From Candidatus Woesearchaeota archaeon (lineage in GTDB: Archaea > Nanobdellota > Nanobdellia > Woesearchaeales > UBA12501): DNA of 64,000 bases. This document shows, piece after piece, positions 1 to 64,000 of the stretch. Location: assembly GCA_030651375.1 (NCBI GenBank), contig JAUSFM010000016.1, forward strand, positions 124,001-188,000, written 5' to 3'. The stretch's first letter is position 1. Every line of letters begins with the position of its first letter. The notes under the pieces are model-generated. The model searched no databases, was not told the origin of the DNA, and was given only the letters and a program-made list of their open reading frames with translations. A program made the position numbers and the translations under genes.

Positions 1-297
1 CGGCACCATTTTAATTCCGTCTTTATCAGGAATCAGAATTAATTCTTCGTTGTTTTTTAGCTTATATTTTTCTGCAAGCTCTTTGGGAATGCGCACGCCG
101 AGGCTCATGCCCCATTTTGAAATTTTGACGTGATACTTTTTGAGAGTGCGGTAGATGGTGGCGACCTCGTGGAGCTGTTCCATATTCACGATGCCTTCAC
201 CACAGCGTGCGCAGTGAAAATAGCGGTACGGAATATTGTCTGGCGTGAATGTTCGCCGTTCTTTCATTATTCCGCCGCAGTCATGGCATTTTTTCAT
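1..297 (-). CDS. YgiT-type zinc finger / AbrB-like antitoxin, 3' end outside window
   Basis: The first 99 residues are visible; the reading frame is still open at base 1. The N-terminus has two CxxC pairs (CHDCGG at residue 4 and CARCGE near residue 29), the zinc finger of MqsA/YgiT antitoxins. The rest (KISKWGMSLGVRIPKELAEK) is a SpoVT/AbrB swapped-hairpin DNA-binding domain. Such proteins neutralise a toxin and repress their own operon. The ATG follows the toxin stop codon after one base (TAACATG), so the two genes are cotranscribed, toxin first. The same domain order recurs at 9705-10037. The family call rests on motifs. Confidence 0.8.
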   Translation of the reverse strand, partial: MKKCHDCGGIMKERRTFTPDNIPYRYFHCARCGEGIVNMEQLHEVATIYRTLKKYHVKISKWGMSLGVRIPKELAEKYKLKNNEELILIPDKDGIKMVP

Positions 298-298
298 G

Positions 299-526
299 TT
301 AGTTTCCTTGTTCTATAGTGAAAATGACGAGTTTGGTGCTGATAATCTGCCCAACACAGATAATAGTTCGCTTTCCTTGACTGATAAATTTAACTCCATG
401 TTTGCCGTATCGTTCAACACGCCCTTTATAGAGTGTATCTTGAATAAGATCAGGATCTATTCCGCGTTGAATTGCGCGATCCAATACATGCCATCGAAGT
501 TCAAGAGTATAACGGGAAATGTCCAT
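299..526 (-). CDS. DUF4258-like toxin of a toxin-antitoxin pair
   Basis: A 75-residue protein with the pattern of DUF4258 proteins: an N-terminal helix with HVLDRAIQRGID, a central glycine turn (TLYKGRVERYGKHG), and C-terminal strands (RTIICVGQI, KLVIFTIE). DUF4258 proteins resemble BrnT/RelE-type RNases and are commonly encoded next to YgiT-type zinc finger antitoxins, as here. An RNase activity is inferred from that association; no catalytic residue was identified. An AT-rich TATA-like stretch lies at about 562-577. Confidence 0.7.
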   Translation of the reverse strand: MDISRYTLELRWHVLDRAIQRGIDPDLIQDTLYKGRVERYGKHGVKFISQGKRTIICVGQIISTKLVIFTIEQGN

Positions 527-630
527 GACTGGACTCCCGCAACGAGAGATAGTAAATGATATCTTTTGATATATAAATGTTTGTAGTTAGAGAGTATACA
601 GTTCATAGAAAAGAGCGCATGATTTTTTAT

Positions 631-1941
631 CTATCTCCCAACCCCCACATACTTAAATCCCTTCTCCTTCATCGTGGTTGGTTCCCACACATTTCTGCCG
701 TCAACAACACAGTGCTGTTTCATCATCTGTTTCATCTTCTCAAAGTCCGGTTCTCTAAATTCATCCCATTCAGTCATCTCAACCAGGCAGTCAGCGCCGG
801 AAAGCGCGTCATATGGGTCAGTTCCATATCGTATTTTGTCGCCGTATATTTTTTTGACATGTTCCATGGCTTCAGGGTCAAAGACAGAAACAGAAGCGCC
901 TTCTTTCAAGAGTTGGTCAATCAAAACAAGTGATGGCGCTTCACGAATATCATCTGTTTTCGGCTTAAACGCCAATCCCCATACTGCAATTTTTTTGCCG
1001 CGTACATCGCCAACGAGTTCCTTAATCTTCGGCAATAAGCTTTGTTTTTGCTCCTCATTCACCGCATCAACTGCCTTCAATAATTTGAAATCAACATCGT
1101 GCGAACGCGCCATATCAATAATGCCACGCACGTCTTTCGGAAAACACGAGCCACCGTAGCCCGCACCGGCCTGCAAAAACCGTGAACCAATGCGGGTATC
1201 CAGCCCCATGCCGCGGGCAACTTCTTTGACATCAGCCCCGACCTTCTCGCACAGCCGTGAAATCTCATTCATAAAAGAAATACGCGTAGCTAACATGGCG
1301 TTTGACGCATATTTTATCATCTCTGCGGTTGGAATGTCAGTAAAAATAATCGGTTTCCCCACCCGCTCAATGGCGGAATACAGCTGTTTCATAAGCTCAC
1401 GTGCAGTATCAGAATCAGAGCCAATAACAACGCGGTCGGGGTTTTGGAAATCATGCACCGCTGCGCCTTCGCGTAAAAATTCTGGATTGGAAACAACATC
1501 AAACGAATAGGAAGAGCCCATGTCTTTTTGTTTTTCTTGAATGAGCTTTTTAACTCGTGCAGCCGTGCCCACTGGTACTGTGCTTTTATTCACAACAACC
1601 TTGTATTCGTTGATATAGACTCCAATGTCAGCAGCAACCGCATCCACAAACCGCAGGTCAACACTGCCGTCAAGATTTGACGGCGTTCCAACCGCAACAA
1701 AAATAACGTCGCCGTGCTCAATGGCCTGCTGTTTATTTGTGGTGAATACCAGACGGTTCTTCTGGACATTGGCAAGGACCAAATCCTTCAGCCCAGGCTC
1801 GTAGATAGGAATCACACCGGAATTCAGTTTCGCAATTTTGTCAGCGTCAATATCTAAACACACAACATCGTTGCCGAAGTTTGCCAAGCACGCTCCCGAA
1901 ACCAGTCCAACGTAGCCCGTGCCGATAATTGTAATTTTCAT
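631..1941 (-). CDS. ugd: UDP-glucose 6-dehydrogenase
   Basis: Oxidises UDP-glucose to UDP-glucuronate with two NAD+, in the cytoplasm. The 436-residue length is normal for the family. The N-terminus has the Rossmann motif GTGYVG (residues 7-12) and an acidic strand end (CLDIDADKI). The nucleophile is Cys266 in GYGGSCFPKD. FLREG and the C-terminal GLAFKPKTDDIREAPS segment are also present. The start overlaps the stop of the upstream mutase by four bases, so it is the last gene of a sugar-nucleotide operon. It probably feeds glucuronate or derived sugars into surface glycans. A UDP-ManNAc dehydrogenase specificity cannot be fully excluded. Confidence 0.9.
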   Translation of the reverse strand: MKITIIGTGYVGLVSGACLANFGNDVVCLDIDADKIAKLNSGVIPIYEPGLKDLVLANVQKNRLVFTTNKQQAIEHGDVIFVAVGTPSNLDGSVDLRFVDAVAADIGVYINEYKVVVNKSTVPVGTAARVKKLIQEKQKDMGSSYSFDVVSNPEFLREGAAVHDFQNPDRVVIGSDSDTARELMKQLYSAIERVGKPIIFTDIPTAEMIKYASNAMLATRISFMNEISRLCEKVGADVKEVARGMGLDTRIGSRFLQAGAGYGGSCFPKDVRGIIDMARSHDVDFKLLKAVDAVNEEQKQSLLPKIKELVGDVRGKKIAVWGLAFKPKTDDIREAPSLVLIDQLLKEGASVSVFDPEAMEHVKKIYGDKIRYGTDPYDALSGADCLVEMTEWDEFREPDFEKMKQMMKQHCVVDGRNVWEPTTMKEKGFKYVGVGR

Positions 1942-3335
1942 TCGTGCACCATGCTGTTTTTAACAAAGTCACTGCCCATGTTCATTAAATATTCTGCTTG
2001 TTCTTTCGTCCGCGCCTCGGTGAAGATGCGGAATTCAGGAGCGTTCTGGGACGGCCGGAATAATATCCATGCGTTGTTTTTGAACAGCACCTTGACGCCG
2101 TCCATGGTTTCAACACCGGCAACATGGTCGTCAAATTTGGCAATAAACTCGTGCTGGCAACGCTCTAAAATCGACTCATTCAATGAAGATGCACAATCAA
2201 ATTTATCTTTGAGCTGATGGTACACTGGTACGTCCTTGCGCACCTCGTGCAGCGGGCGGTGGCGAAGCCAGTTGAGCACTTCTATCGTCGGTATGCCGCC
2301 ATCTCGGCTAAAATGATACTCACCAAAAATACTGCCGCCGTTACTTTCAAAGCCGAAACATTTGGTGCCTTCAGAAAGAAGCTGTTTCATCTGGGAAACA
2401 ACATACGGCGCGCCAACTTTGGTGCGGAAAACTTCTTTGTTCAGGCAGTCAATAACTGAGGAAACATTAATCGGTGTGACAATCGCTTCAAAGGAAGGGT
2501 TGCGTGCAATGAGCGTGCAGATAACATCCGGCACAATAAGTGTGCCGTCTTTTTGATAGAAAACAACACGGTCGCCGTCGCCGTCATACACTACCCCGAC
2601 ATCGGCGTTGTGTTCCTTGAGCGCTGCGGCAAGTTCTGGATGGCCTGTTAGTTTTTCCGTGTCAACGGCGATAAAACCAGTAGCAGGAGGCAGTTCATGC
2701 ACCGTCGCTCCGAGCAACCGGAGAACGCCGGGGATAACAAACGATTGGCAACTGTTTCGTGCATCAACCACAACGGTCAACCCGTTGAATGGCCGCTGTT
2801 TGGTGTGGGTGATTTTGACTGCGTGCTTGCGCAGCAATTCAGTGTACAGCGAGTTTGCATCTGATGATTCAGCCACTGCATTTGCTCGCACCAGAGGGGT
2901 AATATGTTCAAGCTCGGCATAGATTTTTTCAAGTGCCGTCTCGTCATCTTTTAATATCTCGCCAGATGGTAAGAAAAATTTAATCCCATTCATGTGTTCA
3001 GGAATGTGGCTGCCGGTAATCATGATGCCGCCGGCACATTTTTTTTCCTTGACATAGTACGCAATCGCGGGTGTTGGCGTAATTCCCTGAAACGAAACAT
3101 CACATCCTTCGTCGGTAATGGCTTGTATCACGGCGTCCTTGATGTGCGGACTGCTCGGCCGCAGGTCCATGCCGATAGCAAAAACGCCTTTGCGCGACTG
3201 CGGCGCTGCGTAGGCGAGAAAGGCGCGCGTGATGGCATAACAGAAACTATCAGTCAGAGAGATATAATCCTGTGCCGAAGTTGATTCTGCATAGCCACGA
3301 ATACCTGATGTCCCGAATAATTTTGTTTGTTTCAT
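1938..3335 (-). CDS. Phosphomannomutase/phosphoglucomutase family protein
   Basis: An alpha-D-phosphohexomutase that interconverts hexose 6-phosphate and 1-phosphate. It starts with the family signature LFGTSGIRG. The phosphoserine loop reads MITGSHIPEHMNG (Ser109), slightly different from the usual TASHNP, and the metal loop DGDGDR is at 251-256. The sugar-binding loop FESNGGS and the C-terminal phosphate-binding loop RPSQNAPEFRIFTEA are present. Length (465) is normal. It overlaps both neighbours by four bases, giving tight translational coupling. Whether glucose, mannose or glucosamine phosphate is preferred cannot be read from the sequence. Supplying glucose 1-phosphate toward the downstream dehydrogenase would fit. 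Confidence 0.85.
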   Translation of the reverse strand: MKQTKLFGTSGIRGYAESTSAQDYISLTDSFCYAITRAFLAYAAPQSRKGVFAIGMDLRPSSPHIKDAVIQAITDEGCDVSFQGITPTPAIAYYVKEKKCAGGIMITGSHIPEHMNGIKFFLPSGEILKDDETALEKIYAELEHITPLVRANAVAESSDANSLYTELLRKHAVKITHTKQRPFNGLTVVVDARNSCQSFVIPGVLRLLGATVHELPPATGFIAVDTEKLTGHPELAAALKEHNADVGVVYDGDGDRVVFYQKDGTLIVPDVICTLIARNPSFEAIVTPINVSSVIDCLNKEVFRTKVGAPYVVSQMKQLLSEGTKCFGFESNGGSIFGEYHFSRDGGIPTIEVLNWLRHRPLHEVRKDVPVYHQLKDKFDCASSLNESILERCQHEFIAKFDDHVAGVETMDGVKVLFKNNAWILFRPSQNAPEFRIFTEARTKEQAEYLMNMGSDFVKNSMVHE

Positions 3336-3994
3336 AGGCGTTCAATAACCTCAGGCGTTATTTCGGAAAATGAGCCGGCAATCAGGTCGGCATGTTGGAG
3401 CTCTTCTGCAGTGTTGCGTGAATTGAGGATGGCAATGCATTTCATGCCGGCGCTTTTTGCCGCGGTGATGCCGGTCTTTGAGTCTTCAATAACCACACAG
3501 TGATACGGATCTTCTTCCAGCAGGTGGGCAATTTTGAGGTACACTTCAGGATGTGGTTTTCCAACTTTGACGCCTTCGCCGCCGATGATGACATTGAATT
3601 TGTCGTCGATATTCAGCGTGGAAAGAACCGCATTGACGGCAACCATGCTCGTGGTGCTACCCAAACCGAGCTTGTACCCGCCGGTGGAAAGCTGGTGGAT
3701 GAGTGCAACAACGCCATTCCGTGGCTGAATCGTGCCGCGCATCATGTCGCCGGCAAGATGGTCTTTTTTCATGATGAGGAGCTCACGGAATTGCACATCT
3801 TCTTTTGAGAGGTGGTTGAATTCTTCGAGCACAAGCCGCGTGCTGACGAGCCCGTGCTTGCCGCATATTTTTGAAAAATAATAAGTTCGGTCAATCGGTA
3901 TGCCGATGGCTGTGTAGGTTTTAATCCATGCATCGCAGTGGAAGTCTTCGCTTTCCACAATGACGCCGTCCATGTCAAAGATGACTGTTTTCAT
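3332..3994 (-). CDS. HAD-superfamily phosphatase or beta-phosphoglucomutase-like enzyme
   Basis: A 220-residue HAD subfamily IA protein with motif I DMDGV (Asp7, Asp9), a helical cap, motif II in GLGSTTS, the lysine in GKPHPEVYL and the acidic motif VVIEDSKTGI. These residues form the aspartyl-phosphate active site. Related enzymes dephosphorylate sugar phosphates or isomerise hexose 1-phosphates. In this operon it sits between a phosphohexomutase and an HD protein upstream of a sugar kinase, so a sugar phosphate is the likely substrate. It overlaps both neighbours by four bases. The exact substrate is unknown. Confidence 0.8.
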   Translation of the reverse strand: MKTVIFDMDGVIVESEDFHCDAWIKTYTAIGIPIDRTYYFSKICGKHGLVSTRLVLEEFNHLSKEDVQFRELLIMKKDHLAGDMMRGTIQPRNGVVALIHQLSTGGYKLGLGSTTSMVAVNAVLSTLNIDDKFNVIIGGEGVKVGKPHPEVYLKIAHLLEEDPYHCVVIEDSKTGITAAKSAGMKCIAILNSRNTAEELQHADLIAGSFSEITPEVIERL

Positions 3995-4620
3995 GGGATC
4001 ATGTCCTTTAATTTTTCTGGTGGAAAATCAATGTGCGCAAAAAGTTCTTGTTCAACTTGTTTTGCTTTTTCGATTTCATGCGTCCATTTCGGCAGGATTT
4101 TTGAAAGCCTTGCTTTTTTCCGTTCGTAGGCCTCTGCAGCGCGCTCATCGATGGTGACAATCGTGTCAATAAATACGCGCCAGTCGCTGTACCATTTTAT
4201 TTTTTCTTCGATGGACATGCGCGCAGTGTCGTGCTCACCGTTTGCATCTTTGGTGCCACGAATGATAGCTGCCAATTCAGGATAGTTGGTATGCAGGATT
4301 TCGTACGCAATGGCGTCTTCGTGCATGCCAGCGTATTTTTTGCGGAGCTGAGCGTGCATCGCAATCTGTGCAGGAGTTGGATAAAAATTGAGTGTAGGAT
4401 TTGGCGTGCTGATGTTTTCAAAGACGACTGCTTTCATCAAATCATGCAGGAGGCAGGCGCGTGAAACCAATTCAACGTTGACTGCCATTCCTTTTTTTTT
4501 GAGTTCCTGCGCCAAAAACGTGCCGACCTCGCACACTTTTTTGCAGTGGCTGAAAATGTTTGACGGCACGGCGTACGTTTCAAAGAGCGCAAGCGCTTCA
4601 GCATGCGTTGGCAGATTCAT
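3991..4620 (-). CDS. HD-domain phosphohydrolase in sugar operon
   Basis: A 209-residue protein with an HD-domain core: an upstream histidine in NIFSHCKKVCEVG (His25), then ACLLHDLMKA (His59-Asp60), followed by helices. HD proteins are metal-dependent phosphohydrolases, often acting on nucleotides or phosphate esters. It overlaps both the GHMP kinase stop and the HAD start by four bases. It is therefore embedded in the sugar operon rather than being a separate nucleotide-repair gene. This is not one of the usual enzymes of heptose or hexose activation, so its substrate is open. Nothing suggests a pseudogene. Confidence 0.75.
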   Translation of the reverse strand: MNLPTHAEALALFETYAVPSNIFSHCKKVCEVGTFLAQELKKKGMAVNVELVSRACLLHDLMKAVVFENISTPNPTLNFYPTPAQIAMHAQLRKKYAGMHEDAIAYEILHTNYPELAAIIRGTKDANGEHDTARMSIEEKIKWYSDWRVFIDTIVTIDERAAEAYERKKARLSKILPKWTHEIEKAKQVEQELFAHIDFPPEKLKDMIP

Positions 4621-5762
4621 TGGTTCGCCTGCTCAAACGATTCTGTGTGGTGAAAAACATGGCCTTTGTCCATAATGGTATAGTCGACATAGTTGAATTC
4701 TTCCATTGCTTCACTGCGCATTTTTGCAAGATTTTCTGGATTGGGTGAAAAGACAAGCACGCTACCGCCGCCTGCGCCGAGTGGAAACGTGGTGCAATTG
4801 TGGCGTTCTGCCATGGCCTGTAATTTTTTGTGCGACTCGACCATGTAGCTGGCGCAGAGCTGGACACGGATATTTCTATATTCGTTAATCGCGTCAACCA
4901 TGGCATGCCAGTGCTTGTTGCGCAGCGCTTCGCGAAAATTATACGCGAGCTCGCATTTTTTCTTGTGGAGCTTGAATCCATTTACTTTGCGCAGTTCGTC
5001 GTGCCATTTGGCGTTGGTGTCGGCGCTGTACCGTTCGTGGGTAAAATAAATGTCCATTCTGCTGCGCACGTCTGCGTAGTCCTCGGGCTTGAGCAGTTCT
5101 TGTCTGATGGAGGTGCCGTAGAAGTTGTCCTGCCCGGGAATGCCCCACGGAAACCAGACATAGTCGCGAATGCCGCCGAACACCGCAGCGGATTGTTCCT
5201 GCGTGCCCGTGATGCTGACGCCGAGATCATGCTCAATCATTGAGGCCATGCCGATGATTTGATGATTGGTAAATCGGTTGCCAGTCAGCTTGTTGGCAAG
5301 CAAACAAACACCGACCGTAACGGCCGCACTGCCGCCGAGTCCTGCAGATTTTAATTCCGGGCGCTCGTTTTTTACGATGAATTTCACGCCGTCGAGATTG
5401 AATGTGTCCATGATGCGCAGCAGCCAGTTTTCTCTCGTCGGAGGAATGGCGTCTTTGTTGTAGATGTAACTAAATCCAAAATCAATACTCTCAACACCCA
5501 GCTTGCCCAACTCGATGGGCACCGCAGTAATTTCCGTGCCAACAGAAATGGAAATGCCAACGGTGCGTGGAAACGTGTTGCTCCATTCCATTTTCGGATC
5601 GGCATGCGGATTTGCAGGAATATCAGTAAGGTGCCAAAATGATTGCTGGAACATACGCAGGTCAAGGCTGGAGCCCGGCCCGTCGATTCTGTTGAATACT
5701 TTGATGCTGGGCAGTTTCCCTTCTTCCTTTGCTTTGGTGAGTATTGTATGGATGTGATTCAT
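4617..5762 (-). CDS. GHMP-family sugar kinase, HddA-like
   Basis: A 381-residue GHMP kinase (galactokinase, homoserine, mevalonate and phosphomevalonate kinase fold). The phosphate-binding motif 2 is KSAGLGGSAAVTVG (about 138-151) and the C-terminal motif 3 is FPLGAGGGSVLVF. Its overall layout resembles D-glycero-D-manno-heptose 7-phosphate kinases, which phosphorylate C1 of a sugar phosphate before nucleotidyl transfer. The next upstream gene is a sugar nucleotidyltransferase and a phosphatase lies downstream. That order recalls GDP-heptose synthesis, although no sedoheptulose-phosphate isomerase is present here. Substrate assignment is therefore tentative. Confidence 0.75.
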   Translation of the reverse strand: MNHIHTILTKAKEEGKLPSIKVFNRIDGPGSSLDLRMFQQSFWHLTDIPANPHADPKMEWSNTFPRTVGISISVGTEITAVPIELGKLGVESIDFGFSYIYNKDAIPPTRENWLLRIMDTFNLDGVKFIVKNERPELKSAGLGGSAAVTVGVCLLANKLTGNRFTNHQIIGMASMIEHDLGVSITGTQEQSAAVFGGIRDYVWFPWGIPGQDNFYGTSIRQELLKPEDYADVRSRMDIYFTHERYSADTNAKWHDELRKVNGFKLHKKKCELAYNFREALRNKHWHAMVDAINEYRNIRVQLCASYMVESHKKLQAMAERHNCTTFPLGAGGGSVLVFSPNPENLAKMRSEAMEEFNYVDYTIMDKGHVFHHTESFEQANQ

Positions 5763-5808
5763 CGTAAACCCCCACTATGCCGACGAGCGACTACCGAACG
5801 CCGAATGC

Positions 5809-6513
5809 CTAACAAATGTCTTCCCATTCTTTAATCGCTTTTTCATAGCGTTCCATGGTGCCGGTGTCAAACCATTGGCCGTCCGATACAAACCCAAATA
5901 GTTTTCCTTCGCCCGCAAGTTTTGGAAACACACTTTTTTCGAGCATGCAAAAGCCCGGGCTGATGTACTTCAGTACGTCGGGCTCCATAATGTAAAACCC
6001 CGAGCTGATGAGATTGCTCGGCGCTTGTTCGCGGGCTGGCTTTTCAACAAACTCAAGGATGCGTTCTCCTTCAAAGCGCGCAACGCCGTACTGGCTGGGG
6101 TCTTCGACACGCACCAGCGCGATGGTGACAAGCGCGTTATTTTTTTTGTGGAGCGCGAGCATTTTTTGAATGTCGATTTTTTTCAGCTCATCGCCGTTGG
6201 AGCAGATGAATGTTTCGGTGAGCAGGTGCTTGCCGAGCAGCAGCGGGCCGCCGGTGCCCACCGGCTCGGTCTCTTCAATATAATCCAACGCAATGCCGAG
6301 CTTTTCGCCGTTTTGAAAGTGCGCACGAATTTTGTCCCGCATGTGGCCGACTGCCAGCGTGACATTGGTGACGCCGTGCTTTTTAAGCAGGTCAATAAGG
6401 TGCTCGGTTAATGGCCTGCCATGTACCGGAATAAGCGCTTTTGGAATCTCGTAGGTTATAGGCCGGAGACGGGTTCCAAGGCCCCCTGCAAGGATGACTG
6501 CTCGGTTGATCAT
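5809..6513 (-). CDS. Sugar-1-phosphate nucleotidyltransferase
   Basis: A 234-residue nucleotidyltransferase of the NTP_transferase family, close in layout to mannose-1-phosphate guanylyltransferases and HddC. The pyrophosphorylase signature AGGLGTRLRP is at 9-18, with PKALIPVHGRP after it, VGTGGPLL as the base/sugar loop and FICSNGDEL as the metal site. The start at 6513 is chosen over an upstream extension: the glycine-rich loop then lies at its usual distance from the N-terminus, and a TATA box lies 26 bases upstream. It would activate the sugar phosphate made by the kinase and phosphatase downstream. Confidence 0.82.
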   Translation of the reverse strand: MINRAVILAGGLGTRLRPITYEIPKALIPVHGRPLTEHLIDLLKKHGVTNVTLAVGHMRDKIRAHFQNGEKLGIALDYIEETEPVGTGGPLLLGKHLLTETFICSNGDELKKIDIQKMLALHKKNNALVTIALVRVEDPSQYGVARFEGERILEFVEKPAREQAPSNLISSGFYIMEPDVLKYISPGFCMLEKSVFPKLAGEGKLFGFVSDGQWFDTGTMERYEKAIKEWEDIC

Positions 6514-6536
6514 TTGACCACGGTGGTACCAAGGGG

Positions 6537-6545
6537 TATTTAAAT
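6537..6545 (-). promoter_or_regulatory. TATA box for sugar operon
   Basis: On the minus strand the sequence ATTTAAATA is centred about 28 bases before the ATG at 6513. This implies a leaderless or nearly leaderless transcript for the six-gene sugar operon. It lies back to back with the 5S rRNA promoter. Confidence 0.6.
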
Positions 6546-6566
6546 TTAATGAGCTCAAAAACACAA

Positions 6567-6577
6567 CTTTTAAATAC
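6567..6577 (+). promoter_or_regulatory. TATA box for 5S rRNA
   Basis: CTTTTAAATAC is centred about 26 bases before the predicted 5' end of the 5S rRNA. This is the standard spacing of an archaeal TATA box. Confidence 0.65.
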
Positions 6578-6597
6578 CCCCTCGTTGTTGTTCATCT

Positions 6598-6710
6598 TGA
6601 ACGGCCATAGGGGCGTGGTCCTACCCGGTCCCATTCCGAACCCGGCAGTCAAGAACGCCTCCGTTTCCGGTTGTACTGCACTCCGTGCGGGAACCCGGGA
6701 AAGCTGTTCA
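6598..6710 (+). rRNA. rrf: 5S ribosomal RNA
   Basis: About 113 nt with the diagnostic 5S core: GGTCCTACCCGGTCCCATTC followed by CGAACCCGG, then a helix IV/V region. The terminal helix pairs TGAACGGC at the 5' end with GCTGTTCA at the 3' end. No 16S or 23S gene and no tRNA is adjacent, so the 5S gene is transcribed from its own promoter. A T-run follows directly. Unlinked 5S genes are known in archaea. Confidence 0.95.
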
Positions 6711-6720
6711 CCTTTTTTTC
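6711..6720 (+). terminator. T-rich terminator after 5S rRNA
   Basis: A CCTTTTTTTC tract follows the closing helix of the 5S rRNA at once. Archaeal RNA polymerase commonly terminates at such T-runs without needing a hairpin. Confidence 0.6.
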
Positions 6721-6780
6721 TAAAACAACAAAAAGAAGTGTACCAAAATGATACTGAATAGTTAAAAATAATTAAAAAAA

Positions 6781-7371
6781 TTATTCTGGACGGTCAGGAA
6801 TTCTCAACGGCAAGCGTGCTGTATTTTCGTAATACATGACGCTTAGATTTCCTGAATGAGGCATTCCTGCAGGAACACCGGGCTTGTAGAAACGTGAATC
6901 CTTCACAAAGCCAAGTTGAGCCATAGACCGGAGCTCAGGGAAGCGTGTTTCTGTTGCATCTTCGCTCACCAGAAAATCAACACCGCGACGCTCCATACGT
7001 GTAGCAAGTGCTTCCACCAATGCAAGGCCGTATCCTTGACGCCTGAATTCTGGCTCGATGCCGATGCGGATAACTTCGGCAACGGTTTTCGCCTCATATC
7101 GTTGAGGCTCTGTTGGAGCCGATTGGCGATCGTGCACTGCAAGAACGCGGTAATCAAGAAATCCGATGCTTCCTGTTTTCGTGTCTGACTGTGGTGAAAC
7201 GTCGGAAAACACGCGGCGCTCTGAAGCAGAAACAACCGAACCAACAATCAGGCGTTCAGCGTGGATTATTATATCAGAACTCCACATCTCGGCGAAGTCT
7301 TGGCTTAGCTGTTCTTTTACCCAACCAATATAGTTGACTCGAACAATACCTTCTGATTCACTGGTAACCAT
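6781..7371 (-). CDS. GNAT-family N-acetyltransferase
   Basis: A 196-residue GCN5-related acetyltransferase. Motif A, which binds the acetyl-CoA pyrophosphate, is EVIRIGIEPEFRRQGYGLAL; motif B follows with a helix and LGFVKDSRFYKPG. Substrates range from protein N-termini to small amines and cannot be predicted here. The ATG at 7371 is preferred to the TTG six bases upstream because a strong GGAGG ribosome-binding site precedes it. A TATA-like box lies around 7405-7414. It diverges from the gene at 7469. Confidence 0.75.
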   Translation of the reverse strand: MVTSESEGIVRVNYIGWVKEQLSQDFAEMWSSDIIIHAERLIVGSVVSASERRVFSDVSPQSDTKTGSIGFLDYRVLAVHDRQSAPTEPQRYEAKTVAEVIRIGIEPEFRRQGYGLALVEALATRMERRGVDFLVSEDATETRFPELRSMAQLGFVKDSRFYKPGVPAGMPHSGNLSVMYYENTARLPLRIPDRPE

Positions 7372-7468
7372 GAGCAAAACCTCCGAACGACGGAATTATA
7401 CGGTGATTTATAAGATTTTGCCTTTTTGGGCGATAGGTTTAAAAGCAAGGCCTTTTCGGAGTGGTTGC

Positions 7469-7990
7469 ATGCTCGCTGAGAAGTTGAACAAGAGAAAAAG
7501 AAAAACAGCACTGTATGGAGCCATAGCACTCATCGGCATGGGCGCTATTAGGGGAATAGACCGCACTACGCCGTATGGCCAGAATCCCGAGCCAGCAGCC
7601 AACCGAGTGTGTTCAGTGCCGAATTATACGGTCGATGATATTCTTGAAGGTGTGCCAATTGAAAAAGCGGTTGGTGTTGGTGACTATCTTGATTTGAGAA
7701 GAACACACGCAGATATGGTGGTGTTCATGCACGATAATAGCCCCAGTTCGGTTGGGCTTGCACGCGTGGTGCAGAAGCTTGTTGCTGCATTTCCCCAAGC
7801 GTATTTTGTTGCGTATGAATCAGCCCGTGATTTCAATGATGAAGGCCAAAACATTGTGCTGCCGGCACTGGTGGTGTACCGTGATGCAGAACAGCGCAGA
7901 ACCTATCAGGCGTATGCTGTACGCGAACGAAACATTGATGCAGCCGTTGCCAGAATTACTGAAGATGTTCAGCGAGTGTTTGCCCAGTAA
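7469..7990 (+). CDS. Membrane-anchored protein with possible thioredoxin-like fold
   Basis: A 173-residue protein. A basic N-terminus (KLNKRKRK) is followed by a hydrophobic segment at about 14-26, so the rest is probably outside the membrane. The C-terminal part alternates strands and helices (ADMVVFMHDNSPS, AYFVAYESAR, LPALVVYRDAE) with a proline where thioredoxins have cis-Pro. The CxxC pair is absent (HDNSPS is in that place), so it would not be a disulfide oxidoreductase. The ATG at 7469 fits a TATA box (TTTAAAAG, about 7439-7446) 26 bases upstream. The fold call is weak. Confidence 0.6.
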   Translation: MLAEKLNKRKRKTALYGAIALIGMGAIRGIDRTTPYGQNPEPAANRVCSVPNYTVDDILEGVPIEKAVGVGDYLDLRRTHADMVVFMHDNSPSSVGLARVVQKLVAAFPQAYFVAYESARDFNDEGQNIVLPALVVYRDAEQRRTYQAYAVRERNIDAAVARITEDVQRVFAQ

Positions 7991-8009
7991 GACAGATTGA
8001 GAAACAGAT

Positions 8010-8534
8010 TTATTTTCCCTTCCAGTTTATGAAGGTATCTTTCTTTTTATTGATGAAATAGACCATCAGCAGGAACGTCACCACGAGTATAATGAATCCA
8101 AGTTTGCTGCGCGTGTCAAAGTAGCGGATGGTCGCGCCAAACGTCGTTGCGATGCTTCCCAAAAACAGCCCCATGGAGACGCTGTCTTTCAGTGCAGGAA
8201 TAAACACTGCCCCTAACAGAACGACGAGGTTAAAGAGGGTGATGAAAACGTACTTTGTTCCTTCATACTGCAGTTTTTCCTGCTCCCATTTCTCCTGTTC
8301 CTGCTGGTTTTGCTGCTGGCACACGCGCTGTTTTTCTGAAATGTCGCCGCGCAGCGCTTCAGTGCCGTCTTCCGGCCGCGCAGGATAGGGATATTTGTTG
8401 TAGCAGTCAATCGATGGCTGATAATAGGAATGCGTGCCGGTATATTGCGGGAAAAAGACATTGGCACCTAAGAATACCATTGGGATGTAGAGGAGAACGA
8501 TGATCAACACTGATATGAGTTTGGTCCAGTTCAT
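8010..8534 (-). CDS. Integral membrane protein, unknown function
   Basis: A 174-residue protein with an N-terminal membrane segment (about 7-27), an outer or inner loop rich in Gln and Glu (QQQNQQEQEKWEQEK), and three further hydrophobic segments between about 95 and 165. It ends in the basic tail KKKDTFINWKGK. The loop contains two cysteines that could form a disulfide if outside. No family was recognised. It converges with the gene ending at 7990. Confidence 0.65.
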   Translation of the reverse strand: MNWTKLISVLIIVLLYIPMVFLGANVFFPQYTGTHSYYQPSIDCYNKYPYPARPEDGTEALRGDISEKQRVCQQQNQQEQEKWEQEKLQYEGTKYVFITLFNLVVLLGAVFIPALKDSVSMGLFLGSIATTFGATIRYFDTRSKLGFIILVVTFLLMVYFINKKKDTFINWKGK

Positions 8535-8574
8535 AAAAGTAATGAGAGCACGTTGAGATTATAAAGTTTACGCA

Positions 8575-9069
8575 TTAGCCCAGGTGACTCACGTGGCGTT
8601 CCTCAACAGGCACCGACGCGTAGTGCCGAGTGAGAGAGTCTGCGCGAAAAAAACCGGCGGCAAGGCTTCCCGTAAGAATCGTGAAAAATTGGACAGCGCC
8701 TTTGACCGGCGAGCCTCCTTGGTAATCAGTAATTGATGCAAGCGCGGAAAGGCCCATTATTGTAAAAATACCTGCACATGCGTATTTATAGAGTGTGCGT
8801 TCGTAAAGCGATGGACGGCCAAGAAGGGCAAGCGAATGAGCAGAATGAACACTATCATGAAACGACCCCTGCACTGCACGTTGCTCAAGTGTTGACGAGG
8901 ATGAAAACAGGTGAGGAGCAACAAGCCCTGAGATAGAGGGCGCCGAGTCTCCGAGCAAAGCTGCTTTTTTAGCATAGAACATTTCTTGCCAACGGGGTAT
9001 TTCAGGATACAACGTGACATGAGCGCCATCGACAACGCGATGTACCGGAATCGAGCGTTTTTTAAACAT
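8575..9069 (-). CDS. Membrane protein, unknown function
   Basis: A 164-residue protein with a basic N-terminus (MFKKRSIPVHR), a serine-rich middle and two hydrophobic segments near 95-115 and 122-142. No family was recognised. The ATG at 9069 is chosen over an upstream codon at 9129 because a TATA-like sequence (GTTTATCTA, around 9093-9101) lies about 27 bases upstream. It is divergent to the gene at 9143. Confidence 0.55.
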   Translation of the reverse strand: MFKKRSIPVHRVVDGAHVTLYPEIPRWQEMFYAKKAALLGDSAPSISGLVAPHLFSSSSTLEQRAVQGSFHDSVHSAHSLALLGRPSLYERTLYKYACAGIFTIMGLSALASITDYQGGSPVKGAVQFFTILTGSLAAGFFRADSLTRHYASVPVEERHVSHLG

Positions 9070-9142
9070 AGGGACAGATACAAATAACAAGTAGATAAAC
9101 ATTTCGGAAAAGCTTAAATACAGAGCCAAAAAACAGATACAA

Positions 9143-9526
9143 ATGATAAGCGTAACTGATATTGGGAATTTGTTAGATGAATTGCTTGGAGAAGGAAGTT
9201 TTTCAGAAACAAGCCCTTTTGAAATAAGTGCTTATGATACACACACAAAATTTCTCTATGCGTGTCAACTTTGGAAGAAAAAAGGGGAAGTATATATTGA
9301 GGAACAAAGACAGGTAGATTATGTGATGATAAATATGAATGATTATAAACTGAAAAGAACAAAGAATGGATGGAAAATTGATTGGCGCGACCTTAAACCA
9401 TGTCAAGAAGTTAGAAAGGACAAAGAAAGAGAGCTCGAAGAGACGTATGACCACATACGAAATGCGTTGGTGCCACAACAGCGAGAGATTGGCTCGCCAT
9501 CAACACGTTTGATAGAAGGAAATTAA
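9143..9526 (+). CDS. Hypothetical protein, 127 residues
   Basis: A soluble, charged protein with no recognised family. The first 70 residues are predicted helix and strand (NLLDELLGEGSFSE, KFLYACQLWKKKGEVYIEE); the end is rich in Glu, Lys and Arg. The ATG lies 26 bases after the TATA box CTTAAATAC (9112-9120), which supports expression from a leaderless transcript. The AT-rich codon choice differs from the GC-richer neighbours. Confidence 0.55.
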   Translation: MISVTDIGNLLDELLGEGSFSETSPFEISAYDTHTKFLYACQLWKKKGEVYIEEQRQVDYVMINMNDYKLKRTKNGWKIDWRDLKPCQEVRKDKERELEETYDHIRNALVPQQREIGSPSTRLIEGN

Positions 9527-9571
9527 TATCATTTCAACAAAATTTAAAAAAGAACAAACAAAACATAGTTC

Positions 9572-9724
9572 ATGCTCACCGTCTGCCCTGAATGCAAGGA
9601 AAAGCTCCATGAAGGCCAGCATAAGTTTGCTGATGGATTCTACACAATAAAATATTGCAAGCAGTGTGGGTTCCGGGAAGAGAAGCCGGAGAACATAAAA
9701 AAAGTTAAAATAAATCCTTGTTAA
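9572..9724 (+). CDS. Small zinc-ribbon protein, 50 residues
   Basis: A 50-residue protein with two CxxC pairs (CPEC at 5-8 and CKQC at 30-33) that would hold one zinc ion, and a basic tail. Such mini zinc ribbons are frequent in archaea and may bind nucleic acids or proteins; the role here is unknown. An AATTTAAAAA box about 26 bases upstream of the ATG supports it as a real leaderless gene. Its 3' end overlaps the convergent antitoxin gene by 20 bases. Confidence 0.7.
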   Translation: MLTVCPECKEKLHEGQHKFADGFYTIKYCKQCGFREEKPENIKKVKINPC

Positions 9725-10037
9725 ACTTCAGCTGCAGCGACCGTGGCCCCAGCACGCAAATCTCGCTGACCATTCCTGGCTTCACGCCGTACGCCGTAAG
9801 TTTTTTCGGCAGCAGCGCAGCGATGGATGAGCCGACTTTGATGATTTTGCGGGAGGAGTGAATGTGCTGGTTGGCTTTTTTAAGTTCCAAAGCATATTCA
9901 GCTTGTGAACGCGAGAAGGTAATCTCTTTACAGCGAGTACATTGATAGCCAGGTATCAAAAATTCCATGAAAGGAACTTCTCCAACGGTGATAGTTCCTC
10001 CACAATTACAGGGATATTCTTTTTTACGCATTTCCAT
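9705..10037 (-). CDS. YgiT zinc finger / AbrB-like antitoxin
   Basis: A 110-residue protein with the same layout as the one at 1-297. A two-CxxC zinc finger (CNCGG near 10 and CTRCKE near 33) is followed by a linker helix and an AbrB-type domain (KIIKVGSSIAALLPKKLTAY, then VKPGMVSEICVLG). It would bind toxin and operator DNA. It overlaps the upstream gene by 14 bases, the toxin-first order typical of MqsRA-like systems. The first residues could be trimmed to a second start (MRKKEYPC). Confidence 0.75.
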   Translation of the reverse strand: MEMRKKEYPCNCGGTITVGEVPFMEFLIPGYQCTRCKEITFSRSQAEYALELKKANQHIHSSRKIIKVGSSIAALLPKKLTAYGVKPGMVSEICVLGPRSLQLKFNKDLF

Positions 10038-10317
10038 GTTTCCAAAACCTCGTGATGATTCGTAGTATGTTCGGTTTTATGTCGGTGATGACAAAATATG
10101 TTTTGTTGTATTCCTTAAAATATTTTTTGAAACAAATGCGACTGAGCTTGGCATTTGATCTATGAGGAACGATGCTTCCTTCGCGAACAACGACATCAAA
10201 CAAATCGATTTCCTGGATATCTGACAGCCGTTCGTAAAGCAGATGATTGCTATAACCGATCGGCACTTCTTTTCGATCGATCATGTTCAGTTTATCTTGA
10301 ATCCATTGTTCTTCCAT
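10024..10317 (-). CDS. Probable toxin paired with zinc finger antitoxin
   Basis: A 97-residue basic protein. The C-terminal strands FKEYNKTYFVITDIKPNILR and IITRFWKHG resemble the end of DUF4258/RelE-type toxins, and it precedes and overlaps an antitoxin of the kind paired with them. Sequence similarity to the toxin at 299-526 is low, so the two loci are related by architecture rather than recent duplication. RNase activity is inferred only. An AT-rich promoter region lies at 10325-10380. Confidence 0.6.
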   Translation of the reverse strand: MEEQWIQDKLNMIDRKEVPIGYSNHLLYERLSDIQEIDLFDVVVREGSIVPHRSNAKLSRICFKKYFKEYNKTYFVITDIKPNILRIITRFWKHGNA

Positions 10318-10393
10318 GAGTAAACCTGTTATAATATTTAAAGCTTTTTATTATAATGGCTAATTAATCAAAAAAAATAAAAAAACAAAGAAT

Positions 10394-10648
10394 TTACAGC
10401 TTGAACAGCCGAAATCCGTGGCGGTCCCGCCCTTTTTCTTCGTCATCGTCACCCGCGTCGCCTTCCATCACTTTCTCATAGTATGATGTCGGCCGGATGT
10501 CAGTGATCACGGTGCGGTGCACCACATAGTCACCGCTCTTGCTCTTGAAAATCTTTGACTCGATGTGCGGCATCTTCGCCAGCTTTTCCTTGTTCTGCTC
10601 TTCATACTTTTCATAGGTGTTTTCATGTTGTTTTTGTTTTTTTGCCAT
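10394..10648 (-). CDS. Hypothetical charged protein, 84 residues
   Basis: Starts MAKKQKQHENTYEKYEEQNK, a lysine- and glutamate-rich helix, followed by a short beta-rich part (GDYVVHRTVITDIRP) and an acidic run (EGDAGDDDEEKGRD). No family was recognised. The ATG at 10648 is used because the upstream extension to 10690 runs into the repeat element. Its promoter would lie inside or beside that repeat (CTTATTAATCC around 10692-10702). Confidence 0.5.
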   Translation of the reverse strand: MAKKQKQHENTYEKYEEQNKEKLAKMPHIESKIFKSKSGDYVVHRTVITDIRPTSYYEKVMEGDAGDDDEEKGRDRHGFRLFKL

Positions 10649-10689
10649 GTGTTTACTCCGCGCAGCGAGTTTACAAAACGAGAGATACA

Positions 10690-10990
10690 TGGATTAATAA
10701 GCGTTTCCCAGAAAAATTCGGAAGAATTCCGACACTGCCGTAATGTTTTCGGCTCGGCCGGAAGATTTGCGAAAAAGAGCCAGAAATCCGGAATTATTCC
10801 GCCCCTACCGAAACTGTTTGTTCTTTCGACGACATAAGAGAGGGGGTTATTTTGCGTAAAGCGCCGTGCCGCCGAACGTAGCGTAGGCGACACATTTTTG
10901 CTCAAGCTTTTTTGCGCTCTGAGCGCAAAAAAGATTGTTTTGGAAGGTTTTCGGCAGCGCCGGAACGCATACTCGTGGCAGGCGGACAAA
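10690..10990 (-). repeat. Composite hairpin element, copy D (full length)
   Basis: About 300 bases of non-genic DNA that align end to end, in reverse orientation, with the copy at 47384-47665. It contains a perfect 13-bp stem (10907-10919 with 10921-10933, arm CTTTTTTGCGCTC). A second hairpin follows at 10867-10892 with loop GAACGTAGCGTA. After these come GTCGTCGAAAGAACAAACAG on the minus strand, several short TTCCGG-type inverted repeats and a TATTAA end. It starts 26 bases after the stop codon of the shortened NFACT gene. It explains the 370-base stretch without a gene. Confidence 0.75.
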
Positions 10991-11016
10991 TAGAAACCAA
11001 CGATTGAAACTGCTAA

Positions 11017-12165
11017 CTATCCGAATCCCAACTCAATCACCACGGTGCCGTTTTTTTCGTCAATCGCCGTTACAACGTCGTTGTTTTTGTAGATTTTTTT
11101 GACCTCATCCCACGACTTCTGTTTGCGCGCCGCGGTGATGACGTCGAGAATGTTCTTGACCAGTGCATAATTGTGGTAAATCAATTCGCCTTTGCGCTGG
11201 TTTTCTTCGACTGCGGCACGGAGGTTGCCAACTTGTAATTCCTGCGCTTCAACAATTTTTTGCGTTTTCAGCAAGTCCTGATTCGATTGGACACGCTGTT
11301 TTTCTGTTGATTTTTCAAGCAGGTGCTTGGTGAACACCTCGTCGAGCCCGTGGTTGAACGTGGCAACCGGAACTGAATCAAGGCCTTCGTAGAGTTGGAA
11401 GGGAAACGGCGTAACCGCATACGGGGTGCCAAGCTTGAAGACAATGCGCGGATCAAGCGATGCGCTGCGCACTGCTTCGATACCTTCAAAGAGATGCTGG
11501 AGGTCTGCTGACGTCGCGTCAAGCGGCCGAATAGTCTTGCGCACCTGTGCTCGGATGCACATTTCTTCGGCGTACGCACCGCCGACACCGAGGTCAGTGG
11601 CAAGGGCCTTGACGATTGCGTCCTGGGTGGTATCTCGCATGAGCTGGACAAGATCCTGCGGCGTGAGGGTAAACATATTGTACCCGCGTGCAGGGATCGT
11701 GTATGGTTCGCCTTTTTTGACGCTGCGCTCTTTCCACTCCTGCACTTCCCAGGGAGACATGATAACCTCTTTTTCGTCAAGGAGAATAACATTTCCCTTG
11801 CTGTAGAGCTCAAGGGCAAGCGTGCGCTGAAGCACCTTGTTGTCTTGTTTTATTTCAAAGCCGATTTCGACGATGCGCTCAAAGCCCTTTTGCGCAACAA
11901 ACGTTACTCGAGCTTGCTCAAGCTGTTTGCGGAGGTACATGCAGAAACCGTGGGGCTCCGGTGGATTTTTGAACTTTGTTGAGGTGAGATACAGCATTTT
12001 TCCCGGCAGCACGCGCAGCAAAAACTTGCCGTGTCCAGTCTTGTGAAATATGAAGAGCAGTTCTGCACGCACGGGCATGAACACTTTGTCGATTTTTGAC
12101 TCAACGAGCTGCTGAAGCTCTTGGACAATAAAGGAAAGGTCCACGGCGCTGATTTCTTCTTTCAT
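11017..12165 (-). CDS. NFACT/Rqc2 (RqcH-like) protein lacking the C-terminal NFACT-R domain
   Basis: The N-terminal 300 residues match the NFACT-N domain of Rqc2/Tae2/RqcH proteins (ELQQLVESKIDKVF, then LTSTKFKNPPEPHGFCMYLR, ELYSKGNVILLDEKE, KGEPYTIPARGYN). A coiled-coil arm follows (EAQELQVGNLRAAVEENQRK). Full-length archaeal homologues are about 600-700 residues and act on stalled 60S/50S-peptidyl-tRNA complexes. This one stops at 382, just before the NFACT-R domain. The ATG at 12165 is chosen over an upstream GTG because a TATA box (TTATAAAG, 12187-12194) lies 26 bases before it. Repeat element D begins 26 bases past the stop. Confidence 0.8.
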   Translation of the reverse strand: MKEEISAVDLSFIVQELQQLVESKIDKVFMPVRAELLFIFHKTGHGKFLLRVLPGKMLYLTSTKFKNPPEPHGFCMYLRKQLEQARVTFVAQKGFERIVEIGFEIKQDNKVLQRTLALELYSKGNVILLDEKEVIMSPWEVQEWKERSVKKGEPYTIPARGYNMFTLTPQDLVQLMRDTTQDAIVKALATDLGVGGAYAEEMCIRAQVRKTIRPLDATSADLQHLFEGIEAVRSASLDPRIVFKLGTPYAVTPFPFQLYEGLDSVPVATFNHGLDEVFTKHLLEKSTEKQRVQSNQDLLKTQKIVEAQELQVGNLRAAVEENQRKGELIYHNYALVKNILDVITAARKQKSWDEVKKIYKNNDVVTAIDEKNGTVVIELGFG

Positions 12166-12225
12166 ACGCTCCAGCAAGCGCACATTCTTTATAATTCTTG
12201 ATTACTACTCCGTTATACTAACAAA

Positions 12226-12235
12226 GATTTATATG
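12226..12235 (+). promoter_or_regulatory. TATA box for HerA-like ATPase gene
   Basis: GATTTATATG is centred about 27 bases before the ATG at 12258, which predicts a leaderless mRNA. The oppositely oriented TATA box of the NFACT gene lies 35 bases to the left (12187-12197). Confidence 0.6.
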
Positions 12236-12257
12236 AGCAAAAAAGCCAATACGGGGT

Positions 12258-13580
12258 ATGTATGATATTATTATCGGGCGAGATGAAAAAGAGCGGGCTA
12301 AATTCGGCACTGAAGGCACTGTCCTGCTGGGCAGGCAATACATTCAAATGGGCAGAACCACGTCGCTCGCTAATAATATCCACCTCGACGTAACCCATGC
12401 GCACGTTGTGTTTATCTGCGGTAAGCGTGGTGGGGGAAAATCGTACACTATGGGCGCGATTTCTGAAGGCATGGCAGACCTTGCGCCGAAAATAAAACAA
12501 AACCTTTCATTTATCCTTCTCGACACTATGGGTATTTATTGGACGATGAAGTACCCGAACAAACAGGATGAGCTCCTGCTTGCTGAATGGAACTTTAAGC
12601 CCAAAGCGCTCGACGTCAAGATTTTTACGCCGTATAAATATTACGACCAGTACAAAAAAGAAGGAATTCCAACTGATTTTCCATTTTCCATCAACGCGTT
12701 TGAGCTTGACGCTTCTGACTGGCAGATGACGTTTGAGATGAGCCCGAATGAACCGGTTGGTGTGCTGGTTGAGCGTATTATTCATGACCTTCAGGAAAAT
12801 GGAATCCGGTTTACCGTCGATGATATTATCAAAGCACTTCAAAAGGATGAGCACACTGACCAGACCACCAAGGACGCGGCAATCAATCGTTTTCTGACGT
12901 GCAAAGGATGGGGAGTATTTGCTGAGCACGGCGAGGGAACGCCCTTAAGCCAGCTCGCCATGGCTGGTATGGTTTCGGTCTTGGATGTCAGCTGTTACGC
13001 CACTATGCCGTCGGGTTGGAAAATCAAGCACCTTATTGTTGGCCTTGTTGCCCAAAAATTGTTTGTGTACCGCATGCTTGCTCGAAAAATAGAAGAGTTC
13101 AAATCAGTCAAAAGCGCGATTCATTATTTTACTGAGGATGTGGCAAAAGAAAAAATGGACATGCCGCTCGTATGGCTGGTTATTGACGAGGCGCATGAGT
13201 TTCTTCCTCGTGAAGGAAAAAATCCGGCAACGGACCCGTTGGTCACTATTCTGCGTGAAGGCCGCCAGCCGGGCATTTCGCTGATTCTCGCGACGCAGCA
13301 GCCGGGAAAAATTCACACGGATGTCATGACGCAGTCAGACACCGTACTCAGCCACCGCATTACGGCAAAGCTTGATGTGGATGCACTTGGCATGCTCATG
13401 CAGAGCTACATGCGTGAAGGCCTTGACGTGCAACTGAACAACCTACCGCGTATGAAAGGCTCTGCAATGCTGTTTGACGACACTAACGAACGCTTATATA
13501 TGATGCAGGTTCGCCCGCGGTTCACCTGGCACGGCGGCGGCTCGCCGACGGCGTTGCGGGAAGAAAAGAAAGGAGTGTAA
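12258..13580 (+). CDS. HerA-like hexameric ATPase (DUF87)
   Basis: A 440-residue P-loop ATPase of the HerA/FtsK superclass. Walker A is FICGKRGGGKSYTM (about 53-65) and Walker B is WLVIDEAHEFLPR. After them comes the family segment ILREGRQPGISLILATQQP, with a sensor Gln and an arginine finger region. The N-terminus carries a small beta-barrel like the HAS domain (VLLGRQYIQMG, NNIHLDVTHAHVVF). HerA proteins pump DNA and in archaea usually work with nuclease NurA in end resection. No nurA gene is in this window, so a repair role is only inferred. Confidence 0.85.
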   Translation: MYDIIIGRDEKERAKFGTEGTVLLGRQYIQMGRTTSLANNIHLDVTHAHVVFICGKRGGGKSYTMGAISEGMADLAPKIKQNLSFILLDTMGIYWTMKYPNKQDELLLAEWNFKPKALDVKIFTPYKYYDQYKKEGIPTDFPFSINAFELDASDWQMTFEMSPNEPVGVLVERIIHDLQENGIRFTVDDIIKALQKDEHTDQTTKDAAINRFLTCKGWGVFAEHGEGTPLSQLAMAGMVSVLDVSCYATMPSGWKIKHLIVGLVAQKLFVYRMLARKIEEFKSVKSAIHYFTEDVAKEKMDMPLVWLVIDEAHEFLPREGKNPATDPLVTILREGRQPGISLILATQQPGKIHTDVMTQSDTVLSHRITAKLDVDALGMLMQSYMREGLDVQLNNLPRMKGSAMLFDDTNERLYMMQVRPRFTWHGGGSPTALREEKKGV

Positions 13581-13614
13581 GAAATAAGAAATTGGTAAGA
13601 GGTCGGTACGACGA

Positions 13615-14283
13615 TTAAGAAGCGTTTAAAGAATCATTCTCATGGAACACGTTCATGCGTATCTGTTCCATATCAACACCAGACGTCCGATTTTTCAGTG
13701 CGGCAGCAATCGACTCAAATTCTCGGATTGCTTCCGGAAGCACAAAACTGAAGCCGTCGAGTTTTTTTCCGGAAAGGAAAATTTCCAATCCCTGCTGCTC
13801 GTACGTGTAGGTCGTGAAGTGGCTGAGCAGATTAAGTTTTGATGGAGCGCCATACGTCCGGTACATTTCCTCTTTATATACACGGCCAATGTGGGTGGCA
13901 TTTGCGAGAAAACGGTTGAACGGCTCTTTGATCGTGATGCGTGTGAGCTTGTTGTTGACAAAGTGAAACAACAAGCCAGTATGCGGCATGGCAAGGCCTT
14001 TGTTGTATTCAAAGTTGGTAGCGTTGCCAAAATCTCTGCTCAAGTCAGGCGCGCCAAGCTTTTTGATGGCATCCTCTTTGGTGTCGCCCAGCTGAACGCC
14101 AAAAACAGAAACGTCGGTGCCTTTCCAGTCTTTTTTTGCAAACAGGTCAGTTTTGGTGAGCTCATATTTTGGCGAGGCACGCACTTCAGTGCCGCCATAC
14201 GCTGGGTAGAGATTCAGGCAGCCTGACAGAAGCAGCATACTGATTAGGAGAAGAGCAATGAAAAAGGATGTGTGTTGTCTCAT
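13615..14283 (-). CDS. Lipoprotein, BamE/SmpA-like domain possible
   Basis: A 222-residue protein with a lipoprotein signal: basic start, hydrophobic stretch (FFIALLLISMLLL) and lipobox LSGC (Cys22). The mature part begins with a strand-rich region in which FGVQLGDTKEDAIKKLGAPD resembles the helix-hairpin start of the SmpA/OmlA fold. NATNF, NATHI and NRTSG are possible N-glycosylation sites. It is likely attached to the outer face of the cytoplasmic membrane. Its ATG is 26 bases from a TATA box at 14305-14314, so the mRNA is leaderless. Confidence 0.65.
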   Translation of the reverse strand: MRQHTSFFIALLLISMLLLSGCLNLYPAYGGTEVRASPKYELTKTDLFAKKDWKGTDVSVFGVQLGDTKEDAIKKLGAPDLSRDFGNATNFEYNKGLAMPHTGLLFHFVNNKLTRITIKEPFNRFLANATHIGRVYKEEMYRTYGAPSKLNLLSHFTTYTYEQQGLEIFLSGKKLDGFSFVLPEAIREFESIAAALKNRTSGVDMEQIRMNVFHENDSLNAS

Positions 14284-14304
14284 ACAGCCAAAAACAATGA
14301 GGGG

Positions 14305-14314
14305 TTATTTAAAG
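14305..14314. promoter_or_regulatory. Symmetric TATA box between lipoprotein gene and structured region
   Basis: TTATTTAAAG reads as CTTTAAATAA on the minus strand. It is 26 bases from the lipoprotein ATG (14283) and also about 20-26 bases before the base-paired region starting near 14329-14335. It could drive transcription in either direction. Confidence 0.5.
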
Positions 14315-14328
14315 TTTGTGCATGCCTG

Positions 14329-14497
14329 GTTCTGTAGAAAAGATAGGGGCAGCGCCAATTTCGTGAGCGTTGAAGCGATAAAAACTGCGGTTGCGGAGGG
14401 GGACGTCCCTTACGGGGAGGTGCCACACTCGTTCAAAAACAGCAAAGGAGCGAACCGGCGCTGCCCCCGAGCCACGCAGCGGCGAGTTTTCTACAGA
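14329..14497 (+). ncRNA. Candidate structured RNA
   Basis: Two nested long helices close this 169-base region. GGTTCTGTAGAAAA (14329-14342) pairs with TTTTCTACAGAGCC (14484-14497) over 14 bp with one G-T. Inside it GGGGCAGCGCC (14346-14356) pairs perfectly with GGCGCTGCCCC (14457-14467). Further internal pairing is possible, for example TCCC with GGGG around 14406-14417. A TATA box lies just upstream on this strand. The sequence lacks the SRP RNA tetraloop motif and the RNase P conserved cores, so it fits neither. Either strand could be the RNA. Confidence 0.5.
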
Positions 14498-14561
14498 GCC
14501 GCATGCCTGAACGAGAAGAAGAGGGAGAAGAAAGAAGAAGTAATAGAGAGGAGAAGGTATG

Positions 14562-15560
14562 CTAACACATATTTCGCGCAGTACACCACGCGCTATAGCG
14601 TGCTTGTAGTTCTTCAAGCAGCGTCCGAGACTTCGTCACCGTGCGCTTTTTGTCGACTGAACGCGTCTTCATGATGGTGCGATTGAGCGTGATATTCCGG
14701 GGTCGGCTTTCCTGATGGTAGGTCACCACATCTTGGACATTCTTTGTTGTTGCCATGCCGACTTCGTCAGGGACGAACGTACCTATGTTTTTTGGCGTGC
14801 CGAGATAACCGCTCCGGGTCTTGACGCGGGTATTTTCCGGAGAAAATTGTTGGTATTCGTCCAGCAAGGGGAAATAATTCACCACTGAGTATTCAGGCGC
14901 GTTTTTGTTGGAACCGATAAACTTGTTCTTGCAGACCAATTTTCGTGAAACATCGCCCATTTCAAGCTGAATTGTTTTTTGCGGGTCAAAATCAGTAATC
15001 CAGACGAGCAGGCGCTTGAGGCAACTCTTGGCCGGCACCCGGACAATAAGATGGTCAAGGCAACTTACTTTTGTGGCGCCGGCGTAATGGCATTCGAGCA
15101 GGTCAGTACTCATGGTCTTTCGTTCTTGATTGCAGATGGTTGCCATAATGCGCACGGCACGCTTGAAATAACCTGCATGGGTCACGGGGTCATACGTGTT
15201 GTGCTCTTTGGCAGGTGGGCTATAGCTGATGTCGTAATCATACGGCTCGAGCAGGCAATCACCTTCAGGAATCAGTAGGGGATGGGACTCCAAACGATCT
15301 CGTGGTGTGTTAATTGAAATTGTTTTTTCTTCGGTAACCGACGCAAGATCAGGAATCAGAACGGAGTACTCCTCAGTGCTGTTGTAGAAGTCGATATCCT
15401 CATACGTTTCCTCAACAGGATACGTTTCTTCAGTGGTGTACGGCACAGAGACGTAGTCCAGTGCAACTGCACCGGCAAGAAGAACCACACAGAGTGCAAG
15501 CACGATACTGATGAGAAAATGCTTTTTCCGGTGCTTCTTGTGCATCGATGGAAGACTCAT
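14562..15560 (-). CDS. Single-pass membrane protein with cysteine-rich outer domain
   Basis: A 332-residue protein. After a strongly basic start (MHKKHRKKH) comes one membrane segment (about 16-34), then a Glu- and Thr-rich stretch and a domain with nine or so cysteines (GDCLLEPY, ATICNQERK, LLECHYAG, VSCLDHL). The C-terminus is very basic. The bulk is probably extracellular. No family was recognised. A TATA box (CTATATAATT, around 15577-15587) lies upstream. Its neighbours are lipoproteins, suggesting a surface-protein block. Confidence 0.6.
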   Translation of the reverse strand: MSLPSMHKKHRKKHFLISIVLALCVVLLAGAVALDYVSVPYTTEETYPVEETYEDIDFYNSTEEYSVLIPDLASVTEEKTISINTPRDRLESHPLLIPEGDCLLEPYDYDISYSPPAKEHNTYDPVTHAGYFKRAVRIMATICNQERKTMSTDLLECHYAGATKVSCLDHLIVRVPAKSCLKRLLVWITDFDPQKTIQLEMGDVSRKLVCKNKFIGSNKNAPEYSVVNYFPLLDEYQQFSPENTRVKTRSGYLGTPKNIGTFVPDEVGMATTKNVQDVVTYHQESRPRNITLNRTIMKTRSVDKKRTVTKSRTLLEELQARYSAWCTARNMC

Positions 15561-15691
15561 GCGATACCTCTTTTTTCTATATAATTTTTATATAACTACT
15601 GGCACCAAGGATATATAAAGGTTATGGTGGAAGATAAAAAAAAGAGTAAAAAATAAAAGAAAAATAAAAGAGCAGAGAGTGGTTGTAGTGA

Positions 15692-16582
15692 TTAGACGGT
15701 GTGCACCATGTCGGATGATTTGACGCTGTTGATGCTCATCTCCTTGAACAGGTAGCGCTCAAGCAGATTTTCAATTTCACCGTTATACACTTGCACCATG
15801 AGGGGTACGCCGGCAAACTTGTCGATTGAAATCCGAACCGTTGCGCCATCAGCGCGCTGGTATTCAACAATCACGGCAGCGCGGTTTTCCACCTGCTCGC
15901 CGCCAACAACTTGAGTGGCATAGGGAAGTGAAAAAAGCCAGTCACGGGGCAATACGGTTTTGTAATCGGCATATTCAACCGTGAATTTTTTGGTGCGGTC
16001 TCCGCAGCGCTCCTGTTCATGCGACTCGCAGTACGCTTCAGCAGTCTGTGTCGATGAATCAAGGTAGACCGTGTCAAAGTAGGTGCGTTTGTCCCATCTG
16101 TTGGGCTCGTACAACTTGATTTTCACTTTCGAGCCCTTGACAAGATACTGGTCACGAAGCAGGTTCCAGTTTTCTGAAGTTGCATAGTAAAAACTGTAGC
16201 TGGCTGCTTTTTTGAAGCTCTCGATAAGATTTGCAACGCGCTCGTCTGCATAGCCCGACGCAGAGGCGGTGTAGGGAGATGGAGAATCAGAAGGAGGTGG
16301 AACAGGCGGAACTGGTGCAGGCGATGGTTGTGGTTCAGCAATGACCAGCGCAGGTGGTTCTTCAATTAGAATGGGAGGTGTATGTGGTTGTTCTGCCGGT
16401 GCGGCTTCAACAGGAACCGGTTCTTCAACGGGAGCCACCGGTTCAGGTACTGCTACAGGCGCAGGCACTGCGGGCGTGGGTACTTGTTTTTCTTTAGGAG
16501 TAAACGAACAGCCGCTGAATAGGAGAACAGCGCACAGGAAAATAACAAAGATACCAAAATTATTTTTGATTGATCGTTTCAT
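15692..16582 (-). CDS. Lipoprotein with proline-rich linker
   Basis: A 296-residue protein with a signal peptide and lipobox LFSGC (Cys25). Then follow about 75 residues of Pro/Ala/Val/Glu repeats (PAPVAVPEPVAPVEEPVPVE) that would span a surface layer. A C-terminal domain (from about 110) begins with a helix and continues with strands (VKIKLYEPN, TYFDTVYLDSSTQTAEAYC). This domain looks like the outer-surface LolA/DUF-type beta proteins, but that is weak. A GGTGATG ribosome-binding site precedes the ATG. The similar proline-rich linkers in the protein at 18889-22563 suggest both cross the same surface layer. Confidence 0.65.
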   Translation of the reverse strand: MKRSIKNNFGIFVIFLCAVLLFSGCSFTPKEKQVPTPAVPAPVAVPEPVAPVEEPVPVEAAPAEQPHTPPILIEEPPALVIAEPQPSPAPVPPVPPPSDSPSPYTASASGYADERVANLIESFKKAASYSFYYATSENWNLLRDQYLVKGSKVKIKLYEPNRWDKRTYFDTVYLDSSTQTAEAYCESHEQERCGDRTKKFTVEYADYKTVLPRDWLFSLPYATQVVGGEQVENRAAVIVEYQRADGATVRISIDKFAGVPLMVQVYNGEIENLLERYLFKEMSINSVKSSDMVHTV

Positions 16583-16619
16583 TGATTCATCACCCAGTAT
16601 TTTTATCAGCGTTGGTCAG

Positions 16620-16838
16620 TCAGCGTTTTCGGTCAAGCGCAAGGATGTCTTCAACCGGCGCGCGTTCCATGGATATGATGCTGGCAACACACATGATGCC
16701 AAACACCAGCATGAATGAGAAGGCAAAACTGGGAGAGAGTTTGCCAAAGTGATAATAGAGCGCAGAGAGGAACAAGCCAAGGATTGCCATGAAAAAAAAA
16801 CTGCTGGGCAATGGCGCGGCATGGAAACGTTCAAGCAT
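16620..16838 (-). CDS. Small membrane protein, two transmembrane segments
   Basis: A 72-residue protein, MLERFHAAPLPSSFFFMAIL onward, with two hydrophobic segments (about 13-31 and 37-56) and a charged cytoplasmic tail (MERAPVEDILALDRKR). The ATG at 16838 follows an AGGTGATTTC ribosome-binding site, and a TATA-like box (AACTATATAAAAC, around 16872-16884) lies upstream. Function unknown. Confidence 0.6.
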   Translation of the reverse strand: MLERFHAAPLPSSFFFMAILGLFLSALYYHFGKLSPSFAFSFMLVFGIMCVASIISMERAPVEDILALDRKR

Positions 16839-16914
16839 GAAATCACCTTTTCTGACATAGACAGGAGGTGTGGTTTTATATAGTTTTTGTTCTTGAATAG
16901 AAAAAGGAAAAAGA

Positions 16915-17385
16915 TTACCGAGCCAACAGCATATCAACCACTTTTTCTGCTGCTTCTTTTTTTCGAGGAAATGCCGCCAGCGCGATCTTGAGGTGGAAAC
17001 ACGAGCCGCCGTCGGTCAGCAGCACATCATCACGAAGCAGGTGGGTTTTGTCGAACCGGACATAGAAAAACATGCTGTCGTCAATGCGGGATGATTTCTG
17101 GCGGCGAAGCAGTTCCTTGTCTGACGGCGAAAGAATAGTGGAGAGGTGGGTGAAAAAGAGTTTGAGGTGCTTTTGTTTGAGTATCACGAGTTCAAGGATG
17201 ATTATTTTTTTCTCATTGAAGCCCGCTGCAACGGTTCGTGTAAGCGTGACCAACTCTTTTTTTTCAGTTGGAGCAAAACAGTCTTCAAGAAGGCCGGAGA
17301 GGTTTTTCAGCGCAGTGGTGATAGCTTGCTCTGATTCTCCTTCGTTGACAAAAACACTGAGTTTTGCGTTGTGCGCGTACTGCAT
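16915..17385 (-). CDS. COG1325 RNA-binding protein (exosome-associated family)
   Basis: A 156-residue protein of the archaeal COG1325 / PF01877 RNA-binding family. Recognisable parts are the N-terminal strand (AKLSVFVNEGESEQAI), a central LVILKQKHLKLFFTHLSTIL and the conserved end SRIDDSMFFYVRFDKTHLL followed by a final strand with LKIALAAFP. Family members are often near exosome or ribosome-processing genes, though not here. The ATG at 17385 lies about 26 bases from a TATTTAAATA box (17403-17413). The longer frame to 17445 would run through that promoter, so the shorter start is used. Confidence 0.75.
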   Translation of the reverse strand: MQYAHNAKLSVFVNEGESEQAITTALKNLSGLLEDCFAPTEKKELVTLTRTVAAGFNEKKIIILELVILKQKHLKLFFTHLSTILSPSDKELLRRQKSSRIDDSMFFYVRFDKTHLLRDDVLLTDGGSCFHLKIALAAFPRKKEAAEKVVDMLLAR

Positions 17386-17436
17386 ACGATTGGGGAAATC
17401 TAAATATTTAAATAGTTTAGCCCTGTGGAGAGGATT

Positions 17437-18381
17437 ATGAAGCATTCTCTGTATATAACGCTGATTATTATTGCATTATTTGTCATCACCCAGTTTGTTG
17501 GCTTGATGACGGTCAACCGGCATATTAAGGTAGAAACGAGTGAAACCGGCGAGACGATTATTGTCCATCCGGAAACCGTGCTCGGCCAACCGTTGGTAGT
17601 GGAAGAGAGCCAGAAAAGCTATTCATTTATCTACATCAGTATGGGCGTGCTGCTCGGCACACTGCTGATACTTCTGTTCATCAAATTCAATGTGCAGACC
17701 GTCTGGAAGTACTGGTTTCTGCTCGCGGTCATCAGCACGCTTGCGGTTTCATTTGGCGTGTATGTGAATTACACTCTTGCAGGTATCGCAGCAGCGGTGC
17801 TCGGATTATGGAAAGTCTTCAAGCCCAATGTGTGGGTGCATAACCTCACGGAAATTTTTGTGTATACAGGCATTACGATTATTTTCCTGCCAATTCTCAA
17901 TTTGACGTCGGTGATTGTGCTGCTGCTGATTATTTCATTGTATGATATGTTCGCGGTGTGGAAAAGCAAGCATATGATAAAAATGGCACAGTTCCAGACC
18001 AAGGCGAACGTGTTTGCGGGATTGTTTATTCCTTATGCAAAGCCAACCGGATCTGTCAGCACACAAACTGCGCCTGCTAAAGGAAAGAAGATGCCGAAAA
18101 CGATACCGATGCAGCAGCAGACAAAAAATGCTGTGCTCGGCGGCGGGGATATTGCATTCCCGTTATTGTTCTCATCCACGGTGATGGAACATTTAATCAG
18201 GAACATCGGCATGGTTAAGGAAGTGGCGTTGGGGGTAACGGCTATCATCACGGCAACCACAACGCTCGCGCTGTTCTTGTTGCTCTACCTTGCAAAAGAA
18301 GACCGATTCTATCCGGCAATGCCGTTTGTAACGGCGGGATGCCTTGCCGGATTGGGAATTATTTGGCTTTGTGTTATTTGA
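17437..18381 (+). CDS. Presenilin / signal-peptide-peptidase-like intramembrane aspartyl protease
   Basis: A 314-residue polytopic membrane protein with all three signatures of GxGD proteases: ISLYDMFAVW with Asp170, LGGGDIAFP with Asp238, and PAMPF (293-297) in place of the PAL motif. The two aspartates face each other in the membrane and cut substrate helices. A hydrophilic loop (about 205-230) separates the two catalytic segments as in presenilins. Likely substrates are remnant signal peptides or membrane regulators. The ATG at 17437 follows a GAGAGGA ribosome-binding site; a GTG lies 12 bases upstream. Confidence 0.88.
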   Translation: MKHSLYITLIIIALFVITQFVGLMTVNRHIKVETSETGETIIVHPETVLGQPLVVEESQKSYSFIYISMGVLLGTLLILLFIKFNVQTVWKYWFLLAVISTLAVSFGVYVNYTLAGIAAAVLGLWKVFKPNVWVHNLTEIFVYTGITIIFLPILNLTSVIVLLLIISLYDMFAVWKSKHMIKMAQFQTKANVFAGLFIPYAKPTGSVSTQTAPAKGKKMPKTIPMQQQTKNAVLGGGDIAFPLLFSSTVMEHLIRNIGMVKEVALGVTAIITATTTLALFLLLYLAKEDRFYPAMPFVTAGCLAGLGIIWLCVI

Positions 18382-18418
18382 ATTAATAGAAGTGTGAGAT
18401 AGTATCGTTTAGTTATTT

Positions 18419-18607
18419 CTATTTACTCAACTTCCAATACCAAGAACTCATTCCGATAGCCCCAGCCACCGCAATCATGCTCAACGAGCGGGGAACGGAC
18501 CATGTGCCAACGATGATGTCCCATTGGTAGACAAGTCTGAGAATATGAAGAAAGGCAATGATTCCAAAGATGACTGCGCCAATCCGTAATGCTGTTTTTT
18601 GGGCCAT
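18419..18607 (-). CDS. Small membrane protein, 62 residues
   Basis: MAQKTALRIGAVIFGIIAFL begins the first of two membrane segments, connected by a short loop (YQWDIIVGTWSVPR). The C-terminus WYWKLSK is probably cytoplasmic. The ATG at 18607 is preferred because the upstream extension is poor in codon choice. Very similar small proteins without known function are common in DPANN genomes. Converges with the protease gene. Confidence 0.55.
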   Translation of the reverse strand: MAQKTALRIGAVIFGIIAFLHILRLVYQWDIIVGTWSVPRSLSMIAVAGAIGMSSWYWKLSK

Positions 18608-18632
18608 GAGAAAAAAAAGATAAAAAATAGAT

Positions 18633-18806
18633 TTACATATTTTTACTGACGTGGCACAGGCCCCATAGCAGGAACGCAACTGTCCACCAGTTTAGGTTCC
18701 ACCAGCTTGCCCAGCCCCAACCGAGGTCTTGTGCAAGGTACAGCACGCCCACAACGAGCAATGCCCATCCTTTCCAACCTGGAGATCCACACGTGTCTTT
18801 CTTCAT
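18633..18806 (-). CDS. Small tryptophan-rich membrane protein, 57 residues
   Basis: MKKDTCGSPGWKGWALLVVG starts the first of two membrane segments; the second is NWWTVAFLLWGLCHV. Seven or more tryptophans lie at the membrane edges. A GAAGGTGATTGTT ribosome-binding site stands before the ATG at 18806. Likely cotranscribed with the next small membrane gene. No function can be assigned. Confidence 0.6.
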   Translation of the reverse strand: MKKDTCGSPGWKGWALLVVGVLYLAQDLGWGWASWWNLNWWTVAFLLWGLCHVSKNM

Positions 18807-18888
18807 AACAATCACCTTCTTTTTTTATTATTGATTGAGTATATACGGGAGGTTGTCCTTTAAAAAATTTGTGGAAAAAGCAGGTGTT

Positions 18889-21800
18889 TTAGCTTGTCCT
18901 AACATTCACGCCTGCCATTCGCTGAGACGTGGGGTAGGTAATGATAAGGTCATTATGGGTATCCCGTGATGAGCCCAGCACAAACAGCGCGCCGTAGGTG
19001 GTCATGCCTTCAACTGTTTTCGCGGCTTTGTTGTACGTTGTATTGAGATTGGGAAGCGTAATTCCAGCAGCGCTGCCCGACACGGCAACGCGGATGGTGG
19101 TTGTTTCATCTTCTGTTCTGTTTTCAAGATAGCGTTTCGGCGTGCGCAGCACCACATCAACGGTTCCGCCAGCTCCTCCAAGCTCAAGCACGCCATTGCC
19201 CGCAACATTGATGTTGACTGAGCTGCTGTCCAGCGTGCCATCAGCGTTCTGGTCAACTACCACTCTGTTGTTGTCCGTGTTGACAAAGAAGGTATATGAC
19301 TGGCCGCCAACCATGAGCGTGCCTTTTTTGCCGCCCGCCTCAACCGCGCTGAACGTGGTAAAGTGCTCAACGCTGAATGTCAAGGTGTTGTCTTTGTAGC
19401 GAACATCTTTGCATTGTCTACAAATAGAGCCATCAGCAAGCAACGATGGATTTTTGAGGGCAAGATTTTCAATGGTCAAGATGGCTGGCTTGTTCAGCTC
19501 AGGAACAGCAACAACATCAACCGTGACTGTGCCTGAACTGATTTTGACTGTGCTGTCAAAGTCAATGCCGCGCGCGTCGATGGGTTCGAGGAAGTGCACG
19601 CCGCCTTTGCCGGGCACGGTAAGTTTCAAATTTGAAACACTCTTCAGCTGCTCGTCAGCCATTTCATGGAGGGGTGTAGATTCTGCATTTCTGAAATTCT
19701 CGTTTTTGAGGATCGATGTGTTTGCAGAAGTGTTTGCGGAAGGTGCCGGCGCAGATTCTTGCACGGGCTCGACAGGTGCGTCAGGAACAACACCATCACA
19801 TAGTTTTTTCGCTTCATCACGCGCTGGAATCATTTTGTTGAAATAGACATCGTGCGCCTGTCGATATACATCATCGTATTGCGATTTTGCAGCGGCGTCT
19901 TTGTAGCCGGATGCCTGATACGCGTCCCACGCTGTACGCACTTGGGGAACAACAGATTCGTATTCCGCTTTTAGTGCAAGATAACTCTGTTTCGCCTCGT
20001 CACATTTTTTCTGTTTGTCTTTTTGATCGAGATCTGTTTTTGAAGGACACGCAGGGCCGTATGTTGATGGTGGGGGGATTTCATACAAAGGATTGACACA
20101 TGTTTCTCGTGTCAAATCAGTCCGCACTGCATCCGCCGATGACTCACAATTTCCGCCTTCGAGCGGGAAGTAAAACCGCGTGCCGTCAGCCAGTGAAGGA
20201 CAATATTCGCAGCAGGTGAATGTATCATTTGGTGACGTATCAGGTGGTGTCTGTGGTGATGAGTCCAGTGCAGGAGGAGTGGTAGTAGAGGATGGTGGAG
20301 TAAGAGAAGGAGATGTTGCGGGAGGAGATACCTCTCCACCTGGTAATTGTGCAGGCCCCATTCCATGCGCAGCGTTCCAGGTATCAATATCCTGTTGGAG
20401 TTTCGGCAGGCATTTGTTTTTATATTCTGAAAGCAGCCGCTCCTGCATGGCGTTCATGTCCCCCAGCTTTTCGCCGAGTTCGTTGCACAAGCGATTCACG
20501 GCGCCGAGCATCTGCTGATAGTTCGTGCATTGCTGCAGACCAGGGGGGATGTTCACGCTGTTTTTGCAGCGCGCTATTTCTGCTTGAATGGCTTGGGACG
20601 ACCACGGGAATGCTTTTTCGACGACAAGGAAGTTGAAAAATTCAGAGCAGAGCGAAAAGGTATTTGCACCCCAGAGTGTCATGAAGAGTTCGCCGTTGCG
20701 CTCGGTCACGCCAATATCGCCAACCATATTCCCCAAATCAGTTTCAATTATGCGCAGGTTTTGGTCGCATTGCTGTTTGAATTTTTCTTGCTGTATTTCT
20801 GCTTCAATCTGTTGTTGGCGCGCGGCATTTTCTTCCGGCGTGCCAAAGTAGCCGCCTTTGTTATCTAGTACAGGATCAGGTTCAACTACCGGCGGTACTG
20901 GTTCAGGAGGAGCCAGAGCAGGTTCAGCAACGGGCGCAGGTGATGGCTCGACAGCAGGCTCTGGTTCTGGCACTGCAGGTGGCGATGGTTCAGCAACAGG
21001 AATCGGTTCAGGAGCAGGTAGGGACACAGGTTCAGAAGGTGTTGATTCTTTTTTTACATCTCCTTCTGCGGTCTGGAATCCGATAAGTGTTTCCAGCGGC
21101 ACTTTAATTCGGTTCAGCCCGACATAGTCGTCAAACAGCGATGCAAACGCACCAGTGGGGAACAGCGGCACACTTTTGGTCCCAGTACTCAAGTCGGTAA
21201 ATACCGCGTTCTGGCCGCTGATGCTCTCGAACTGGAGCACGTGGGTGGTGCCCTTGCCCTCATCACTTCTGCTGGTGACAATAAAATAATCATTCTCGTC
21301 GATATTGTAGTCGGATGCGTTTGCCCCTTCAGTAAAAATCAGGTCGTTGCGGTCAGTACCGTACCGAAGATTTCCACCAGTGATGGTGAGCAGGGGAACG
21401 GTGAATGAGAGGCCGGCATTGTTCGTGAACAAAAGGCGATATCCGCTGCCGGATGCGTCGAACTTTACCATGCTACCGGATACCGGACGCGCAACGCCAA
21501 GCGTACCAAGTCCACCGTAGCGGATGTCCCATACCGACGACAGCAGACCGAGTGGATTGCGCAGGTGTGCCATGATGCTGCTGCCCGACGCAACATACAC
21601 ATCACCATTCGTCATGTCTGCAGCGCGGAGACGGTAAGCAATGGAATCAATGGTAAAATGATTGCCGGTTTTCACCGCGCGAATTTTTATTTTGCCGTCG
21701 TTTATTTGTTGGCTGTTCACCACGACGCTGCCCGTGGTGAATTTGTCGTCGGTATAATCGGTATCTTCAAGAATAACCGAACGGGCACCGCCGAATGCAA

Positions 21801-22563
21801 GAATGACATGATCCCCAACGCCGCCCTCACCGGCTTCGTTGGTGAGAAGAGTGTTGATAAGAATGTGTACGCCGTTGTTGAGTATGATGAGTTTTTTCGC
21901 TTCAAGTGGCTTGCTCGTCTGGCCGTTGATGTTGAGTACCACACGGGGCGTGGCGTCGTTTGAAATCGTGACAACTGTAACCGTGTACTGCACACCGTCA
22001 ATGAGGAGTGTTTCGCTTTTTCCCTCCTCGATTGTTTTGGTGACCGCACCACCGGAGAGCCGCAATCTCAGGTTATTGCCCGTCACCACGGCTTGGGTAA
22101 CGGTAAATTCCTGGCCGAGCAGGAAGAGTTTTTCGTCGTCAATGTCCTTGAGCTGGTTGTGGTCGTCAATGGTACTTTGCAGGCCTGATGAAAAGGAAAC
22201 ACGATATTCAAAGAGGTCATCACCTTTTTTGCAGTGGAGAAAATTGCTGGTCTCGCCCTCGTTGTTCCTTCCGAAAATAACGCTGCACGCCTCGATGGGA
22301 TCAGAGGAAGCTTGGTCACGGAAGACAATGTTCTGGCTGTACGTTGTTTTGCCGTCGGCATAGATGACTCCATCTGCAAGCCCATCCCATGTTTCTTGTG
22401 TGATGGTGCGGTACTCATCGCCGATGTTTTGGTTCAGCTGGAGATTGAGGCTCAAAAGGCCGGTGGGGAGAAACGAAGACGGCGCAAATGAAAACATGCC
22501 AGCGAGGATGAGAAGTAGAACTACCAGAAGAATAGTATTTCCATCACCTCTTTCTTTTCCCAT
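18889..22563 (-). CDS. Large surface (S-layer-like) protein
   Basis: A 1224-residue secreted protein. The start is basic, then a hydrophobic stretch (ILLVVLLLILAGMFSF) acts as signal or anchor. Residues 40-500 are beta-rich repeats with many Thr, Asn and Asp, like archaeal S-layer proteins. A Pro/Glu/Ala linker follows (about 510-560), then a coiled coil rich in Gln (about 568-600). A second Pro/Ser/Thr linker (735-780) leads to a cysteine cluster (TFTCCEYCPSL), another helical part and a C-terminal beta domain ending MAGVNVRTS. The ATG is 26 bases after TTTAAAAATA on the minus strand. The leaderless mRNA and size suggest a major envelope component; S-layer identity is inferred. Confidence 0.7.
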   Translation of the reverse strand: MGKERGDGNTILLVVLLLILAGMFSFAPSSFLPTGLLSLNLQLNQNIGDEYRTITQETWDGLADGVIYADGKTTYSQNIVFRDQASSDPIEACSVIFGRNNEGETSNFLHCKKGDDLFEYRVSFSSGLQSTIDDHNQLKDIDDEKLFLLGQEFTVTQAVVTGNNLRLRLSGGAVTKTIEEGKSETLLIDGVQYTVTVVTISNDATPRVVLNINGQTSKPLEAKKLIILNNGVHILINTLLTNEAGEGGVGDHVILAFGGARSVILEDTDYTDDKFTTGSVVVNSQQINDGKIKIRAVKTGNHFTIDSIAYRLRAADMTNGDVYVASGSSIMAHLRNPLGLLSSVWDIRYGGLGTLGVARPVSGSMVKFDASGSGYRLLFTNNAGLSFTVPLLTITGGNLRYGTDRNDLIFTEGANASDYNIDENDYFIVTSRSDEGKGTTHVLQFESISGQNAVFTDLSTGTKSVPLFPTGAFASLFDDYVGLNRIKVPLETLIGFQTAEGDVKKESTPSEPVSLPAPEPIPVAEPSPPAVPEPEPAVEPSPAPVAEPALAPPEPVPPVVEPDPVLDNKGGYFGTPEENAARQQQIEAEIQQEKFKQQCDQNLRIIETDLGNMVGDIGVTERNGELFMTLWGANTFSLCSEFFNFLVVEKAFPWSSQAIQAEIARCKNSVNIPPGLQQCTNYQQMLGAVNRLCNELGEKLGDMNAMQERLLSEYKNKCLPKLQQDIDTWNAAHGMGPAQLPGGEVSPPATSPSLTPPSSTTTPPALDSSPQTPPDTSPNDTFTCCEYCPSLADGTRFYFPLEGGNCESSADAVRTDLTRETCVNPLYEIPPPSTYGPACPSKTDLDQKDKQKKCDEAKQSYLALKAEYESVVPQVRTAWDAYQASGYKDAAAKSQYDDVYRQAHDVYFNKMIPARDEAKKLCDGVVPDAPVEPVQESAPAPSANTSANTSILKNENFRNAESTPLHEMADEQLKSVSNLKLTVPGKGGVHFLEPIDARGIDFDSTVKISSGTVTVDVVAVPELNKPAILTIENLALKNPSLLADGSICRQCKDVRYKDNTLTFSVEHFTTFSAVEAGGKKGTLMVGGQSYTFFVNTDNNRVVVDQNADGTLDSSSVNINVAGNGVLELGGAGGTVDVVLRTPKRYLENRTEDETTTIRVAVSGSAAGITLPNLNTTYNKAAKTVEGMTTYGALFVLGSSRDTHNDLIITYPTSQRMAGVNVRTS

Positions 22564-22645
22564 AACGATAAAATTAATTTTTGTATTTTTAAATGTTGTC
22601 ACAAATAATGAGAATTAATTAATCTTTGACTGAACATACTATATA

Positions 22646-22942
22646 TTATACAGTTATGGCTGTTAGTTCTGGAGGAAGATCCTCTCCCATATCGTGATAT
22701 ATACTGCTTACAATACGCCTGCCATCCTGAGAAAGTGAATATTTCGATTCTGAACATACAATTATTTTCAATTCTTCTAATCTTTTAAGTTTTTCCTTAA
22801 TCGCTTCAATAGAGATTGAGAGATTTTTTTGTAAATCTTGTACTGTGACGTTTGGATTAAATTCAAGGAGGTAAAAAAGTATTTTGAGTGTGTTTACATC
22901 GCCCATTGCTTTAATCCATTCATCAAATTTGAGAGTGACCAT
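22646..22942 (-). CDS. Winged-helix transcription regulator (ArsR/MarR type)
   Basis: A 98-residue winged helix-turn-helix protein: GDVNTLKILFYLLEFNP, then VTVQDLQKNLSISIEAIKEK as helix-turn-helix and LEELKIIVCSESKYSLSQDG as wing. It lacks an added ligand domain. It sits beside the large surface protein gene and the unknown gene at 22975, either of which it could regulate. AT-rich codon use matches its right-hand neighbour and differs from the GC-richer surface gene. Confidence 0.7.
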   Translation of the reverse strand: MVTLKFDEWIKAMGDVNTLKILFYLLEFNPNVTVQDLQKNLSISIEAIKEKLKRLEELKIIVCSESKYSLSQDGRRIVSSIYHDMGEDLPPELTAITV

Positions 22943-22974
22943 TTTCTTAATAAAGGATTTTTTACTTATAAAGT

Positions 22975-23553
22975 TTATGCTTCTCCAGAAGGTTTGCCCT
23001 GTCCATTGAGTGACATATAGACTAACCTAAAACTTTCTCTTATGGCTATTTTGGTTGCTTTGTCAATCATGTCTGCATCATCCTTGCAAAAGTAGATCCG
23101 TGGAAAATATAGTAAGTAAGTGTCTATTGACAAGGCACGTTCTAGAAGTTCAGAAGTTTCTTTGACAAAGAGATAAGTCTTTTCCTGGATATTTTTGTCA
23201 CCAGCAATTAAAATATTTTCGCCAATGGCTCCTGCACCACATGATTTTTTGTTCTCAAGTTTTAGTATTACCGGATATCGCTTTAAAGCTTGTCTCTCGT
23301 TATGGATATGATTTCCTTCTCTTGAAACTTCTTTTAAGGGTATTGCTGAATAAAATTGAGTGCGTAAGTTTTCAATTACTTTTTCCATTACATTAAGTTC
23401 TGTGTTATCTGATGAGTGGTCGCCCAAGATCAGAATTGGCACTGTTCGCGTCAGTAGCCTTACCTGCCTATGTGTATCAGCCCACCAATCCGTTTCTTTA
23501 GCTACTAGTTCATTTAATCTTGCGTTTTTCTGTTCTTCTGTTAAGTCAGCCAT
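22975..23553 (-). CDS. Hypothetical protein with possible nucleotide-binding Rossmann-like fold
   Basis: A 192-residue protein. VPILILGDHSSDNTELNVME resembles the first strand, loop and helix of TIR- or nucleoside deoxyribosyltransferase-like folds. AIRESF and FPRIYFCKDD follow later, but no catalytic glutamate could be assigned. Codon use is AT-rich, as in the adjacent regulator, so the two may have arrived together. The start codon lies at the edge of hairpin element B, which has replaced the usual upstream region; a second ATG two codons earlier (23559) is equally possible. Confidence 0.5.
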   Translation of the reverse strand: MADLTEEQKNARLNELVAKETDWWADTHRQVRLLTRTVPILILGDHSSDNTELNVMEKVIENLRTQFYSAIPLKEVSREGNHIHNERQALKRYPVILKLENKKSCGAGAIGENILIAGDKNIQEKTYLFVKETSELLERALSIDTYLLYFPRIYFCKDDADMIDKATKIAIRESFRLVYMSLNGQGKPSGEA

Positions 23554-23555
23554 AA

Positions 23556-23711
23556 ACATCCTCGCTTCGCTCGGAGTCCCAGCGCTTCGCGCAACGACCA
23601 ACCGCTAATCAGTTAGTATCCCCTATTTTTTTATTTTTTCCGTGCGCGGAGCGCTGTTTCCGCCGGAGGCGGAAACTCGTCGTGCACAACAGTTTTTTGC
23701 GAAGCAAAAAA
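23556..23711 (+). repeat. Composite hairpin element, copy B (diverged)
   Basis: ATCCTCGCTTCGCTCGGAGT (from 23558) and the following GCGCTTCGCGC hairpin (23582-23592) match copy C at 47456-47490 with few changes. Then come a perfect 9-bp hairpin GTTTCCGCC-GGA-GGCGGAAAC (23656-23676) and a TTTTTTGC-GAA-GCAAAAAA hairpin (23693-23711). The element fills the whole space between the gene at 22975 and the 3' end of tRNA-Trp. The left arm of its second hairpin is missing where the gene begins. Confidence 0.65.
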
Positions 23712-23718
23712 ATGTTGA

Positions 23719-23792
23719 TGGGGACGGAGGGATTCGAACCCTCATTCATCGCTCTGGAGGCGATTGTTCTAGCCAGGTTATACTACGTCCCC
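23719..23792 (-). tRNA. trnW: tRNA-Trp (CCA)
   Basis: 74 nt. The acceptor GGGGACG pairs with CGTCCCC, the anticodon stem is ATCGC/GCGAT, the seven-base loop CTCCAGA has anticodon CCA, and the T arm is GAGGG-TTCGAAT-CCCTC. The discriminator is A and CCA is not encoded. The D stem is weak (GTAT with GAAC), as is common in this tRNA. No intron is present, although tRNA-Trp is intron-containing in many archaea. Confidence 0.93.
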
Positions 23793-23818
23793 GATGACAA
23801 CGAAGAGAAAGATAATGG

Positions 23819-23827
23819 TATATAAAG
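23819..23827 (-). promoter_or_regulatory. TATA box for tRNA-Trp
   Basis: CTTTATATA on the minus strand, about 31 bases before the tRNA 5' end, allowing a few bases of leader. It is back to back with the TATA box of the ParA-like gene. Confidence 0.6.
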
Positions 23828-23846
23828 CTTTTTGAGTCCCATAAAG

Positions 23847-23856
23847 AATATATACC
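23847..23856 (+). promoter_or_regulatory. TATA box for ParA-like gene
   Basis: AATATATACC is centred 26 bases before the ATG at 23878, predicting a leaderless mRNA. Confidence 0.6.
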
Positions 23857-23877
23857 TCCTCAAAATAGCAGAGCGGA

Positions 23878-25437
23878 ATGGTTAAAAATATCATCTTTCC
23901 CGTCAACAACAAAGGCGGTGTCGGCAAAACATCGGTTCTTGCCGATCTGTGCAGCGCTCTTGCACAACGGTATTCAGTGGGGATTGTTGATTTTGATGAC
24001 CAAGCGTCACTTGCGCGAACACTGCAAGGAACGGACAACGCATGCAGGGATATTGGTGAACAGGATATTGTGGTCGCTGATGTTGAGCTTGCACCGGCAA
24101 CGACATTTGGTTTTTCTGATGCGCTGAAACGAGTTCAGTTGGATGTCGCGGCAACGCACGCTCGCATGGCAGTGATTCCTCCGGGCTTGACGTATGAATT
24201 TCCTGAACGAAAAGCAGATTTGGAAGCAGTCGTGAGAGAAGAAATGCACGATGCTGCGTTTATTGCGGTTGATTTGCCGCCGATACCACACCCCGGCATG
24301 ATTTTTGATTACACCATACTGCCGTTGATGAAAGGAGCAGGAGAAGAGGGAGTCCGATTATTTCCGCTGATTGTCGCAACACCTGACCATAATGTGATTG
24401 ATATTGCGCTGCGCGGCTTTGCAAAAATTGCAAAGTATTTCGAGAGCCATGGGGTTCGAGCAGACAACATACACCCGCTGTTTGTGCTGAACAAAGTGCC
24501 TATTGATGAGCAAAAAAATGAGGTTGGAGACGAAGATGGTGTTCCGAAACAGAGGATAACATACGCCGAATTTGACCGGGGTTTTTCAGCAAAGTTGGGT
24601 GAAATGGGAATGCTGTATGTTTCTCCCTCATGGAATCGGAGCCAACTCAATCATGTCAACCGCTCCTTTACCTACAATGGCAGAAGGTACCGCTCAGTCG
24701 TGTTTCCCTTGGTTGACGTCATAGACGGCTCATTTTCATTGTTTCATGGGAAAAAACTGAGGCTTGCCGAATATCCACATCTGGTTGACCTCGTGGCAAG
24801 CCATAATTTCCCAATTCCAAATGAAGACGGTGCACAAGAACGAGTCTATCGCTACGGGCTGCAACAAATGGTTAATTTTATCGCTGCCTATGCAGACGTG
24901 CGGCCGCATAAAAATTATGTGAGGAAAAAAGCAGTGTTTGATACAACTAGAGTAACCAATGCTGTTGTTGATGATTTGCGTACGGTGTTGAAGCAGTATT
25001 ATGAACATGAGGGGAAAGAGTATTTTTATCCGGTCACTGAATTAGTAACAGCCCCAAATGGGGGATCTTCAGAGGAAGTGTGGTGGAACATTCCAAAATC
25101 AGTTTCGCTCAGACAGCTTGCAAAAGTGCTTCTCAAAGCACAACAAGAATGTGACCCGTCAAGAAAAGGCACTGTTGCTGATATTGAAACGATGCTTGAT
25201 AGAAAAGATAGTTGGGGCCAAACAGATGAAGCCTGGTACGTAACTGACTCACAGGGTGAACAGATTGTGGGAGTGTCATATTATACTTATGACCCTCTGA
25301 AGATACAACTTGCGTTTCGTCGTAAAAACATGGATCCGCGGGACGGAGAACCGGTGAATCCAGAAACATACCTGCCAAAAGTGGAAATGGTCTTGCGAAA
25401 TCTGGCACGGGCGATGGAACCACCACTAACGATTTAA
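23878..25437 (+). CDS. ParA/MinD-type ATPase with long C-terminal extension
   Basis: A 519-residue protein. The first 260 residues form a deviant-Walker ATPase: VNNKGGVGKTSVLADL (signature Lys12, P-loop Lys17), Walker A' VDFDDQASLAR and FIAVDLPPIPHP as Walker B. Usual ParA proteins end near 260-300. Here about 230 more residues follow with no recognised domain, containing AYADVRPHKNY, a helix, and a strand-rich end (GVSYYTYDPLKIQLAFRRKN). No ParB-like gene or centromere-like repeats are next to it, so a role in DNA or cargo positioning is inferred from the ATPase alone. It overlaps the convergent CobO gene by four bases. Confidence 0.75.
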   Translation: MVKNIIFPVNNKGGVGKTSVLADLCSALAQRYSVGIVDFDDQASLARTLQGTDNACRDIGEQDIVVADVELAPATTFGFSDALKRVQLDVAATHARMAVIPPGLTYEFPERKADLEAVVREEMHDAAFIAVDLPPIPHPGMIFDYTILPLMKGAGEEGVRLFPLIVATPDHNVIDIALRGFAKIAKYFESHGVRADNIHPLFVLNKVPIDEQKNEVGDEDGVPKQRITYAEFDRGFSAKLGEMGMLYVSPSWNRSQLNHVNRSFTYNGRRYRSVVFPLVDVIDGSFSLFHGKKLRLAEYPHLVDLVASHNFPIPNEDGAQERVYRYGLQQMVNFIAAYADVRPHKNYVRKKAVFDTTRVTNAVVDDLRTVLKQYYEHEGKEYFYPVTELVTAPNGGSSEEVWWNIPKSVSLRQLAKVLLKAQQECDPSRKGTVADIETMLDRKDSWGQTDEAWYVTDSQGEQIVGVSYYTYDPLKIQLAFRRKNMDPRDGEPVNPETYLPKVEMVLRNLARAMEPPLTI

Positions 25438-26051
25438 TACTCAATCCCCCTTCTCGCTCGTATCCCACGCTGCCACGGATGTTTCACCCGCTCAACAACA
25501 GAGACATAATCAGCGTGTTCGTAGAGTTCTTTCGGCGCGTCGCGGCCCGTTAAAAGAAGTTCGGTCTTGCCTTTGTTCTTGATGAGTTCGACAATCTCAG
25601 CCATTGAAATGAGTCCTTTGTCCAGCACGCAGTTTATCTCGTCGAGAATCAACACGTCACATGCGCCACCTTCCACTATTTTTTTTGCGTGGAGAAAGCC
25701 CTGCTGCGCTGCTTCGCGCTCAAGCGCATCGGGTTGGAATACAAAGTGGCCGGTGCTGTCTTTTTCAAGCAGGTTGGCTTGCGCTTTTTGTTTTTCTTTC
25801 CACGCGTCAGCGCCGAATTGTTCGATGGTAAAATGAGGCAGGTGTTTTGTCGCGTACAGCTCACCGGTGCCGCCGCTTTTTAGAAATTGGATCATGCAAA
25901 CGGTGTAGCCCGAGCCGATGGCACGCAGCGCGAGGCCAAGGGAGGACGTTGTTTTCCCTTTGCCGTCGCCGGTGATGACGTGGACCATGCCGAGGTTTTC
26001 CTTGCGTTGGTCTCCCTCGACGACAATGGGTGTTTCTATTTTGGTAACCAT
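25434..26051 (-). CDS. cobO: Cob(I)alamin adenosyltransferase, CobO/BtuR type
   Basis: A 205-residue enzyme that adds the adenosyl group to cob(I)alamin using ATP, giving coenzyme B12. The P-loop is VITGDGKGKTTSSLGLALRA (about 25-44), then MIQFLKSG, the metal/ATP loop VLILDEINCVLDKG, TELLLTGRDAP and the C-terminal signature VKHPWQRGIRARRGIEY. No other cobalamin-synthesis gene is in view, so the cell probably salvages corrinoids. The product is the cofactor of the ribonucleotide reductase encoded immediately upstream. The stretch before the P-loop is longer than usual; a start at residue 22 is possible. Confidence 0.92.
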   Translation of the reverse strand: MVTKIETPIVVEGDQRKENLGMVHVITGDGKGKTTSSLGLALRAIGSGYTVCMIQFLKSGGTGELYATKHLPHFTIEQFGADAWKEKQKAQANLLEKDSTGHFVFQPDALEREAAQQGFLHAKKIVEGGACDVLILDEINCVLDKGLISMAEIVELIKNKGKTELLLTGRDAPKELYEHADYVSVVERVKHPWQRGIRARRGIEY

Positions 26052-26134
26052 GCGCAGCCTCTTTACTGTTTTCTTTGCACAGGAATTTAAAAAGATTTAG
26101 CTCATGAAATCTATACGTTTACAACAGTTTCCGT

Positions 26135-28228
26135 TTACGACAGTTTCTCCATCACCTGATGGCTCAAGCTTGTATCGCGGTAAATCGTGATGCCGTTGCA
26201 GTTGAGCTCCCACGCAAGCATGTAGGCCGTGCGCACATCCTCGATGGAACAGTCGCGGGGAAAATTAATTGTTTTTGATACGCCACCGTCACAGTGTTTC
26301 TGAAACGCCGCCTGCATTTTGAGGTGGTACTCAGGCGGCACTTCAGGCGCGGTGATAAAGACTTTTTTGTATTTCCGCGGCAGGTCAACAGTTTGTATTC
26401 CTTTCTTTGCAATTTCGGAGATGAGCAGGGGAGTGTAGAGCTGATCGGTGCGCAGTTTTGCTTCAAGCACCTTATTCACCTTGACGAGTTCGGTTTCCAG
26501 CACCAAGGTTTGGTAGCACAGCGCAAAATGCGGCTCAAGCGATGGGCTCACGCCGGCAATAAGGCTGATAGAACCTGTCGGGCTGACACAGGTAAGAGAA
26601 GCGTTGCGCAGTTTCATCTTTTGCTCTGCGTAAATGCTTTCCGGCCAGAGGGGAAATACGCCGCGCTCTGCAGCAAGCTGAGCAGATGCCGCGCGCGCCT
26701 CGTCGCGGATGAATTTCATGACCTTTTCGCCGAGTGCAACTCCCTCGTCGCTGTTGTAAGGAATGTCAAGATGGAATAAAAGGTCGGCAAAGCCCATCAC
26801 GCCGATGCCAATTTTGCGCGTCTTCAGCGTCGCTTCCTTGATTCTTGCAGAGGTGAATTGGTTGACGTCAATTGCGTTATCCAAGAAATGCACCGCGAGA
26901 TGGGCGAGCGCACGGAGCTTCAGCCAGTCGATGCGGTCGGCTTCTTTGTCCTTGTCTTTATCCTTTTCTTTTTCCTTCTCTTTTTCTTTATCACTCTCGT
27001 CATCCACTGGCTCGCGGATAATCGTCGTCAGATTGATGGAGCCGAGCACTGCACCCTCGAAGGGCAGCAGCGGCTGGTCAGCGCAAGGGCTGGTGCTTTC
27101 GATAGCGCCGGCTGATGGTGTTGGATTTTTTTCGTTGAGCAGATCAATGAAAACGATGCCGGGATCGCCGCGCTTCCATGCCATGGCGAGGATGCTGTCG
27201 AACAATGATTTTGATGACACTTTTTTCACGGGCTCGTTAGTCCGCGGATTGATAAGCTCGATGTCCCAATCGCTTTTCACCGCGCGCATGAACTTGTTGG
27301 TGAGCCCGACGGAAAGATTGAAGTTAGTCATGGTGACGCCGTCTGCCTTGAAGTTGATGAATTCAAGAATATCGGGATGGTCCACCCGAAGAATACCCAT
27401 GTTGGCGCCGCGACGCTTGCCTCCGCGCTTGACGTGCTCGGTGGCAGCGTCAAAAATGGTCATGAACGAAAGCGGGCCAGTACTGGCGCCGGTTGACGAC
27501 GATATCGAATCGCCTTGCGGCCGCAGCCGAGAAAAGGAAAAGCCCGTGCCGCCGCCCGCGTGGTGGATGATAGCCGCTTCCTTCACCGCTTCAAAAATGC
27601 TTTCAATTGAATCGTCGATGCCGATAACAAAACAAGAGTACAACTGCTGAAGCTTAGTGCCGGCGTTCATCAGCAGCGGGGTGCTCGGCAGAAATTCAAG
27701 ATTTTTCATCGCTTCATAAAATGATTCAGCGCATTTTTTTACGTCGTCGCTCGTCTTGCCGTACTTCTTGTCGGCTGCGGCAACTGCTTTTGCCACGCGC
27801 TGAAACATTTCAGCAGGGGTTTCAGTGACACTGCCCGCTGCGTCCTTTGCAAGATAGCGCTTTTCGAGCAGCTTTAATCCATTAAGGTCAATCTTGGTCT
27901 GGTCGAGCTTGCCACTGAGAATGTTTGATTTTGCCTCACGCTCTTCGCGCCGCTTTTGCCGATAGAGAATGAACGCTTTTACCGTCGTGGCGTGCCCGGT
28001 CTCGATGAGCGCGATTTCAACAGCATCCTGGACTTCTTCAACTGTGGGAATGGAATTTTCTTTGTGTTTCTGCGTAAGGTGCTGCACTGCATGCTGTGCA
28101 AGCTGTTCTGCCAGCGTATGGTCTTTGCCGCCGACTGATTCAGCGGCGTTAAAGATGGCTTCTGCTATTTTTTCCGGGCTGAAATCAACCACGCGGCCAT
28201 CGCGCTTGCGGACTTTCGTGAGTGCCAT
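26135..28228 (-). CDS. nrdJ: Adenosylcobalamin-dependent ribonucleotide reductase (class II), atypical active site
   Basis: A 697-residue ribonucleotide reductase, which makes deoxyribonucleotides. An ATP cone occupies residues 1-90 (KVRKRDGRVVDFSPEKIAEA). The ten-stranded barrel follows with LYSCFVIGIDDS (Cys199), GGGTGFSFSRLRPQG, KRRGANMGIL and PTGSISLIAGVSPS. The thiyl-radical loop reads ESTSPCADQPLLP with Cys382. Canonical class II enzymes have Asn, Glu and a second redox Cys at the positions that are here Ser380, Asp384 and Ala393. The C-terminal Cys pair used for thioredoxin reduction is also missing. Residues 409-431 are an inserted Lys/Glu/Asp run. It has its own TATA box and stands between nrdR and cobO. 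Confidence 0.85.
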   Translation of the reverse strand: MALTKVRKRDGRVVDFSPEKIAEAIFNAAESVGGKDHTLAEQLAQHAVQHLTQKHKENSIPTVEEVQDAVEIALIETGHATTVKAFILYRQKRREEREAKSNILSGKLDQTKIDLNGLKLLEKRYLAKDAAGSVTETPAEMFQRVAKAVAAADKKYGKTSDDVKKCAESFYEAMKNLEFLPSTPLLMNAGTKLQQLYSCFVIGIDDSIESIFEAVKEAAIIHHAGGGTGFSFSRLRPQGDSISSSTGASTGPLSFMTIFDAATEHVKRGGKRRGANMGILRVDHPDILEFINFKADGVTMTNFNLSVGLTNKFMRAVKSDWDIELINPRTNEPVKKVSSKSLFDSILAMAWKRGDPGIVFIDLLNEKNPTPSAGAIESTSPCADQPLLPFEGAVLGSINLTTIIREPVDDESDKEKEKEKEKDKDKDKEADRIDWLKLRALAHLAVHFLDNAIDVNQFTSARIKEATLKTRKIGIGVMGFADLLFHLDIPYNSDEGVALGEKVMKFIRDEARAASAQLAAERGVFPLWPESIYAEQKMKLRNASLTCVSPTGSISLIAGVSPSLEPHFALCYQTLVLETELVKVNKVLEAKLRTDQLYTPLLISEIAKKGIQTVDLPRKYKKVFITAPEVPPEYHLKMQAAFQKHCDGGVSKTINFPRDCSIEDVRTAYMLAWELNCNGITIYRDTSLSHQVMEKLS

Positions 28229-28250
28229 ACAGTTGAGAAATGAGTAGGGT

Positions 28251-28260
28251 TATTTAAAGA
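28251..28260 (-). promoter_or_regulatory. TATA box for nrdJ
   Basis: TCTTTAAATA on the minus strand is centred 26 bases before the nrdJ ATG. It overlaps the end of the preceding kinase-like gene, so nrdJ can be transcribed apart from nrdR. No clear pair of NrdR boxes was recognised. Confidence 0.55.
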
Positions 28261-28802
28261 TTGAGGATGCGAATGAGCTGTTTGATTTGTTTCTGGAGCA
28301 TAGGTGTGGTGCCTTCATTGCTGATAACAATATCCGCCATCGCAATCGGCCCGCCTTTTTCAAGCGTTTCAATTTCTGCGGCGTCGCGCGCAGCAACTTC
28401 GTTGGATGTCAATGGCCGGACGGCGCGTGTTGCAAGCCGTGCTGCTCGAATTTTTGGCGACGCGTGCACGGCAACAACCATAAGTTTGTCGCCGAATTCC
28501 TGTTTCAGCAGTTTGTATTCGCTCCAGCTGTACAGCCCGTCAATGAGCACATTGCCGCGCTCGAGAAGAAGTTTTATTTTTGGAAGATTCAGTTTGGCAT
28601 ACGCCGCCATGCCGTATTTTTTTCGCAGCTCTTCGCGCACTTTTTTTTCATTCTCTTCAGAAACCGCAAGCCCGCGCTTCTTCACCTCATCCATGGTAAT
28701 GCCGCCGAAATGGATTTTCGTGAATCCTTTTTTTTCGATGGCGTCGCAGACCAGTGATTTTCCCGAGCCGCACATGCCGACGACGGCGATTATTTTTCTC
28801 AT
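28254..28802 (-). CDS. UPF0200 family nucleotide kinase-like protein
   Basis: A 182-residue P-loop protein of archaeal UPF0200, related to adenylate and dephospho-CoA kinases. The P-loop is VVGMCGSGKS (7-16), followed by GITMDEVKKRGL and YAKLNLPKI. The Walker B-like strand is NVLIDGLYSWSEY, and the lid region is VVAVHASPKIRAARLATRAV. The end, ADIVISNEGT, matches the family. The substrate is unknown. It overlaps the nrdR stop by four bases, so it is in the nrdR operon. That context makes a nucleoside or nucleotide phosphorylation role attractive, as an inference. Confidence 0.82.
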   Translation of the reverse strand: MRKIIAVVGMCGSGKSLVCDAIEKKGFTKIHFGGITMDEVKKRGLAVSEENEKKVREELRKKYGMAAYAKLNLPKIKLLLERGNVLIDGLYSWSEYKLLKQEFGDKLMVVAVHASPKIRAARLATRAVRPLTSNEVAARDAAEIETLEKGGPIAMADIVISNEGTTPMLQKQIKQLIRILNL

Positions 28803-29314
28803 GCTACTCCCTTGTCCTCTTTTTCCTTTTCTTCTTTTCGTTCTTCTTTTTGGTCTTCTTTTTTAGTAGGTGTAAGCTTGTCCAGCTCACTTTTGAACAT
28901 GGTAATGTCGGCAAAGTCGCGGTACACCGACGCAAACCGGATGTAGGCAACTTTGTCAAGTTTTCTCAGCCGGCGCATCACGAGCTCGCCGAGCGCCTTG
29001 GTGGTTATTTCCTCACGCTCTTTTCCCATGAGCTCGTATTCAACATCAGAAACAACTTGGTCAACTTTTTCGCCGGACACCGGGCGCTTCTCGCACGCTT
29101 TCAGAATGCCGGATTTGAGCTTGTTACGATCAAACTTTTCCCGCCTGCCGTCTTTTTTTACGACGTTGAGATTGACGACTTCAATGTGTTCGTACGTGGT
29201 AAACCTTTTTTCGCACTTGAGGCATTCTCGTCTTCTTCGCGTAACTGCTTCATTCTCGATTTCGCGCTTGTCAACCACTTTGGTTTCAGGAGAAGGGCAG
29301 AACGGGCATTTCAT
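28799..29314 (-). CDS. nrdR: NrdR, ribonucleotide reductase repressor
   Basis: A 171-residue regulator. The N-terminal zinc ribbon has CPFC (3-6) and CLKC (31-34), with the conserved ETKVVDKREI and RRRRECLKCEKRFTTYE between them. The ATP cone follows (VVKKDGRREKFDRNKLKSGI). NrdR senses dATP/ATP through the cone and represses nrd genes. A charged Lys/Glu tail of about 25 residues extends beyond the bacterial length. NrdR is mostly bacterial, so its presence beside an archaeal nrdJ suggests acquisition, perhaps together. Its ATG is 26 bases from a CTTTAAATAAAAC box. Confidence 0.92.
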   Translation of the reverse strand: MKCPFCPSPETKVVDKREIENEAVTRRRRECLKCEKRFTTYEHIEVVNLNVVKKDGRREKFDRNKLKSGILKACEKRPVSGEKVDQVVSDVEYELMGKEREEITTKALGELVMRRLRKLDKVAYIRFASVYRDFADITMFKSELDKLTPTKKEDQKEERKEEKEKEDKGVA

Positions 29315-29349
29315 GAATGCATGGTGAGCGGTGTTTTATTTAAAGATTG

Positions 29350-30225
29350 TTATGAAGAAGAACGGAGCCTGGTATATGCCCTTTGCGCAGATGGTGAAGA
29401 CGCAGGGCCCCCAAGAGATGCAATGTGGCCTACAAGTGTGGCACGATTGTTAACATACGTTGTATGTTCCGCGCTAAAATACTCGGATTTTTTCCGAAAT
29501 GCGTCCAATTCCTTAACAGCGTCACGAAGACAAGAGACTGCATGAGAATACGTTGATGTTGCGCGGCGCAGCCATCCGCCTTCAGGTTTTTGAAGCGCTG
29601 CCGAAGTGAGACGATCACGAAAATCGTGTGTTGCACGATCGAGATGAATAAGATCGTCTTTGAAGCCGCCTTCAACATATAAGGCGTCATGAGTTTCGTA
29701 ACGGTGAACAAACGCATTGGTTCCAAGACGGACAAACCGGAACCCAACATGAGTCATGGCCGCTGAAAGAGCTGTGGTCAAACTATACGCGAGAATAGAG
29801 AGGGTAGCATCATGGCCTTGGCCAGGAGGAGTTGCTTGCATAACTGAATTGGCAAGTGGGCCGCAGAAGATAGTGGTGGCAGCAACCACTGCAGTGAACA
29901 AACCATCATCAACCCAAGAAGCAATGCGGTGGCCTCGCTTATAATATTCGCCGCCTCTGCCAAAATGGTCGTGCTCAAAATTGACAAGCTGTGCCTTGTA
30001 GTCATCAGCCACTTCACGGCGAACAATGCCGGAGGTAACAAGATAGTCGATCCCAGCAATCGTTTTAGCAGAAAGTTTAAACGTAAGCAACTCCGGCAAA
30101 CGGCGATGGAATGCCCGATCAATATGGCGCAGCTGTAATTCAAAATCACCGCGTGCTACAGCGCGGTTTTTGAGAGCTTTTTTTGCTGATTCTTCTATGA
30201 GGATATCGTGAAGAGTGGTTCTCAT
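29350..30225 (-). CDS. Membrane protein, unknown function, 291 residues
   Basis: Begins with a helical, charged region (residues 1-100), has two hydrophobic segments (about 108-128 and 141-163), then a long helical tail with His and Arg. No family was recognised. The ATG at 30225 is 26 bases from a minus-strand CTTTAAATAAAAC box. The style (helices, a membrane hairpin, no signal) resembles the proteins at 8575 and 56784, which also have no known relatives. Confidence 0.6.
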   Translation of the reverse strand: MRTTLHDILIEESAKKALKNRAVARGDFELQLRHIDRAFHRRLPELLTFKLSAKTIAGIDYLVTSGIVRREVADDYKAQLVNFEHDHFGRGGEYYKRGHRIASWVDDGLFTAVVAATTIFCGPLANSVMQATPPGQGHDATLSILAYSLTTALSAAMTHVGFRFVRLGTNAFVHRYETHDALYVEGGFKDDLIHLDRATHDFRDRLTSAALQKPEGGWLRRATSTYSHAVSCLRDAVKELDAFRKKSEYFSAEHTTYVNNRATLVGHIASLGGPASSPSAQRAYTRLRSSS

Positions 30226-30333
30226 GAAAGCGGCGAAATGAGGTGTTTTATTTAAAGATGATGGTTCTATTTGTGTCGGTATTTAAACGACGTACGGCAA
30301 GACTTTTAAAGCCCTTCTTTTTCTCGTCAGGAT

Positions 30334-32949
30334 ATGGCATCACCTATTCAGCGGAAGGAACAGCCCGGCACTGAAGCCGACCTCCTCAACGTACTTCACC
30401 CGCTCGTAAAAAAGTGGTTCTTTTCCAGATTCAAAGAGTTTTCCCTGCCACAATTATTTAGTGTAACTGAGATTCACAGCAGAAAAAACATTCTTGTTTC
30501 TGCACCGACCGGCGCGACAAAAACCCTGACCGCGTTTCTCTCGGTCATCAATGAGCTGGTTGATTCTGCTGAAAAAGGCATTCTTGAAAACCGGACGTAT
30601 GCAGTGTACATCTCCCCGCTGAAAGCGCTCAACAATGATATTGAAAAAAACCTCAAGGAGCCGCTGGAGCAAATCGCAGCAATCGCCGGCAAGCCGCTCG
30701 GCATCCGCGTTGCCGTGCGCACCAGCGATACAACCGCACACGAAAAGCAGAAGATGACAAAAAACGCGCCGCACATTCTTATCACCACGCCGGAATCGCT
30801 GGCGATTATATTGACATCGCCAAAAATGAGGGAACATGTGCGCAGTGTGCAGTGGCTTATTGTTGATGAAATTCATGCGCTGGCGGACAACAAGCGCGGC
30901 GTGCACCTTGCGGTCAGCACCGAGCGGCTCCAGCGCTTGAGCCCGGGTATGGCGCGCGTCGGACTATCTGCCACCATTGCGCCGCTGGAAGACATTGCAC
31001 AATTTCTTGTCGGACAGAACCACACTCCCACCGGCCCGGTGCTGCGGCCGTGTGTGATTGTTGACGTGCAATTTCTCAAAGAGATGGACTTGAAAGTTAT
31101 CAGCCCGGTTGATGACTTGATTGATACGAGCCATGCGCTGATGCAGGTAGAGCTGTACAAAACACTCCACGAGCTTATCCAGCAGCACCGCACGACGCTT
31201 GTATTTACCAACACCCGCTCGGCAACCGAGAGAGTCGTGCACACACTCAAGGAATTTTTTCCAAAGGATTACGACGAAAAAAACATCGGCGCGCACCACG
31301 GCAGTCTCTCAAAGCCGCACCGATTCGAGCTTGAAGAAAATCTCCGGCAGGGAAAACTCAAGTGTGTCGTGTGCAGCACGAGCCTTGAGCTGGGCATTGA
31401 CATTGGCTACATCGATCTCGTGCTGCTGCTCGGCAGCCCAAAATCAGTGGCGCGTGCACTGCAAAGAATTGGCAGAAGCGGCCACCAGCTGCACGCAACG
31501 ACCAAGGGAAGGATTGTCGTGTTAAACCGCGATGACCTTGTTGAATGCAGCGTGCTGCTGAAATCAGCGCTTGAGAAAAAAATTGACCGCATCCACATTC
31601 CTGAAAACTGCCTTGATGTGCTTGTCCAGCATATTCACGGGCTTGCGCTGGAAGACGTGATGAGCGTTGATGACGCATATCGGCTGGTGACGCAGGCATA
31701 TTGTTTCCGCACACTTCAAAAAGCAGACTTCATGCAAATCGTCGAGTACCTCGCTGGAAGATTTATCTCACTTGAAGACCGCCATGTCTATGCAAAAATA
31801 TGGCACGACGAGGCAACCGGCATGATGGGCAAACGCGGAAAACTCTCACGGGTCATCCACATGACCAATATCGGCACGATTCCTGACCAGAGCGGCATCA
31901 AGGTCAAGGTCGGCGAAAAAATTATCGGCGTGATTGACGAGCATTTTCTTGAGCGCCTCAAGCCGAATGACATTTTTGTGCTCGGCGGCGAAACCTACCG
32001 GTTTCTTTTTGCGCGGGGCATGACCACGCAGGTCCAGCCGGCGCAGGGCAAACAGCCGACCGTGCCGTCATGGTTTTCAGAAATGCTCCCGTTGAGTTTT
32101 GACCTTGCTATGGAGATTGGAAAATTCCGGCGCTATATGGAAGACCAGTTCAAGGCAGGCAAGAAAAAAGAAGAGTTGCTTGCATGGCTCAATACCTATT
32201 TGTATGTTGATGAGCGCGCGGCAACGGCGCTGTATCATTATTTCAAGGAGCAGTTTGATTATGTGCAGAGTATTCCCTCGGACACCAAGATTATTATTGA
32301 ACATTACACTGATGAACATGAAAATAAGTATGTTATTTTCCACACGCTCTTCGGGCGGCGGGTGAATGACTGCCTGTCCCGCGCGCTGGGCTTTGCGATT
32401 GGCAGAACCCAGCACCGTGATATCGAAATGGGCATTTCAGACAATGGATTTTATTTGCGCTGTGAGAAAAAAGTGCAGGCGCTTCGGGCATTTAAACTGT
32501 TGAAATCAACCGAACTCCGCGCGGTGCTGAATCAGGCGCTGGATAAAACAGAAATTCTTATCCGCCGGTTCCGGCAGTGTGCTGCACGTGCATTGATGAT
32601 TTTGCGCCAGTACAAGGGATTCCACAAAAACGTCGGGCGCCAGCATATCAGCTCGATGATTTTGTTGAGCGCCGTGCGCAGAATTTCACCTGATTTTTTT
32701 GTTATCAAGGAAACCAAGCGAGAAGTGCTTGAAGAGGTTATGGATATTGAGCAGGCAACGCGCGTGCTCCGGCTGATAGAAAACAAAGCAATAAAAATTG
32801 AAGAGATTCAGACGGTAATTCCGACCCCGTTTGCCCTCAATCTGGTGCTGCAAGGCCATCTTGACCTGCTCCGCATGGAAGACCGCGCCGAGTTTTTGAA
32901 GCGTATGCACCAGATGACACTGGCAAAAATAGGAATGAAAAAGGCATGA
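30334..32949 (+). CDS. lhr: Lhr-type superfamily 2 helicase
   Basis: An 871-residue DNA helicase of the Lhr-Core type: two RecA domains, a winged helix and the Lhr-specific C-terminal part. Motif II is VDEIHAL (DEIH, 178-181), motif III LSATIAP, motif IV TLVFTNTRS and motif VI ALQRIGRSGH. Motif I is SAPTGATKTLTAF with Lys63, where Thr replaces the glycine before the lysine found in most Walker A sites. Lhr proteins remodel DNA during repair. The phosphoesterase gene 35 bases downstream is the usual Lhr partner. A TATA box (CTTTTAAAG) is 27 bases before the ATG. Confidence 0.9.
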   Translation: MASPIQRKEQPGTEADLLNVLHPLVKKWFFSRFKEFSLPQLFSVTEIHSRKNILVSAPTGATKTLTAFLSVINELVDSAEKGILENRTYAVYISPLKALNNDIEKNLKEPLEQIAAIAGKPLGIRVAVRTSDTTAHEKQKMTKNAPHILITTPESLAIILTSPKMREHVRSVQWLIVDEIHALADNKRGVHLAVSTERLQRLSPGMARVGLSATIAPLEDIAQFLVGQNHTPTGPVLRPCVIVDVQFLKEMDLKVISPVDDLIDTSHALMQVELYKTLHELIQQHRTTLVFTNTRSATERVVHTLKEFFPKDYDEKNIGAHHGSLSKPHRFELEENLRQGKLKCVVCSTSLELGIDIGYIDLVLLLGSPKSVARALQRIGRSGHQLHATTKGRIVVLNRDDLVECSVLLKSALEKKIDRIHIPENCLDVLVQHIHGLALEDVMSVDDAYRLVTQAYCFRTLQKADFMQIVEYLAGRFISLEDRHVYAKIWHDEATGMMGKRGKLSRVIHMTNIGTIPDQSGIKVKVGEKIIGVIDEHFLERLKPNDIFVLGGETYRFLFARGMTTQVQPAQGKQPTVPSWFSEMLPLSFDLAMEIGKFRRYMEDQFKAGKKKEELLAWLNTYLYVDERAATALYHYFKEQFDYVQSIPSDTKIIIEHYTDEHENKYVIFHTLFGRRVNDCLSRALGFAIGRTQHRDIEMGISDNGFYLRCEKKVQALRAFKLLKSTELRAVLNQALDKTEILIRRFRQCAARALMILRQYKGFHKNVGRQHISSMILLSAVRRISPDFFVIKETKREVLEEVMDIEQATRVLRLIENKAIKIEEIQTVIPTPFALNLVLQGHLDLLRMEDRAEFLKRMHQMTLAKIGMKKA

Positions 32950-32984
32950 AGAAATTTGACAAGGAGAATGAAGTGTGATGGAAC

Positions 32985-33761
32985 ATGAAACATCTTGAAA
33001 TAAGCACAGGCATTGAACTGATTGGCCATGCACTGTGGATTCCAGAACAAAAACTGCTCGCGATTTCTGACACGCATATTGGCTATGAGGAAGCGCTCGG
33101 CAAGAGTGGCATACTCGTTCCTCGGTTTGAATTCGATGAAATGTGCACACGCGTAAAAAAAATAATTGAGGCAGTACAAAAAAAGAGCGGAGTACATGGC
33201 ATACAAACAATTCTTATCAACGGCGATGTCAAGCATGAGTTTGGCACGATTTCAGACCAGGAATGGCGGGAAACACTCCAGTTTCTTGACCTACTTGGTC
33301 TCGCGTCGCCCCACACGGTTATTGTCAAAGGAAATCATGATACGATTATCGGGCCGATTGCGCGAAAGCGAACTGTAGAACTGGTCCAGTACTTTGTTGC
33401 AGGCACCTGCCTGTTCATCCATGGCAATGTAATTCCTGATGATTTTGAAAAAATCATGAACGACAACCATACCAAAACAATCATCATTGGCAACGAGCAT
33501 CCGGCAATAACCATCGGCACCCGCCTGCGGCGTGAAAAATACAAATGTTTTCTCAAGGGAACCTATCATGGAAAAACATTGATTGTCATGCCCTCATTCA
33601 ATGCGCTTGCTGAAGGAACTGATATGAGCCGAGGAACTGTTTTGAGCCCGTTTATTCGCAAACTGGGAACGTGTGAAGTGTATGTAATTGACGAGCTTCA
33701 GGGACGCCACCTGCGGTTTGGAACGGTTGCCCAGATAGCGCAAACAGCACAAGATTTATAA
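32985..33761 (+). CDS. Lhr-associated metallophosphoesterase (COG1407)
   Basis: A 258-residue calcineurin-like enzyme. Metal ligands are visible in AISDTHIGYE (Asp and His), LINGDVKHEFG, VKGNHDTI and the C-terminal IIGNEHPA plus GTYHGKT. Members of COG1407 are found next to Lhr helicase genes and one bacterial homologue is a manganese-dependent DNA nuclease. The DNA nuclease role here is by analogy. It follows the helicase on the same strand, so the two are probably made together. Confidence 0.85.
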   Translation: MKHLEISTGIELIGHALWIPEQKLLAISDTHIGYEEALGKSGILVPRFEFDEMCTRVKKIIEAVQKKSGVHGIQTILINGDVKHEFGTISDQEWRETLQFLDLLGLASPHTVIVKGNHDTIIGPIARKRTVELVQYFVAGTCLFIHGNVIPDDFEKIMNDNHTKTIIIGNEHPAITIGTRLRREKYKCFLKGTYHGKTLIVMPSFNALAEGTDMSRGTVLSPFIRKLGTCEVYVIDELQGRHLRFGTVAQIAQTAQDL

Positions 33762-33806
33762 ACATAACCAATCATAGTATTATTAAAATTAAACGAGGTG
33801 TTGGAT

Positions 33807-34049
33807 ATGGTTGAAGGAATTTTCCGAAGTTCAACAAAAAAAGTTCAGGTTGGCGAAAATTTGTATAATATACGTACTGACGCGCGGTTATGGCAGTCAG
33901 TGCTGGTTCACGGTCAGCGCGTATCAGGGAAACTGGTGTCGAGCGCAGTGAGTAGCGACTCAAGAAACAAGCCTGCACTTGAATTCGACCTTGACTCGGG
34001 CCATTTGAAGACTGCAATGCGCAGCAGCTCAACCGGAAAGAAAAGGTAG
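33807..34049 (+). CDS. Small hypothetical protein, beta-rich, 80 residues
   Basis: MVEGIFRSSTKKVQVGENLY opens a short basic protein with several predicted strands (SVLVHGQRVSGKLVSS, PALEFDLDSGHLK). An AGGTG ribosome-binding site lies before the ATG at 33807, and an AATTAAAC box further up. It stands near the three small beta-rich genes on the opposite strand (34250-34992) and is of similar size, but a relationship could not be shown. Confidence 0.5.
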   Translation: MVEGIFRSSTKKVQVGENLYNIRTDARLWQSVLVHGQRVSGKLVSSAVSSDSRNKPALEFDLDSGHLKTAMRSSSTGKKR

Positions 34050-34104
34050 GTAATTATTTTTTAATCATTTTTATTTTTTAGTCCTTTTCTTGCTGTTTTT
34101 GATT

Positions 34105-34278
34105 TTATGTGTTCTTCTGTTTTTTGAGAAGGTGCATGCCAATAAAACCAACTCCGATAATTATCCAGAACAGCAGCACTGAAATTCTGCGCAGGGCAAA
34201 AAGAATGATATTGATAATAAGGAGGCAGATAAGAAATCCGCCAGCTAGTTTAGGGAGAGTACGAGACCAGTTCTGCAT
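34105..34278 (-). CDS. Small membrane protein, 57 residues
   Basis: MQNWSRTLPKLAGGFLICLL begins a protein with two hydrophobic segments (about 14-28 and 33-50) and a basic end (HLLKKQKNT). It overlaps the 3' end of the gene at 34250 by 29 bases in another frame, so translation may be coupled. A clean frame with hydrophobic periodicity and a basic tail supports it. Function unknown. Confidence 0.55.
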   Translation of the reverse strand: MQNWSRTLPKLAGGFLICLLIINIILFALRRISVLLFWIIIGVGFIGMHLLKKQKNT

Positions 34279-34465
34279 TGCGCAACACGTTAGTGCTCAA
34301 GTGGCCGCGAATAGGCGCACCGTGAAAGAGCTTTTTTTCTTCGGCACTATCAAATAAGCCTGCAAATTCAACCAGAGTCCCAGTATCAAGCCGTGCAATC
34401 CCTTGCACCAATAAACTGGAACTACGGAAACGGGAAAAGAGTTGGATAATCATCGCGTGTTCCAT
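34250..34465 (-). CDS. Small beta-rich protein, 71 residues (paralogue set)
   Basis: The core LLVQGIARLDTGTLVEFAGL, followed by a short helix (SAEEKKLFHG) and PIRGHL, resembles the pattern in the next two genes: strand with GxxRLD, strand EFxG, helix, and a final strand ending in GxxxG. This suggests a small OB- or SH3-like barrel. The ATG at 34465 is about 25 bases from a GGTTTTATACC box, so it may have its own leaderless mRNA. Confidence 0.5.
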   Translation of the reverse strand: MEHAMIIQLFSRFRSSSLLVQGIARLDTGTLVEFAGLFDSAEEKKLFHGAPIRGHLSTNVLRNAELVSYSP

Positions 34466-34494
34466 AGTATAACCGTACAACTGGTATAAAACCG

Positions 34495-34716
34495 TTAAAA
34501 CCGTTTTACTTTGGTCATACGCCGAGTGCCATCGGTGTCGCCAAGGATAGTGCCGAAAATTTTTGTTTTGTTCACATCAGCATTACTAAGACCGATGATG
34601 CCGGTAAATTCAAGCACTTCTTTTGAGCCATCCAACCGCACTAAGCCCGTTGATTTGCGGGTTCCCGGGCTGTCTTTTTGGTGGAGTTTGATTACTTTTC
34701 CGACGATATATGCCAT
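34495..34716 (-). CDS. Small beta-rich protein, 73 residues (paralogue set)
   Basis: TGLVRLDGSKEVLEFTGIIG then NKTKIFGTILGDTDG matches the layout of its neighbours (strand, turn, strand, short helix, strand). The basic ends and small barrel suggest nucleic-acid binding, as an inference. An AGGTGCACC ribosome-binding site stands before the ATG. It is probably cotranscribed with the gene at 34744. Confidence 0.55.
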   Translation of the reverse strand: MAYIVGKVIKLHQKDSPGTRKSTGLVRLDGSKEVLEFTGIIGLSNADVNKTKIFGTILGDTDGTRRMTKVKRF

Positions 34717-34743
34717 TGGTGCACCTGGAGAGATTGGAAAATA

Positions 34744-34992
34744 TCAGTATTTTCCCGGCGCAGTTGAATCGGGAGGCACTCTGACTTCATAAAAGTTGTC
34801 GCCACGCCGCTTGGCGCCGGTTACCTGCATGCCGACGCGAATCCCAAATTTTGAGCTCGCCTTTGACGGTCGGGATTCCTGAGAAATCCACTCGACAATT
34901 TCATCGCTGCCGATAAGCTTTGCTTTTCCGGCGAGCTTCGCCGTGCCTGCACGGCTCTTCGGATACAATTCAGTAATGACTGCGCGTACCAT
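34744..34992 (-). CDS. Small beta-rich protein, 82 residues (paralogue set)
   Basis: AKLAGKAKLIGSDEIVEWIS corresponds to the GLVRLDGSKEVLEFTG segment of the next gene, and FGIRVGMQVTGAKRRG to its closing strand. Basic (many Lys and Arg). A GAGGTGAACGT ribosome-binding site precedes the ATG and a TTTATAAAATT box lies about 50 bases further up. It is the first gene of the small cluster. Confidence 0.55.
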   Translation of the reverse strand: MVRAVITELYPKSRAGTAKLAGKAKLIGSDEIVEWISQESRPSKASSKFGIRVGMQVTGAKRRGDNFYEVRVPPDSTAPGKY

Positions 34993-35059
34993 ACGTTCAC
35001 CTCAGTTTAAAATCATTTTAGGATACGAATGGGGAACCAAACCAATTTTATAAATTTTG

Positions 35060-36910
35060 TTATTTCTCTTGCTCTTGGTTATCAGCGTTTTCAGTTTCTT
35101 CAGCTTCCAACTGGTTCGACTGGTGCCGCTTTATCGCACTTTTGGCAAACTGGGTTTTGTAGAAGTAATAAAAGAGCCCTTTCTTTTTCATGAGCTTGGC
35201 AAAGCTGCCCTGTTCTTTGATGTTCTTGTCTTTGAGCACGATGATGATGTCTGCATTTCGAATTGTGGAAAGCCGATGGGCAATCACGAGCGTTGTTCGC
35301 CCTTCAGTCACGCGCTGTAATGCCTGCTGGATAAGGTATTCTGATTCCGAGTCAAGGGATGAGGTTGCCTCGTCGAGAATGAGAATTTTTGGATTTTTCA
35401 AAAACACGCGCGCAATGGAGATGCGCTGCTTTTCGCCGCCGGAGAGCTTCACGCCATGTTCGCCGACTTTTGATTCATAGCGCTTGGGCTGTTTCATGAT
35501 AAACTCGTGGATGTGCGCCAGTTTCGCTGCACGGATCACTTCAGCATCAGACGCATTTGTTTTTCCGAACCGGATATTTTCCTTCAGCGTGGTGTTGAAC
35601 AGGATTGATTCCTGGCTCACGATACCGATGGCGTCGCGGATTGATTTTATTTTCAGGTCGCGCATGTCATGCCCGTCAATCGTAATGCTGCCGGATGTCG
35701 GATCAAAAAAGCGGAACATCAAATTTCCGACCGTGGTTTTGCCGGAGCCGCTCGGCCCAACGAGCCCAAACATCTGGCCCGGCTTGATTTCAAAATTGAT
35801 ACGCTCAAGCACGGGTTCAGCATGAGGATAACTAAACGACACTGCCTTGAAAGCGATGTGACCGCGTGGATTCTTGAGCTCGACGGCATTCGGCTTTTCC
35901 TTTATTTTTGTTTTGGTATCCATAAACTGGAACACACGGTTAACTGACACCAAGGTTGTCTGCAGGGCAATGTTCATGCTGCCCAAGCTGGCAATAGGGT
36001 CAAAGAGCTTGCCGATGTAGGTGTAGATGGCAATGAGGCTTCCGATGGTGAGTACGCCGAGAATCACCTGATAGCTGCCATACCAGAGGATGACAATGAG
36101 CGGAATGAAGGTGATGATGCCAACGACTGCTTCAGAAAAGCTGTCGAGCAGGTCCATGCGCAGGTTCAGCCGAATGAGTTTTTTCGTCTTGTCGGTATAT
36201 TCGCCCAGTTTTTTTGTTTCAAGCGCAAAAGATTTGATAGCCTTGATGCCAGTAATATTTTCTTCGAGGAACGACAGCATGTCGGTAAGCCGCAGAATAA
36301 TGCGCTGCTTTTGCTTGCGGATTTTGTCGCCAAAATATTTTTGCGCAATGACGAAGAACGGGAAAAATCCGAGGCTCATAACCGTGACTTTCCAGTTGAG
36401 GTTAAAGCAGATGATGAGAATAAAAATTGCGGTCAGCAGATTCAGGAGCAGCATATCAACGATGAGGTTGATAAACGAATCAATGCTATACACGTCTTCA
36501 TCAAGGCGGTAGAGAATGTCCCCCACACTTTTCGAGTGATAAAAACTTAAATCAAGATCCTCGACGTGGGCGAACAGCTCGGTTTTTACATCGAGCACCA
36601 TGGTTTCAACAAGCCGTGTGGTCTGATAGGAATGCCAGATGCCAACGAGCGTCTTCACCACAAAGATGAGAATGAAAATGGACATCAGCTGGAGGAGCAA
36701 GCCCACATTTTTGTACGGCAGAATGTCGTCGAGGAGAATCTTCACCAAGTACGGCCCGGCAAGGGAAAGAATTGACAGCAGAGCAGTAATGATGAATAGG
36801 AGCAGCACCATGTGCCAGTACGGCTTTGCATAGCGCAGAATACGCCATGCCTTGACGAGAAAGCGCTTAAAGCGCCCGTAGATACTGATATGGCTGTCCC
36901 CCTTTTCCAT
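35060..36910 (-). CDS. ABC exporter, MsbA-like half transporter
   Basis: A 616-residue fusion of a six-helix membrane domain (about 25-310) and an ATPase domain. Walker A is GLVGPSGSGKTTVGN (near 385), the Q-loop is in GIVSQESILFN, the signature is LSGGEKQRISIAR, Walker B is ILILDEATSSLDSES and the H-loop is VIAHRLST. It should work as a homodimer and export lipids, drugs or peptides. The charged tail (EAEETENADNQEQEK) is dispensable in appearance. A TATATAAATATA box lies about 25 bases before the ATG. The cargo is unknown. Confidence 0.9.
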   Translation of the reverse strand: MEKGDSHISIYGRFKRFLVKAWRILRYAKPYWHMVLLLFIITALLSILSLAGPYLVKILLDDILPYKNVGLLLQLMSIFILIFVVKTLVGIWHSYQTTRLVETMVLDVKTELFAHVEDLDLSFYHSKSVGDILYRLDEDVYSIDSFINLIVDMLLLNLLTAIFILIICFNLNWKVTVMSLGFFPFFVIAQKYFGDKIRKQKQRIILRLTDMLSFLEENITGIKAIKSFALETKKLGEYTDKTKKLIRLNLRMDLLDSFSEAVVGIITFIPLIVILWYGSYQVILGVLTIGSLIAIYTYIGKLFDPIASLGSMNIALQTTLVSVNRVFQFMDTKTKIKEKPNAVELKNPRGHIAFKAVSFSYPHAEPVLERINFEIKPGQMFGLVGPSGSGKTTVGNLMFRFFDPTSGSITIDGHDMRDLKIKSIRDAIGIVSQESILFNTTLKENIRFGKTNASDAEVIRAAKLAHIHEFIMKQPKRYESKVGEHGVKLSGGEKQRISIARVFLKNPKILILDEATSSLDSESEYLIQQALQRVTEGRTTLVIAHRLSTIRNADIIIVLKDKNIKEQGSFAKLMKKKGLFYYFYKTQFAKSAIKRHQSNQLEAEETENADNQEQEK

Positions 36911-36996
36911 AAAGGGTATTCAGCAAAAGAGCATATATAAATATATCGTATAAATATACAAACAAAAAAGAAATGAATAACTCGTAACTCTTACTT

Positions 36997-37245
36997 TTAA
37001 CTCTTGTACAACAGTGTTCTGCTGCGCCGGTCAGGCGCCTTGACCACATTCTGCGCAAAGCCGCCAATGTCATCAAAAGAAACAACATCCCCAATTTTCA
37101 GCGAAACACCGCTGCGCATTTTCATCTGGCGGAATGTATTATGGTCGAGCACGCGCACGGTGCCGCCGCCCAATGCATCATAGCGCTTTGCCGCAGGTGA
37201 ACTATACGGCTTGTACGACAAAACAACACCACGATATTTTGGCAT
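36997..37245 (-). CDS. Small basic beta-rich protein, 82 residues
   Basis: MPKYRGVVLSYKPYSSPAAK opens a basic protein with SGVSLKIGDVVSFDDIGG, the kind of strand-turn-strand found in OB-fold proteins, and a C-terminal RRSRTLLYKS. The ATG at 37245 lies after AAGGTGATGCTC, a good ribosome-binding site. It may belong with the small barrels at 34250-34992, but similarity is at the level of layout only. Confidence 0.5.
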   Translation of the reverse strand: MPKYRGVVLSYKPYSSPAAKRYDALGGGTVRVLDHNTFRQMKMRSGVSLKIGDVVSFDDIGGFAQNVVKAPDRRSRTLLYKS

Positions 37246-37297
37246 GAGCATCACCTTTTTTAGTATTGTTGGTTAGTATTGTTGACTAAATAAGTAG

Positions 37298-37591
37298 TTA
37301 CTTTTTGCATTCATCAAGGCGTTTGAAACAATCTGCGGTGCACGTCGCATACGCGTCAAATGGCGTGCCGTCACACACTTTTTCGCAGTCTGCCTTTGTA
37401 GTGTGCGTCTGGCACCACACATCGGCTGGAGCGCTGCCAGTAATGGCAAGCCCATTGTCGCTGGCTGCTGGCTTCTTGAACAGCACCATGCCGATGCCAA
37501 CAACAATCACAAGGATAAGGACGTAATTCATGGCAACAAGCACGCGGCTCTTGCGCTGCTTGTCCGTACCCTGATTTTCTTCATCCGCCAT
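37298..37591 (-). CDS. Membrane-anchored protein with small cysteine-rich domain
   Basis: A 97-residue protein: charged N-terminus (MADEENQGTDKQRKSR), one membrane segment (about 18-40), then an outer domain with six cysteines (VWCQTH, DCEKVCDG, ATCTADCFKRLDECKK) that could form three disulfides. The polar N-terminus would be cytoplasmic. No family was recognised. Many such short anchored cysteine domains occur in this genome region. Confidence 0.6.
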   Translation of the reverse strand: MADEENQGTDKQRKSRVLVAMNYVLILVIVVGIGMVLFKKPAASDNGLAITGSAPADVWCQTHTTKADCEKVCDGTPFDAYATCTADCFKRLDECKK

Positions 37592-37727
37592 ACAAGAATT
37601 AAAGACCGCGATGTTCTTAAATGTTGTGGTTTTTTTATGGCTTGATGTTTGAAGCTGGAGGTTTGAAAGATGGTGCTGGAAACATTTTTAAAAACAACAA
37701 ATAATGATATTCAAAAAGAGGCCATTC

Positions 37728-38735
37728 ATGGAAATTTTTACTCCAACGGTAGTCAAAGTGCTTGCCATTCTTGCCATCATGCCGCTGGGCTATTTCCTGA
37801 AAAAAATAAAGGCAGTGAAACAGAAACAAGTGCCGCTGTTGAGCGACCTGTTCGTCAAAGTCGGCTTGCCAGCGAGCGTGTTTCTTGCTTTTTCGGCGAT
37901 TGAGCTACAAGAAGAATATCTGCTGTTGCCCATTGTCGGCTTTTTGATTGTGGTTGCCTTTGCCGCAATCAGTTACTTCATAGTACGTTACATCAAATTG
38001 AACCGCACCATGCGCACAGTGTTTTTGGTTGTGATGCCGACGCTCGCGCCTGCAACAGTTGCCTACCCGTTTTTGATGCAGCTGTTTGGGGAAAAAGGGT
38101 TGGTCACGATATCGCTGTTCAACATCGGCAATATCCTCTTTCTGTTTTCCATCGACAAAATGATTGCTGCACGGCTTTCTAACCACCACGTCAAGCTGAA
38201 AAATTCGCTGAAACAATTCTTTCACGAACCGGTGATTTGGGCAACCATCGCTGGGCTCGGTGTGAGTTATTTTCACCTCCAAACGCCTCTGATGCATGAA
38301 TTTTTCAAGGTGCTTGCGGACGCAAGCGCATTTATCATCATGATGCTCCTTGGCATTTCATTTGAATGGAAAGCATCGCACATGAAAAACATTCTTCCTT
38401 TGATTATGGCAAAAACCGGGCTCGGCATGATGATAGGCTACGGTGCATCCGTGCTATTCGGTTTTACTGGCATGCAACAGCTGTCACTTATCATTTTCGC
38501 GCTGGTGCCGCCGAGCGCGGTGACCTATATTTTTGTGGCGCATGAGAATCATTCACCGCTCCCCGCGCAGTTTGAGGCGGAATTGCTCGCCTTTGCTATG
38601 CCGATTGGCGCGATCGTAGTGGGGCTGCTGGTGTCATTCCAACAACTCGCGCTGTCGCCGATACTGGCATATGTTGGCGCGGGGATTTTTGCAGCGGGAT
38701 TACTGTTGATTGCAAAATATGGAAAGAAAATGTGA
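37728..38735 (+). CDS. AEC-family transporter (auxin efflux carrier fold)
   Basis: A 335-residue protein with ten hydrophobic segments arranged as two inverted repeats of five. The pattern PLLSDLFVKVGLPASVFLAF and, in the second half, VLADASAFIIMMLLGISFEW is typical of AEC/membrane-transport PF03547 proteins. These transport small organic anions; no substrate can be named. The ATG at 37728 follows a TATA box (TTTTTAAAA, about 37684-37692) with a short leader and a GAGG site. Confidence 0.75.
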   Translation: MEIFTPTVVKVLAILAIMPLGYFLKKIKAVKQKQVPLLSDLFVKVGLPASVFLAFSAIELQEEYLLLPIVGFLIVVAFAAISYFIVRYIKLNRTMRTVFLVVMPTLAPATVAYPFLMQLFGEKGLVTISLFNIGNILFLFSIDKMIAARLSNHHVKLKNSLKQFFHEPVIWATIAGLGVSYFHLQTPLMHEFFKVLADASAFIIMMLLGISFEWKASHMKNILPLIMAKTGLGMMIGYGASVLFGFTGMQQLSLIIFALVPPSAVTYIFVAHENHSPLPAQFEAELLAFAMPIGAIVVGLLVSFQQLALSPILAYVGAGIFAAGLLLIAKYGKKM

Positions 38736-38759
38736 TAGATAGTACCTTAAACACTAACA

Positions 38760-39503
38760 CTAATCATTCTCAACGCGTGGCGCGAGAATAAAGCTCAAGG
38801 AAACTTTGTCAATGTCCTTGTAGTCAAGCCGCAGGGGATAGTCTTTGTTGAATTGTATCATGACTTCATCGCTTAGCTTGCTGCCGGCGATCATTTTCTT
38901 GAGGTATTCAATGGAATATTTTGCGCGGAATGGGCCGGTGTCGTGCATGTTGATGGTGGTGTTCTCGTCGTGCTTGATCTCAATGTGCGCCTTGCTCAAG
39001 TCGCCTTCTGCGGCGACGGTAAATTTTCCGGCTTCTGCAGAAAAGCTCACGCTTTCGCCCACAATGTCAACATCCTCGATGGCTTCATTGAGCATACGAG
39101 ACTGTGCTTTTATGCTCGTGCCGAAGTTTAGTTCTGGAACACGCTGTTCCTTGCTTTCGACATCAATAATCGGAAGGGAGAAGGTTCGCTTGGTGGTGCC
39201 GCGAAGCGTAATCTTGAGCTTGTTTTCTTCAATCTCAAGTGTGAGCGTGTCACTGGGGCCTGCGCGGCGAAGAATTTGCTTGAGGTTGGTAAGGTTGATA
39301 GCAATCTCGGTGGGCTTGTCCACGTCGAATTCAGTAAACGCGCTGGACAACAGCTTGAAAATGACCATGGCAACATTCGCCGGGTCCATGGCAACCAGTT
39401 CGATGGAATCAGCAGTAATTTTGAACGAGCCCTCGTTAACCAATTCAGAAATGATTGCAATACTGTCTTTCAGATAGCGTGGCTCGGCAAGCGTCAGTTT
39501 CAT
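38760..39503 (-). CDS. pcn: DNA polymerase sliding clamp PCNA
   Basis: A 247-residue clamp protein. The N-terminal LAEPRYLKDSIAIISELVNE and SIELVAMDPANVAMV segments, the interdomain LNFGTSIKAQSR and the C-terminal SIEYLKKMIAGSKLSDEV followed by PLRLDYKDID are typical of archaeal PCNA. It should form a trimeric ring that tethers PolB, ligase and FEN1. The next upstream gene is PolB, which ends in a clamp-binding peptide. A TATTTAAAG-type box at about 39568-39578 gives it its own promoter with a leader of about 45 bases. Confidence 0.95.
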   Translation of the reverse strand: MKLTLAEPRYLKDSIAIISELVNEGSFKITADSIELVAMDPANVAMVIFKLLSSAFTEFDVDKPTEIAINLTNLKQILRRAGPSDTLTLEIEENKLKITLRGTTKRTFSLPIIDVESKEQRVPELNFGTSIKAQSRMLNEAIEDVDIVGESVSFSAEAGKFTVAAEGDLSKAHIEIKHDENTTINMHDTGPFRAKYSIEYLKKMIAGSKLSDEVMIQFNKDYPLRLDYKDIDKVSLSFILAPRVEND

Positions 39504-39618
39504 AGTTCAACCCTTTTTGGCTCTGTTTTGCTTTTTTGCTCTTGTTCCTATTCAAGGGGTTGCGGACGGTTATTTAAAGTTTGTGCGGATGGAGAATATA
39601 GGAGGATAGTGGAGGTGC

Positions 39619-41985
39619 TCAAAAATCAAACAACTTCTTCTGTGCCCCTTTGATGAGGTCATCAAAGCTCGTGCCGTAAAAGCACAGAATGCTGTCGGCC
39701 AGCGGCTTGACCTGCTTGTCAATGTAGTGCTCGTAGTCAATCGTGCTGCTTCGTTTCTGAATCGGCTCGGGGCCGTTGGTCGTCATCACGTATTCAATGA
39801 TGCCGAAATCTTTTTTGCCGAGAATCCGTGCTGCTTTCACATGCGGCGGCGTGGTCTTGGTGTACTCTGATGCTTCTTTGCGCAGGGCTTTCTTGTACAC
39901 CAGCAGCGCATCGTGTTTTCCCGCCTTCAAATCTTTGATGAATTCTTTGATATAGATACTCGGATCTTCGTCGCGGAACACCAGATTCAAGACGTCGGTC
40001 TGGAACTTTTTTGCGAGTTCTGTCCAGTCTCGGCGCACCACTTCCATGCCGACAAATTCGAGTTTTTCTTTTCCGTCAACCACCCGAATGCCGGCATACC
40101 GCTTTTTTGCCCCGACATCAGTGCCGCGGACACGCGGCATGAGGAATTTGCTGTAGAGTTTCTCGAACTGGATTTCGAGCACGTTTTTTCGGTGATAGGT
40201 TTCAGTAACGTGATTTTTGTAAAAGTCGTTAATGTAGGTTTGTAGTTCTTCGCCAATTTTGTTGGATTCTTCGCTGGTGTCTTTTTTTGGATTGACGAAC
40301 ACGCTGTCCGTGTCGCCATAGATAACCTCATATCCTTTTTCGTTGATTTTTTTCGTCGTCAGTTTGTTGATGTGCTGACCGAAATGGGTAATCGCATTGG
40401 CAACCTCAAGATTGTAAAATCGACAGCTTGGATTCGCAAGCACACCAAACATTGAATTCATCAAAATCTTGATGGCGTGCGTCGCGAGCGTGTCTTTTCG
40501 CTTCTTTGCAGCATCACGCTGTGCCCAGAGCGTTTTGAGAATGTCAGACAAAATCCCGTCCTCATTTTTGAACATCGCGCCGTTCGGGGCGATAATTGCT
40601 TGTGACGAATTGAACAAGTGGCGTTGGTTTGGCGGAACATAACTTTTCGGGTCAATGTTGAACGTGCGGATGATACTTGGGTACAGGCTCTTGAAATCAA
40701 GCACGAGAATATTCTTGTACACGCCCGGCTTTGATTCCTGCACAAATCCGCCTTTAATACGTTCGCCACGTTCAGCATAGCCGCCGCTGGGCACAACGAG
40801 TTTTCGCTTGCGCGCTTCGCTGATGTACACAAAATCCAGCGACGCGACCGAACTCTTGACGCGGTCGAGAAACATGCCGGCAAGCATCGAGCGCCGCATG
40901 GCAAGGCCGAGCACATTGCTTTTTTCAAGAATTTCAATAACGAGCTCGGCGTCGTGAATATTGTATTCAACCAGTTTCTGCGGATTTTCTGTGTACAGCG
41001 AGTGAATTTCCAGAAATCGGTCTTCGCCCACAATGGTTTTTTCCTTGCCGAGAAAATGTTTCGCCGCGGTGTTGAGCTTGTAATCTTCCAGTTTCACAAA
41101 CGCGCCTTTCATCAGGTGGATGCCATCCAGCACCTGCCGGCCAAGAAAGTCTGCTTTTGAGTCGGAAAAATAGTTCTCTTGGATATCAAGCTTGCATTCG
41201 CCCGGCATTCTGCCGAGAACCATCGGAAGCCCGTACTGTTTGTACTTGTCACGTAACAAGGCGAGGTCGAAATCAATTACGTTCCATCCGACAAGCACAT
41301 CCGGATCTAATTCTTTGATTGCTTTGGTGAATTTTTCAAGCAGCTCTTTTTCATCCTTCACCGTATCAGCGGTCACGGCGTGGCGGTTGATAATCCATGC
41401 CTTGGTGATTTCTTTTGTTTCATTGTCTTTTTTTATTTTTCCGTACAGCGAAAGGCATAAGATGGTTTTTCCATCTGGGGTTGTTTCAATGTCAAACGAT
41501 ATGACGTTTAATTCAGGAATCTGGCTCGTGTCCTCAGGGCCCTGCACATCGGGCTCGTCAAATACAACGTCCACAAACTCGGTGTCTGGATTCGGTACAC
41601 GGTATTCACCGTTAATTTCGACCAAGCCGCGAATTTCGTGGTCGATGAGGAAACGCGTGACAAAACGAATGTCAGCTTCATAATGTTGAATTCCTTTGTT
41701 GACGAAAATGTCTCGCACGTCTTTGACTTGACCGGGAATCTGAACCGTGACTTTGGTCATCGGCTCGCCAGCAAAGTTTTTGAAGTCGGTGCTGGTAAAT
41801 TCAAACGCCGCAGCTTCTTTCAGAGCTTTTGCTTTTTCTGTGTCTGCAGTGGTGATGTAGAAATACGGGCGGCAGGTCTTAATGATGAGAAAGCTTTCGC
41901 CGGACAACAGACGGCCGAATAGATAAACCTTGGTTGTTTTTCCCTGCGTGCGATAGGTTCCGTAGACGATAAAGCCGATGGCCAT
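39619..41985 (-). CDS. polB: Family B DNA polymerase
   Basis: A 788-residue replicative polymerase with proofreading. Exo I is VISFDIETTPDG (Asp165, Glu167), Exo II is LVGWNVIDFDLALLRDKY and Exo III holds YNIHDAELV. Polymerase motif A is VLDFKSLYPSII (Asp430), motif B is KILMNSMFGVLA and motif C is YGDTDSVFV (near 556). There is no intein. The last residues QKKLFDF fit the PIP box that binds PCNA. The ATG at 41985 is chosen over an in-frame codon three residues upstream. It lies next to the PCNA gene, so replication genes are clustered. Confidence 0.95.
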   Translation of the reverse strand: MAIGFIVYGTYRTQGKTTKVYLFGRLLSGESFLIIKTCRPYFYITTADTEKAKALKEAAAFEFTSTDFKNFAGEPMTKVTVQIPGQVKDVRDIFVNKGIQHYEADIRFVTRFLIDHEIRGLVEINGEYRVPNPDTEFVDVVFDEPDVQGPEDTSQIPELNVISFDIETTPDGKTILCLSLYGKIKKDNETKEITKAWIINRHAVTADTVKDEKELLEKFTKAIKELDPDVLVGWNVIDFDLALLRDKYKQYGLPMVLGRMPGECKLDIQENYFSDSKADFLGRQVLDGIHLMKGAFVKLEDYKLNTAAKHFLGKEKTIVGEDRFLEIHSLYTENPQKLVEYNIHDAELVIEILEKSNVLGLAMRRSMLAGMFLDRVKSSVASLDFVYISEARKRKLVVPSGGYAERGERIKGGFVQESKPGVYKNILVLDFKSLYPSIIRTFNIDPKSYVPPNQRHLFNSSQAIIAPNGAMFKNEDGILSDILKTLWAQRDAAKKRKDTLATHAIKILMNSMFGVLANPSCRFYNLEVANAITHFGQHINKLTTKKINEKGYEVIYGDTDSVFVNPKKDTSEESNKIGEELQTYINDFYKNHVTETYHRKNVLEIQFEKLYSKFLMPRVRGTDVGAKKRYAGIRVVDGKEKLEFVGMEVVRRDWTELAKKFQTDVLNLVFRDEDPSIYIKEFIKDLKAGKHDALLVYKKALRKEASEYTKTTPPHVKAARILGKKDFGIIEYVMTTNGPEPIQKRSSTIDYEHYIDKQVKPLADSILCFYGTSFDDLIKGAQKKLFDF

Positions 41986-42033
41986 ACAACACAACGAACA
42001 GAGGTGGTTTAAATCGTTATTGGTAATCTATCA

Positions 42034-42396
42034 TTATGCTACCATTTCTTGATGTGGAAACATATCTATCGTTAATTCGCTCTGTAGATGAGGTATTTTT
42101 TTGTTATCTTTTTCTGTTAGTTTGATTAATCCAATTCCTTCAAGATATTTTATGTTTCTGAAGACGACTTCATAGGGTTTATCAAGTTCTTTGGCAAGTT
42201 GATAAATGCTTCTGATGTTATTTCGGTGAATCTTTTGAAGGAGCTTAATACGTTCCGGGCTGAATACTTTGCTGAATGTTTCCGGGGTCATGACCATTCC
42301 ACGTTCGGGTTCCTCAAGAAGCCCTTTCATTGCCTTTTCGTTGAGCTCGCGACTATATCTCTTCACTGATTCCACGATTTTTATCTTGTAGTGCAT
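42034..42396 (-). CDS. Helix-turn-helix antitoxin (TumA-like)
   Basis: A 120-residue protein with a MarR/ArsR-like winged helix. RIKLLQKIHRNNIRSIYQLA, KELDKPYEVVFRNIKYLEGI and a wing LIKLTEKDNKK are visible. It lies 12 bases downstream of a DUF6516/TumE-like gene, the order of HTH-TumE toxin-antitoxin pairs, and would repress the operon and neutralise the toxin. AT-rich codons differ from the flanking replication genes, suggesting transfer. Confidence 0.7.
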   Translation of the reverse strand: MHYKIKIVESVKRYSRELNEKAMKGLLEEPERGMVMTPETFSKVFSPERIKLLQKIHRNNIRSIYQLAKELDKPYEVVFRNIKYLEGIGLIKLTEKDNKKIPHLQSELTIDMFPHQEMVA

Positions 42397-42408
42397 GAGT
42401 ATCTTCTC

Positions 42409-42738
42409 CTATTCAAAATCTATGATTTCATTAAATTTTTCTTGTAGTATTCTTTTGGTTATCTCTTCTATGCGTTCTTCTGCTTCCTCAAATGATAAGG
42501 AAACGCGAATGACTTCCTTTTTCCCGTGCTGATGGATATGGCTTCCCTGCTGATTTTCATGAGGATAATTATCAATCCGGCAAATTTCCATCCATACACC
42601 CTCATGCAAATAAAGTGTTTGTAATTTCCATTTGAGCAATTCAGTATACTCCTCAAGTGACTCCCGTTTCATCAGTGTCTTGATGAGGCGAACCTTTTCG
42701 CTGTAAGAGATGTTGAGGTCGTCAATGAGTATTCGCAT
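42409..42738 (-). CDS. TumE/DUF6516-like toxin
   Basis: A 109-residue protein. The central strands LQTLYLHEGVWMEICRIDNY followed by an HIH motif in GSHIHQHGKKEVI match the layout of DUF6516 (TumE) proteins, and a C-terminal helix rich in Glu follows. These proteins act as toxins together with an HTH partner, present here directly downstream. The biochemical activity is not clear from sequence. Confidence 0.65.
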   Translation of the reverse strand: MRILIDDLNISYSEKVRLIKTLMKRESLEEYTELLKWKLQTLYLHEGVWMEICRIDNYPHENQQGSHIHQHGKKEVIRVSLSFEEAEERIEEITKRILQEKFNEIIDFE

Positions 42739-42859
42739 CTAATCACCTATGACTTGGCAAGTCATATATTTATATCTTTCGTTTTTAGAACAGAGAATTA
42801 CTGGTTTATATACCTGGCGCGGGTGTTTGTCCAGTGTCCAGTGGTGCGGAATACTGATC

Positions 42860-43594
42860 TTAGACTGAATAGGCTACAACCACAGGCCGAGAACTCACTT
42901 GAACTAATGTTCCATCAAGAGACTGTAATCTTGTTTCTAATTCTAATCTACACGATTCAGTTACTGACCTTTCTGGTTCTTGGGGAGATACGTCAAGAAC
43001 AGTAACACCCATTTCAGCGAGACTGTCAAAAAATGATCTTATTTTTGGCCTTTGTCGAATAGTTTCTACATGTGCCATTAAGAAATTCAAATACGCACGT
43101 ACCTGATCTTTATATCCTCTTTGAGCTGCAATTTTATCAACTTGGTATTCAGGCAAACCATGATGAGTAATTCGAAAATGATAATTAGGTTGTTGTCGTG
43201 CAAGGATTACTTCTGCTAATTCATGCGCTAAAAGACCTTGTAATGCTTCATTACTTATGTCCTCAAATGCAGTTTCTAATCCGGGAGCCGGATCAATTGC
43301 GATTAAATAGGCAAGCACTTCTTTTACTGATGTATTTTTAGTTTCAGGGTATACAAATATCTCTCCTTTTTCAGCAGGCTCATACTTGTCAACACGACCA
43401 CCGCCGGTGATCTCATAGGGAGTTTTCCATAAAAAAGATCGAGGCCTTTTAATTCCTTTAATTGGTAGAACTGTACCGGTCGCCACACCAGTATGCCAAA
43501 AATTATCCCCGCCTACTGCGACGGCGTCATCTAAACCAAATGTTTTTCGCACATTAGGAAAAAGTTCTGATAATCGGTCTTTGAGAGGTACCAT
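42860..43594 (-). CDS. Hypothetical protein with zincin-like motif
   Basis: A 244-residue protein with GLLAHELAEVIL in a helix and, 30 residues later, GLPEYQVDKIAAQRGY. This spacing recalls the HExxH...ExxxD layout of small metalloproteases, but the second histidine is Glu here. Activity is therefore doubtful. Seven bases separate it from the stop of the gene at 43602, so they form an operon. The ATG at 43594 is preferred over earlier in-frame starts that overlap the neighbour. Confidence 0.5.
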   Translation of the reverse strand: MVPLKDRLSELFPNVRKTFGLDDAVAVGGDNFWHTGVATGTVLPIKGIKRPRSFLWKTPYEITGGGRVDKYEPAEKGEIFVYPETKNTSVKEVLAYLIAIDPAPGLETAFEDISNEALQGLLAHELAEVILARQQPNYHFRITHHGLPEYQVDKIAAQRGYKDQVRAYLNFLMAHVETIRQRPKIRSFFDSLAEMGVTVLDVSPQEPERSVTESCRLELETRLQSLDGTLVQVSSRPVVVAYSV

Positions 43595-43601
43595 GGTAGA
43601 A

Positions 43602-43877
43602 TTATATACCCATATGGCGTTCATAATCAAAAACAGCTCGTGGTTGTTCAGGTGTCAAACCCAATACTCTTTGGCCGATGTCCGTTCCAACAAAAGGAAT
43701 TGCAGCAACTAAACCTGAATGAGTTAATCCAGAAGAAACTGGTTTGTAGGGACGTTCCATAGTGGTTGATTGTCGCTGCTCACCAAGAGGAGTTATCTGC
43801 TGTTCTAAAGCATATATACCGTCCTCTCTTCGACCCTCAACTAAGGTTACTCTCCAATAAAAGTGTGCGCCACCCAT
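43602..43877 (-). CDS. Hypothetical protein, 91 residues
   Basis: A short protein, MGGAHFYWRVTLVEGRREDG onward, with no recognised family. A GGAATATAAAC box lies about 26 bases before the ATG, so it is the leaderless first gene of a two-gene unit with the zincin-like gene downstream. Confidence 0.5.
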   Translation of the reverse strand: MGGAHFYWRVTLVEGRREDGIYALEQQITPLGEQRQSTTMERPYKPVSSGLTHSGLVAAIPFVGTDIGQRVLGLTPEQPRAVFDYERHMGI

Positions 43878-43920
43878 AGAAGGAGAGAAATAAGGAGTTG
43901 TTTATATTCCTTTCGCTATT

Positions 43921-45243
43921 TCACAACTTCAACCGTTTCCCATCTGCCATCAGATGCACCTTGGTTGGTATCCCCATTTCTTTGACCAGCTCAACTGTGG
44001 GGCCAACAAGGTCATGCGGACCGTGGGAGGGGATAAGGTGTTCTGGATTGAGAAGAGAAATCAGTTCGCGATGATCCTCGCGGCTGCCGTGGCCGGATGC
44101 GTGAATATCTTTGAAAATCCGCACGCCTCTCTTTTTCAGTTTTGCTTCAAGCCGCTCGCGGTTTTTCAAGTTGATGGGCGCGGGAATTGTTTTGCAGGAG
44201 AAAATTACATGGTCGCCTTTGTCGAGCTTGAACGGAAGCACATCGTCAGCGATTTTTGACAGCACTGCTGTTGGCTCTCCCTGATGGCCGGTGCAGATGA
44301 TGAGGTATGCCCCTTTATTTTTTTCTATCTGCGCCAGCAGTTTTTTCATCTTATCCTTGTACTTCACCATTTTGACGTCGTCAAAGCGGATGACGCCCGC
44401 AGTTTCGCCGGCTGCTGCATAGCGAATGAGCGAACGGCCAAGAAACACAATCTGGCGATTGAGCTTTTTGCCAAACTCAATTGCAGATTTTAGGCGTGCG
44501 AGATGCGAAGAGAATGTGGTGAGGATAATTGCGCGGCCGCGCGCATCAGTGCCGAGCATCACTTCGCGCAATAATTCTTTTGCAACGGCTTCTGACGCGG
44601 TTTTTGTCAAATCTTTTGCATAGAGCGCATCGAGAATAACACAGCGCACATTTCCCTTGCCGATTTCTGCAAGCCGCTCGGTGTTTGTTTTTTTTCCGAG
44701 AATGGGCGAAAGGTCGAGCTTGAAATCATCCGTATAGACAACGGCGCCGTAGGGCGTGTGGAGCACCACGATGGCAGACTGCGGCACCGAGTGGGTAACG
44801 TGGATAAATTCAACAGTTATCTTGTCTGATAGTTTGTAGGTGGAATTGGGAGTGACTGAAATAATGCTGTTGTGGGCCTTGAAATTATTATCACGCATAA
44901 TGGCTTCCAGCAATGCTTTGGTAAACGGCGTGCACAGAATGTCTGCGTTGAAGCGGTTGGCAAGAAAGGGAATCGCGCCGATGTGGTCGAGGTGCGCGTG
45001 CGATGGGATGATGGCGAGCACTTCAGGCCACCAGTCCTTGATAAGGTTGATGTCAGGAATCACACCGGCAGTCATCAGCCGCTTCGGCGAGACTGTTGAA
45101 ATGTCTTCTTCTTCATCAGTTATCTGGACGTACTTGTCCATCTGCACGCCCATGTCAAGAATCACGACTTCGTCATCAACGCGCACCACAGTACAATTTC
45201 TGCCAACTTCGTTGTAGCCGCTAAGCGTGCATATTTCGAGCAT
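43921..45243 (-). CDS. rnj: RNase J-type beta-CASP ribonuclease
   Basis: A 440-residue metallo-beta-lactamase/beta-CASP enzyme, the size of archaeal RNase J. Metal motifs are IPSHAHLDHIGAIPF (His82, His84, Asp86, His87), VTHSVPQSA and YTDDFKLD. Beta-CASP motifs are LTTFSSHLARL, ICTGHQGEP and IHASGHGSREDH, and the final LIPSHGPHD completes the site. It degrades RNA 5' to 3' in the cytoplasm. A TATTTAAAATA box about 28 bases before the ATG supports the start. Confidence 0.9.
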   Translation of the reverse strand: MLEICTLSGYNEVGRNCTVVRVDDEVVILDMGVQMDKYVQITDEEEDISTVSPKRLMTAGVIPDINLIKDWWPEVLAIIPSHAHLDHIGAIPFLANRFNADILCTPFTKALLEAIMRDNNFKAHNSIISVTPNSTYKLSDKITVEFIHVTHSVPQSAIVVLHTPYGAVVYTDDFKLDLSPILGKKTNTERLAEIGKGNVRCVILDALYAKDLTKTASEAVAKELLREVMLGTDARGRAIILTTFSSHLARLKSAIEFGKKLNRQIVFLGRSLIRYAAAGETAGVIRFDDVKMVKYKDKMKKLLAQIEKNKGAYLIICTGHQGEPTAVLSKIADDVLPFKLDKGDHVIFSCKTIPAPINLKNRERLEAKLKKRGVRIFKDIHASGHGSREDHRELISLLNPEHLIPSHGPHDLVGPTVELVKEMGIPTKVHLMADGKRLKL

Positions 45244-45376
45244 GACGTTTATAGGGAGGTTGGAGTATTTAAAATAGATGGATTAGTTTAATCAGCCAAT
45301 ACGAAACGGTGTACACACAACGAGCAAGAAACGGGCAAGATGTAAATGCTGTCCGCACGGTTTGATTTTCTTGCGC

Positions 45377-45404
45377 GGCGAAAACGTGGCGCCACGTTTT
45401 CGCC
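45377..45404. repeat. Perfect 28-bp palindrome
   Basis: GGCGAAAACGTGGC is followed at once by its exact reverse complement GCCACGTTTTCGCC, with no spacer. It lies in the 280-base gene-free stretch between RNase J and the tRNA-Leu repeat, together with a smaller hairpin GAGTGC-CGCT-GCACTC (45421-45436). It could be a cruciform, a dimer-protein operator or a terminator hairpin. Confidence 0.7.
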
Positions 45405-45523
45405 TCTGATAAAGTGATTGAGAGTGCCGCTGCACTCGCCCTATTTATTTAACAGTTTATTCCTTGCCGTTCCCGTTCGTGATGGTCGATGCAGAATATA
45501 GTAGTATTAAAAAGAAATAAAAG

Positions 45524-45640
45524 TGCGGAGGAAGGGATACAGAACCAACCTTTTTTGCTGACGCAAAAAAGCTTGCGCAACGACAAACGAGTACAACCTT
45601 TTTGCGCTGATGCGCAAAAAGCTTGCGGGACGACGAAGTA
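45524..45640 (+). repeat. Hairpin element, copy E, with tRNA 3'-end duplicate
   Basis: The left edge is TGCGGAGGAAGGGAT (45524-45538), identical to the 3' end of the tRNA-Leu(CAA) gene that starts at 45660. Then come two hairpins in tandem, CTTTTTTGC-TGAC-GCAAAAAAG (45550-45571) and CTTTTTGCGC-TGAT-GCGCAAAAAG (45598-45621). Each is followed by the conserved GCTTGCG...ACGAC. The element sits directly downstream of the tRNA. Confidence 0.7.
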
Positions 45641-45659
45641 CGACCTACGAATTACTAAA

Positions 45660-45743
45660 TGCGGAGGAAGGGATTCGAACCCTCGAACCCACTAAGGGAA
45701 CAGCTCTTGAGGCTGTCGCGTTTGACCACTTCGCTACCTCCGC
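45660..45743 (-). tRNA. trnL: tRNA-Leu (CAA)
   Basis: 84 nt type II tRNA. The acceptor is GCGGAGG/CCTCCGC, the anticodon stem ACAGC/GCTGT, the loop CTCAAGA with anticodon CAA. The variable arm is long (TCCCTTAGTGGGTTC) and the T loop is TTCGAAT. The discriminator is A and CCA is not encoded. A TTTATAAA box lies about 25-30 bases upstream (45767-45774). Confidence 0.93.
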
Positions 45744-45811
45744 GCAGGGCGATGGGAGAATGGCAGGTTTATAAAAGTAATGGAGAAAATCAGATAAAAA
45801 GATTTATTTTT

Positions 45812-46213
45812 TCAACTCAAGATATGCAGCTTCCCTTCAATGTCTTTTAATTGTTTCTCAAGCGCTGCGAGACCTGCGGGAAGGGTATGCTGCTCTTCTT
45901 TTGCCAAGGGCTTTATTTTTGCGGCTTTTGTTTTTCCTGTGGTGCTTTTTTTTGCTTTCGCTGATTCAGCAGCAGGCGCAGCATGGTGTTCCGGCAGTAC
46001 CGGAAACAACCCTTTTGTTTTATTCATCAGGAGCTGGAGCTCTTTCATTTGTTTTGCCAGAAGAATTGATTTTTCTGCTTTTTCAGTGCGTATTTGAGAA
46101 AGCTTCTCAAAGCCTTGCAGAAGGTGAAGTGTATCTTTCACTGATTCAAGTTCAGCACGGCGAAAGCCCTGTGCATTGTCAATTTTCGTGAAAATGATGT
46201 GCTCATCACTCAT
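45812..46213 (-). CDS. Coiled-coil protein, third of an operon of three relatives
   Basis: A 133-residue protein. The N-terminal part (IIFTKIDNAQGFRRAELESV then a helix KLSQIRTEKAEKSILLAKQM) parallels the proteins at 46210 and the C-terminus of 46480. An Ala/Lys-rich linker leads to a second short helix. It overlaps the upstream gene by four bases (ATGA). No known family; a structural or scaffold role is inferred only. Confidence 0.55.
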   Translation of the reverse strand: MSDEHIIFTKIDNAQGFRRAELESVKDTLHLLQGFEKLSQIRTEKAEKSILLAKQMKELQLLMNKTKGLFPVLPEHHAAPAAESAKAKKSTTGKTKAAKIKPLAKEEQHTLPAGLAALEKQLKDIEGKLHILS

Positions 46214-46440
46214 GGCTGGTCACCAGCGTGGTGGAGAATGTGCGTCATGACGTCTATTTTTTTCTCAATCTCGTCAACCGAACTGTGCCAGCGTGCAAGT
46301 TCCTCTTCTTCGTGCCGCTTGAGGGAATCAATTTCGTATAATGTTTTTTTGATGTCGCCGACTTTGGCCTTGACGAGCTGGACAATATCACGGATGTCCT
46401 TGTAGTCGTTAATTTTGATGAACAGAGGCTTGTTATCCAT
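46210..46440 (-). CDS. Coiled-coil protein, 76 residues, second of three relatives
   Basis: PLFIKINDYKDIRDIVQLVK then a heptad-like helix (KVGDIKKTLYEIDSLKRHEE) shows the shared pattern: short strand with F-I/T-K-I, then an amphipathic helix with Leu/Ile spacing and a Trp. It is almost the minimal version of the shared domain. It is coupled to the next gene by a four-base overlap. Confidence 0.6.
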   Translation of the reverse strand: MDNKPLFIKINDYKDIRDIVQLVKAKVGDIKKTLYEIDSLKRHEEEELARWHSSVDEIEKKIDVMTHILHHAGDQP

Positions 46441-46479
46441 GGGAATCAGGTAGTAGTGTTATTATATATAGTTTGTTGT

Positions 46480-47253
46480 TTATGCTTCTTGTTTCTCAAA
46501 CAGCGCTGCGTCAATATACAGCAGTTTGCGCTGCATGCTTTCAAGCCCGCCCTGCAGATGGTTCAGCGCTGCATCTTCACGGTTCTTCAGCAGCATGAGT
46601 GTGTCGGATTTTGCCGACTGGCGCGCGCGCTCTTTCACGTCGTCAAGAGCACAGAGCACCTCTTTGAACGCAGGCGCATGGAGGAAAATAAAAGTGCAGT
46701 CAGGAAGCTGTTCAGAACGTTCCTGCGACTGACTGGGGCGGGGCCAGTGTACCTGCACGTCGATGGAAGGAAGCTCGAGGGGAATGGAATCATCAGAGCC
46801 GGAAAAATCAGGCGGCTCTGGCGCTGGCAATTCGGGTGCAGAATATTTTTCTTCATGAAAGTCCGGAGGAAGTTCAGGAAACGTGGGCAGTTCATGCGCG
46901 GTCTCTTGCAGCAGTTTTGTTTCTTCTGATGGTGGTGCGGGTGATTCCTCAATTTCAGAGGGAACCGGAAGGTCAACATCAAAGTTATGGTTTGATTGTG
47001 GAGCAAGTTCAGGCAGGGGAGGCAGCAGCGGCAGTGATGAACGTGACGCGCTGATTTTTCCTTCGATGTCTGACAGCGGCTGTTTTTGAGCGGGGGCTTG
47101 GTACTTTGAGGGTGATTCGTGCGGCTGTGCAGATGGAATGTTGCCGGCAAATTCAGCAGCCTCTTCTGAAGCAGGAATATTCAGCGGGGGCGGTGGAGGA
47201 ATGCCAAAAGAAGGAGCTTGCTGTTTTTTTTTGAACACATCAAATAAACCCAA
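46480..47253 (-). CDS. Proline-rich protein with C-terminal coiled-coil domain, first of three relatives
   Basis: A 257-residue protein. The N-terminal MGLFDVFKKKQ is followed by about 160 residues of disordered Pro/Glu/Ser-rich sequence. The last 75 residues (CTFIFLHAPAFKEVLCALDD, KERARQSAKSDTLMLLKNRE, YIDAALFEK) match the domain of the two downstream genes. The start is TTG, supported by a GGGGTGAATC ribosome-binding site eight bases upstream. The order suggests a large adaptor plus two small partners that could hetero-oligomerise. Confidence 0.6.
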   Translation of the reverse strand: MGLFDVFKKKQQAPSFGIPPPPPLNIPASEEAAEFAGNIPSAQPHESPSKYQAPAQKQPLSDIEGKISASRSSLPLLPPLPELAPQSNHNFDVDLPVPSEIEESPAPPSEETKLLQETAHELPTFPELPPDFHEEKYSAPELPAPEPPDFSGSDDSIPLELPSIDVQVHWPRPSQSQERSEQLPDCTFIFLHAPAFKEVLCALDDVKERARQSAKSDTLMLLKNREDAALNHLQGGLESMQRKLLYIDAALFEKQEA

Positions 47254-47383
47254 CCTGATTCACCCCTTTTGGGAAGAAAATGCCATCGAGAGTATTAAAA
47301 TGTTTGTATATATTTGAGAGTGGTAAAATTCGTATTTCGTAGGTTGTACATCGTAATGGATAGTATTCGTCGACAACAAAAAC

Positions 47384-47665
47384 CCCTTCCGGCGCATCCG
47401 GAATGTTACCAAACAACCTTTTGCGCAAGCGCAAAAGCTTGGCCAAAAAAGGGACATCCTCACTTCGTTCGGAGTCCCTGCGCTTCGCGCAAAACAAATA
47501 AAACGAGTTCATTATCGACAGAAAAATTGCGTTCCGCCCCAACCGGAATGTTTCCGGATTTGTTCGCGGTTTTCGGAAATCTTCCGCCATCGCCGGAAAC
47601 CTTCCGGCACTGCCGGAAATCATCCGGTTTTTTCACCGAAGCGCATATTAAAAACAGCATCTTCC
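47384..47665 (+). repeat. Composite hairpin element, copy C (full length)
   Basis: It has three hairpins in order: CTTTTGCGC-AA-GCGCAAAAG (47418-47437), GGGACATCC...GGAGTCCC with loop TCACTTCGTTC (47451-47478), and GCGC-TTC-GCGC (47480-47490). Then TTATCGACAGAAAAA and a run of TTCCGG inverted repeats follow, ending in CATATTAAAAAC. The whole aligns with copy D (10690-10990, opposite strand). Its end supplies the TATA box of the lamin-tail gene. It explains the 420-base gene-free stretch. Confidence 0.75.
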
Positions 47666-47673
47666 CGAACAGC

Positions 47674-49227
47674 ATGAAAAAATTCATCTGGATGCTGCTG
47701 GCACTCGTGATGATGGGCGATGTATCCGGCCTCGTCATCAACGAAGTTATGTACGACCCGCCCGGTAATGATAACAATAACGAGTTTGTTGAGGTGTTCA
47801 ATGAAGAGCCCTTTAATCTCACGGGATGGATTGTTGCTGACAGCGAAGCAAACGACACACTCGTTGAACTACGGGTGTATGCACCAATCGTGTCAAACGA
47901 ATCAGATGAGCCATATCAATCATATTACGCACTCATCGTTGAAGAGGGATTCAACCATACCGGCATCAATGCGTCCATCTACAGCGCCGGCGCAACTATC
48001 GGCAACAACCTCAACAACGACCACGATGAAATAAAACTGTTTTCCCCCAACGGCACACGCATCGCGAATATGAGCTACAACAAAACAACCAACACGAGCC
48101 TTGAATATACCAATGGAATGTATGATGAAAGCCTGATTCCGGAAGGAACGCCCGGACGAAAAAACAGCAGGGAAGAAAAGGTAAGTGAAAATGATGCGCC
48201 AAACACTACGAACAACACAACCCCGGCACATACCGTTCCTGACCCACCAGCGGAAGAAACAGAAGAAAATGAAATCATAAACTTGAGTGCTCCACCATCC
48301 ACCCTATCCGATTCTGTACCAGACCCATGCGCTGACCACTTTGTCATCGAAACAGACAAGGAAATTATCCAAAACAAGGAACAGCTCACCTATCGCCTCG
48401 TGCTCAATGGTTCAGCCAATGATTCAACAGGAGCAACATTCGAGTATTGGATTGAAGACCTTTATGGAACGGTGCTGCGGAAAAAGCGCACAACAACCAG
48501 CACGCTGCCAAAAAGTTTCACTCCTTCAATCGCCGAAAAAGAAAAAGCAATCGTCATCAAGGCAACTGCACAAACAGATGAATGCGTATTTGAAGCTGAA
48601 AAACTTATTGTTGTACAAAATCCGGATGCGCAGGAGAGTACAACAAAACTAATAACAAAACAAAAATCTCCGAAAGCGCCTGAAATAAAAAAACAGTCGC
48701 AAGAACTAAAAAATAAAAACCGAATAGAGTATGCTCTGACGGGCATGCCTGAAAATGCTTCGCTCGCCAACAACACCGCAACCATTGCTTTTTTCCTTGA
48801 CATTACAAATGATGGCGAAGACCACCATTTTGAGGCATGGAGCTACGTTTTTCGCGGCGCGAAATCATACTCGGGCAATCGAGAAGAAAACAAGCAGGAG
48901 CTGATTCTGGGCGCCGGCCAGGACGCACGCATTCCTCTCGTCAACACCGTGAATCTCACCCCGGGAACCTACGAATTAAAAATAAAAATCCGTAAGGATT
49001 TTCAGTCATCAACCGCTGATTTGGTACATGAAATAGTGTTTGAAGAACCAGACGAATTAACAGTTACCGAACAAAAAAAAGTGCCTGAAGAAGTCAAAAC
49101 ATTCATCTCACCTCAATCAGCCCAAACCCCGGCTGCGAGGGTGGTGCAGCGGCAGAGCCCGCTGCCAGCCATCCTCGGCGCCATAGCGGTTGGTGTTATT
49201 ATCGTGTTTATTTGGGTGAAGACATAA
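47674..49227 (+). CDS. Secreted lamin-tail-domain protein with C-terminal membrane anchor
   Basis: A 517-residue protein. The signal peptide is MKKFIWMLLALVMMGDVSG. It is followed by a lamin-tail (LTD) domain: LVINEVMYDPPGNDNNNEFV, then NLTGWIVADSEANDT. Then come a Pro/Thr/Glu linker, a second beta domain with two cysteines, a Lys/Gln-rich stretch and another Ig-like domain. A C-terminal membrane segment (ILGAIAVGVIIVFIWV) ends the chain. More than ten N-x-S/T sites suggest glycosylation. The ATG lies about 26 bases after TATTAAAA, inside the end of repeat element C. Confidence 0.75.
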   Translation: MKKFIWMLLALVMMGDVSGLVINEVMYDPPGNDNNNEFVEVFNEEPFNLTGWIVADSEANDTLVELRVYAPIVSNESDEPYQSYYALIVEEGFNHTGINASIYSAGATIGNNLNNDHDEIKLFSPNGTRIANMSYNKTTNTSLEYTNGMYDESLIPEGTPGRKNSREEKVSENDAPNTTNNTTPAHTVPDPPAEETEENEIINLSAPPSTLSDSVPDPCADHFVIETDKEIIQNKEQLTYRLVLNGSANDSTGATFEYWIEDLYGTVLRKKRTTTSTLPKSFTPSIAEKEKAIVIKATAQTDECVFEAEKLIVVQNPDAQESTTKLITKQKSPKAPEIKKQSQELKNKNRIEYALTGMPENASLANNTATIAFFLDITNDGEDHHFEAWSYVFRGAKSYSGNREENKQELILGAGQDARIPLVNTVNLTPGTYELKIKIRKDFQSSTADLVHEIVFEEPDELTVTEQKKVPEEVKTFISPQSAQTPAARVVQRQSPLPAILGAIAVGVIIVFIWVKT

Positions 49228-49237
49228 GAGGAAAAGA

Positions 49238-49453
49238 ATGAAACTGATTCAGTGGGAGATACGAATGATGGAAATAAGTATTTTCGTTACTTTTATATAT
49301 GTAATTATCTTTAAAACAGACAAGATAAATTATGGAGTCGCGAGCATACTCATAACCGGAATCGCGATTATCTTTCAAAATAAGTACAGACAGCTCATGG
49401 TCAAAAAACAGGAGGAAAACAACAATGAAAAAAAGGAAAGTACTGGGCCTTGA
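49238..49453 (+). CDS. Small membrane protein, 71 residues
   Basis: Two hydrophobic segments (about 12-25 and 32-46) with a basic, Asn/Glu-rich tail (KKQEENNNEKKESTGP). A GAGGAAAAG ribosome-binding site lies before the ATG and it directly follows the lamin-tail gene, so it is probably cotranscribed. Function unknown. Confidence 0.55.
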   Translation: MKLIQWEIRMMEISIFVTFIYVIIFKTDKINYGVASILITGIAIIFQNKYRQLMVKKQEENNNEKKESTGP

Positions 49454-49568
49454 TATCCCCCCGTTTACAGTCATGCTATCAGTTGTCGGTGGTCTTGCAC
49501 AGGGCTGGCCAGGAGCAATAGCAGGAGCCTTGTTTGGCATGGCTCTGGATACACTGCATCCACGCTGA
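49425..49568 (+). CDS. Small membrane protein, 47 residues
   Basis: MKKRKVLGLDIPPFTVMLSV starts a very short protein with one or two hydrophobic segments and several glycines (GGLAQGWPGAIAGALFG). A strong GGAGG ribosome-binding site ten bases before the ATG, and the 29-base overlap with the previous gene, support coupled translation. Function unknown. Confidence 0.6.
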   Translation: MKKRKVLGLDIPPFTVMLSVVGGLAQGWPGAIAGALFGMALDTLHPR

Positions 49569-49612
49569 TTCTAACAATAACCTTTAAAAACACCCCACCT
49601 TCTCCCCATCCC

Positions 49613-50239
49613 ATGAAAACGATTACTAAAGATGATGTTGCTGATTACCTCGACAAGGGCTACCTGCAGTGCCGGTGCATCATAGAGCTGGTCGGAGCAC
49701 CCGAAGAGTACATTAAAGAGACTATGAAAAAATACGTTGAAAAAATTAGCGAAACAAGGACTATCAAGCTCATTTTCGCAGATGTTGCTGAGCCAAAAAA
49801 AGAGCGCAACCTGTTTGTCACATTTGCGGAGCTCGAATTTATGGTGAAGAGCCCTGACGAACTCATTTTCTTCTGCTTTGATTACATGCCAGCGTCCATT
49901 GAAGTCATGGCGCCTGAAGCATTGCACTTCCGCGCACCGGATTTCACGGTTTTTTTCAACGATTTTATGGCGCGGCTGCACAAGGTCGACCTGCTTGTAA
50001 AGGATCTCACGGCAAAAAACAAGAACCTGCTGATGAACAGCAACCGCATCCTGCGCAACATGGTGGTGGTGACGCTTGCGTATAACGGGCCAATGAAGCA
50101 CGACCAGCTTGGAGAAAAGATTGGCATCACTGGGAAACAGCTGTTGCCCTTTTTGAAAGAGATGGAAAAAGAGCACTGGATCAACTATAAAGACGGAACC
50201 TGGAGCGAATCAAAAAACAGGCCTGCAGAAAAGAAATAA
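49613..50239 (+). CDS. Conserved-looking hypothetical protein with C-terminal winged helix
   Basis: A 208-residue soluble protein. The first 110 residues are alpha/beta (YLQCRCIIELVGAPEEYIKE, RTIKLIFADVAEPKKERNLF). A helix follows, and the last 60 residues form a helix-turn-helix (GPMKHDQLGEKIGITGKQLL) ending with WINYKDGTWSE as a wing. It stands 40 bases ahead of scpB and may be part of the chromosome-organisation block; that is inference from position. Confidence 0.6.
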   Translation: MKTITKDDVADYLDKGYLQCRCIIELVGAPEEYIKETMKKYVEKISETRTIKLIFADVAEPKKERNLFVTFAELEFMVKSPDELIFFCFDYMPASIEVMAPEALHFRAPDFTVFFNDFMARLHKVDLLVKDLTAKNKNLLMNSNRILRNMVVVTLAYNGPMKHDQLGEKIGITGKQLLPFLKEMEKEHWINYKDGTWSESKNRPAEKK

Positions 50240-50281
50240 TTATAAAACACAACGTGTCTGGATGCAGAAAAGAGGGAACGC

Positions 50282-51241
50282 ATGGATACCGACACTGCCA
50301 TTTCTGAACTGAAGAATAAAGTGTACGCAGTACTATTTTCCGCCGGCAGGGCAGTTGACTGTGAAGAGCTCGGAAAGCTGGTTAAAGCGCCGGAAGAGCT
50401 CATTCGTGAAGCAGTCCGTGAGCTCAAAAAGCAGCTGGACGACCCGTCCTCACCCCTGTTTCTGACTGAAGAAAGCAATGGCAATGCATGGAAGCTGGCG
50501 GTGCGTGACCGGTATGTTGATGTGGTACGAAATGTGACGCCGCATACTGAACTTGAAATTCCCGTGCTTGCAACTCTGGCGCTCATTGCATGGAAACAGC
50601 CCATGCTCCAGTCAGACGTGATTAAGCGACGCTCGACTGTTGCGTATGAGCATATTGCAAAGCTCGAAGAACTCGGCTTTGTGTCAAAAGAAAAAAAAGG
50701 GCGAAGTTTTGTACTCAAGCCAACCGGTAAATTTTTTGATTATTTTGACTTGCCCAGCCAAGAGGCAGTCAAGAAACTCTTTGAGGAAATTGAGCCGCGT
50801 GTCTTGAAGATAGAACAAATGAGCAACCAGCTAAGGGATGAAGCACAAGAAATACAGAACGAGCAGAAAAAAATCAGCAAAAAGGGCAAGCTGGGTGGTT
50901 TAGACGTCTATGAACCACCGGAAGCGCCGCTGGAAAAAACGCTTGAACAAAAAGAGCAAGAAGGCGATGAAGCAGAAGAAGAAACAGAAGAGGAAGAAAA
51001 CGAACAAACAGAAGAAGGAGATGATGTGAAAGAAAAAAAAGTGCTTGACGAGTTGTTTGAAGACGATGAAAAGGAACAAGTAACTGAAGAAGAGAAAGAA
51101 ACAGAACAGGAAGAAGAACAAAAAGAAAATGAAGAAAGCGAAGAGGAAGCCCAACCAAAAAAGGAAAAAGAAACAAAACGGAAACTCCCCCGCGAACTTG
51201 AAGATTTTGCAGGAAAGGAAGACAAGATTGGTGAGGATTGA
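50282..51241 (+). CDS. scpB: ScpB, SMC-associated segregation protein
   Basis: A 319-residue protein. Two tandem winged helices cover residues 1-180 (SAGRAVDCEELGKLVKAPEE, PVLATLALIAWKQPMLQSDV, KRRSTVAYEHIAKLEELGFV), as in ScpB, which bridges SMC and the kleisin ScpA. From about 225 on, the protein is an extremely acidic Glu-rich tail, longer than in bacterial ScpB (around 190-280 residues in all). No ScpA or SMC gene is in the window. The stop overlaps the start of the next gene by one base (TGATG). Confidence 0.82.
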   Translation: MDTDTAISELKNKVYAVLFSAGRAVDCEELGKLVKAPEELIREAVRELKKQLDDPSSPLFLTEESNGNAWKLAVRDRYVDVVRNVTPHTELEIPVLATLALIAWKQPMLQSDVIKRRSTVAYEHIAKLEELGFVSKEKKGRSFVLKPTGKFFDYFDLPSQEAVKKLFEEIEPRVLKIEQMSNQLRDEAQEIQNEQKKISKKGKLGGLDVYEPPEAPLEKTLEQKEQEGDEAEEETEEEENEQTEEGDDVKEKKVLDELFEDDEKEQVTEEEKETEQEEEQKENEESEEEAQPKKEKETKRKLPRELEDFAGKEDKIGED

Positions 51242-51387
51242 TGTACCTCATTCATTGCGCCAAATGCAATAATGACATGAAGTACCAGCCAGCAAAGAAT
51301 ATTCAGCTTCTCGAAAAACCGGTCAAACGGTGCGTGTATTGTGGCAAGAACATTAATGTGAAGAAGAGTATTCTACGACAGATATGA
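51241..51387 (+). CDS. Small zinc-ribbon protein, 48 residues
   Basis: Two CxxC pairs, CAKC (6-9) and CVYC (31-34), would bind one zinc ion; the rest is basic. The ATG shares its A with the scpB stop codon, which implies translational coupling and perhaps a shared function. Too short for similarity statements. Such ribbons often bind DNA or RNA. Confidence 0.65.
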   Translation: MYLIHCAKCNNDMKYQPAKNIQLLEKPVKRCVYCGKNINVKKSILRQI

Positions 51388-51461
51388 GCACGTTCCCATT
51401 TTTCTAAAACACCATTAAAACACATGTATAAGCCCCATAAAGCCATTCTACAACCAAAATC

Positions 51462-51470
51462 TTTATATAG
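51462..51470 (+). promoter_or_regulatory. TATA box for gyrA
   Basis: TTTATATAG is centred 26 bases before the ATG at 51492, which supports that start over a GTG at 51474 and predicts a leaderless mRNA. Confidence 0.6.
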
Positions 51471-51491
51471 TGTGTGGGGTGCAAAAAAGAG

Positions 51492-53954
51492 ATGGAAGCA
51501 GCTGAAAAGCCGGCAGAAAGCCAAGAAAGAGACCACATTGTCCCGCGCATTATTGAGCAGGAGATGAAGCAGTCGTATCTGGATTATGCCATGTCGGTCA
51601 TCGTCGGCAGGGCATTGCCTGATGTCAGAGACGGCCTCAAACCGGTCCACCGTCGTATTCTATTTGCTATGCGCGAAGCAGGCCAGCTGCACAACAAGCC
51701 CTACAAAAAATCAGCCCACATTGTGGGTAAAGTTCTCGGTGAACTCCACCCACACGGCGACGCTGCAGTGTATGACACCATGGTGCGCATGGCGCAGAAC
51801 TTTTCGTTGAGATACCCGCTGATGGACGGCCATGGAAATTGGGGAAGCATTGACGGCGACAGCGCAGCAGCATACCGGTACACTGAAGTGCGCCTCAAAA
51901 AAATCGCTGAAGAACTCCTCGCCGACATTGAGAAAGATACGGTTGATTTCCAGCCGAATTTTGACGGCAGCCTCAAGGAGCCAACTGTGCTTCCGGGAAA
52001 GCTTCCAAATCTGCTCATCAACGGCAGCAGTGGCATTGCAGTGGGCATGGCAACCAACATTCCGCCGCATAACATCAGCGAAGTTATCGACGGAACTATT
52101 GCACTCATCGAGAACCCCAGCCTCACGATTCCTGAACTGATGCAGTTCATCAAAGCCCCTGACTTTCCTACGGGAGCACATATAGTCGGAATGGCAGGCA
52201 TTCATGAGGCGTATGAAACTGGCCACGGCAAAGCTATCATGAAAGCAAAGTCGGAAATTATCGAGCTTAAAGGCAGAAACGCGATTATCGTCAGCGAAAT
52301 TCCGTACATGATTAACAAATCCCAGCTGATTGAAGAAATTGCTGCGATGGTGCGCGACAAGCGCATCATGGGTGTCAGCGACATCCGCGACGAATCCAAC
52401 AAAGAAGGCATCCGGGTGGTGTTTGAATTAAAAAAAGACGCCCAGCCGAAAGTGGTGTTGAATCAGTTGCATACCTTCTCCCGCTTGACGAGCACGTTCG
52501 GCATCAACATGCTGGCACTCGTTAACAATGAACCGGTTGTGCTCAATCTGAAGCAGCTCGTCCAGCACCATATCACCTACCGACAAATTGTGGTGCGGCG
52601 AAGAACTGCGTTTGAATTGCGCAAAGCAGAGGAACGCAAGCATGTGCTTGAAGGGTTGATTATTGCGCTGAACCATATTGATGAGGTCGTACGAAAAATC
52701 AAGGCGTCAAAAACTGTTGAAGACGCGCAGTTCATGCTCATACAGGATTATACGCTGACTGAAATTCAGGCAAAGGCTATTCTTGACCTGCGCCTGCAAA
52801 AACTGGCAAGTTTGGAGCAGGAAAAAATAAAACAGGAGCATAGCGAATTGCTCAAGACTATTGCCCATCTTGAGAGTATTCTTGCATCAGAGCCAAAAAT
52901 TTTCGCCATCATCAAAGAAGAACTGATGAAACTCCGAGAAGAATATGGTGATGGCCGGCGAACAATCATCGAACATGCTGAAGGCGAAGATGATATGCCG
53001 GTTGAAGCGCTCATCAAAAAAGAAGAAGTGGTCGTGACCATCAGCCACAAGGGCTATGTCAAACGAACTCCACTTACTGAATACCGAAGCCAAGCGCGTG
53101 GTGGCATCGGCGTCAAGGCAGCGGAAACCGGCGACGATGATTATGTGCAGGATTTGTTCACTGCATCAACACATTCCTATCTGTTGGCATTTACCAATCA
53201 GGGAAGAGTATATTGGCTGAAAGTCCATGAGCTTCCTGAAGCAAGTCGACAGGCAAGAGGAAAAGCATTTGTCAACCTTATCCAATTCCAGCAGAATGAA
53301 AAAGTGAACGCGGTTGTGCCAGTAACGGAATTTGACGACCAGCATTTTGTGGTGCTCGCAACCAAACAGGGCACGATAAAGAAAACAAACTTGAGTGAGT
53401 TTTCACGGCCACGCGCAAATGGCATCGCTGCCATCACGCTCGACGGTGATGAGCTGGTGAATGTGCTTTTAACGGACGGCAAACAGCAATTGCTCATCGC
53501 AACAGCAAATGGAAATGCGGTCCGATTCGACGAAACTGATGTGCGCTCCATGGGCAGAACTGCATCCGGAGTTCGTGGCATTGAATTACGCGACAACGAT
53601 GGAAAGATTGTTGATAGTGTTATTGACCTTATTTTGGTGGATGAGAAAAAAACCGTGCTGACGATTACTGAGAATGGATATGGAAAACGAACTGCGGTTG
53701 ATGAATACCGGCTCACCCGACGGGGCGGCAGCGGGGTTATCAATATCCAAACCAGCGAACGAAATGGAAAAGTGGTTGCGGTTGACAGCGTTACTGACGA
53801 GGATGAAGTGATTGTGATTAGCCAAGATGGCACCATGATTCGCATTCCATGCAAGGATATTTCTACCATCGGCAGAAACACGCAAGGTGTACGCGTGATG
53901 AAACTGCGCGAAGGAGACAAGGTTGTTTCTGCGACAAAGGTTGCACGGGAGTAA
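51492..53954 (+). CDS. gyrA: DNA gyrase subunit A (type IIA topoisomerase)
   Basis: An 820-residue protein that breaks and rejoins DNA. The breakage domain begins with [20 protein letters not shown]. The catalytic tyrosine is Tyr130 in [12 protein letters not shown] coiled-coil gate follows, and the C-terminal half is a six-bladed beta-pinwheel with repeats such as [11 protein letters not shown] and [12 protein letters not shown]. The GyrA box that lets gyrase wrap DNA reads SQARGGIGV, away from the usual QRRGGKG, so wrapping may be weaker. gyrB is not in the window. Gyrase in archaea is generally viewed as acquired from bacteria. Confidence 0.92.
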
Positions 53955-53986
53955 GTTATTTAAAGTGCTGATTTCTTCAGAACTAT

Positions 53987-55099
53987 ATGAAAATCGTCGT
54001 AGTAACTAACCGTGGCATTGAACAACAATGTGCGCAGGAAGTAGAAGAAATTACCGGCGAAAAAGCAGAAGCTACAGATTATCTCGTGTTCTCATCCTGC
54101 GCCGATACAAAAAAACTCAACGAGCTTTATTATTTTTCTCAATCAGCGCGGCGCATTGGTGTTGTTGTTGGAGAATGCGCGTTTACTGATGCTGATGAAA
54201 TTCTGAAACACGCTCGCGCGTGGAATTTTCCCATGACGCCGGAAACCTCGTTTTTTGTGCGCGTGGTCAAGGAAGATAATGAGGAACTGCCATCAGCGGA
54301 CGTTGAGGCGGATCTTGGCGAGCTGATTATCGAAAAAACAAACGCTCCCGTGAATGTCAAACAACCAGAGGTCACCGTGCTGTGCATCGTCGTCAAAAAC
54401 AGATGTGTTGTTGCGCTTGACTATGGCGGCTTTGATGTCAGCAAACGCCAATATGTGTTGTACCATCACCGTGAAGCCCTCAAGCCAACTCTTGCGTACG
54501 CCCTACTCCGTCACGCGCAGGCTGAAAAAGCAAAGATAGTTCTCGATCCGTTCTGTGGCACTGGAACCATTCCCATTGAAGCAGCTCATTTTCTTTCCAA
54601 TCAATCCATTAATTATTACCGCAAGGATGAGTTTGCGTTGGTGAAAAAAGATGCGGAAAACAAAAAACTGATGGAACAGCTCGACAAAAAACGAAAAGAG
54701 CCGAAGCAAAAAATCATCGGCTATGACAGCCAGCTTGGCTTTGTGTCACAGGCGCAGAAAAACGCAAAAATTGCCGGCGTGCATAAATCAATCAATTTCG
54801 CGCGCGTCGATATGGAATGGCTTGAGACAAAATGCGAGCAGGAAAGCGTTGATTGTGTGGTGACGCACCCGCCGGAGCTGACCGCCGCAAACAGGAAACA
54901 CGTTCTTGCATTGTATCACCAATTTTTTTACCAGATGGACTTTGTACTGGCGAAAAAAGGAAGAATTGTGCTTGCCATTGCCAACCCAGCCGAATTAAAG
55001 CAAAAAGCAGAAGAAAATAAGTTTACTTGCGTGCATGAACATGAAATCTGGCAGGGAAAAAAGAAGCTGTGGATGGTTGAGTTTCACCGCAACGTTTAA
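53987..55099 (+). CDS. THUMP-domain RNA methyltransferase, Trm14/TrmG10-like
   Basis: A 370-residue protein with an N-terminal ferredoxin-like/THUMP region (residues 1-155) and a Rossmann methyltransferase. The SAM-binding motif is VLDPFCGTGTIPIEAA. Motif IV, normally (D/N)PPY in N2-guanine methyltransferases, is VTHPPELT here, so Asp/Asn is replaced by His and the aromatic residue by Glu. It may modify another base or have lost activity. The final Trp/Lys region KKLWMVEFHRN is typical of the family. Separate TTATTTAAAG box before the ATG. Confidence 0.78.
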   Translation: MKIVVVTNRGIEQQCAQEVEEITGEKAEATDYLVFSSCADTKKLNELYYFSQSARRIGVVVGECAFTDADEILKHARAWNFPMTPETSFFVRVVKEDNEELPSADVEADLGELIIEKTNAPVNVKQPEVTVLCIVVKNRCVVALDYGGFDVSKRQYVLYHHREALKPTLAYALLRHAQAEKAKIVLDPFCGTGTIPIEAAHFLSNQSINYYRKDEFALVKKDAENKKLMEQLDKKRKEPKQKIIGYDSQLGFVSQAQKNAKIAGVHKSINFARVDMEWLETKCEQESVDCVVTHPPELTAANRKHVLALYHQFFYQMDFVLAKKGRIVLAIANPAELKQKAEENKFTCVHEHEIWQGKKKLWMVEFHRNV

Positions 55100-55103
55100 A
55101 TAT
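55095..55103 (+). promoter_or_regulatory. TATA box for RNase P RNA
   Basis: TTTAAATAT lies at the 3' end of the methyltransferase gene, centred about 28 bases before the first base of the RNase P RNA. Confidence 0.65.
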
Positions 55104-55126
55104 CCCCCTTCATTTTCTCTTCTAAA

Positions 55127-55470
55127 CGCTTCAGGGAGGGCAGGTGACTGACGGTGCGCAAGCGCTGAGGAAAGTCCGCCCACTCTTGATGTATCATCAT
55201 GGTAGCTATTCTCGGAAATCGGGAGGCCTTGAAAGAGGCGGCAACCACACAGAAACGAGACCGCGCATTGGACGCGATGAGGCTTGCGAAGCTTCCGGCA
55301 ACGGAAGGGAGTACCAGCCGAGTTTGCCAATGTGATTGGATGAAACGATGAGCCCTAGCTGGTGCAAGTCCGTATGGACGCTTAGTTGAATGTCACCATG
55401 AACCATCGCAATGACGCTTGACGTTGTTGTTTGGGTTCTCACAAAAGGCGGCTTACGTCCTCCCGAAGCG
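55127..55470 (+). ncRNA. rnpB: RNase P RNA, archaeal type A
   Basis: About 344 nt. The ends pair as helix P1 (CGCTTCAGGGAGG with CCTCCCGAAGCG). The 5' conserved region reads GCTGAGGAAAGTCCGCC (CR I), the middle has CACACAGAAACGAGACC (CR II/III), and the 3' end AAGGCGGCTTACG pairs back to form P4. This is the ribozyme that trims tRNA 5' leaders. It has its own TATA box and a T-run after P1 as terminator. It is intact. Confidence 0.93.
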
Positions 55471-55486
55471 TTTTTTTATTTTTTAG
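55471..55486 (+). terminator. T-run after RNase P RNA
   Basis: TTTTTTTATTTTTT directly follows helix P1 of RNase P RNA. It also serves the opposite strand poorly, as the ACT gene converges from the right. Confidence 0.55.
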
Positions 55487-55489
55487 AAA

Positions 55490-56149
55490 TTAGTTCTTCT
55501 CAACCATGAGTTCCTGAAACACGTTGTACGCCCGCGTCGCATCCTTCTCGGCAATGATGAAAATCAGTTCCGTCATCGTCGAAATATTTTCGCAGATGTT
55601 AATGTTTTCCCATGCCAACTTTCGGGTTGCAAGGGCAAGCACGCCGGGTGTGGTGAAGAAATCCTTGGTCATGCTCAAGGTGAGGGCAACAAGGTTTGTG
55701 GCAGTGTTGAGTATTTTTTCGCTTTTCAGGATTTTTTTGGCAGCGTCGAGGTGCTTTTGAGGAAGCACGAGGGTTACTTCGTAGTTGCCGTAGATGGCGT
55801 TGAGGGTTTCTCCTTTGTGCACGTCGATAAGCGAATGAAGCGTTCTGATTTTCTCAACTGCGCTGGGTGTTTTGACGAGGGTAATGTCGCAGAGGTTGGT
55901 CTTCATGATAATTTCAGAGACCAGGCGAAATGAACGGGGAGCGGATACGCGGCCGTTCAGCTCTTCGGCATGTCTCCGCAGTGCCATGACAATGGACTGA
56001 GTTTGAACGCCCGTGCCGAGCTCACGCTCGATTCTTGGCTGCAGATGCTCGGCAAGGTTCGCGAAGCTGACGATATTCTCAAGAATTGCCTCTTGTAGGT
56101 TGGGGCGTTCGGCAATGATTTTCTTGACAAGGTGGCTGACGGTGGGCAT
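55490..56149 (-). CDS. ACT-domain protein with N-terminal helical/HTH region
   Basis: A 219-residue protein. The N-terminus (TVSHLVKKIIAERPNLQEAI) is helix-turn-helix-like. The second half carries an ACT-type fold: LALATRKLAWENINICENIS followed by TMTELIFIIAEKDATRAYNV, the pattern seen in aspartokinase regulatory domains. Such proteins usually bind an amino acid. No kinase domain is attached, so a sensor-regulator role is inferred. The ATG is 26 bases from a GTTTAAATA box. Confidence 0.65.
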   Translation of the reverse strand: MPTVSHLVKKIIAERPNLQEAILENIVSFANLAEHLQPRIERELGTGVQTQSIVMALRRHAEELNGRVSAPRSFRLVSEIIMKTNLCDITLVKTPSAVEKIRTLHSLIDVHKGETLNAIYGNYEVTLVLPQKHLDAAKKILKSEKILNTATNLVALTLSMTKDFFTTPGVLALATRKLAWENINICENISTMTELIFIIAEKDATRAYNVFQELMVEKN

Positions 56150-56201
56150 GTTAGTATGGTAACAAGATGTTATATTTAAACTTTTGCCAAAAAGCCATAA
56201 C

Positions 56202-56210
56202 CTTTAAATA
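56202..56210 (+). promoter_or_regulatory. TATA box for Sec61 beta / NAC operon
   Basis: CTTTAAATA is centred 27 bases before the Sec61 beta ATG, predicting a leaderless two-gene mRNA. Confidence 0.6.
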
Positions 56211-56232
56211 ACCCCACCACAATTCGGGTAGT

Positions 56233-56409
56233 ATGGCACAAGAGCGCATTTCCATGCCGTCCTCCATGGGCGGACTCGTCCGGTATTTTGACGAGTATAA
56301 ATCGAAGTTCGAACTGAAGCCCGGCCATGTTGTCATTCTGGTTGTGATCGTAATTCTTATTGAGATTTTCTTGCATTGGCAGGGTGCATCCCTGCTTGGA
56401 TTGGCGTGA
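56233..56409 (+). CDS. secG: Sec61 beta (archaeal SecG) subunit of the translocon
   Basis: A 58-residue tail-anchored protein: MAQERISMPSSMGGLVRYFD, then KFELKPGHVVILVVIVILIE as the single membrane segment. The GLVRYFDEY...LKPGHVV pattern is typical of archaeal Sec61 beta. It completes the SecYE translocon and may help gating. It is followed four bases later by NAC, so a secretion subunit and a nascent-chain chaperone share an operon, which makes sense functionally. Confidence 0.9.
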   Translation: MAQERISMPSSMGGLVRYFDEYKSKFELKPGHVVILVVIVILIEIFLHWQGASLLGLA

Positions 56410-56413
56410 GACT

Positions 56414-56761
56414 ATGTTTCCCGGCATGAATATGAACCCAGCACTGATGAAGCAGGCCATGAAAAAAATGGGCGTGCAACAGCTGGAATTAGACGCTGTT
56501 GAAGTCGTCATCAAAACCAAGGACAAGGAGCTGGTGTTTCCCAATCCCTCGGTTACGAAGATCAACATGATGGGACAGGAAAGCTTCCAAATCACCGGAG
56601 AATTTCACGAACGGTCGCGCGGTGCAAGCGTCGTAGAAATCAGCGATGACGACGTCAAAACCGTTGCCCAGCAGGCGAATGTGTCTGAAAAAGACGCGCG
56701 TGACGCGCTGAAAAAGGCGAACGGTGATATTGCTGCGGCGATTATGGGATTGCAAGAATAA
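56414..56761 (+). CDS. nac: Nascent polypeptide-associated complex protein (NAC alpha)
   Basis: A 115-residue protein. The start MFPGMNMNPALMKQAMKKMG leads to the NAC beta-barrel (VVIKTKDKELVFPNPSVTKI, then SFQITGEFHER). A UBA domain follows (VAQQANVSEKDARDALKKAN). It binds nascent chains at the ribosome exit as a homodimer. The ATG at 56414 is four bases after the Sec61 beta stop; an earlier in-frame start would overlap that gene. Confidence 0.92.
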   Translation: MFPGMNMNPALMKQAMKKMGVQQLELDAVEVVIKTKDKELVFPNPSVTKINMMGQESFQITGEFHERSRGASVVEISDDDVKTVAQQANVSEKDARDALKKANGDIAAAIMGLQE

Positions 56762-56783
56762 GATATCTGATTCTATTTTTAAT

Positions 56784-57662
56784 TTATAATTCAAGTATCC
56801 GCCGGTCATTCACATCTTCAAATATTGCTGATTCATTCCACCCATGCGGATTCCACGGATGGTTTGGTTCACCATAGATCTTGTGAAGAATATCAAGCGT
56901 CCACCCGGGCAGGGCAACTGTTTTCTTTAAGGCGCCCGCGCTATGAAGAAAAGTTGCCATGCTGTTGGCTGCGTATGCTGCAGCATATTCAAGATTGCGA
57001 GCGTCGGGCGCCATTACTGCCTGCGGTGGGAGTTCTGTCTGAACAGTAACCGACCCTTCAGGCAGATTCGGCACAACAGAAATGTTTACCAAAAAATGGA
57101 CCTGCCAGGGGTTATGTGGAAACAGGGTCAGCACAAGGTCTCGAAGATTGGCGCCAAAGTTGTGATATGGTTTCAGGAGCGGTGGCTGCCTGCGCACGGG
57201 TGATGGAGCCATTGGTGCGTAGAGTGCTTCAAAGTCATGCTCGTATAAATAGCGAACGTGTACAACCCCCGGTTCTGAAACAAGCCATGTTTTGGCAACT
57301 TCGCCGAGAATATATCCGATGACATGACGATAGAAGGGTGTACGGTCTCGTTTGGTTAGTTCAGCAATAGGGCCATCAGGACGGCCAGATTCTAATTCCA
57401 TAAACTGCTGATCAAGGGGAAGGTAGAGCACGGGCTGCTGATTTTTGTGGGTACGTTCTGCAACTTTCTTAAAGATTGCTGTTACCATGTCTTCAGGAAT
57501 GCGGCCATATTTTTTAATAAGAATTTCACGAATGGAAGGTTCGATCATCAACTGGTGGAGCCGTGCTGCAGCACGGTCAATAAGAGAATGTTCGAGCCCT
57601 GATTCAGCGTGCTGTGCAGCGTCAATTAACTCCGACAATTCAGAGGATGAATGGAGTTCCAT
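56784..57662 (-). CDS. Hypothetical soluble protein, 292 residues
   Basis: A helical N-terminal half (ELSELIDAAQHAESGLEHSL, AIFKKVAERTHKNQQ) and a C-terminal half with strands and prolines (NISVVPNLPEGSVTVQTELP). Long runs of Ala in AAAYAANSMATFLHSAGAL form a helix. No family was recognised and no membrane segment is present. A GACTATATAAAG box lies 40-50 bases upstream of the ATG at 57662, which leaves a short leader and a TTG alternative start. Confidence 0.55.
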   Translation of the reverse strand: MELHSSSELSELIDAAQHAESGLEHSLIDRAAARLHQLMIEPSIREILIKKYGRIPEDMVTAIFKKVAERTHKNQQPVLYLPLDQQFMELESGRPDGPIAELTKRDRTPFYRHVIGYILGEVAKTWLVSEPGVVHVRYLYEHDFEALYAPMAPSPVRRQPPLLKPYHNFGANLRDLVLTLFPHNPWQVHFLVNISVVPNLPEGSVTVQTELPPQAVMAPDARNLEYAAAYAANSMATFLHSAGALKKTVALPGWTLDILHKIYGEPNHPWNPHGWNESAIFEDVNDRRILEL

Positions 57663-57735
57663 AGCTGTGCCTGATTTCAACTCGTATAAATGCGTATCGC
57701 TAAATCTTTATATAGTCTAATCGTATTCCCACCCC

Positions 57736-58215
57736 ATGGACAAAATCAGCGAATATCGAGATAAAGCCGCACGAAACCTCCATATTGCTGACCACATTCT
57801 GACGCAGACCTACCCGATGCTGAATGACCCAAAACTGCTTCTTGCGGTCCTGGAAAACCTGTTTTTATCCATGAATCACGCGCTGACCTGCCTGCTCCAT
57901 TATGAGGAATACCACGGCAGGATTCCAAAGTTTTCCGACGAATTTGACAGCAAATTGAACATGCTCAAGCTGAAGGTTGCCAAGCAGAACAACATAACCC
58001 CTGAAGTGGTCAACTTCCTGCAGGAACTCAAGGCAAAGGTCTCTGCCCACAAAAAAAGCCCGCTGGAGTTTGCGCGAAAGGACCGGTTTGTCATCTGCTC
58101 GGATACCTACCAGACCCAGGTCATTTCTGCGCCCCAGCTTAAAAAGGACCTTCAAAGAACTAAGCTCTTTCTGCAATTAGTGCAGTCAATCATTGCCCGA
58201 GAAGCAAAAAAATAA
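57736..58215 (+). CDS. Helical protein beside MinD-like ATPase (HEPN-like?)
   Basis: A 159-residue all-helical protein. ARNLHIADHILTQTYPMLND and the packed helices around ENLFLSMNHALTCLLHYEEY look like HEPN/DUF86-type bundles. The Rx4-6H catalytic pair of HEPN RNases is not visible. It starts 39 bases before a second helical gene, then a MinD-like ATPase. The three share strand and close spacing. Confidence 0.6.
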   Translation: MDKISEYRDKAARNLHIADHILTQTYPMLNDPKLLLAVLENLFLSMNHALTCLLHYEEYHGRIPKFSDEFDSKLNMLKLKVAKQNNITPEVVNFLQELKAKVSAHKKSPLEFARKDRFVICSDTYQTQVISAPQLKKDLQRTKLFLQLVQSIIAREAKK

Positions 58216-58252
58216 ATAGTACGACCTATATATAGGTGAGGAGAAGGAGTAT

Positions 58253-58714
58253 ATGGAAGAATCACTATCAAATGCCCGGGAAGAGCTTAAGCGTGTTGAC
58301 CACCTTATCTACGTCAGCTTAAAGTACACGCGGACCTGTGATATTTTCAAGAGCATTATCCAACGGCTGATTGATTCGCTGGACAACACCCTACTTGCTA
58401 TTCTCAAGAAGTTCGAGGATGAAAAGAAGATTTATGAGATTCCCAGCCAGCCGGGAGTGCGGTGCAGCACCATCCGGGAACATATGACGGATGAGAAGGT
58501 TAACGAGCTTATTGAGTTCTATTTGCTGCTGCGCCAGATTAACCGCGCTGAATTTACCCGCTTCCGGGAATTCCGACGCCATGTGACCATGACGGTCAAT
58601 CTTGCCGGCGAGGAGCTTGAAATAACAATTGATAGAATCACGGAATATTACAAAAGAACAAGAGAATATATTGAGCACGTTGATAAAACACTACACCCTG
58701 AAAAAGTAAGTTGA
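58253..58714 (+). CDS. Second helical protein beside MinD-like ATPase
   Basis: A 153-residue helical protein with LDNTLLAILKKFEDEKKIYE in a hydrophobic core, similar in size and layout to the upstream one but not clearly homologous. GAAGGAG precedes the ATG. It is probably a partner of its neighbours; function unknown. Confidence 0.6.
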   Translation: MEESLSNAREELKRVDHLIYVSLKYTRTCDIFKSIIQRLIDSLDNTLLAILKKFEDEKKIYEIPSQPGVRCSTIREHMTDEKVNELIEFYLLLRQINRAEFTRFREFRRHVTMTVNLAGEELEITIDRITEYYKRTREYIEHVDKTLHPEKVS

Positions 58715-58774
58715 AACGATAGAAGAGAAAATGATAGAAGAGAGAAAGAGAGCAGAAGAAGAGAGACAACGACT

Positions 58775-59569
58775 ATGAAAACGCGATTTATTCTTGTGGC
58801 TTCAGGCAAAGGAGGAGTTGGAAAAACAACCGCATCGCTGAACATCGCCTGCGCCTTGGCACAGTTTGGTAGAGATGTTGTTGTCGTCGATGCCAATATG
58901 AGCACGCCCCACATCGGCATTATGCTCGGCTCGCCGCTGTTGGAAAACACGCTCAACAAGGCACTGCGCGGCAGCCGCTCGGTGCGCGATTGTGCGTATG
59001 TTCACCCATCGGGCATCAGGATTGTGCCATCCAGCATTGCACTCGGTGAGTATGCGCCAGAACACACCAAACAGCTGCGCAGTGTGCTGGCAGAGCTTGC
59101 CGGCACGGCTGAATTTGTGCTCATTGATGCAAGCGCCGGACTTGGCCCGGAATTTCGCGACGCAGTCCGCGCATCAGACGAGATACTTGTGGTGACCAGC
59201 CCGGACCTTCCGGCCGTGTCTGACGCGCTGAAACTCATTGCTGGTGCAGGAGAGCAAGGCATGCCTATTCTCGGTGTCGTGGTCAATAGGGTTGGATTGT
59301 CTGAAACACTCACGCTGGACAACATCCGCGACCTGATTAGCGAACCTATCATTGGCTGGGTGCCGGAAGACCGCGCCGTGCGTTCATCGCTTCTTATCAA
59401 ACAACCGGTTGTGTTCTCACATCCTGATACCGCAGCAGCTGTTGGCTTCAAGAAAGTTGCAGCAACACTGCTCGGACAAGTGTATCAGCCCGAAGTGCGC
59501 ACCATGCACAAGCCCGGCATGATTGATAAGATTATTGAGGGGATTAATCGGATTGGGGCGAAGAAGTAG
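58775..59569 (+). CDS. MinD/ParA-family ATPase
   Basis: A 264-residue deviant-Walker ATPase: VASGKGGVGKTTASLNIACA (Lys11 and Lys16), Walker A' VVDANMSTPHIG, LIDASAGLGPEFRD as Walker B and VVNRVG as the base contact. The C-terminus (DKIIEGINRIGAKK) is an amphipathic basic helix like the membrane-targeting sequence of MinD. It likely positions complexes at the membrane. Two helical proteins upstream are candidate cargo or regulators. Confidence 0.82.
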   Translation: MKTRFILVASGKGGVGKTTASLNIACALAQFGRDVVVVDANMSTPHIGIMLGSPLLENTLNKALRGSRSVRDCAYVHPSGIRIVPSSIALGEYAPEHTKQLRSVLAELAGTAEFVLIDASAGLGPEFRDAVRASDEILVVTSPDLPAVSDALKLIAGAGEQGMPILGVVVNRVGLSETLTLDNIRDLISEPIIGWVPEDRAVRSSLLIKQPVVFSHPDTAAAVGFKKVAATLLGQVYQPEVRTMHKPGMIDKIIEGINRIGAKK

Positions 59570-59620
59570 ACATGGTGATCCATAACTACATTTTTATATA
59601 CGGAATTCTATAACAGAACC

Positions 59621-60214
59621 ATGCCATTGCTTGAAAAGAAAAAAGATCTTGCCCAAACATTGCGTGACAAGGGTTGGGATGACGCCGATATAGAAAAAAC
59701 ACTGCGCATCATGGGCAAGGGCAGTGAACAGACCGGTGATGCTGAACAGAAAACACAGCAAGTTGTGTATTGGATGATTCTGTTGGATTTGGGCATTGGT
59801 AACCTTATGGTTTCCTTCGGCCTGATTCCGTTTCTCATGGTGCTCCAGCCAAGTTTTGTGCTCGGCATTATGGTGACGATTGGTTTTGTGCTCGGGCTTT
59901 TTTTTAACATGCTGGTGTGGGATTTAGAGCGTGTCAAGACGGAACATCATTTTGCCGCCATGTTTTTCATTCCCGGAACGGCGATAGTGAACATTGCGAT
60001 TATTGTTATTGTGGCAAACGCAATGTCCTCATTTCTTAAGACGGCAGTGCCGAAAAATCCGTACCTCTTGAGCGGCGCCTATGTCGCTGCATTCATTGTT
60101 CCCTATGTCATTGCCTTGGTTCGCGACGGCATGAAAAAACGGCAGGAACAACGACAGCTGGCGCGCGACGCGGAATCACAAAAGAGTATGCACGTGTATG
60201 GTGGAGTGGAATAG
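59621..60214 (+). CDS. Membrane protein, four transmembrane segments
   Basis: A 197-residue protein. A soluble N-terminus with a short helix-turn (LAQTLRDKGWDDADIEKTLR) may be a UBA-like or SHOCT-like contact. Four hydrophobic segments follow between about 50 and 170, and a charged tail (KKRQEQRQLARDAE). A TTTTTATATAC box is about 25 bases upstream. No transporter family was recognised. Confidence 0.6.
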   Translation: MPLLEKKKDLAQTLRDKGWDDADIEKTLRIMGKGSEQTGDAEQKTQQVVYWMILLDLGIGNLMVSFGLIPFLMVLQPSFVLGIMVTIGFVLGLFFNMLVWDLERVKTEHHFAAMFFIPGTAIVNIAIIVIVANAMSSFLKTAVPKNPYLLSGAYVAAFIVPYVIALVRDGMKKRQEQRQLARDAESQKSMHVYGGVE

Positions 60215-60241
60215 TTTTATAATAATAGAGAAAAATAAAAA

Positions 60242-60315
60242 GGGCCGCCAGTGGGAATTGAACCCACTCCAAAAGCTCCACAGGCTTCTATGCGAACCGG
60301 TACACTATGGCAGCC
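60242..60315 (-). tRNA. trnH: tRNA-His (GTG)
   Basis: 74 nt. The acceptor is GGCTGCC/GGCGGCC, the anticodon stem GAAGC/GCTTT, the loop CTGTGGA with anticodon GTG, and the T arm GTGGG-TTCAATT-CCCAC. The discriminator is C73, the histidine identity base. The -1 base in the genome is T, so G-1 would be added after transcription. Unlike the other three tRNA genes here, no hairpin element lies at its 3' side. Confidence 0.93.
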
Positions 60316-60357
60316 ATTGAGTAGGGTGTCAATAGGCAGTTCTTATAAATATTGCTG

Positions 60358-60615
60358 TTACATTCGTTTATATATTCTTGCTCGATGATCAATAAAACGT
60401 ACCCAGAGCGTATCCGGATTGAACGTAAGGTCGACAAGAACTCGGTAATCACCAATCCGAATTTTGTAGCCGTACGGCGCGGCAGTTAATGGCTCTATGC
60501 CTTGACCATTTTCACCAACTTGTTTTAGTTTCAGAACAATGCGGCGGGCAACAAGAGGAGCAAGTTTCTCCAATTGTTTTTCAGATTTTGGATCGTAATG
60601 AACATCATACTTCAT
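60358..60615 (-). CDS. RelE/ParE-family toxin
   Basis: An 85-residue protein of the RelE/ParE fold: YDVHYDPKSEKQLEKLAPLV, then APYGYKIRIGDYRVLVDLTF and the C-terminal WVRFIDHRARIYKRM. These are ribosome-dependent mRNA interferases or gyrase poisons; the basic C-terminus with Arg and His fits the RNase type. It overlaps the antitoxin stop by four bases (antitoxin first), the usual order of RelBE. Confidence 0.85.
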   Translation of the reverse strand: MKYDVHYDPKSEKQLEKLAPLVARRIVLKLKQVGENGQGIEPLTAAPYGYKIRIGDYRVLVDLTFNPDTLWVRFIDHRARIYKRM

Positions 60616-60806
60616 GCAAACTTCGTCTCCATCTCGGTTTGTGTTTTAAACTGAGAGACGGGACGCTTGCGGGACTCTTGTACCTGCGCAATGACTTCGT
60701 CACGAAGCTGGAGCTGGTTCTCTTCAAGAAGTTCTTTAATTTCATCCATCTCCCGCTTGAGCAAGAGCACGTTTTCATTGACCTGTTCGAGGGTTACCTG
60801 TTCCAT
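60612..60806 (-). CDS. RelB-like antitoxin
   Basis: A 64-residue helical protein (EQVTLEQVNENVLLLKREMD then EIKELLEENQLQLRDEVIAQ) with a loose C-terminus suited to wrapping a toxin. No clear DNA-binding fold is seen, so the repressor may be formed by its N-terminal helices as a dimer. The toxin gene follows at once. Confidence 0.75.
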   Translation of the reverse strand: MEQVTLEQVNENVLLLKREMDEIKELLEENQLQLRDEVIAQVQESRKRPVSQFKTQTEMETKFA

Positions 60807-60859
60807 ATCAGTCAGAAAGGTGCTGAGGTTTAAAAACTTTACTCGAAAGAATCCAATAG

Positions 60860-60869
60860 CTTTATAAAC
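60860..60869 (+). promoter_or_regulatory. TATA box of the S13-S4-S11-rpoD operon
   Basis: CTTTATAAAC is centred about 27 bases before 60892, the first base of the leader hairpin, so transcription should begin with the hairpin and not at the ATG. Confidence 0.6.
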
Positions 60870-60891
60870 AACCTCCTTGTTTATTCAGTAA

Positions 60892-60953
60892 AAAGCCCGA
60901 GTGAACAGCGTATAGGGCTCTCAGAACTTCTATACGCACTGTATTCTGGCTTT
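60892..60953 (+). promoter_or_regulatory. Hairpin leader of the ribosomal protein operon
   Basis: AAAGCC (60892-60897) pairs with GGCTTT (60948-60953), AGTG with CACT, and inside them GCGTATAG (60908-60915) pairs perfectly with CTATACGC (60930-60937) around a 14-base loop. The ATG of S13 follows 16 bases later. A structured leader is unusual beside so many leaderless genes and suggests feedback control of the operon by a ribosomal protein. Confidence 0.55.
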
Positions 60954-60969
60954 CTGACTTTGTGATTGC

Positions 60970-61506
60970 ATGGCAGACCAACCAAAACCTGAACAAAAAG
61001 ACTTTAACCATTTAGTCCGTATTGCAAATACTGACTTAGATGGCAAGAAGCAGATAGGAATGGCCTTGATGAAAATCAAGGGAGTTGGATTTATGTTCGC
61101 CAATGCGCTGTGCAAAATGGCCAACATCAACAATCGCGACCAGGTGGGATATCTTGCACAAACAAAAATTGACCTTCTCGATGAAATTCTTAAAAATCCA
61201 ACAAAATACGAATGCCCAGCATGGCTCTTCAATCGCCGGAATGATTACGAAACTGGCGTCGACAAGCACCTGGTCAAAAGCGATCTTGATTTCCAAAAAA
61301 GCAATGATATCAAACGACTGCGAATGATTCGCAGCTACCGCGGCTCACGCCACGCATCAGGCCTGCCGACCCGCGGCCAGAAAACCCGTTCAAACTTCAG
61401 GCGAAATAAAGGAAAAGTCCTCGGCGTCCAGCGCAAGAAACTCGCGCCGGGCAGCGACGAAGCTGCAAAAGGGAAAGATAAAGGAAAAGGTAAGGATAAA
61501 AAGTAA
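60970..61506 (+). CDS. rps13: Ribosomal protein uS13
   Basis: A 178-residue small-subunit head protein. The core has HLVRIANTDLDGKKQIGMAL, MKIKGVGFMFANAL and the RNA-binding end IRSYRGSRHASGLPTRGQKT followed by RSNFRR. Like other archaeal S13 it is longer than the bacterial form. A Lys/Gly/Asp-rich tail (KGKDKGKGKDKK) adds to the length. First gene of the operon with S4, S11 and rpoD. Confidence 0.95.
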   Translation: MADQPKPEQKDFNHLVRIANTDLDGKKQIGMALMKIKGVGFMFANALCKMANINNRDQVGYLAQTKIDLLDEILKNPTKYECPAWLFNRRNDYETGVDKHLVKSDLDFQKSNDIKRLRMIRSYRGSRHASGLPTRGQKTRSNFRRNKGKVLGVQRKKLAPGSDEAAKGKDKGKGKDKK

Positions 61507-61518
61507 ACAGGATGTACT

Positions 61519-62136
61519 ATGGGCGACCCGCGACGACTCAAAAAGAAATACCAGAAGCCAAGCCACCCGTGGCAGCTTGACCGGATTGAAGAGGAAAAAA
61601 TCCTCGTCGATGAATACGGCTTCAAGAACAAGCGGGAACTCTGGAAAATGCGCGCCGTGCTAAAGCACGCCGCAGACGAAGGAAAGCGGCTTATTGTCGC
61701 AACCGGCCCGCAGGCAATCAAGGAAGAAAAACAGCTCATTGCGCGGCTGAGCAAATATGGGCTTGTGCCAACAACCGCAACCATTGACAATGTACTTGGC
61801 CTCACGCTGAAAGACATCCTCGAACGCCGGCTCCAAACACAGGTGTACAAGAAAGGCCTTGCGCACACGATCAAACAAGCACGCCAACTTATCACCCACA
61901 ACCATATTCAAGTGGGTGGAAAAACAATCAACGCACCGTCGTATTTAGTCCTGCAAGCAGAGGAAGCAACAATCGTGTTTGACTCGGTTTCATCATTCAA
62001 CAATCCTGACCATCCGGAACGCACGGTCAAGCCTGCTCCGAAAAAAATCAGAAAAGAAAAGGACGACAAAGGACGAGGCGGCCGTGGACAGCGTGGCGGA
62101 CAGAGAAAACAGCGCTTCAGCCCCCAAAGAAAATAG
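61519..62136 (+). CDS. rps4: Ribosomal protein uS4
   Basis: A 205-residue protein: MGDPRRLKKKYQKPSHPWQL, the archaeal S4 start, then the S4 RNA-binding domain (LERRLQTQVYKKGLAHTIKQ, ITHNHIQVGGKTINAPSYLV). The tail is basic and rich in Gly and Arg. S4 starts 30S assembly. In bacteria S4 represses its own operon, so it is a candidate ligand of the leader hairpin, by analogy only. Confidence 0.95.
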   Translation: MGDPRRLKKKYQKPSHPWQLDRIEEEKILVDEYGFKNKRELWKMRAVLKHAADEGKRLIVATGPQAIKEEKQLIARLSKYGLVPTTATIDNVLGLTLKDILERRLQTQVYKKGLAHTIKQARQLITHNHIQVGGKTINAPSYLVLQAEEATIVFDSVSSFNNPDHPERTVKPAPKKIRKEKDDKGRGGRGQRGGQRKQRFSPQRK

Positions 62137-62199
62137 AGAAAATAAAAGTACATACGAAGAACACCTAACGATAAGCGATCACGCAGAAAAGGAACACCA

Positions 62200-62697
62200 A
62201 TGGAACAAGAAAAAGCACCTGAAAAACCAGCAGCAGAAACCGCAGCTCCAGCTCCGCAGCAAGAGCAACGCGAACAGCGGTATGAGCGGCCTGACCGGGA
62301 TTACCGGCGAAGCATGCGCTGGGGTGTTGCGCATATTTACTCATCATACAACAACACAATTATTCACGTCACTGACCTCACGGGCAGAGAAACAATTGCC
62401 CGCGCATCAGGAGGCATGGTGGTAAAAGCGCACCGGCTCGAAAGCAGCCCAACCGCAGCCATGCTCGCTGCAAAAAAGGCAGCAGACACGGCAATTGAAA
62501 AAGGAATTAATGGTATTCACATTAAAATCAAGGCACCCGGCGGCCACAATGGCCCAAACAACCCCGGGCCCGGCGCACAGGCAGCAGTCCGTGCATTGTC
62601 CAGAATGGGGTTGCGCATCGGTGTCATCCAAGACGTCACGCCTATTCCTCACGATTCCTGCAGAAAGAAAGGCGGAAAACGGGGACGGAGAGTATAA
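62200..62697 (+). CDS. rps11: Ribosomal protein uS11
   Basis: A 165-residue protein. The core [40 protein letters not shown] and the conserved RNA-binding end ([20 protein letters not shown]) are typical. A Pro/Glu/Gln-rich N-terminal extension of about 35 residues precedes the usual start. An AAAAGGAAC ribosome-binding site stands before the ATG. It lines the mRNA exit channel. Confidence 0.95.
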
Positions 62698-62699
62698 AC

Positions 62700-63482
62700 A
62701 TGGAACTCATGCTCTTGAATCAGGAAAAGAAAACCGGCAAGGTTTCGCTGTTAATCAAGGACACGACTCCCGCCCTTACAAATACTATTCGCCGACTGAT
62801 TGTTAACGAAGTGCCGACCATGGCGATTGACACTGCTGAAATAAAAAAGAACAGCACGGTGTTGTATGATGAAATGGTTGCTCACCGCCTCGGCCTTGTC
62901 CCGCTGAAAACTGATTTGAAAAGTTATGAGCTGCCAGAAAAATGCTCATGCAAAAAAGAAGGCTGCGCAAAATGCCGGCTCTTGCTCTCACTTAAAACAA
63001 AAGGCAGCGGCTATGTGTACGCTGAACGGCTCGAGTCAACTGACCCGAAAGTGGTTCCTGCGCATCCAAAAATGCCCATTGCAAAACTCATCAAAGGCCA
63101 GCAGCTTGAGGTGGATGCAACAGCAACACTCGGCCGCGGAAGAGAGCACATGAAATGGTCGCCTGGTTGTGTCTGGTTCACCAACCAGCCGCAGATTACC
63201 GTTAATAACAATTCACCAAAACTCGACGAGTTCAAGAACAAGTACCCGCCGCAGATTTTCAACAAGGCAGGAAAAATTGACAAGAATGTGATACTCGACC
63301 TGAACCTGGTTGATGCCTGCGACAGTGTATGCGATGACGTCGTAAAAGTCGAGTACCTGCCCAATAATTTCATACTTCACATCGAGCCATTCGGCCAGCT
63401 TAGTGCAAAAGAAATGCTCACCACTGCAGTTGAGGTGATGGAAGAAAAAATCGCCGAGATGGAAAAACTCATCGAAGAATAA
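62700..63482 (+). CDS. rpoD: DNA-directed RNA polymerase subunit D (Rpo3)
   Basis: A 260-residue homologue of Rpb3/alpha. The N-terminal dimerisation part (LTNTIRRLIVNEVPTMAIDT), an insert with a zinc-type cluster CSCKKEGCAKC (residues about 81-91) and the C-terminal HIEPFGQLSAKEMLTTAVEV helix are clear. The extra 3Fe-4S/4Fe-4S ferredoxin-like domain of some archaeal D subunits is reduced to DACDSVCDDVV, with too few cysteines for a cluster. It pairs with subunit L at the base of RNA polymerase. ATG two bases after the S11 stop. Confidence 0.94.
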   Translation: MELMLLNQEKKTGKVSLLIKDTTPALTNTIRRLIVNEVPTMAIDTAEIKKNSTVLYDEMVAHRLGLVPLKTDLKSYELPEKCSCKKEGCAKCRLLLSLKTKGSGYVYAERLESTDPKVVPAHPKMPIAKLIKGQQLEVDATATLGRGREHMKWSPGCVWFTNQPQITVNNNSPKLDEFKNKYPPQIFNKAGKIDKNVILDLNLVDACDSVCDDVVKVEYLPNNFILHIEPFGQLSAKEMLTTAVEVMEEKIAEMEKLIEE

Positions 63483-63508
63483 ATAGATAGTATGTTCACA
63501 TTCATATG

Positions 63509-63625
63509 CGGGAGTGCCGGAGCGGTCAAACGGGCTATTCAGTGCGCATGAAAGTGCGTGGTGAGCCTTGGGTTGAGGGCCTAGTAGCTTAGTGCTTACG
63601 CGGGTTCGAGTCCCGTCTCCCGCAT
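63509..63625 (+). tRNA. trnL: tRNA-Leu (GAG) with intron
   Basis: 117 nt, 84 after splicing. The acceptor is GCGGGAG/CTCCCGC, the D stem CCG/CGG, the anticodon stem TTGGG/CCTAG, the loop TTGAGGG with anticodon GAG. The variable arm is long (TAGCTTAGTGCTTAC) and the T loop is TTCGAGT; the discriminator is A. A leucine tRNA just before the eL18 gene is also known from Haloarcula (tRNA-Leu, L18e, L13, S9 cluster), which supports the identity. CCA is not encoded. Confidence 0.85.
63536..63568 (+). other. tRNA intron at position 26/27
   Basis: The 33 bases CTATTCAG...GAGCC separate the D arm from the anticodon stem and must be removed for a normal cloverleaf. GGGCT (63533-63537) can pair with AGCCT (63565-63569) across both splice sites, giving the helix of a bulge-helix-bulge substrate. 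A small hairpin fills the intron. Archaeal introns normally sit at 37/38; this site is unusual. The exact cut may shift by a base or two. Confidence 0.65.
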
Positions 63626-63654
63626 CATTATTATCAAAAAGATCCAGATCAAAA

Positions 63655-63776
63655 GTGCAGGATGTGTGGCCGAGCGCAAAGCGCCGGGACTCCGAACGAA
63701 GTGAGGATGTCCCTCTTTTGGTCAAGCTTTTTTGCTTGCAAAAAAGATTGCGCAGGTTCGTCCCGTCTCCCGCATT
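63655..63776 (-). repeat. Hairpin element, copy A, bounded by tRNA 3'-end duplicate
   Basis: On the minus strand the order is CTTTTTTGC-AA-GCAAAAAAG (63746-63727), GGGACATCC...GGAGTCCC (63713-63686), GCGC-TTT-GCGC (63684-63674), the same three hairpins as copy C. At 63755-63775 GGTTCGTCCCGTCTCCCGCA repeats the 3' end of the tRNA-Leu(GAG) gene with a two-base deletion. The element therefore fills the space between a real and a copied tRNA end. Confidence 0.75.
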
Positions 63777-63789
63777 TTATTGATCATTG

Positions 63790-63798
63790 ATATAAAAT
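63790..63798 (+). promoter_or_regulatory. TATA box for eL18
   Basis: ATATAAAAT is centred about 23-25 bases before the eL18 ATG, so the gene has its own leaderless promoter after the tRNA and repeat, separate from the rpoD operon. Confidence 0.5.
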
Positions 63799-63816
63799 CA
63801 AAAAATCCTGAAAACC

Positions 63817-64000
63817 ATGGTACGAAGAACAGGCCCAACAAATGTGCATCTGCAGGAGCTCATCAAGACGCTCAAAAAAGCAGCGTTGGATAGTGAAACG
63901 CCTCTGTGGAAGCGCCTTGCCGACGAACTTGAAGCACCGTCACGGCGTCGGCGCATGGTAAACCTGTACAAGATTAGCAAGTACGCTCAAGATAATGAAA
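63817..64000 (+). CDS. rpl18e: Ribosomal protein eL18, 5' part
   Basis: The first 61 residues are visible and the frame is open at the window end. MVRRTGPTNVHLQELIKTLK, then LWKRLADELEAPSRRRRMVN and LYKISKYA, match archaeal L18e, a large-subunit protein. In archaea it usually precedes L13 and S9, which would lie beyond the window. The TATA box just upstream supports the start. Confidence 0.9.
   Translation, partial: MVRRTGPTNVHLQELIKTLKKAALDSETPLWKRLADELEAPSRRRRMVNLYKISKYAQDNE

Follow-up and report, generated by a model that had tools for sequence, protein, structure and literature searches.

Mobile DNA has a predilection for tRNA genes as landing sites, and the known elements that use them depend on an integrase and, as a rule, fit a single tRNA. 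Several described systems share features with the short hairpin element reported here, and it is these shared features that are given in the following. The elements with tRNA-targeting tyrosine integrases cross over at the T-loop and have the tRNA 3' end repeated on their far side; casposons make 14-15 bp target duplications at the 3' ends of tRNA or protein genes, leave the gene intact and are known to insert in tandem. MITEs are short, gene-less and multicopy, with palindromic ends and target duplications, and the REP/BIME palindromes, which are moved by TnpA-REP (RAYT), are intergenic hairpins with imperfect stems that often form inverted pairs; to our knowledge, REPs do not duplicate tRNA ends. 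In the genome examined here, one gene-less hairpin family lies at 28 of the 45 tRNA or tRNA-like genes, the repeated end being in each case that of the local tRNA, and this without a recognised enzyme. For casposases, duplications of 14-15 bp at tRNA 3' ends have been described (PMC6977970), and among the sites used by thaumarchaeal elements are tRNA 3' ends and, in one case, the 5' region of tRNA-Ser (PMC6563490). The Dada DNA transposons of eukaryotes are reported to insert specifically in genes for small RNAs, tRNAs among them (PMC8869645).

The family came to light in a 64,000-nucleotide stretch of the genome of a Candidatus Woesearchaeota archaeon (hereafter, the window; the genome itself, G000, comprises 1.297 Mb in 23 contigs and is rated 100% complete, and a helicase encoded in the window has its close relatives in Woesearchaeota), in which the first-pass annotation had noticed two long palindromic copies, C (47384-47665, plus strand) and D (10690-10990, minus strand). 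The alignment over about 280 bases claimed for them is borne out: the homology extends end to end, the local alignment scoring 175 where 500 dinucleotide shuffles averaged 26.7 and never exceeded 49, and D as an nhmmer query against the 64-kb window gives 86 bits (E = 6e-26). The described order of elements, namely, a TTCCGGCGC start, hairpins I, II and III, a TCGTCGA.../ATCGACAG... block, TTCCGG repeats and a TATTAA end, can be read directly in both copies, and it is also right that neither contains a gene, but each ends at a TATA-like box located 21-46 bp 5' of an open reading frame. The matches to copy C in G000 form two separate groups, one comprising the hairpins (query positions ~30-120) and the other the TTCCGG part (~132-281). 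We denote the ~80 bp unit of hairpins I-II-III module 1 and the TTCCGG part module 2, and searched for them with a covariance model for the hairpin unit (R2, built from 11 in-register copies with the pairs set by hand) and a sequence model of module 2 (R3), respectively. Module 1 was found at ~42 distinct places and module 2 in exactly 13 strong copies, 11 of these without module 1; the composite of both modules is limited, genome-wide, to C and D. The three shorter copies that had been reported at 23.6, 45.5 and 63.7 kb do exist but contain module 1 only. The view of C and D as two copies of one composite mobile element would account for their ~280 bp alignment with the same order and the same spacing; given, however, that the composite occurs only twice and so is not itself a dispersed element, that each module occurs many times alone and that in other genera module 2 is fixed before the orthologues, with no module 1 beside it, we consider this view highly improbable.

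In copy C, module 1 (47414..47491, plus strand; R2, 35.6 bits) consists of hairpins I (47414-47441), II (47451-47478) and III (~47480-47490) and is followed by module 2 (47511..47665, plus strand; R3, E = 3e-33), an intact TTCCGG palindrome array closed by the TATA-like GCATATTAAA (47643-47652, plus strand), behind which lies a gene for a 517-aa lamin-tail-domain protein (47674..49227, plus strand; Pfam LTD, E = 7e-12). Copy D, on the minus strand, shows the same layout, with module 1 at 10853..10937 (R2, 37.0 bits; hairpins I 10903-10937, II 10866-10893, III 10854-10865), module 2 at 10681..10835 (R3, E = 1e-29), the array of which closes at GCTTATTAA, and a small open reading frame at 10394..10648 (minus strand; ATG at 10648) that is contained in a longer one (10394-10690). 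The piece outside hairpin I of copy C (47367..47410, plus strand) repeats, in diverged form, the ~44 bp with which module 2 begins: it yields a 41-bp alignment to 47515-47555 with a score of 32, as high as which none of 2000 dinucleotide shuffles reached, and R3 independently matches it (C16:171365-171422, model positions 4-61, E = 5e-4). The tRNA loci described below have the same geometry as C, in that the copied end of the target is placed past hairpin I and the target itself lies intact on the opposite side. The corresponding fragment of D (10942..10971, minus strand), a TTCCGG palindrome, aligns to that of C, and its similarity to D's own module 2 is not significant (1487 of 2000 shuffles scored as high). 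We read C and D as two module 2 promoters into which module 1 has inserted at equivalent positions; either a preferred site may have been hit twice, or module 1 may have inserted once and the composite been duplicated later.

Module 2 is a conserved promoter-operator array of an unnamed regulon, rather than a mobile element, because the same array precedes orthologous genes in other genera. In the 12 aligned copies, the TTCCGG...CCGGAA palindromes number four to five and have their centres spaced by about 22-26 bp; TATTAA is invariant, TATATTAA stands at a fixed distance, and the array endpoint is GCATATTAA. The array stands before orthologues of the lamin-tail gene of C in four genomes (G007, E = 5e-60; G004, 2e-47; G006, 3e-43; G013, 1e-10) and before an orthologue of D's gene in G024, which belongs to another family (E = 1e-13, 47% identity); another module 2 target of G000 (L015) has a counterpart in G002 (E = 1e-10). 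At the orthologous array loci of the other genera, including the promoters of the orthologues of C's and D's genes, module 1 is absent. The palindromes are about two helix turns apart and stop at the TATA box, and a putative cooperative regulator presumably binds them, the predicted small regulon encompassing lamin-tail-domain proteins, short membrane proteins and a set of tRNA-like RNAs. Archaeal transcription factor operator arrays likewise consist of regularly spaced palindromes that abut the TATA box and are common to a set of genes; what sets module 2 apart from the named ones is that we know of no name for a TTCCGG array and its regulon in Woesearchaeota. For Woesearchaeota, in which almost no regulators are known, the array offers a handle on an unnamed regulon that is conserved across the group. 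The module 2 DNA pattern was not found in IMG/VR, and neither module has an Rfam match in the window.

The distribution of module 1 is dominated by tRNA genes. A tRNA or tRNA-like gene lies within 450 bp of 35 of the 42 places, although this zone covers 3.4% of the genome (binomial P ~1e-44, a value that treats the copies as independent), and two of the other seven are located at a contig end, adjoining the 3' end of tRNA-Ala, so that these two are probably tRNA-linked as well. Folded as single-stranded DNA, module 1 has z-scores of -3.9 (C), -4.8 (D) and -5.6 (the 23.6 kb copy). Among the 11 sequences of the R2 alignment, changes at stem positions affect both sides in 17 cells and one side in 2, and the palindromy is kept nearly without G-U pairs, which is suggestive of a constraint at the DNA rather than the RNA level; a first covariance model, made from a MAFFT alignment of mixed copies, had yielded no consensus structure. 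At some loci (L049, L047, L115), a full inverted pair I-II-III...III-II-I lies between the tRNA and the copied end, and these double copies, unlike the single-module ones, terminate in inverted hairpin-I sequences. The hairpin-III side often closes with a TATA-like tail, CAWAACGACAWAAAACTTAAAAA (L065, L072, L056, L067, L108), situated 30-50 bp ahead of the tRNA or gene start that comes next, and module 1 may, with this tail, supply promoters.

Within the window, each of the three shorter copies adjoins a tRNA gene, none of which is mentioned in the first-pass annotation. At 23.6 kb, module 1 (23643..23717, minus strand; R2, 95.5 bits) is situated directly at the 3' end of tRNA-Trp (23719-23792, minus strand), pointing away from it, and is accompanied by a remnant of an inward-facing partner module that retains hairpins III and II (23557..23594, minus strand). 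At 45.5 kb, the tRNA-Leu(CAA) gene (45660-45743, minus strand) is separated by two hairpin-I units (45546..45625, plus strand) from a copy of its own nucleotides 59-73, ATCCCTTCCTCCGCA, with GGTTCTGT before it (45524..45546, minus strand). At 63.7 kb, an intron-bearing tRNA-Leu (63508-63624, plus strand) is followed downstream by module 1 (63673..63750, minus strand) and, directly after hairpin I, by a copy of the tRNA 3' end, CGCAGGTTCGTCCCGTCTCCCGCA (63751..63774, plus strand).

The last of these loci exemplifies the usual order, that is, intact tRNA, spacer, hairpins III-II-I and a duplicate of the 3' end of that tRNA, which spans the 15 nt from nucleotide 59, in the T-loop, to nucleotide 73 and is preceded by GGTTTAC, GGTTCTGT or YGCAGGTTC, none of which is the tRNA's own sequence. 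With a threshold of at most 2 mismatches, the last 15 nt recur no more than 600 bp downstream, directly after hairpin I, in 18 of 43 tRNA genes and upstream in none (the raw count among the tRNA-family hits was 19 of 43; L073 was dropped because a neighbouring tRNA-like gene explains its copy). The first 15 nt recur upstream of five of these genes and downstream of none, an internal 15-mer from the anticodon region does not recur in any, and control pairs of mismatched tRNAs and flanks gave 0.31 copies on average. Tandem units are seen at tRNA-Lys (two) and tRNA-Ile (three). The tRNA-Ser genes are intact and have, on their upstream side, first a copy of nucleotides 1-19 and then I-II-III, an arrangement that one locus shows twice in tandem. 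The length of the duplications ranges from about 15 to 29 nt, and most of them run precisely to the tRNA end and no further, a pattern that could also be produced by selection for an intact tRNA or by an RNA-level process. Away from tRNA genes, module 1 is found where a 2Fe-2S ferredoxin-like gene ends (L113), the arrangement TAATACTTAATCTC, hairpins, TTAATACTTAATCTC amounting to a 14-15 bp duplication; inside a group I intron of the archaeal 23S rRNA gene (positions 494-854 of L107, C11:19900-23500; RF00028, 53.8 bits); and, at L108, between two putative V-type ATPase genes.

Copies of tRNA ends are found also in two sister genera, next to hairpins that differ from module 1. In G004, tRNA-Leu and tRNA-Glu are accompanied by ATAAGGG...CCCTTAT-GTTCAC|ATCC..., and there are further 3'-end copies at tRNA-Ser of G004 and tRNA-Val of G001, as well as 5'-end copies before tRNA-Ser in both genomes. 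Since different tRNAs are hit in different genera, repeated insertion is favoured over a conserved part of the gene. The loci with unrelated hairpins are L129, L150, L156 and L144 in G004 and L134 and L165 in G001, and one hairpin type, ATAAGGGC/GCCCTTAT, occurs also at L036 of G000.

Module 1 itself was detected by R2 in none of nine other genomes of the family and in one of 50 further genomes of the order (G047, with two weak, partial, overlapping matches), and the hairpin I DNA pattern is absent from 84,980 GTDB species genomes and from IMG/VR; given this absence from relatives and public collections, module 1 is lineage-specific. A transposase or integrase with matching ends, which the first-pass annotation had proposed to look for, was not found in a search of G000 for six enzyme families: Y1 transposases, Cas1, reverse transcriptases, IS110 and serine recombinases gave no match, and the single tyrosine recombinase, a 284-aa open frame, adjoins an L31e-like ribosomal protein gene and so is probably the housekeeping Xer. 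The mobiliser of module 1, if any, would be of an unrecognised kind or act in trans. We rejected a CRISPR-like array, there being no cas1 and the repeats being tRNA ends, an IS200/605 or RAYT origin (no Y1), a target-primed retroposon (no reverse transcriptase in the genome) and an IS110 origin (none in the genome). Among open-access papers, nothing relevant was found on tRNA-end duplications or elements of this type in Woesearchaeota.

We interpret module 1 as a new, lineage-specific, tRNA-seeking miniature element that is probably mobile, and put the probability of this reading at roughly two in three. The unit would be either the three hairpins (~80 bp) or an inverted pair I-II-III...III-II-I (~200 bp) that terminates in the hairpin-I sequences CAAY(M)TTTT...AAAA(R)TTG. 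Module 1 would insert preferentially in tRNA genes, the hairpin-I end being joined to the T-loop or, less often, to the D-loop, and the stretch from the joining point to the end of the tRNA gene would be duplicated, leaving an intact tRNA on one side and 15-22 nt of tRNA end beyond the element; elsewhere it would land only rarely, as within the group I intron, at a gene end, between genes or in a promoter array. Staggered cutting by an enzyme supplied in trans is the presumed route, and if new integration chemistry is involved, it can be tested directly in module 1. The label of a non-autonomous mobile element given to the entire repeat by the first-pass annotation therefore fits the hairpin part, with its many copies, its target duplications and its absence from nearly all relatives, and fails for the TTCCGG/TATTAA part, whereas its alternative, a repeated regulatory unit, suits the latter, which stands before the same genes in other genera, and not the hairpins.

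Conceivably, the hairpins and tRNA-end copies could instead form a functional structure linked to tRNAs, at the RNA or DNA level (a terminator, a processing decoy or a source of tRNA fragments), that is maintained by selection and does not move. The recurrence of the same layout with different hairpins in the sister genera (tRNA-Leu, -Glu and -Ser in G004, tRNA-Val in G001), the 5'-end copies before tRNA-Ser in G000, G004 and G001, and the coincidence of copy boundaries with tRNA ends and with the T- and D-loops are all compatible with such a role, but the tRNAs affected differ between genera, insertions are present also at the ferredoxin gene end, in the group I intron and in promoter arrays, tandem units exist, and the great rarity of G-U pairs argues against selection at the RNA level, so we regard a purely functional structure as unlikely. 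Still less probable, in our opinion, is the origin of the copies by template switching or slippage at palindromes beside tRNA genes, without any integrase: the strong palindromes, the tandem units and the failure to find a mobilising enzyme would fit, yet the precise start of the 15-nt copies at nucleotide 59 recurs across tRNAs, and homologous hairpins at unlinked tRNAs with different tRNA ends imply that the hairpins have moved.

The mobile-element reading includes a sub-case that names the enzyme, namely, a casposase-like or tyrosine-integrase system of a virus or plasmid acting in trans. The 14-15 bp casposase duplications at tRNA 3' ends (PMC6977970) and the frequent use by archaeal elements of tRNA 3' ends, and rarely of the tRNA-Ser 5' end (PMC6563490), speak for this possibility, which we nevertheless deem rather doubtful: G000 has no cas1 and only the Xer-like recombinase, IMG/VR contains no matching ends, and an element moved by a tyrosine integrase would have to contain a tRNA-specific identity block, whereas each copy of module 1 has its own local tRNA end. 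Real as the resemblance is, module 1 is therefore not filed under casposons or tyrosine-integrase elements, the defining enzymes of which are absent: in contrast to casposons, it consists of 80-200 bp gene-less hairpins that target many tRNAs at the T-loop in a genome without cas1, and in contrast to the integrase elements, it has no such integrase, and in every case the local tRNA supplies the repeated end although the element family stays constant. With regard to REP/BIME, the difference is the lack of a Y1 transposase in G000. Dada elements are eukaryotic and have their own transposase, with no demonstrated homology (PMC8869645). In its behaviour, module 1 resembles a MITE whose preference for tRNA genes is extreme, but, unlike in MITEs, no parent transposase was found in G000, the target is almost exclusively tRNA genes and the duplication reaches the tRNA end; membership in this class is held open by the missing partner enzyme.

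Several other observations concern the tRNA complement and its surroundings. G000 contains ten extra type-II, serine-like tRNA genes (L002, L005, L009, two at L010, two at L027, L060, L070/L073 and L119; L173 of G005 is listed with the same kind), mostly with G73 and a Ser-type D-arm, the anticodons of which are those of Phe (GAA) or Leu (CAG, GAG, AAG). These genes carry a 25-35 nt insertion in the T-loop, upon removal of which ARAGORN calls nine of the ten as tRNA-Phe or tRNA-Leu; a full canonical set of Leu tRNAs and a probable Phe tRNA are present in G000 as well. Seven of the ten lie directly behind a module 2 array, and between the array and the tRNA-like gene there is a short leader with its own promoter, followed by a second TATA box; 13-17 nt of the leader duplicate part of the D-arm/anticodon segment in the tRNA-like gene 3' of it, and the leader may be a decoy, a relic or a regulator. 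A broader scheme, in which hairpin elements of Woesearchaeota spread via tRNA genes by an unrecognised chemistry that joins the T- or D-loop and regenerates any tRNA end, and in which the array regulon also drives the Ser-type tRNAs with Phe and Leu anticodons as inducible mistranslating or decoy tRNAs, is a tentative speculation that we would not expect to hold in full. A second, odd tRNA-His-like gene is located at L071 (C16:72851-72921), the normal one being at 60242-60314 of the window. A third repeat, found in the flanks of tRNA genes at L048, L051, L054, L055, L063 and L072, contains a long perfect palindrome, such as GGCGAAAACGTGGCGCCACGTTTTCGCC, and has conserved flanks (AACGGGAACGGCAAG...). 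Finally, spacers made of TACGA/TCGTA-like short repeats (TACTTCGTAGGTCGTAGGGTCGTACATCG) occur beside tRNAs at L031, L038, L048 and L053, and also upstream of copy C (47330-47365).
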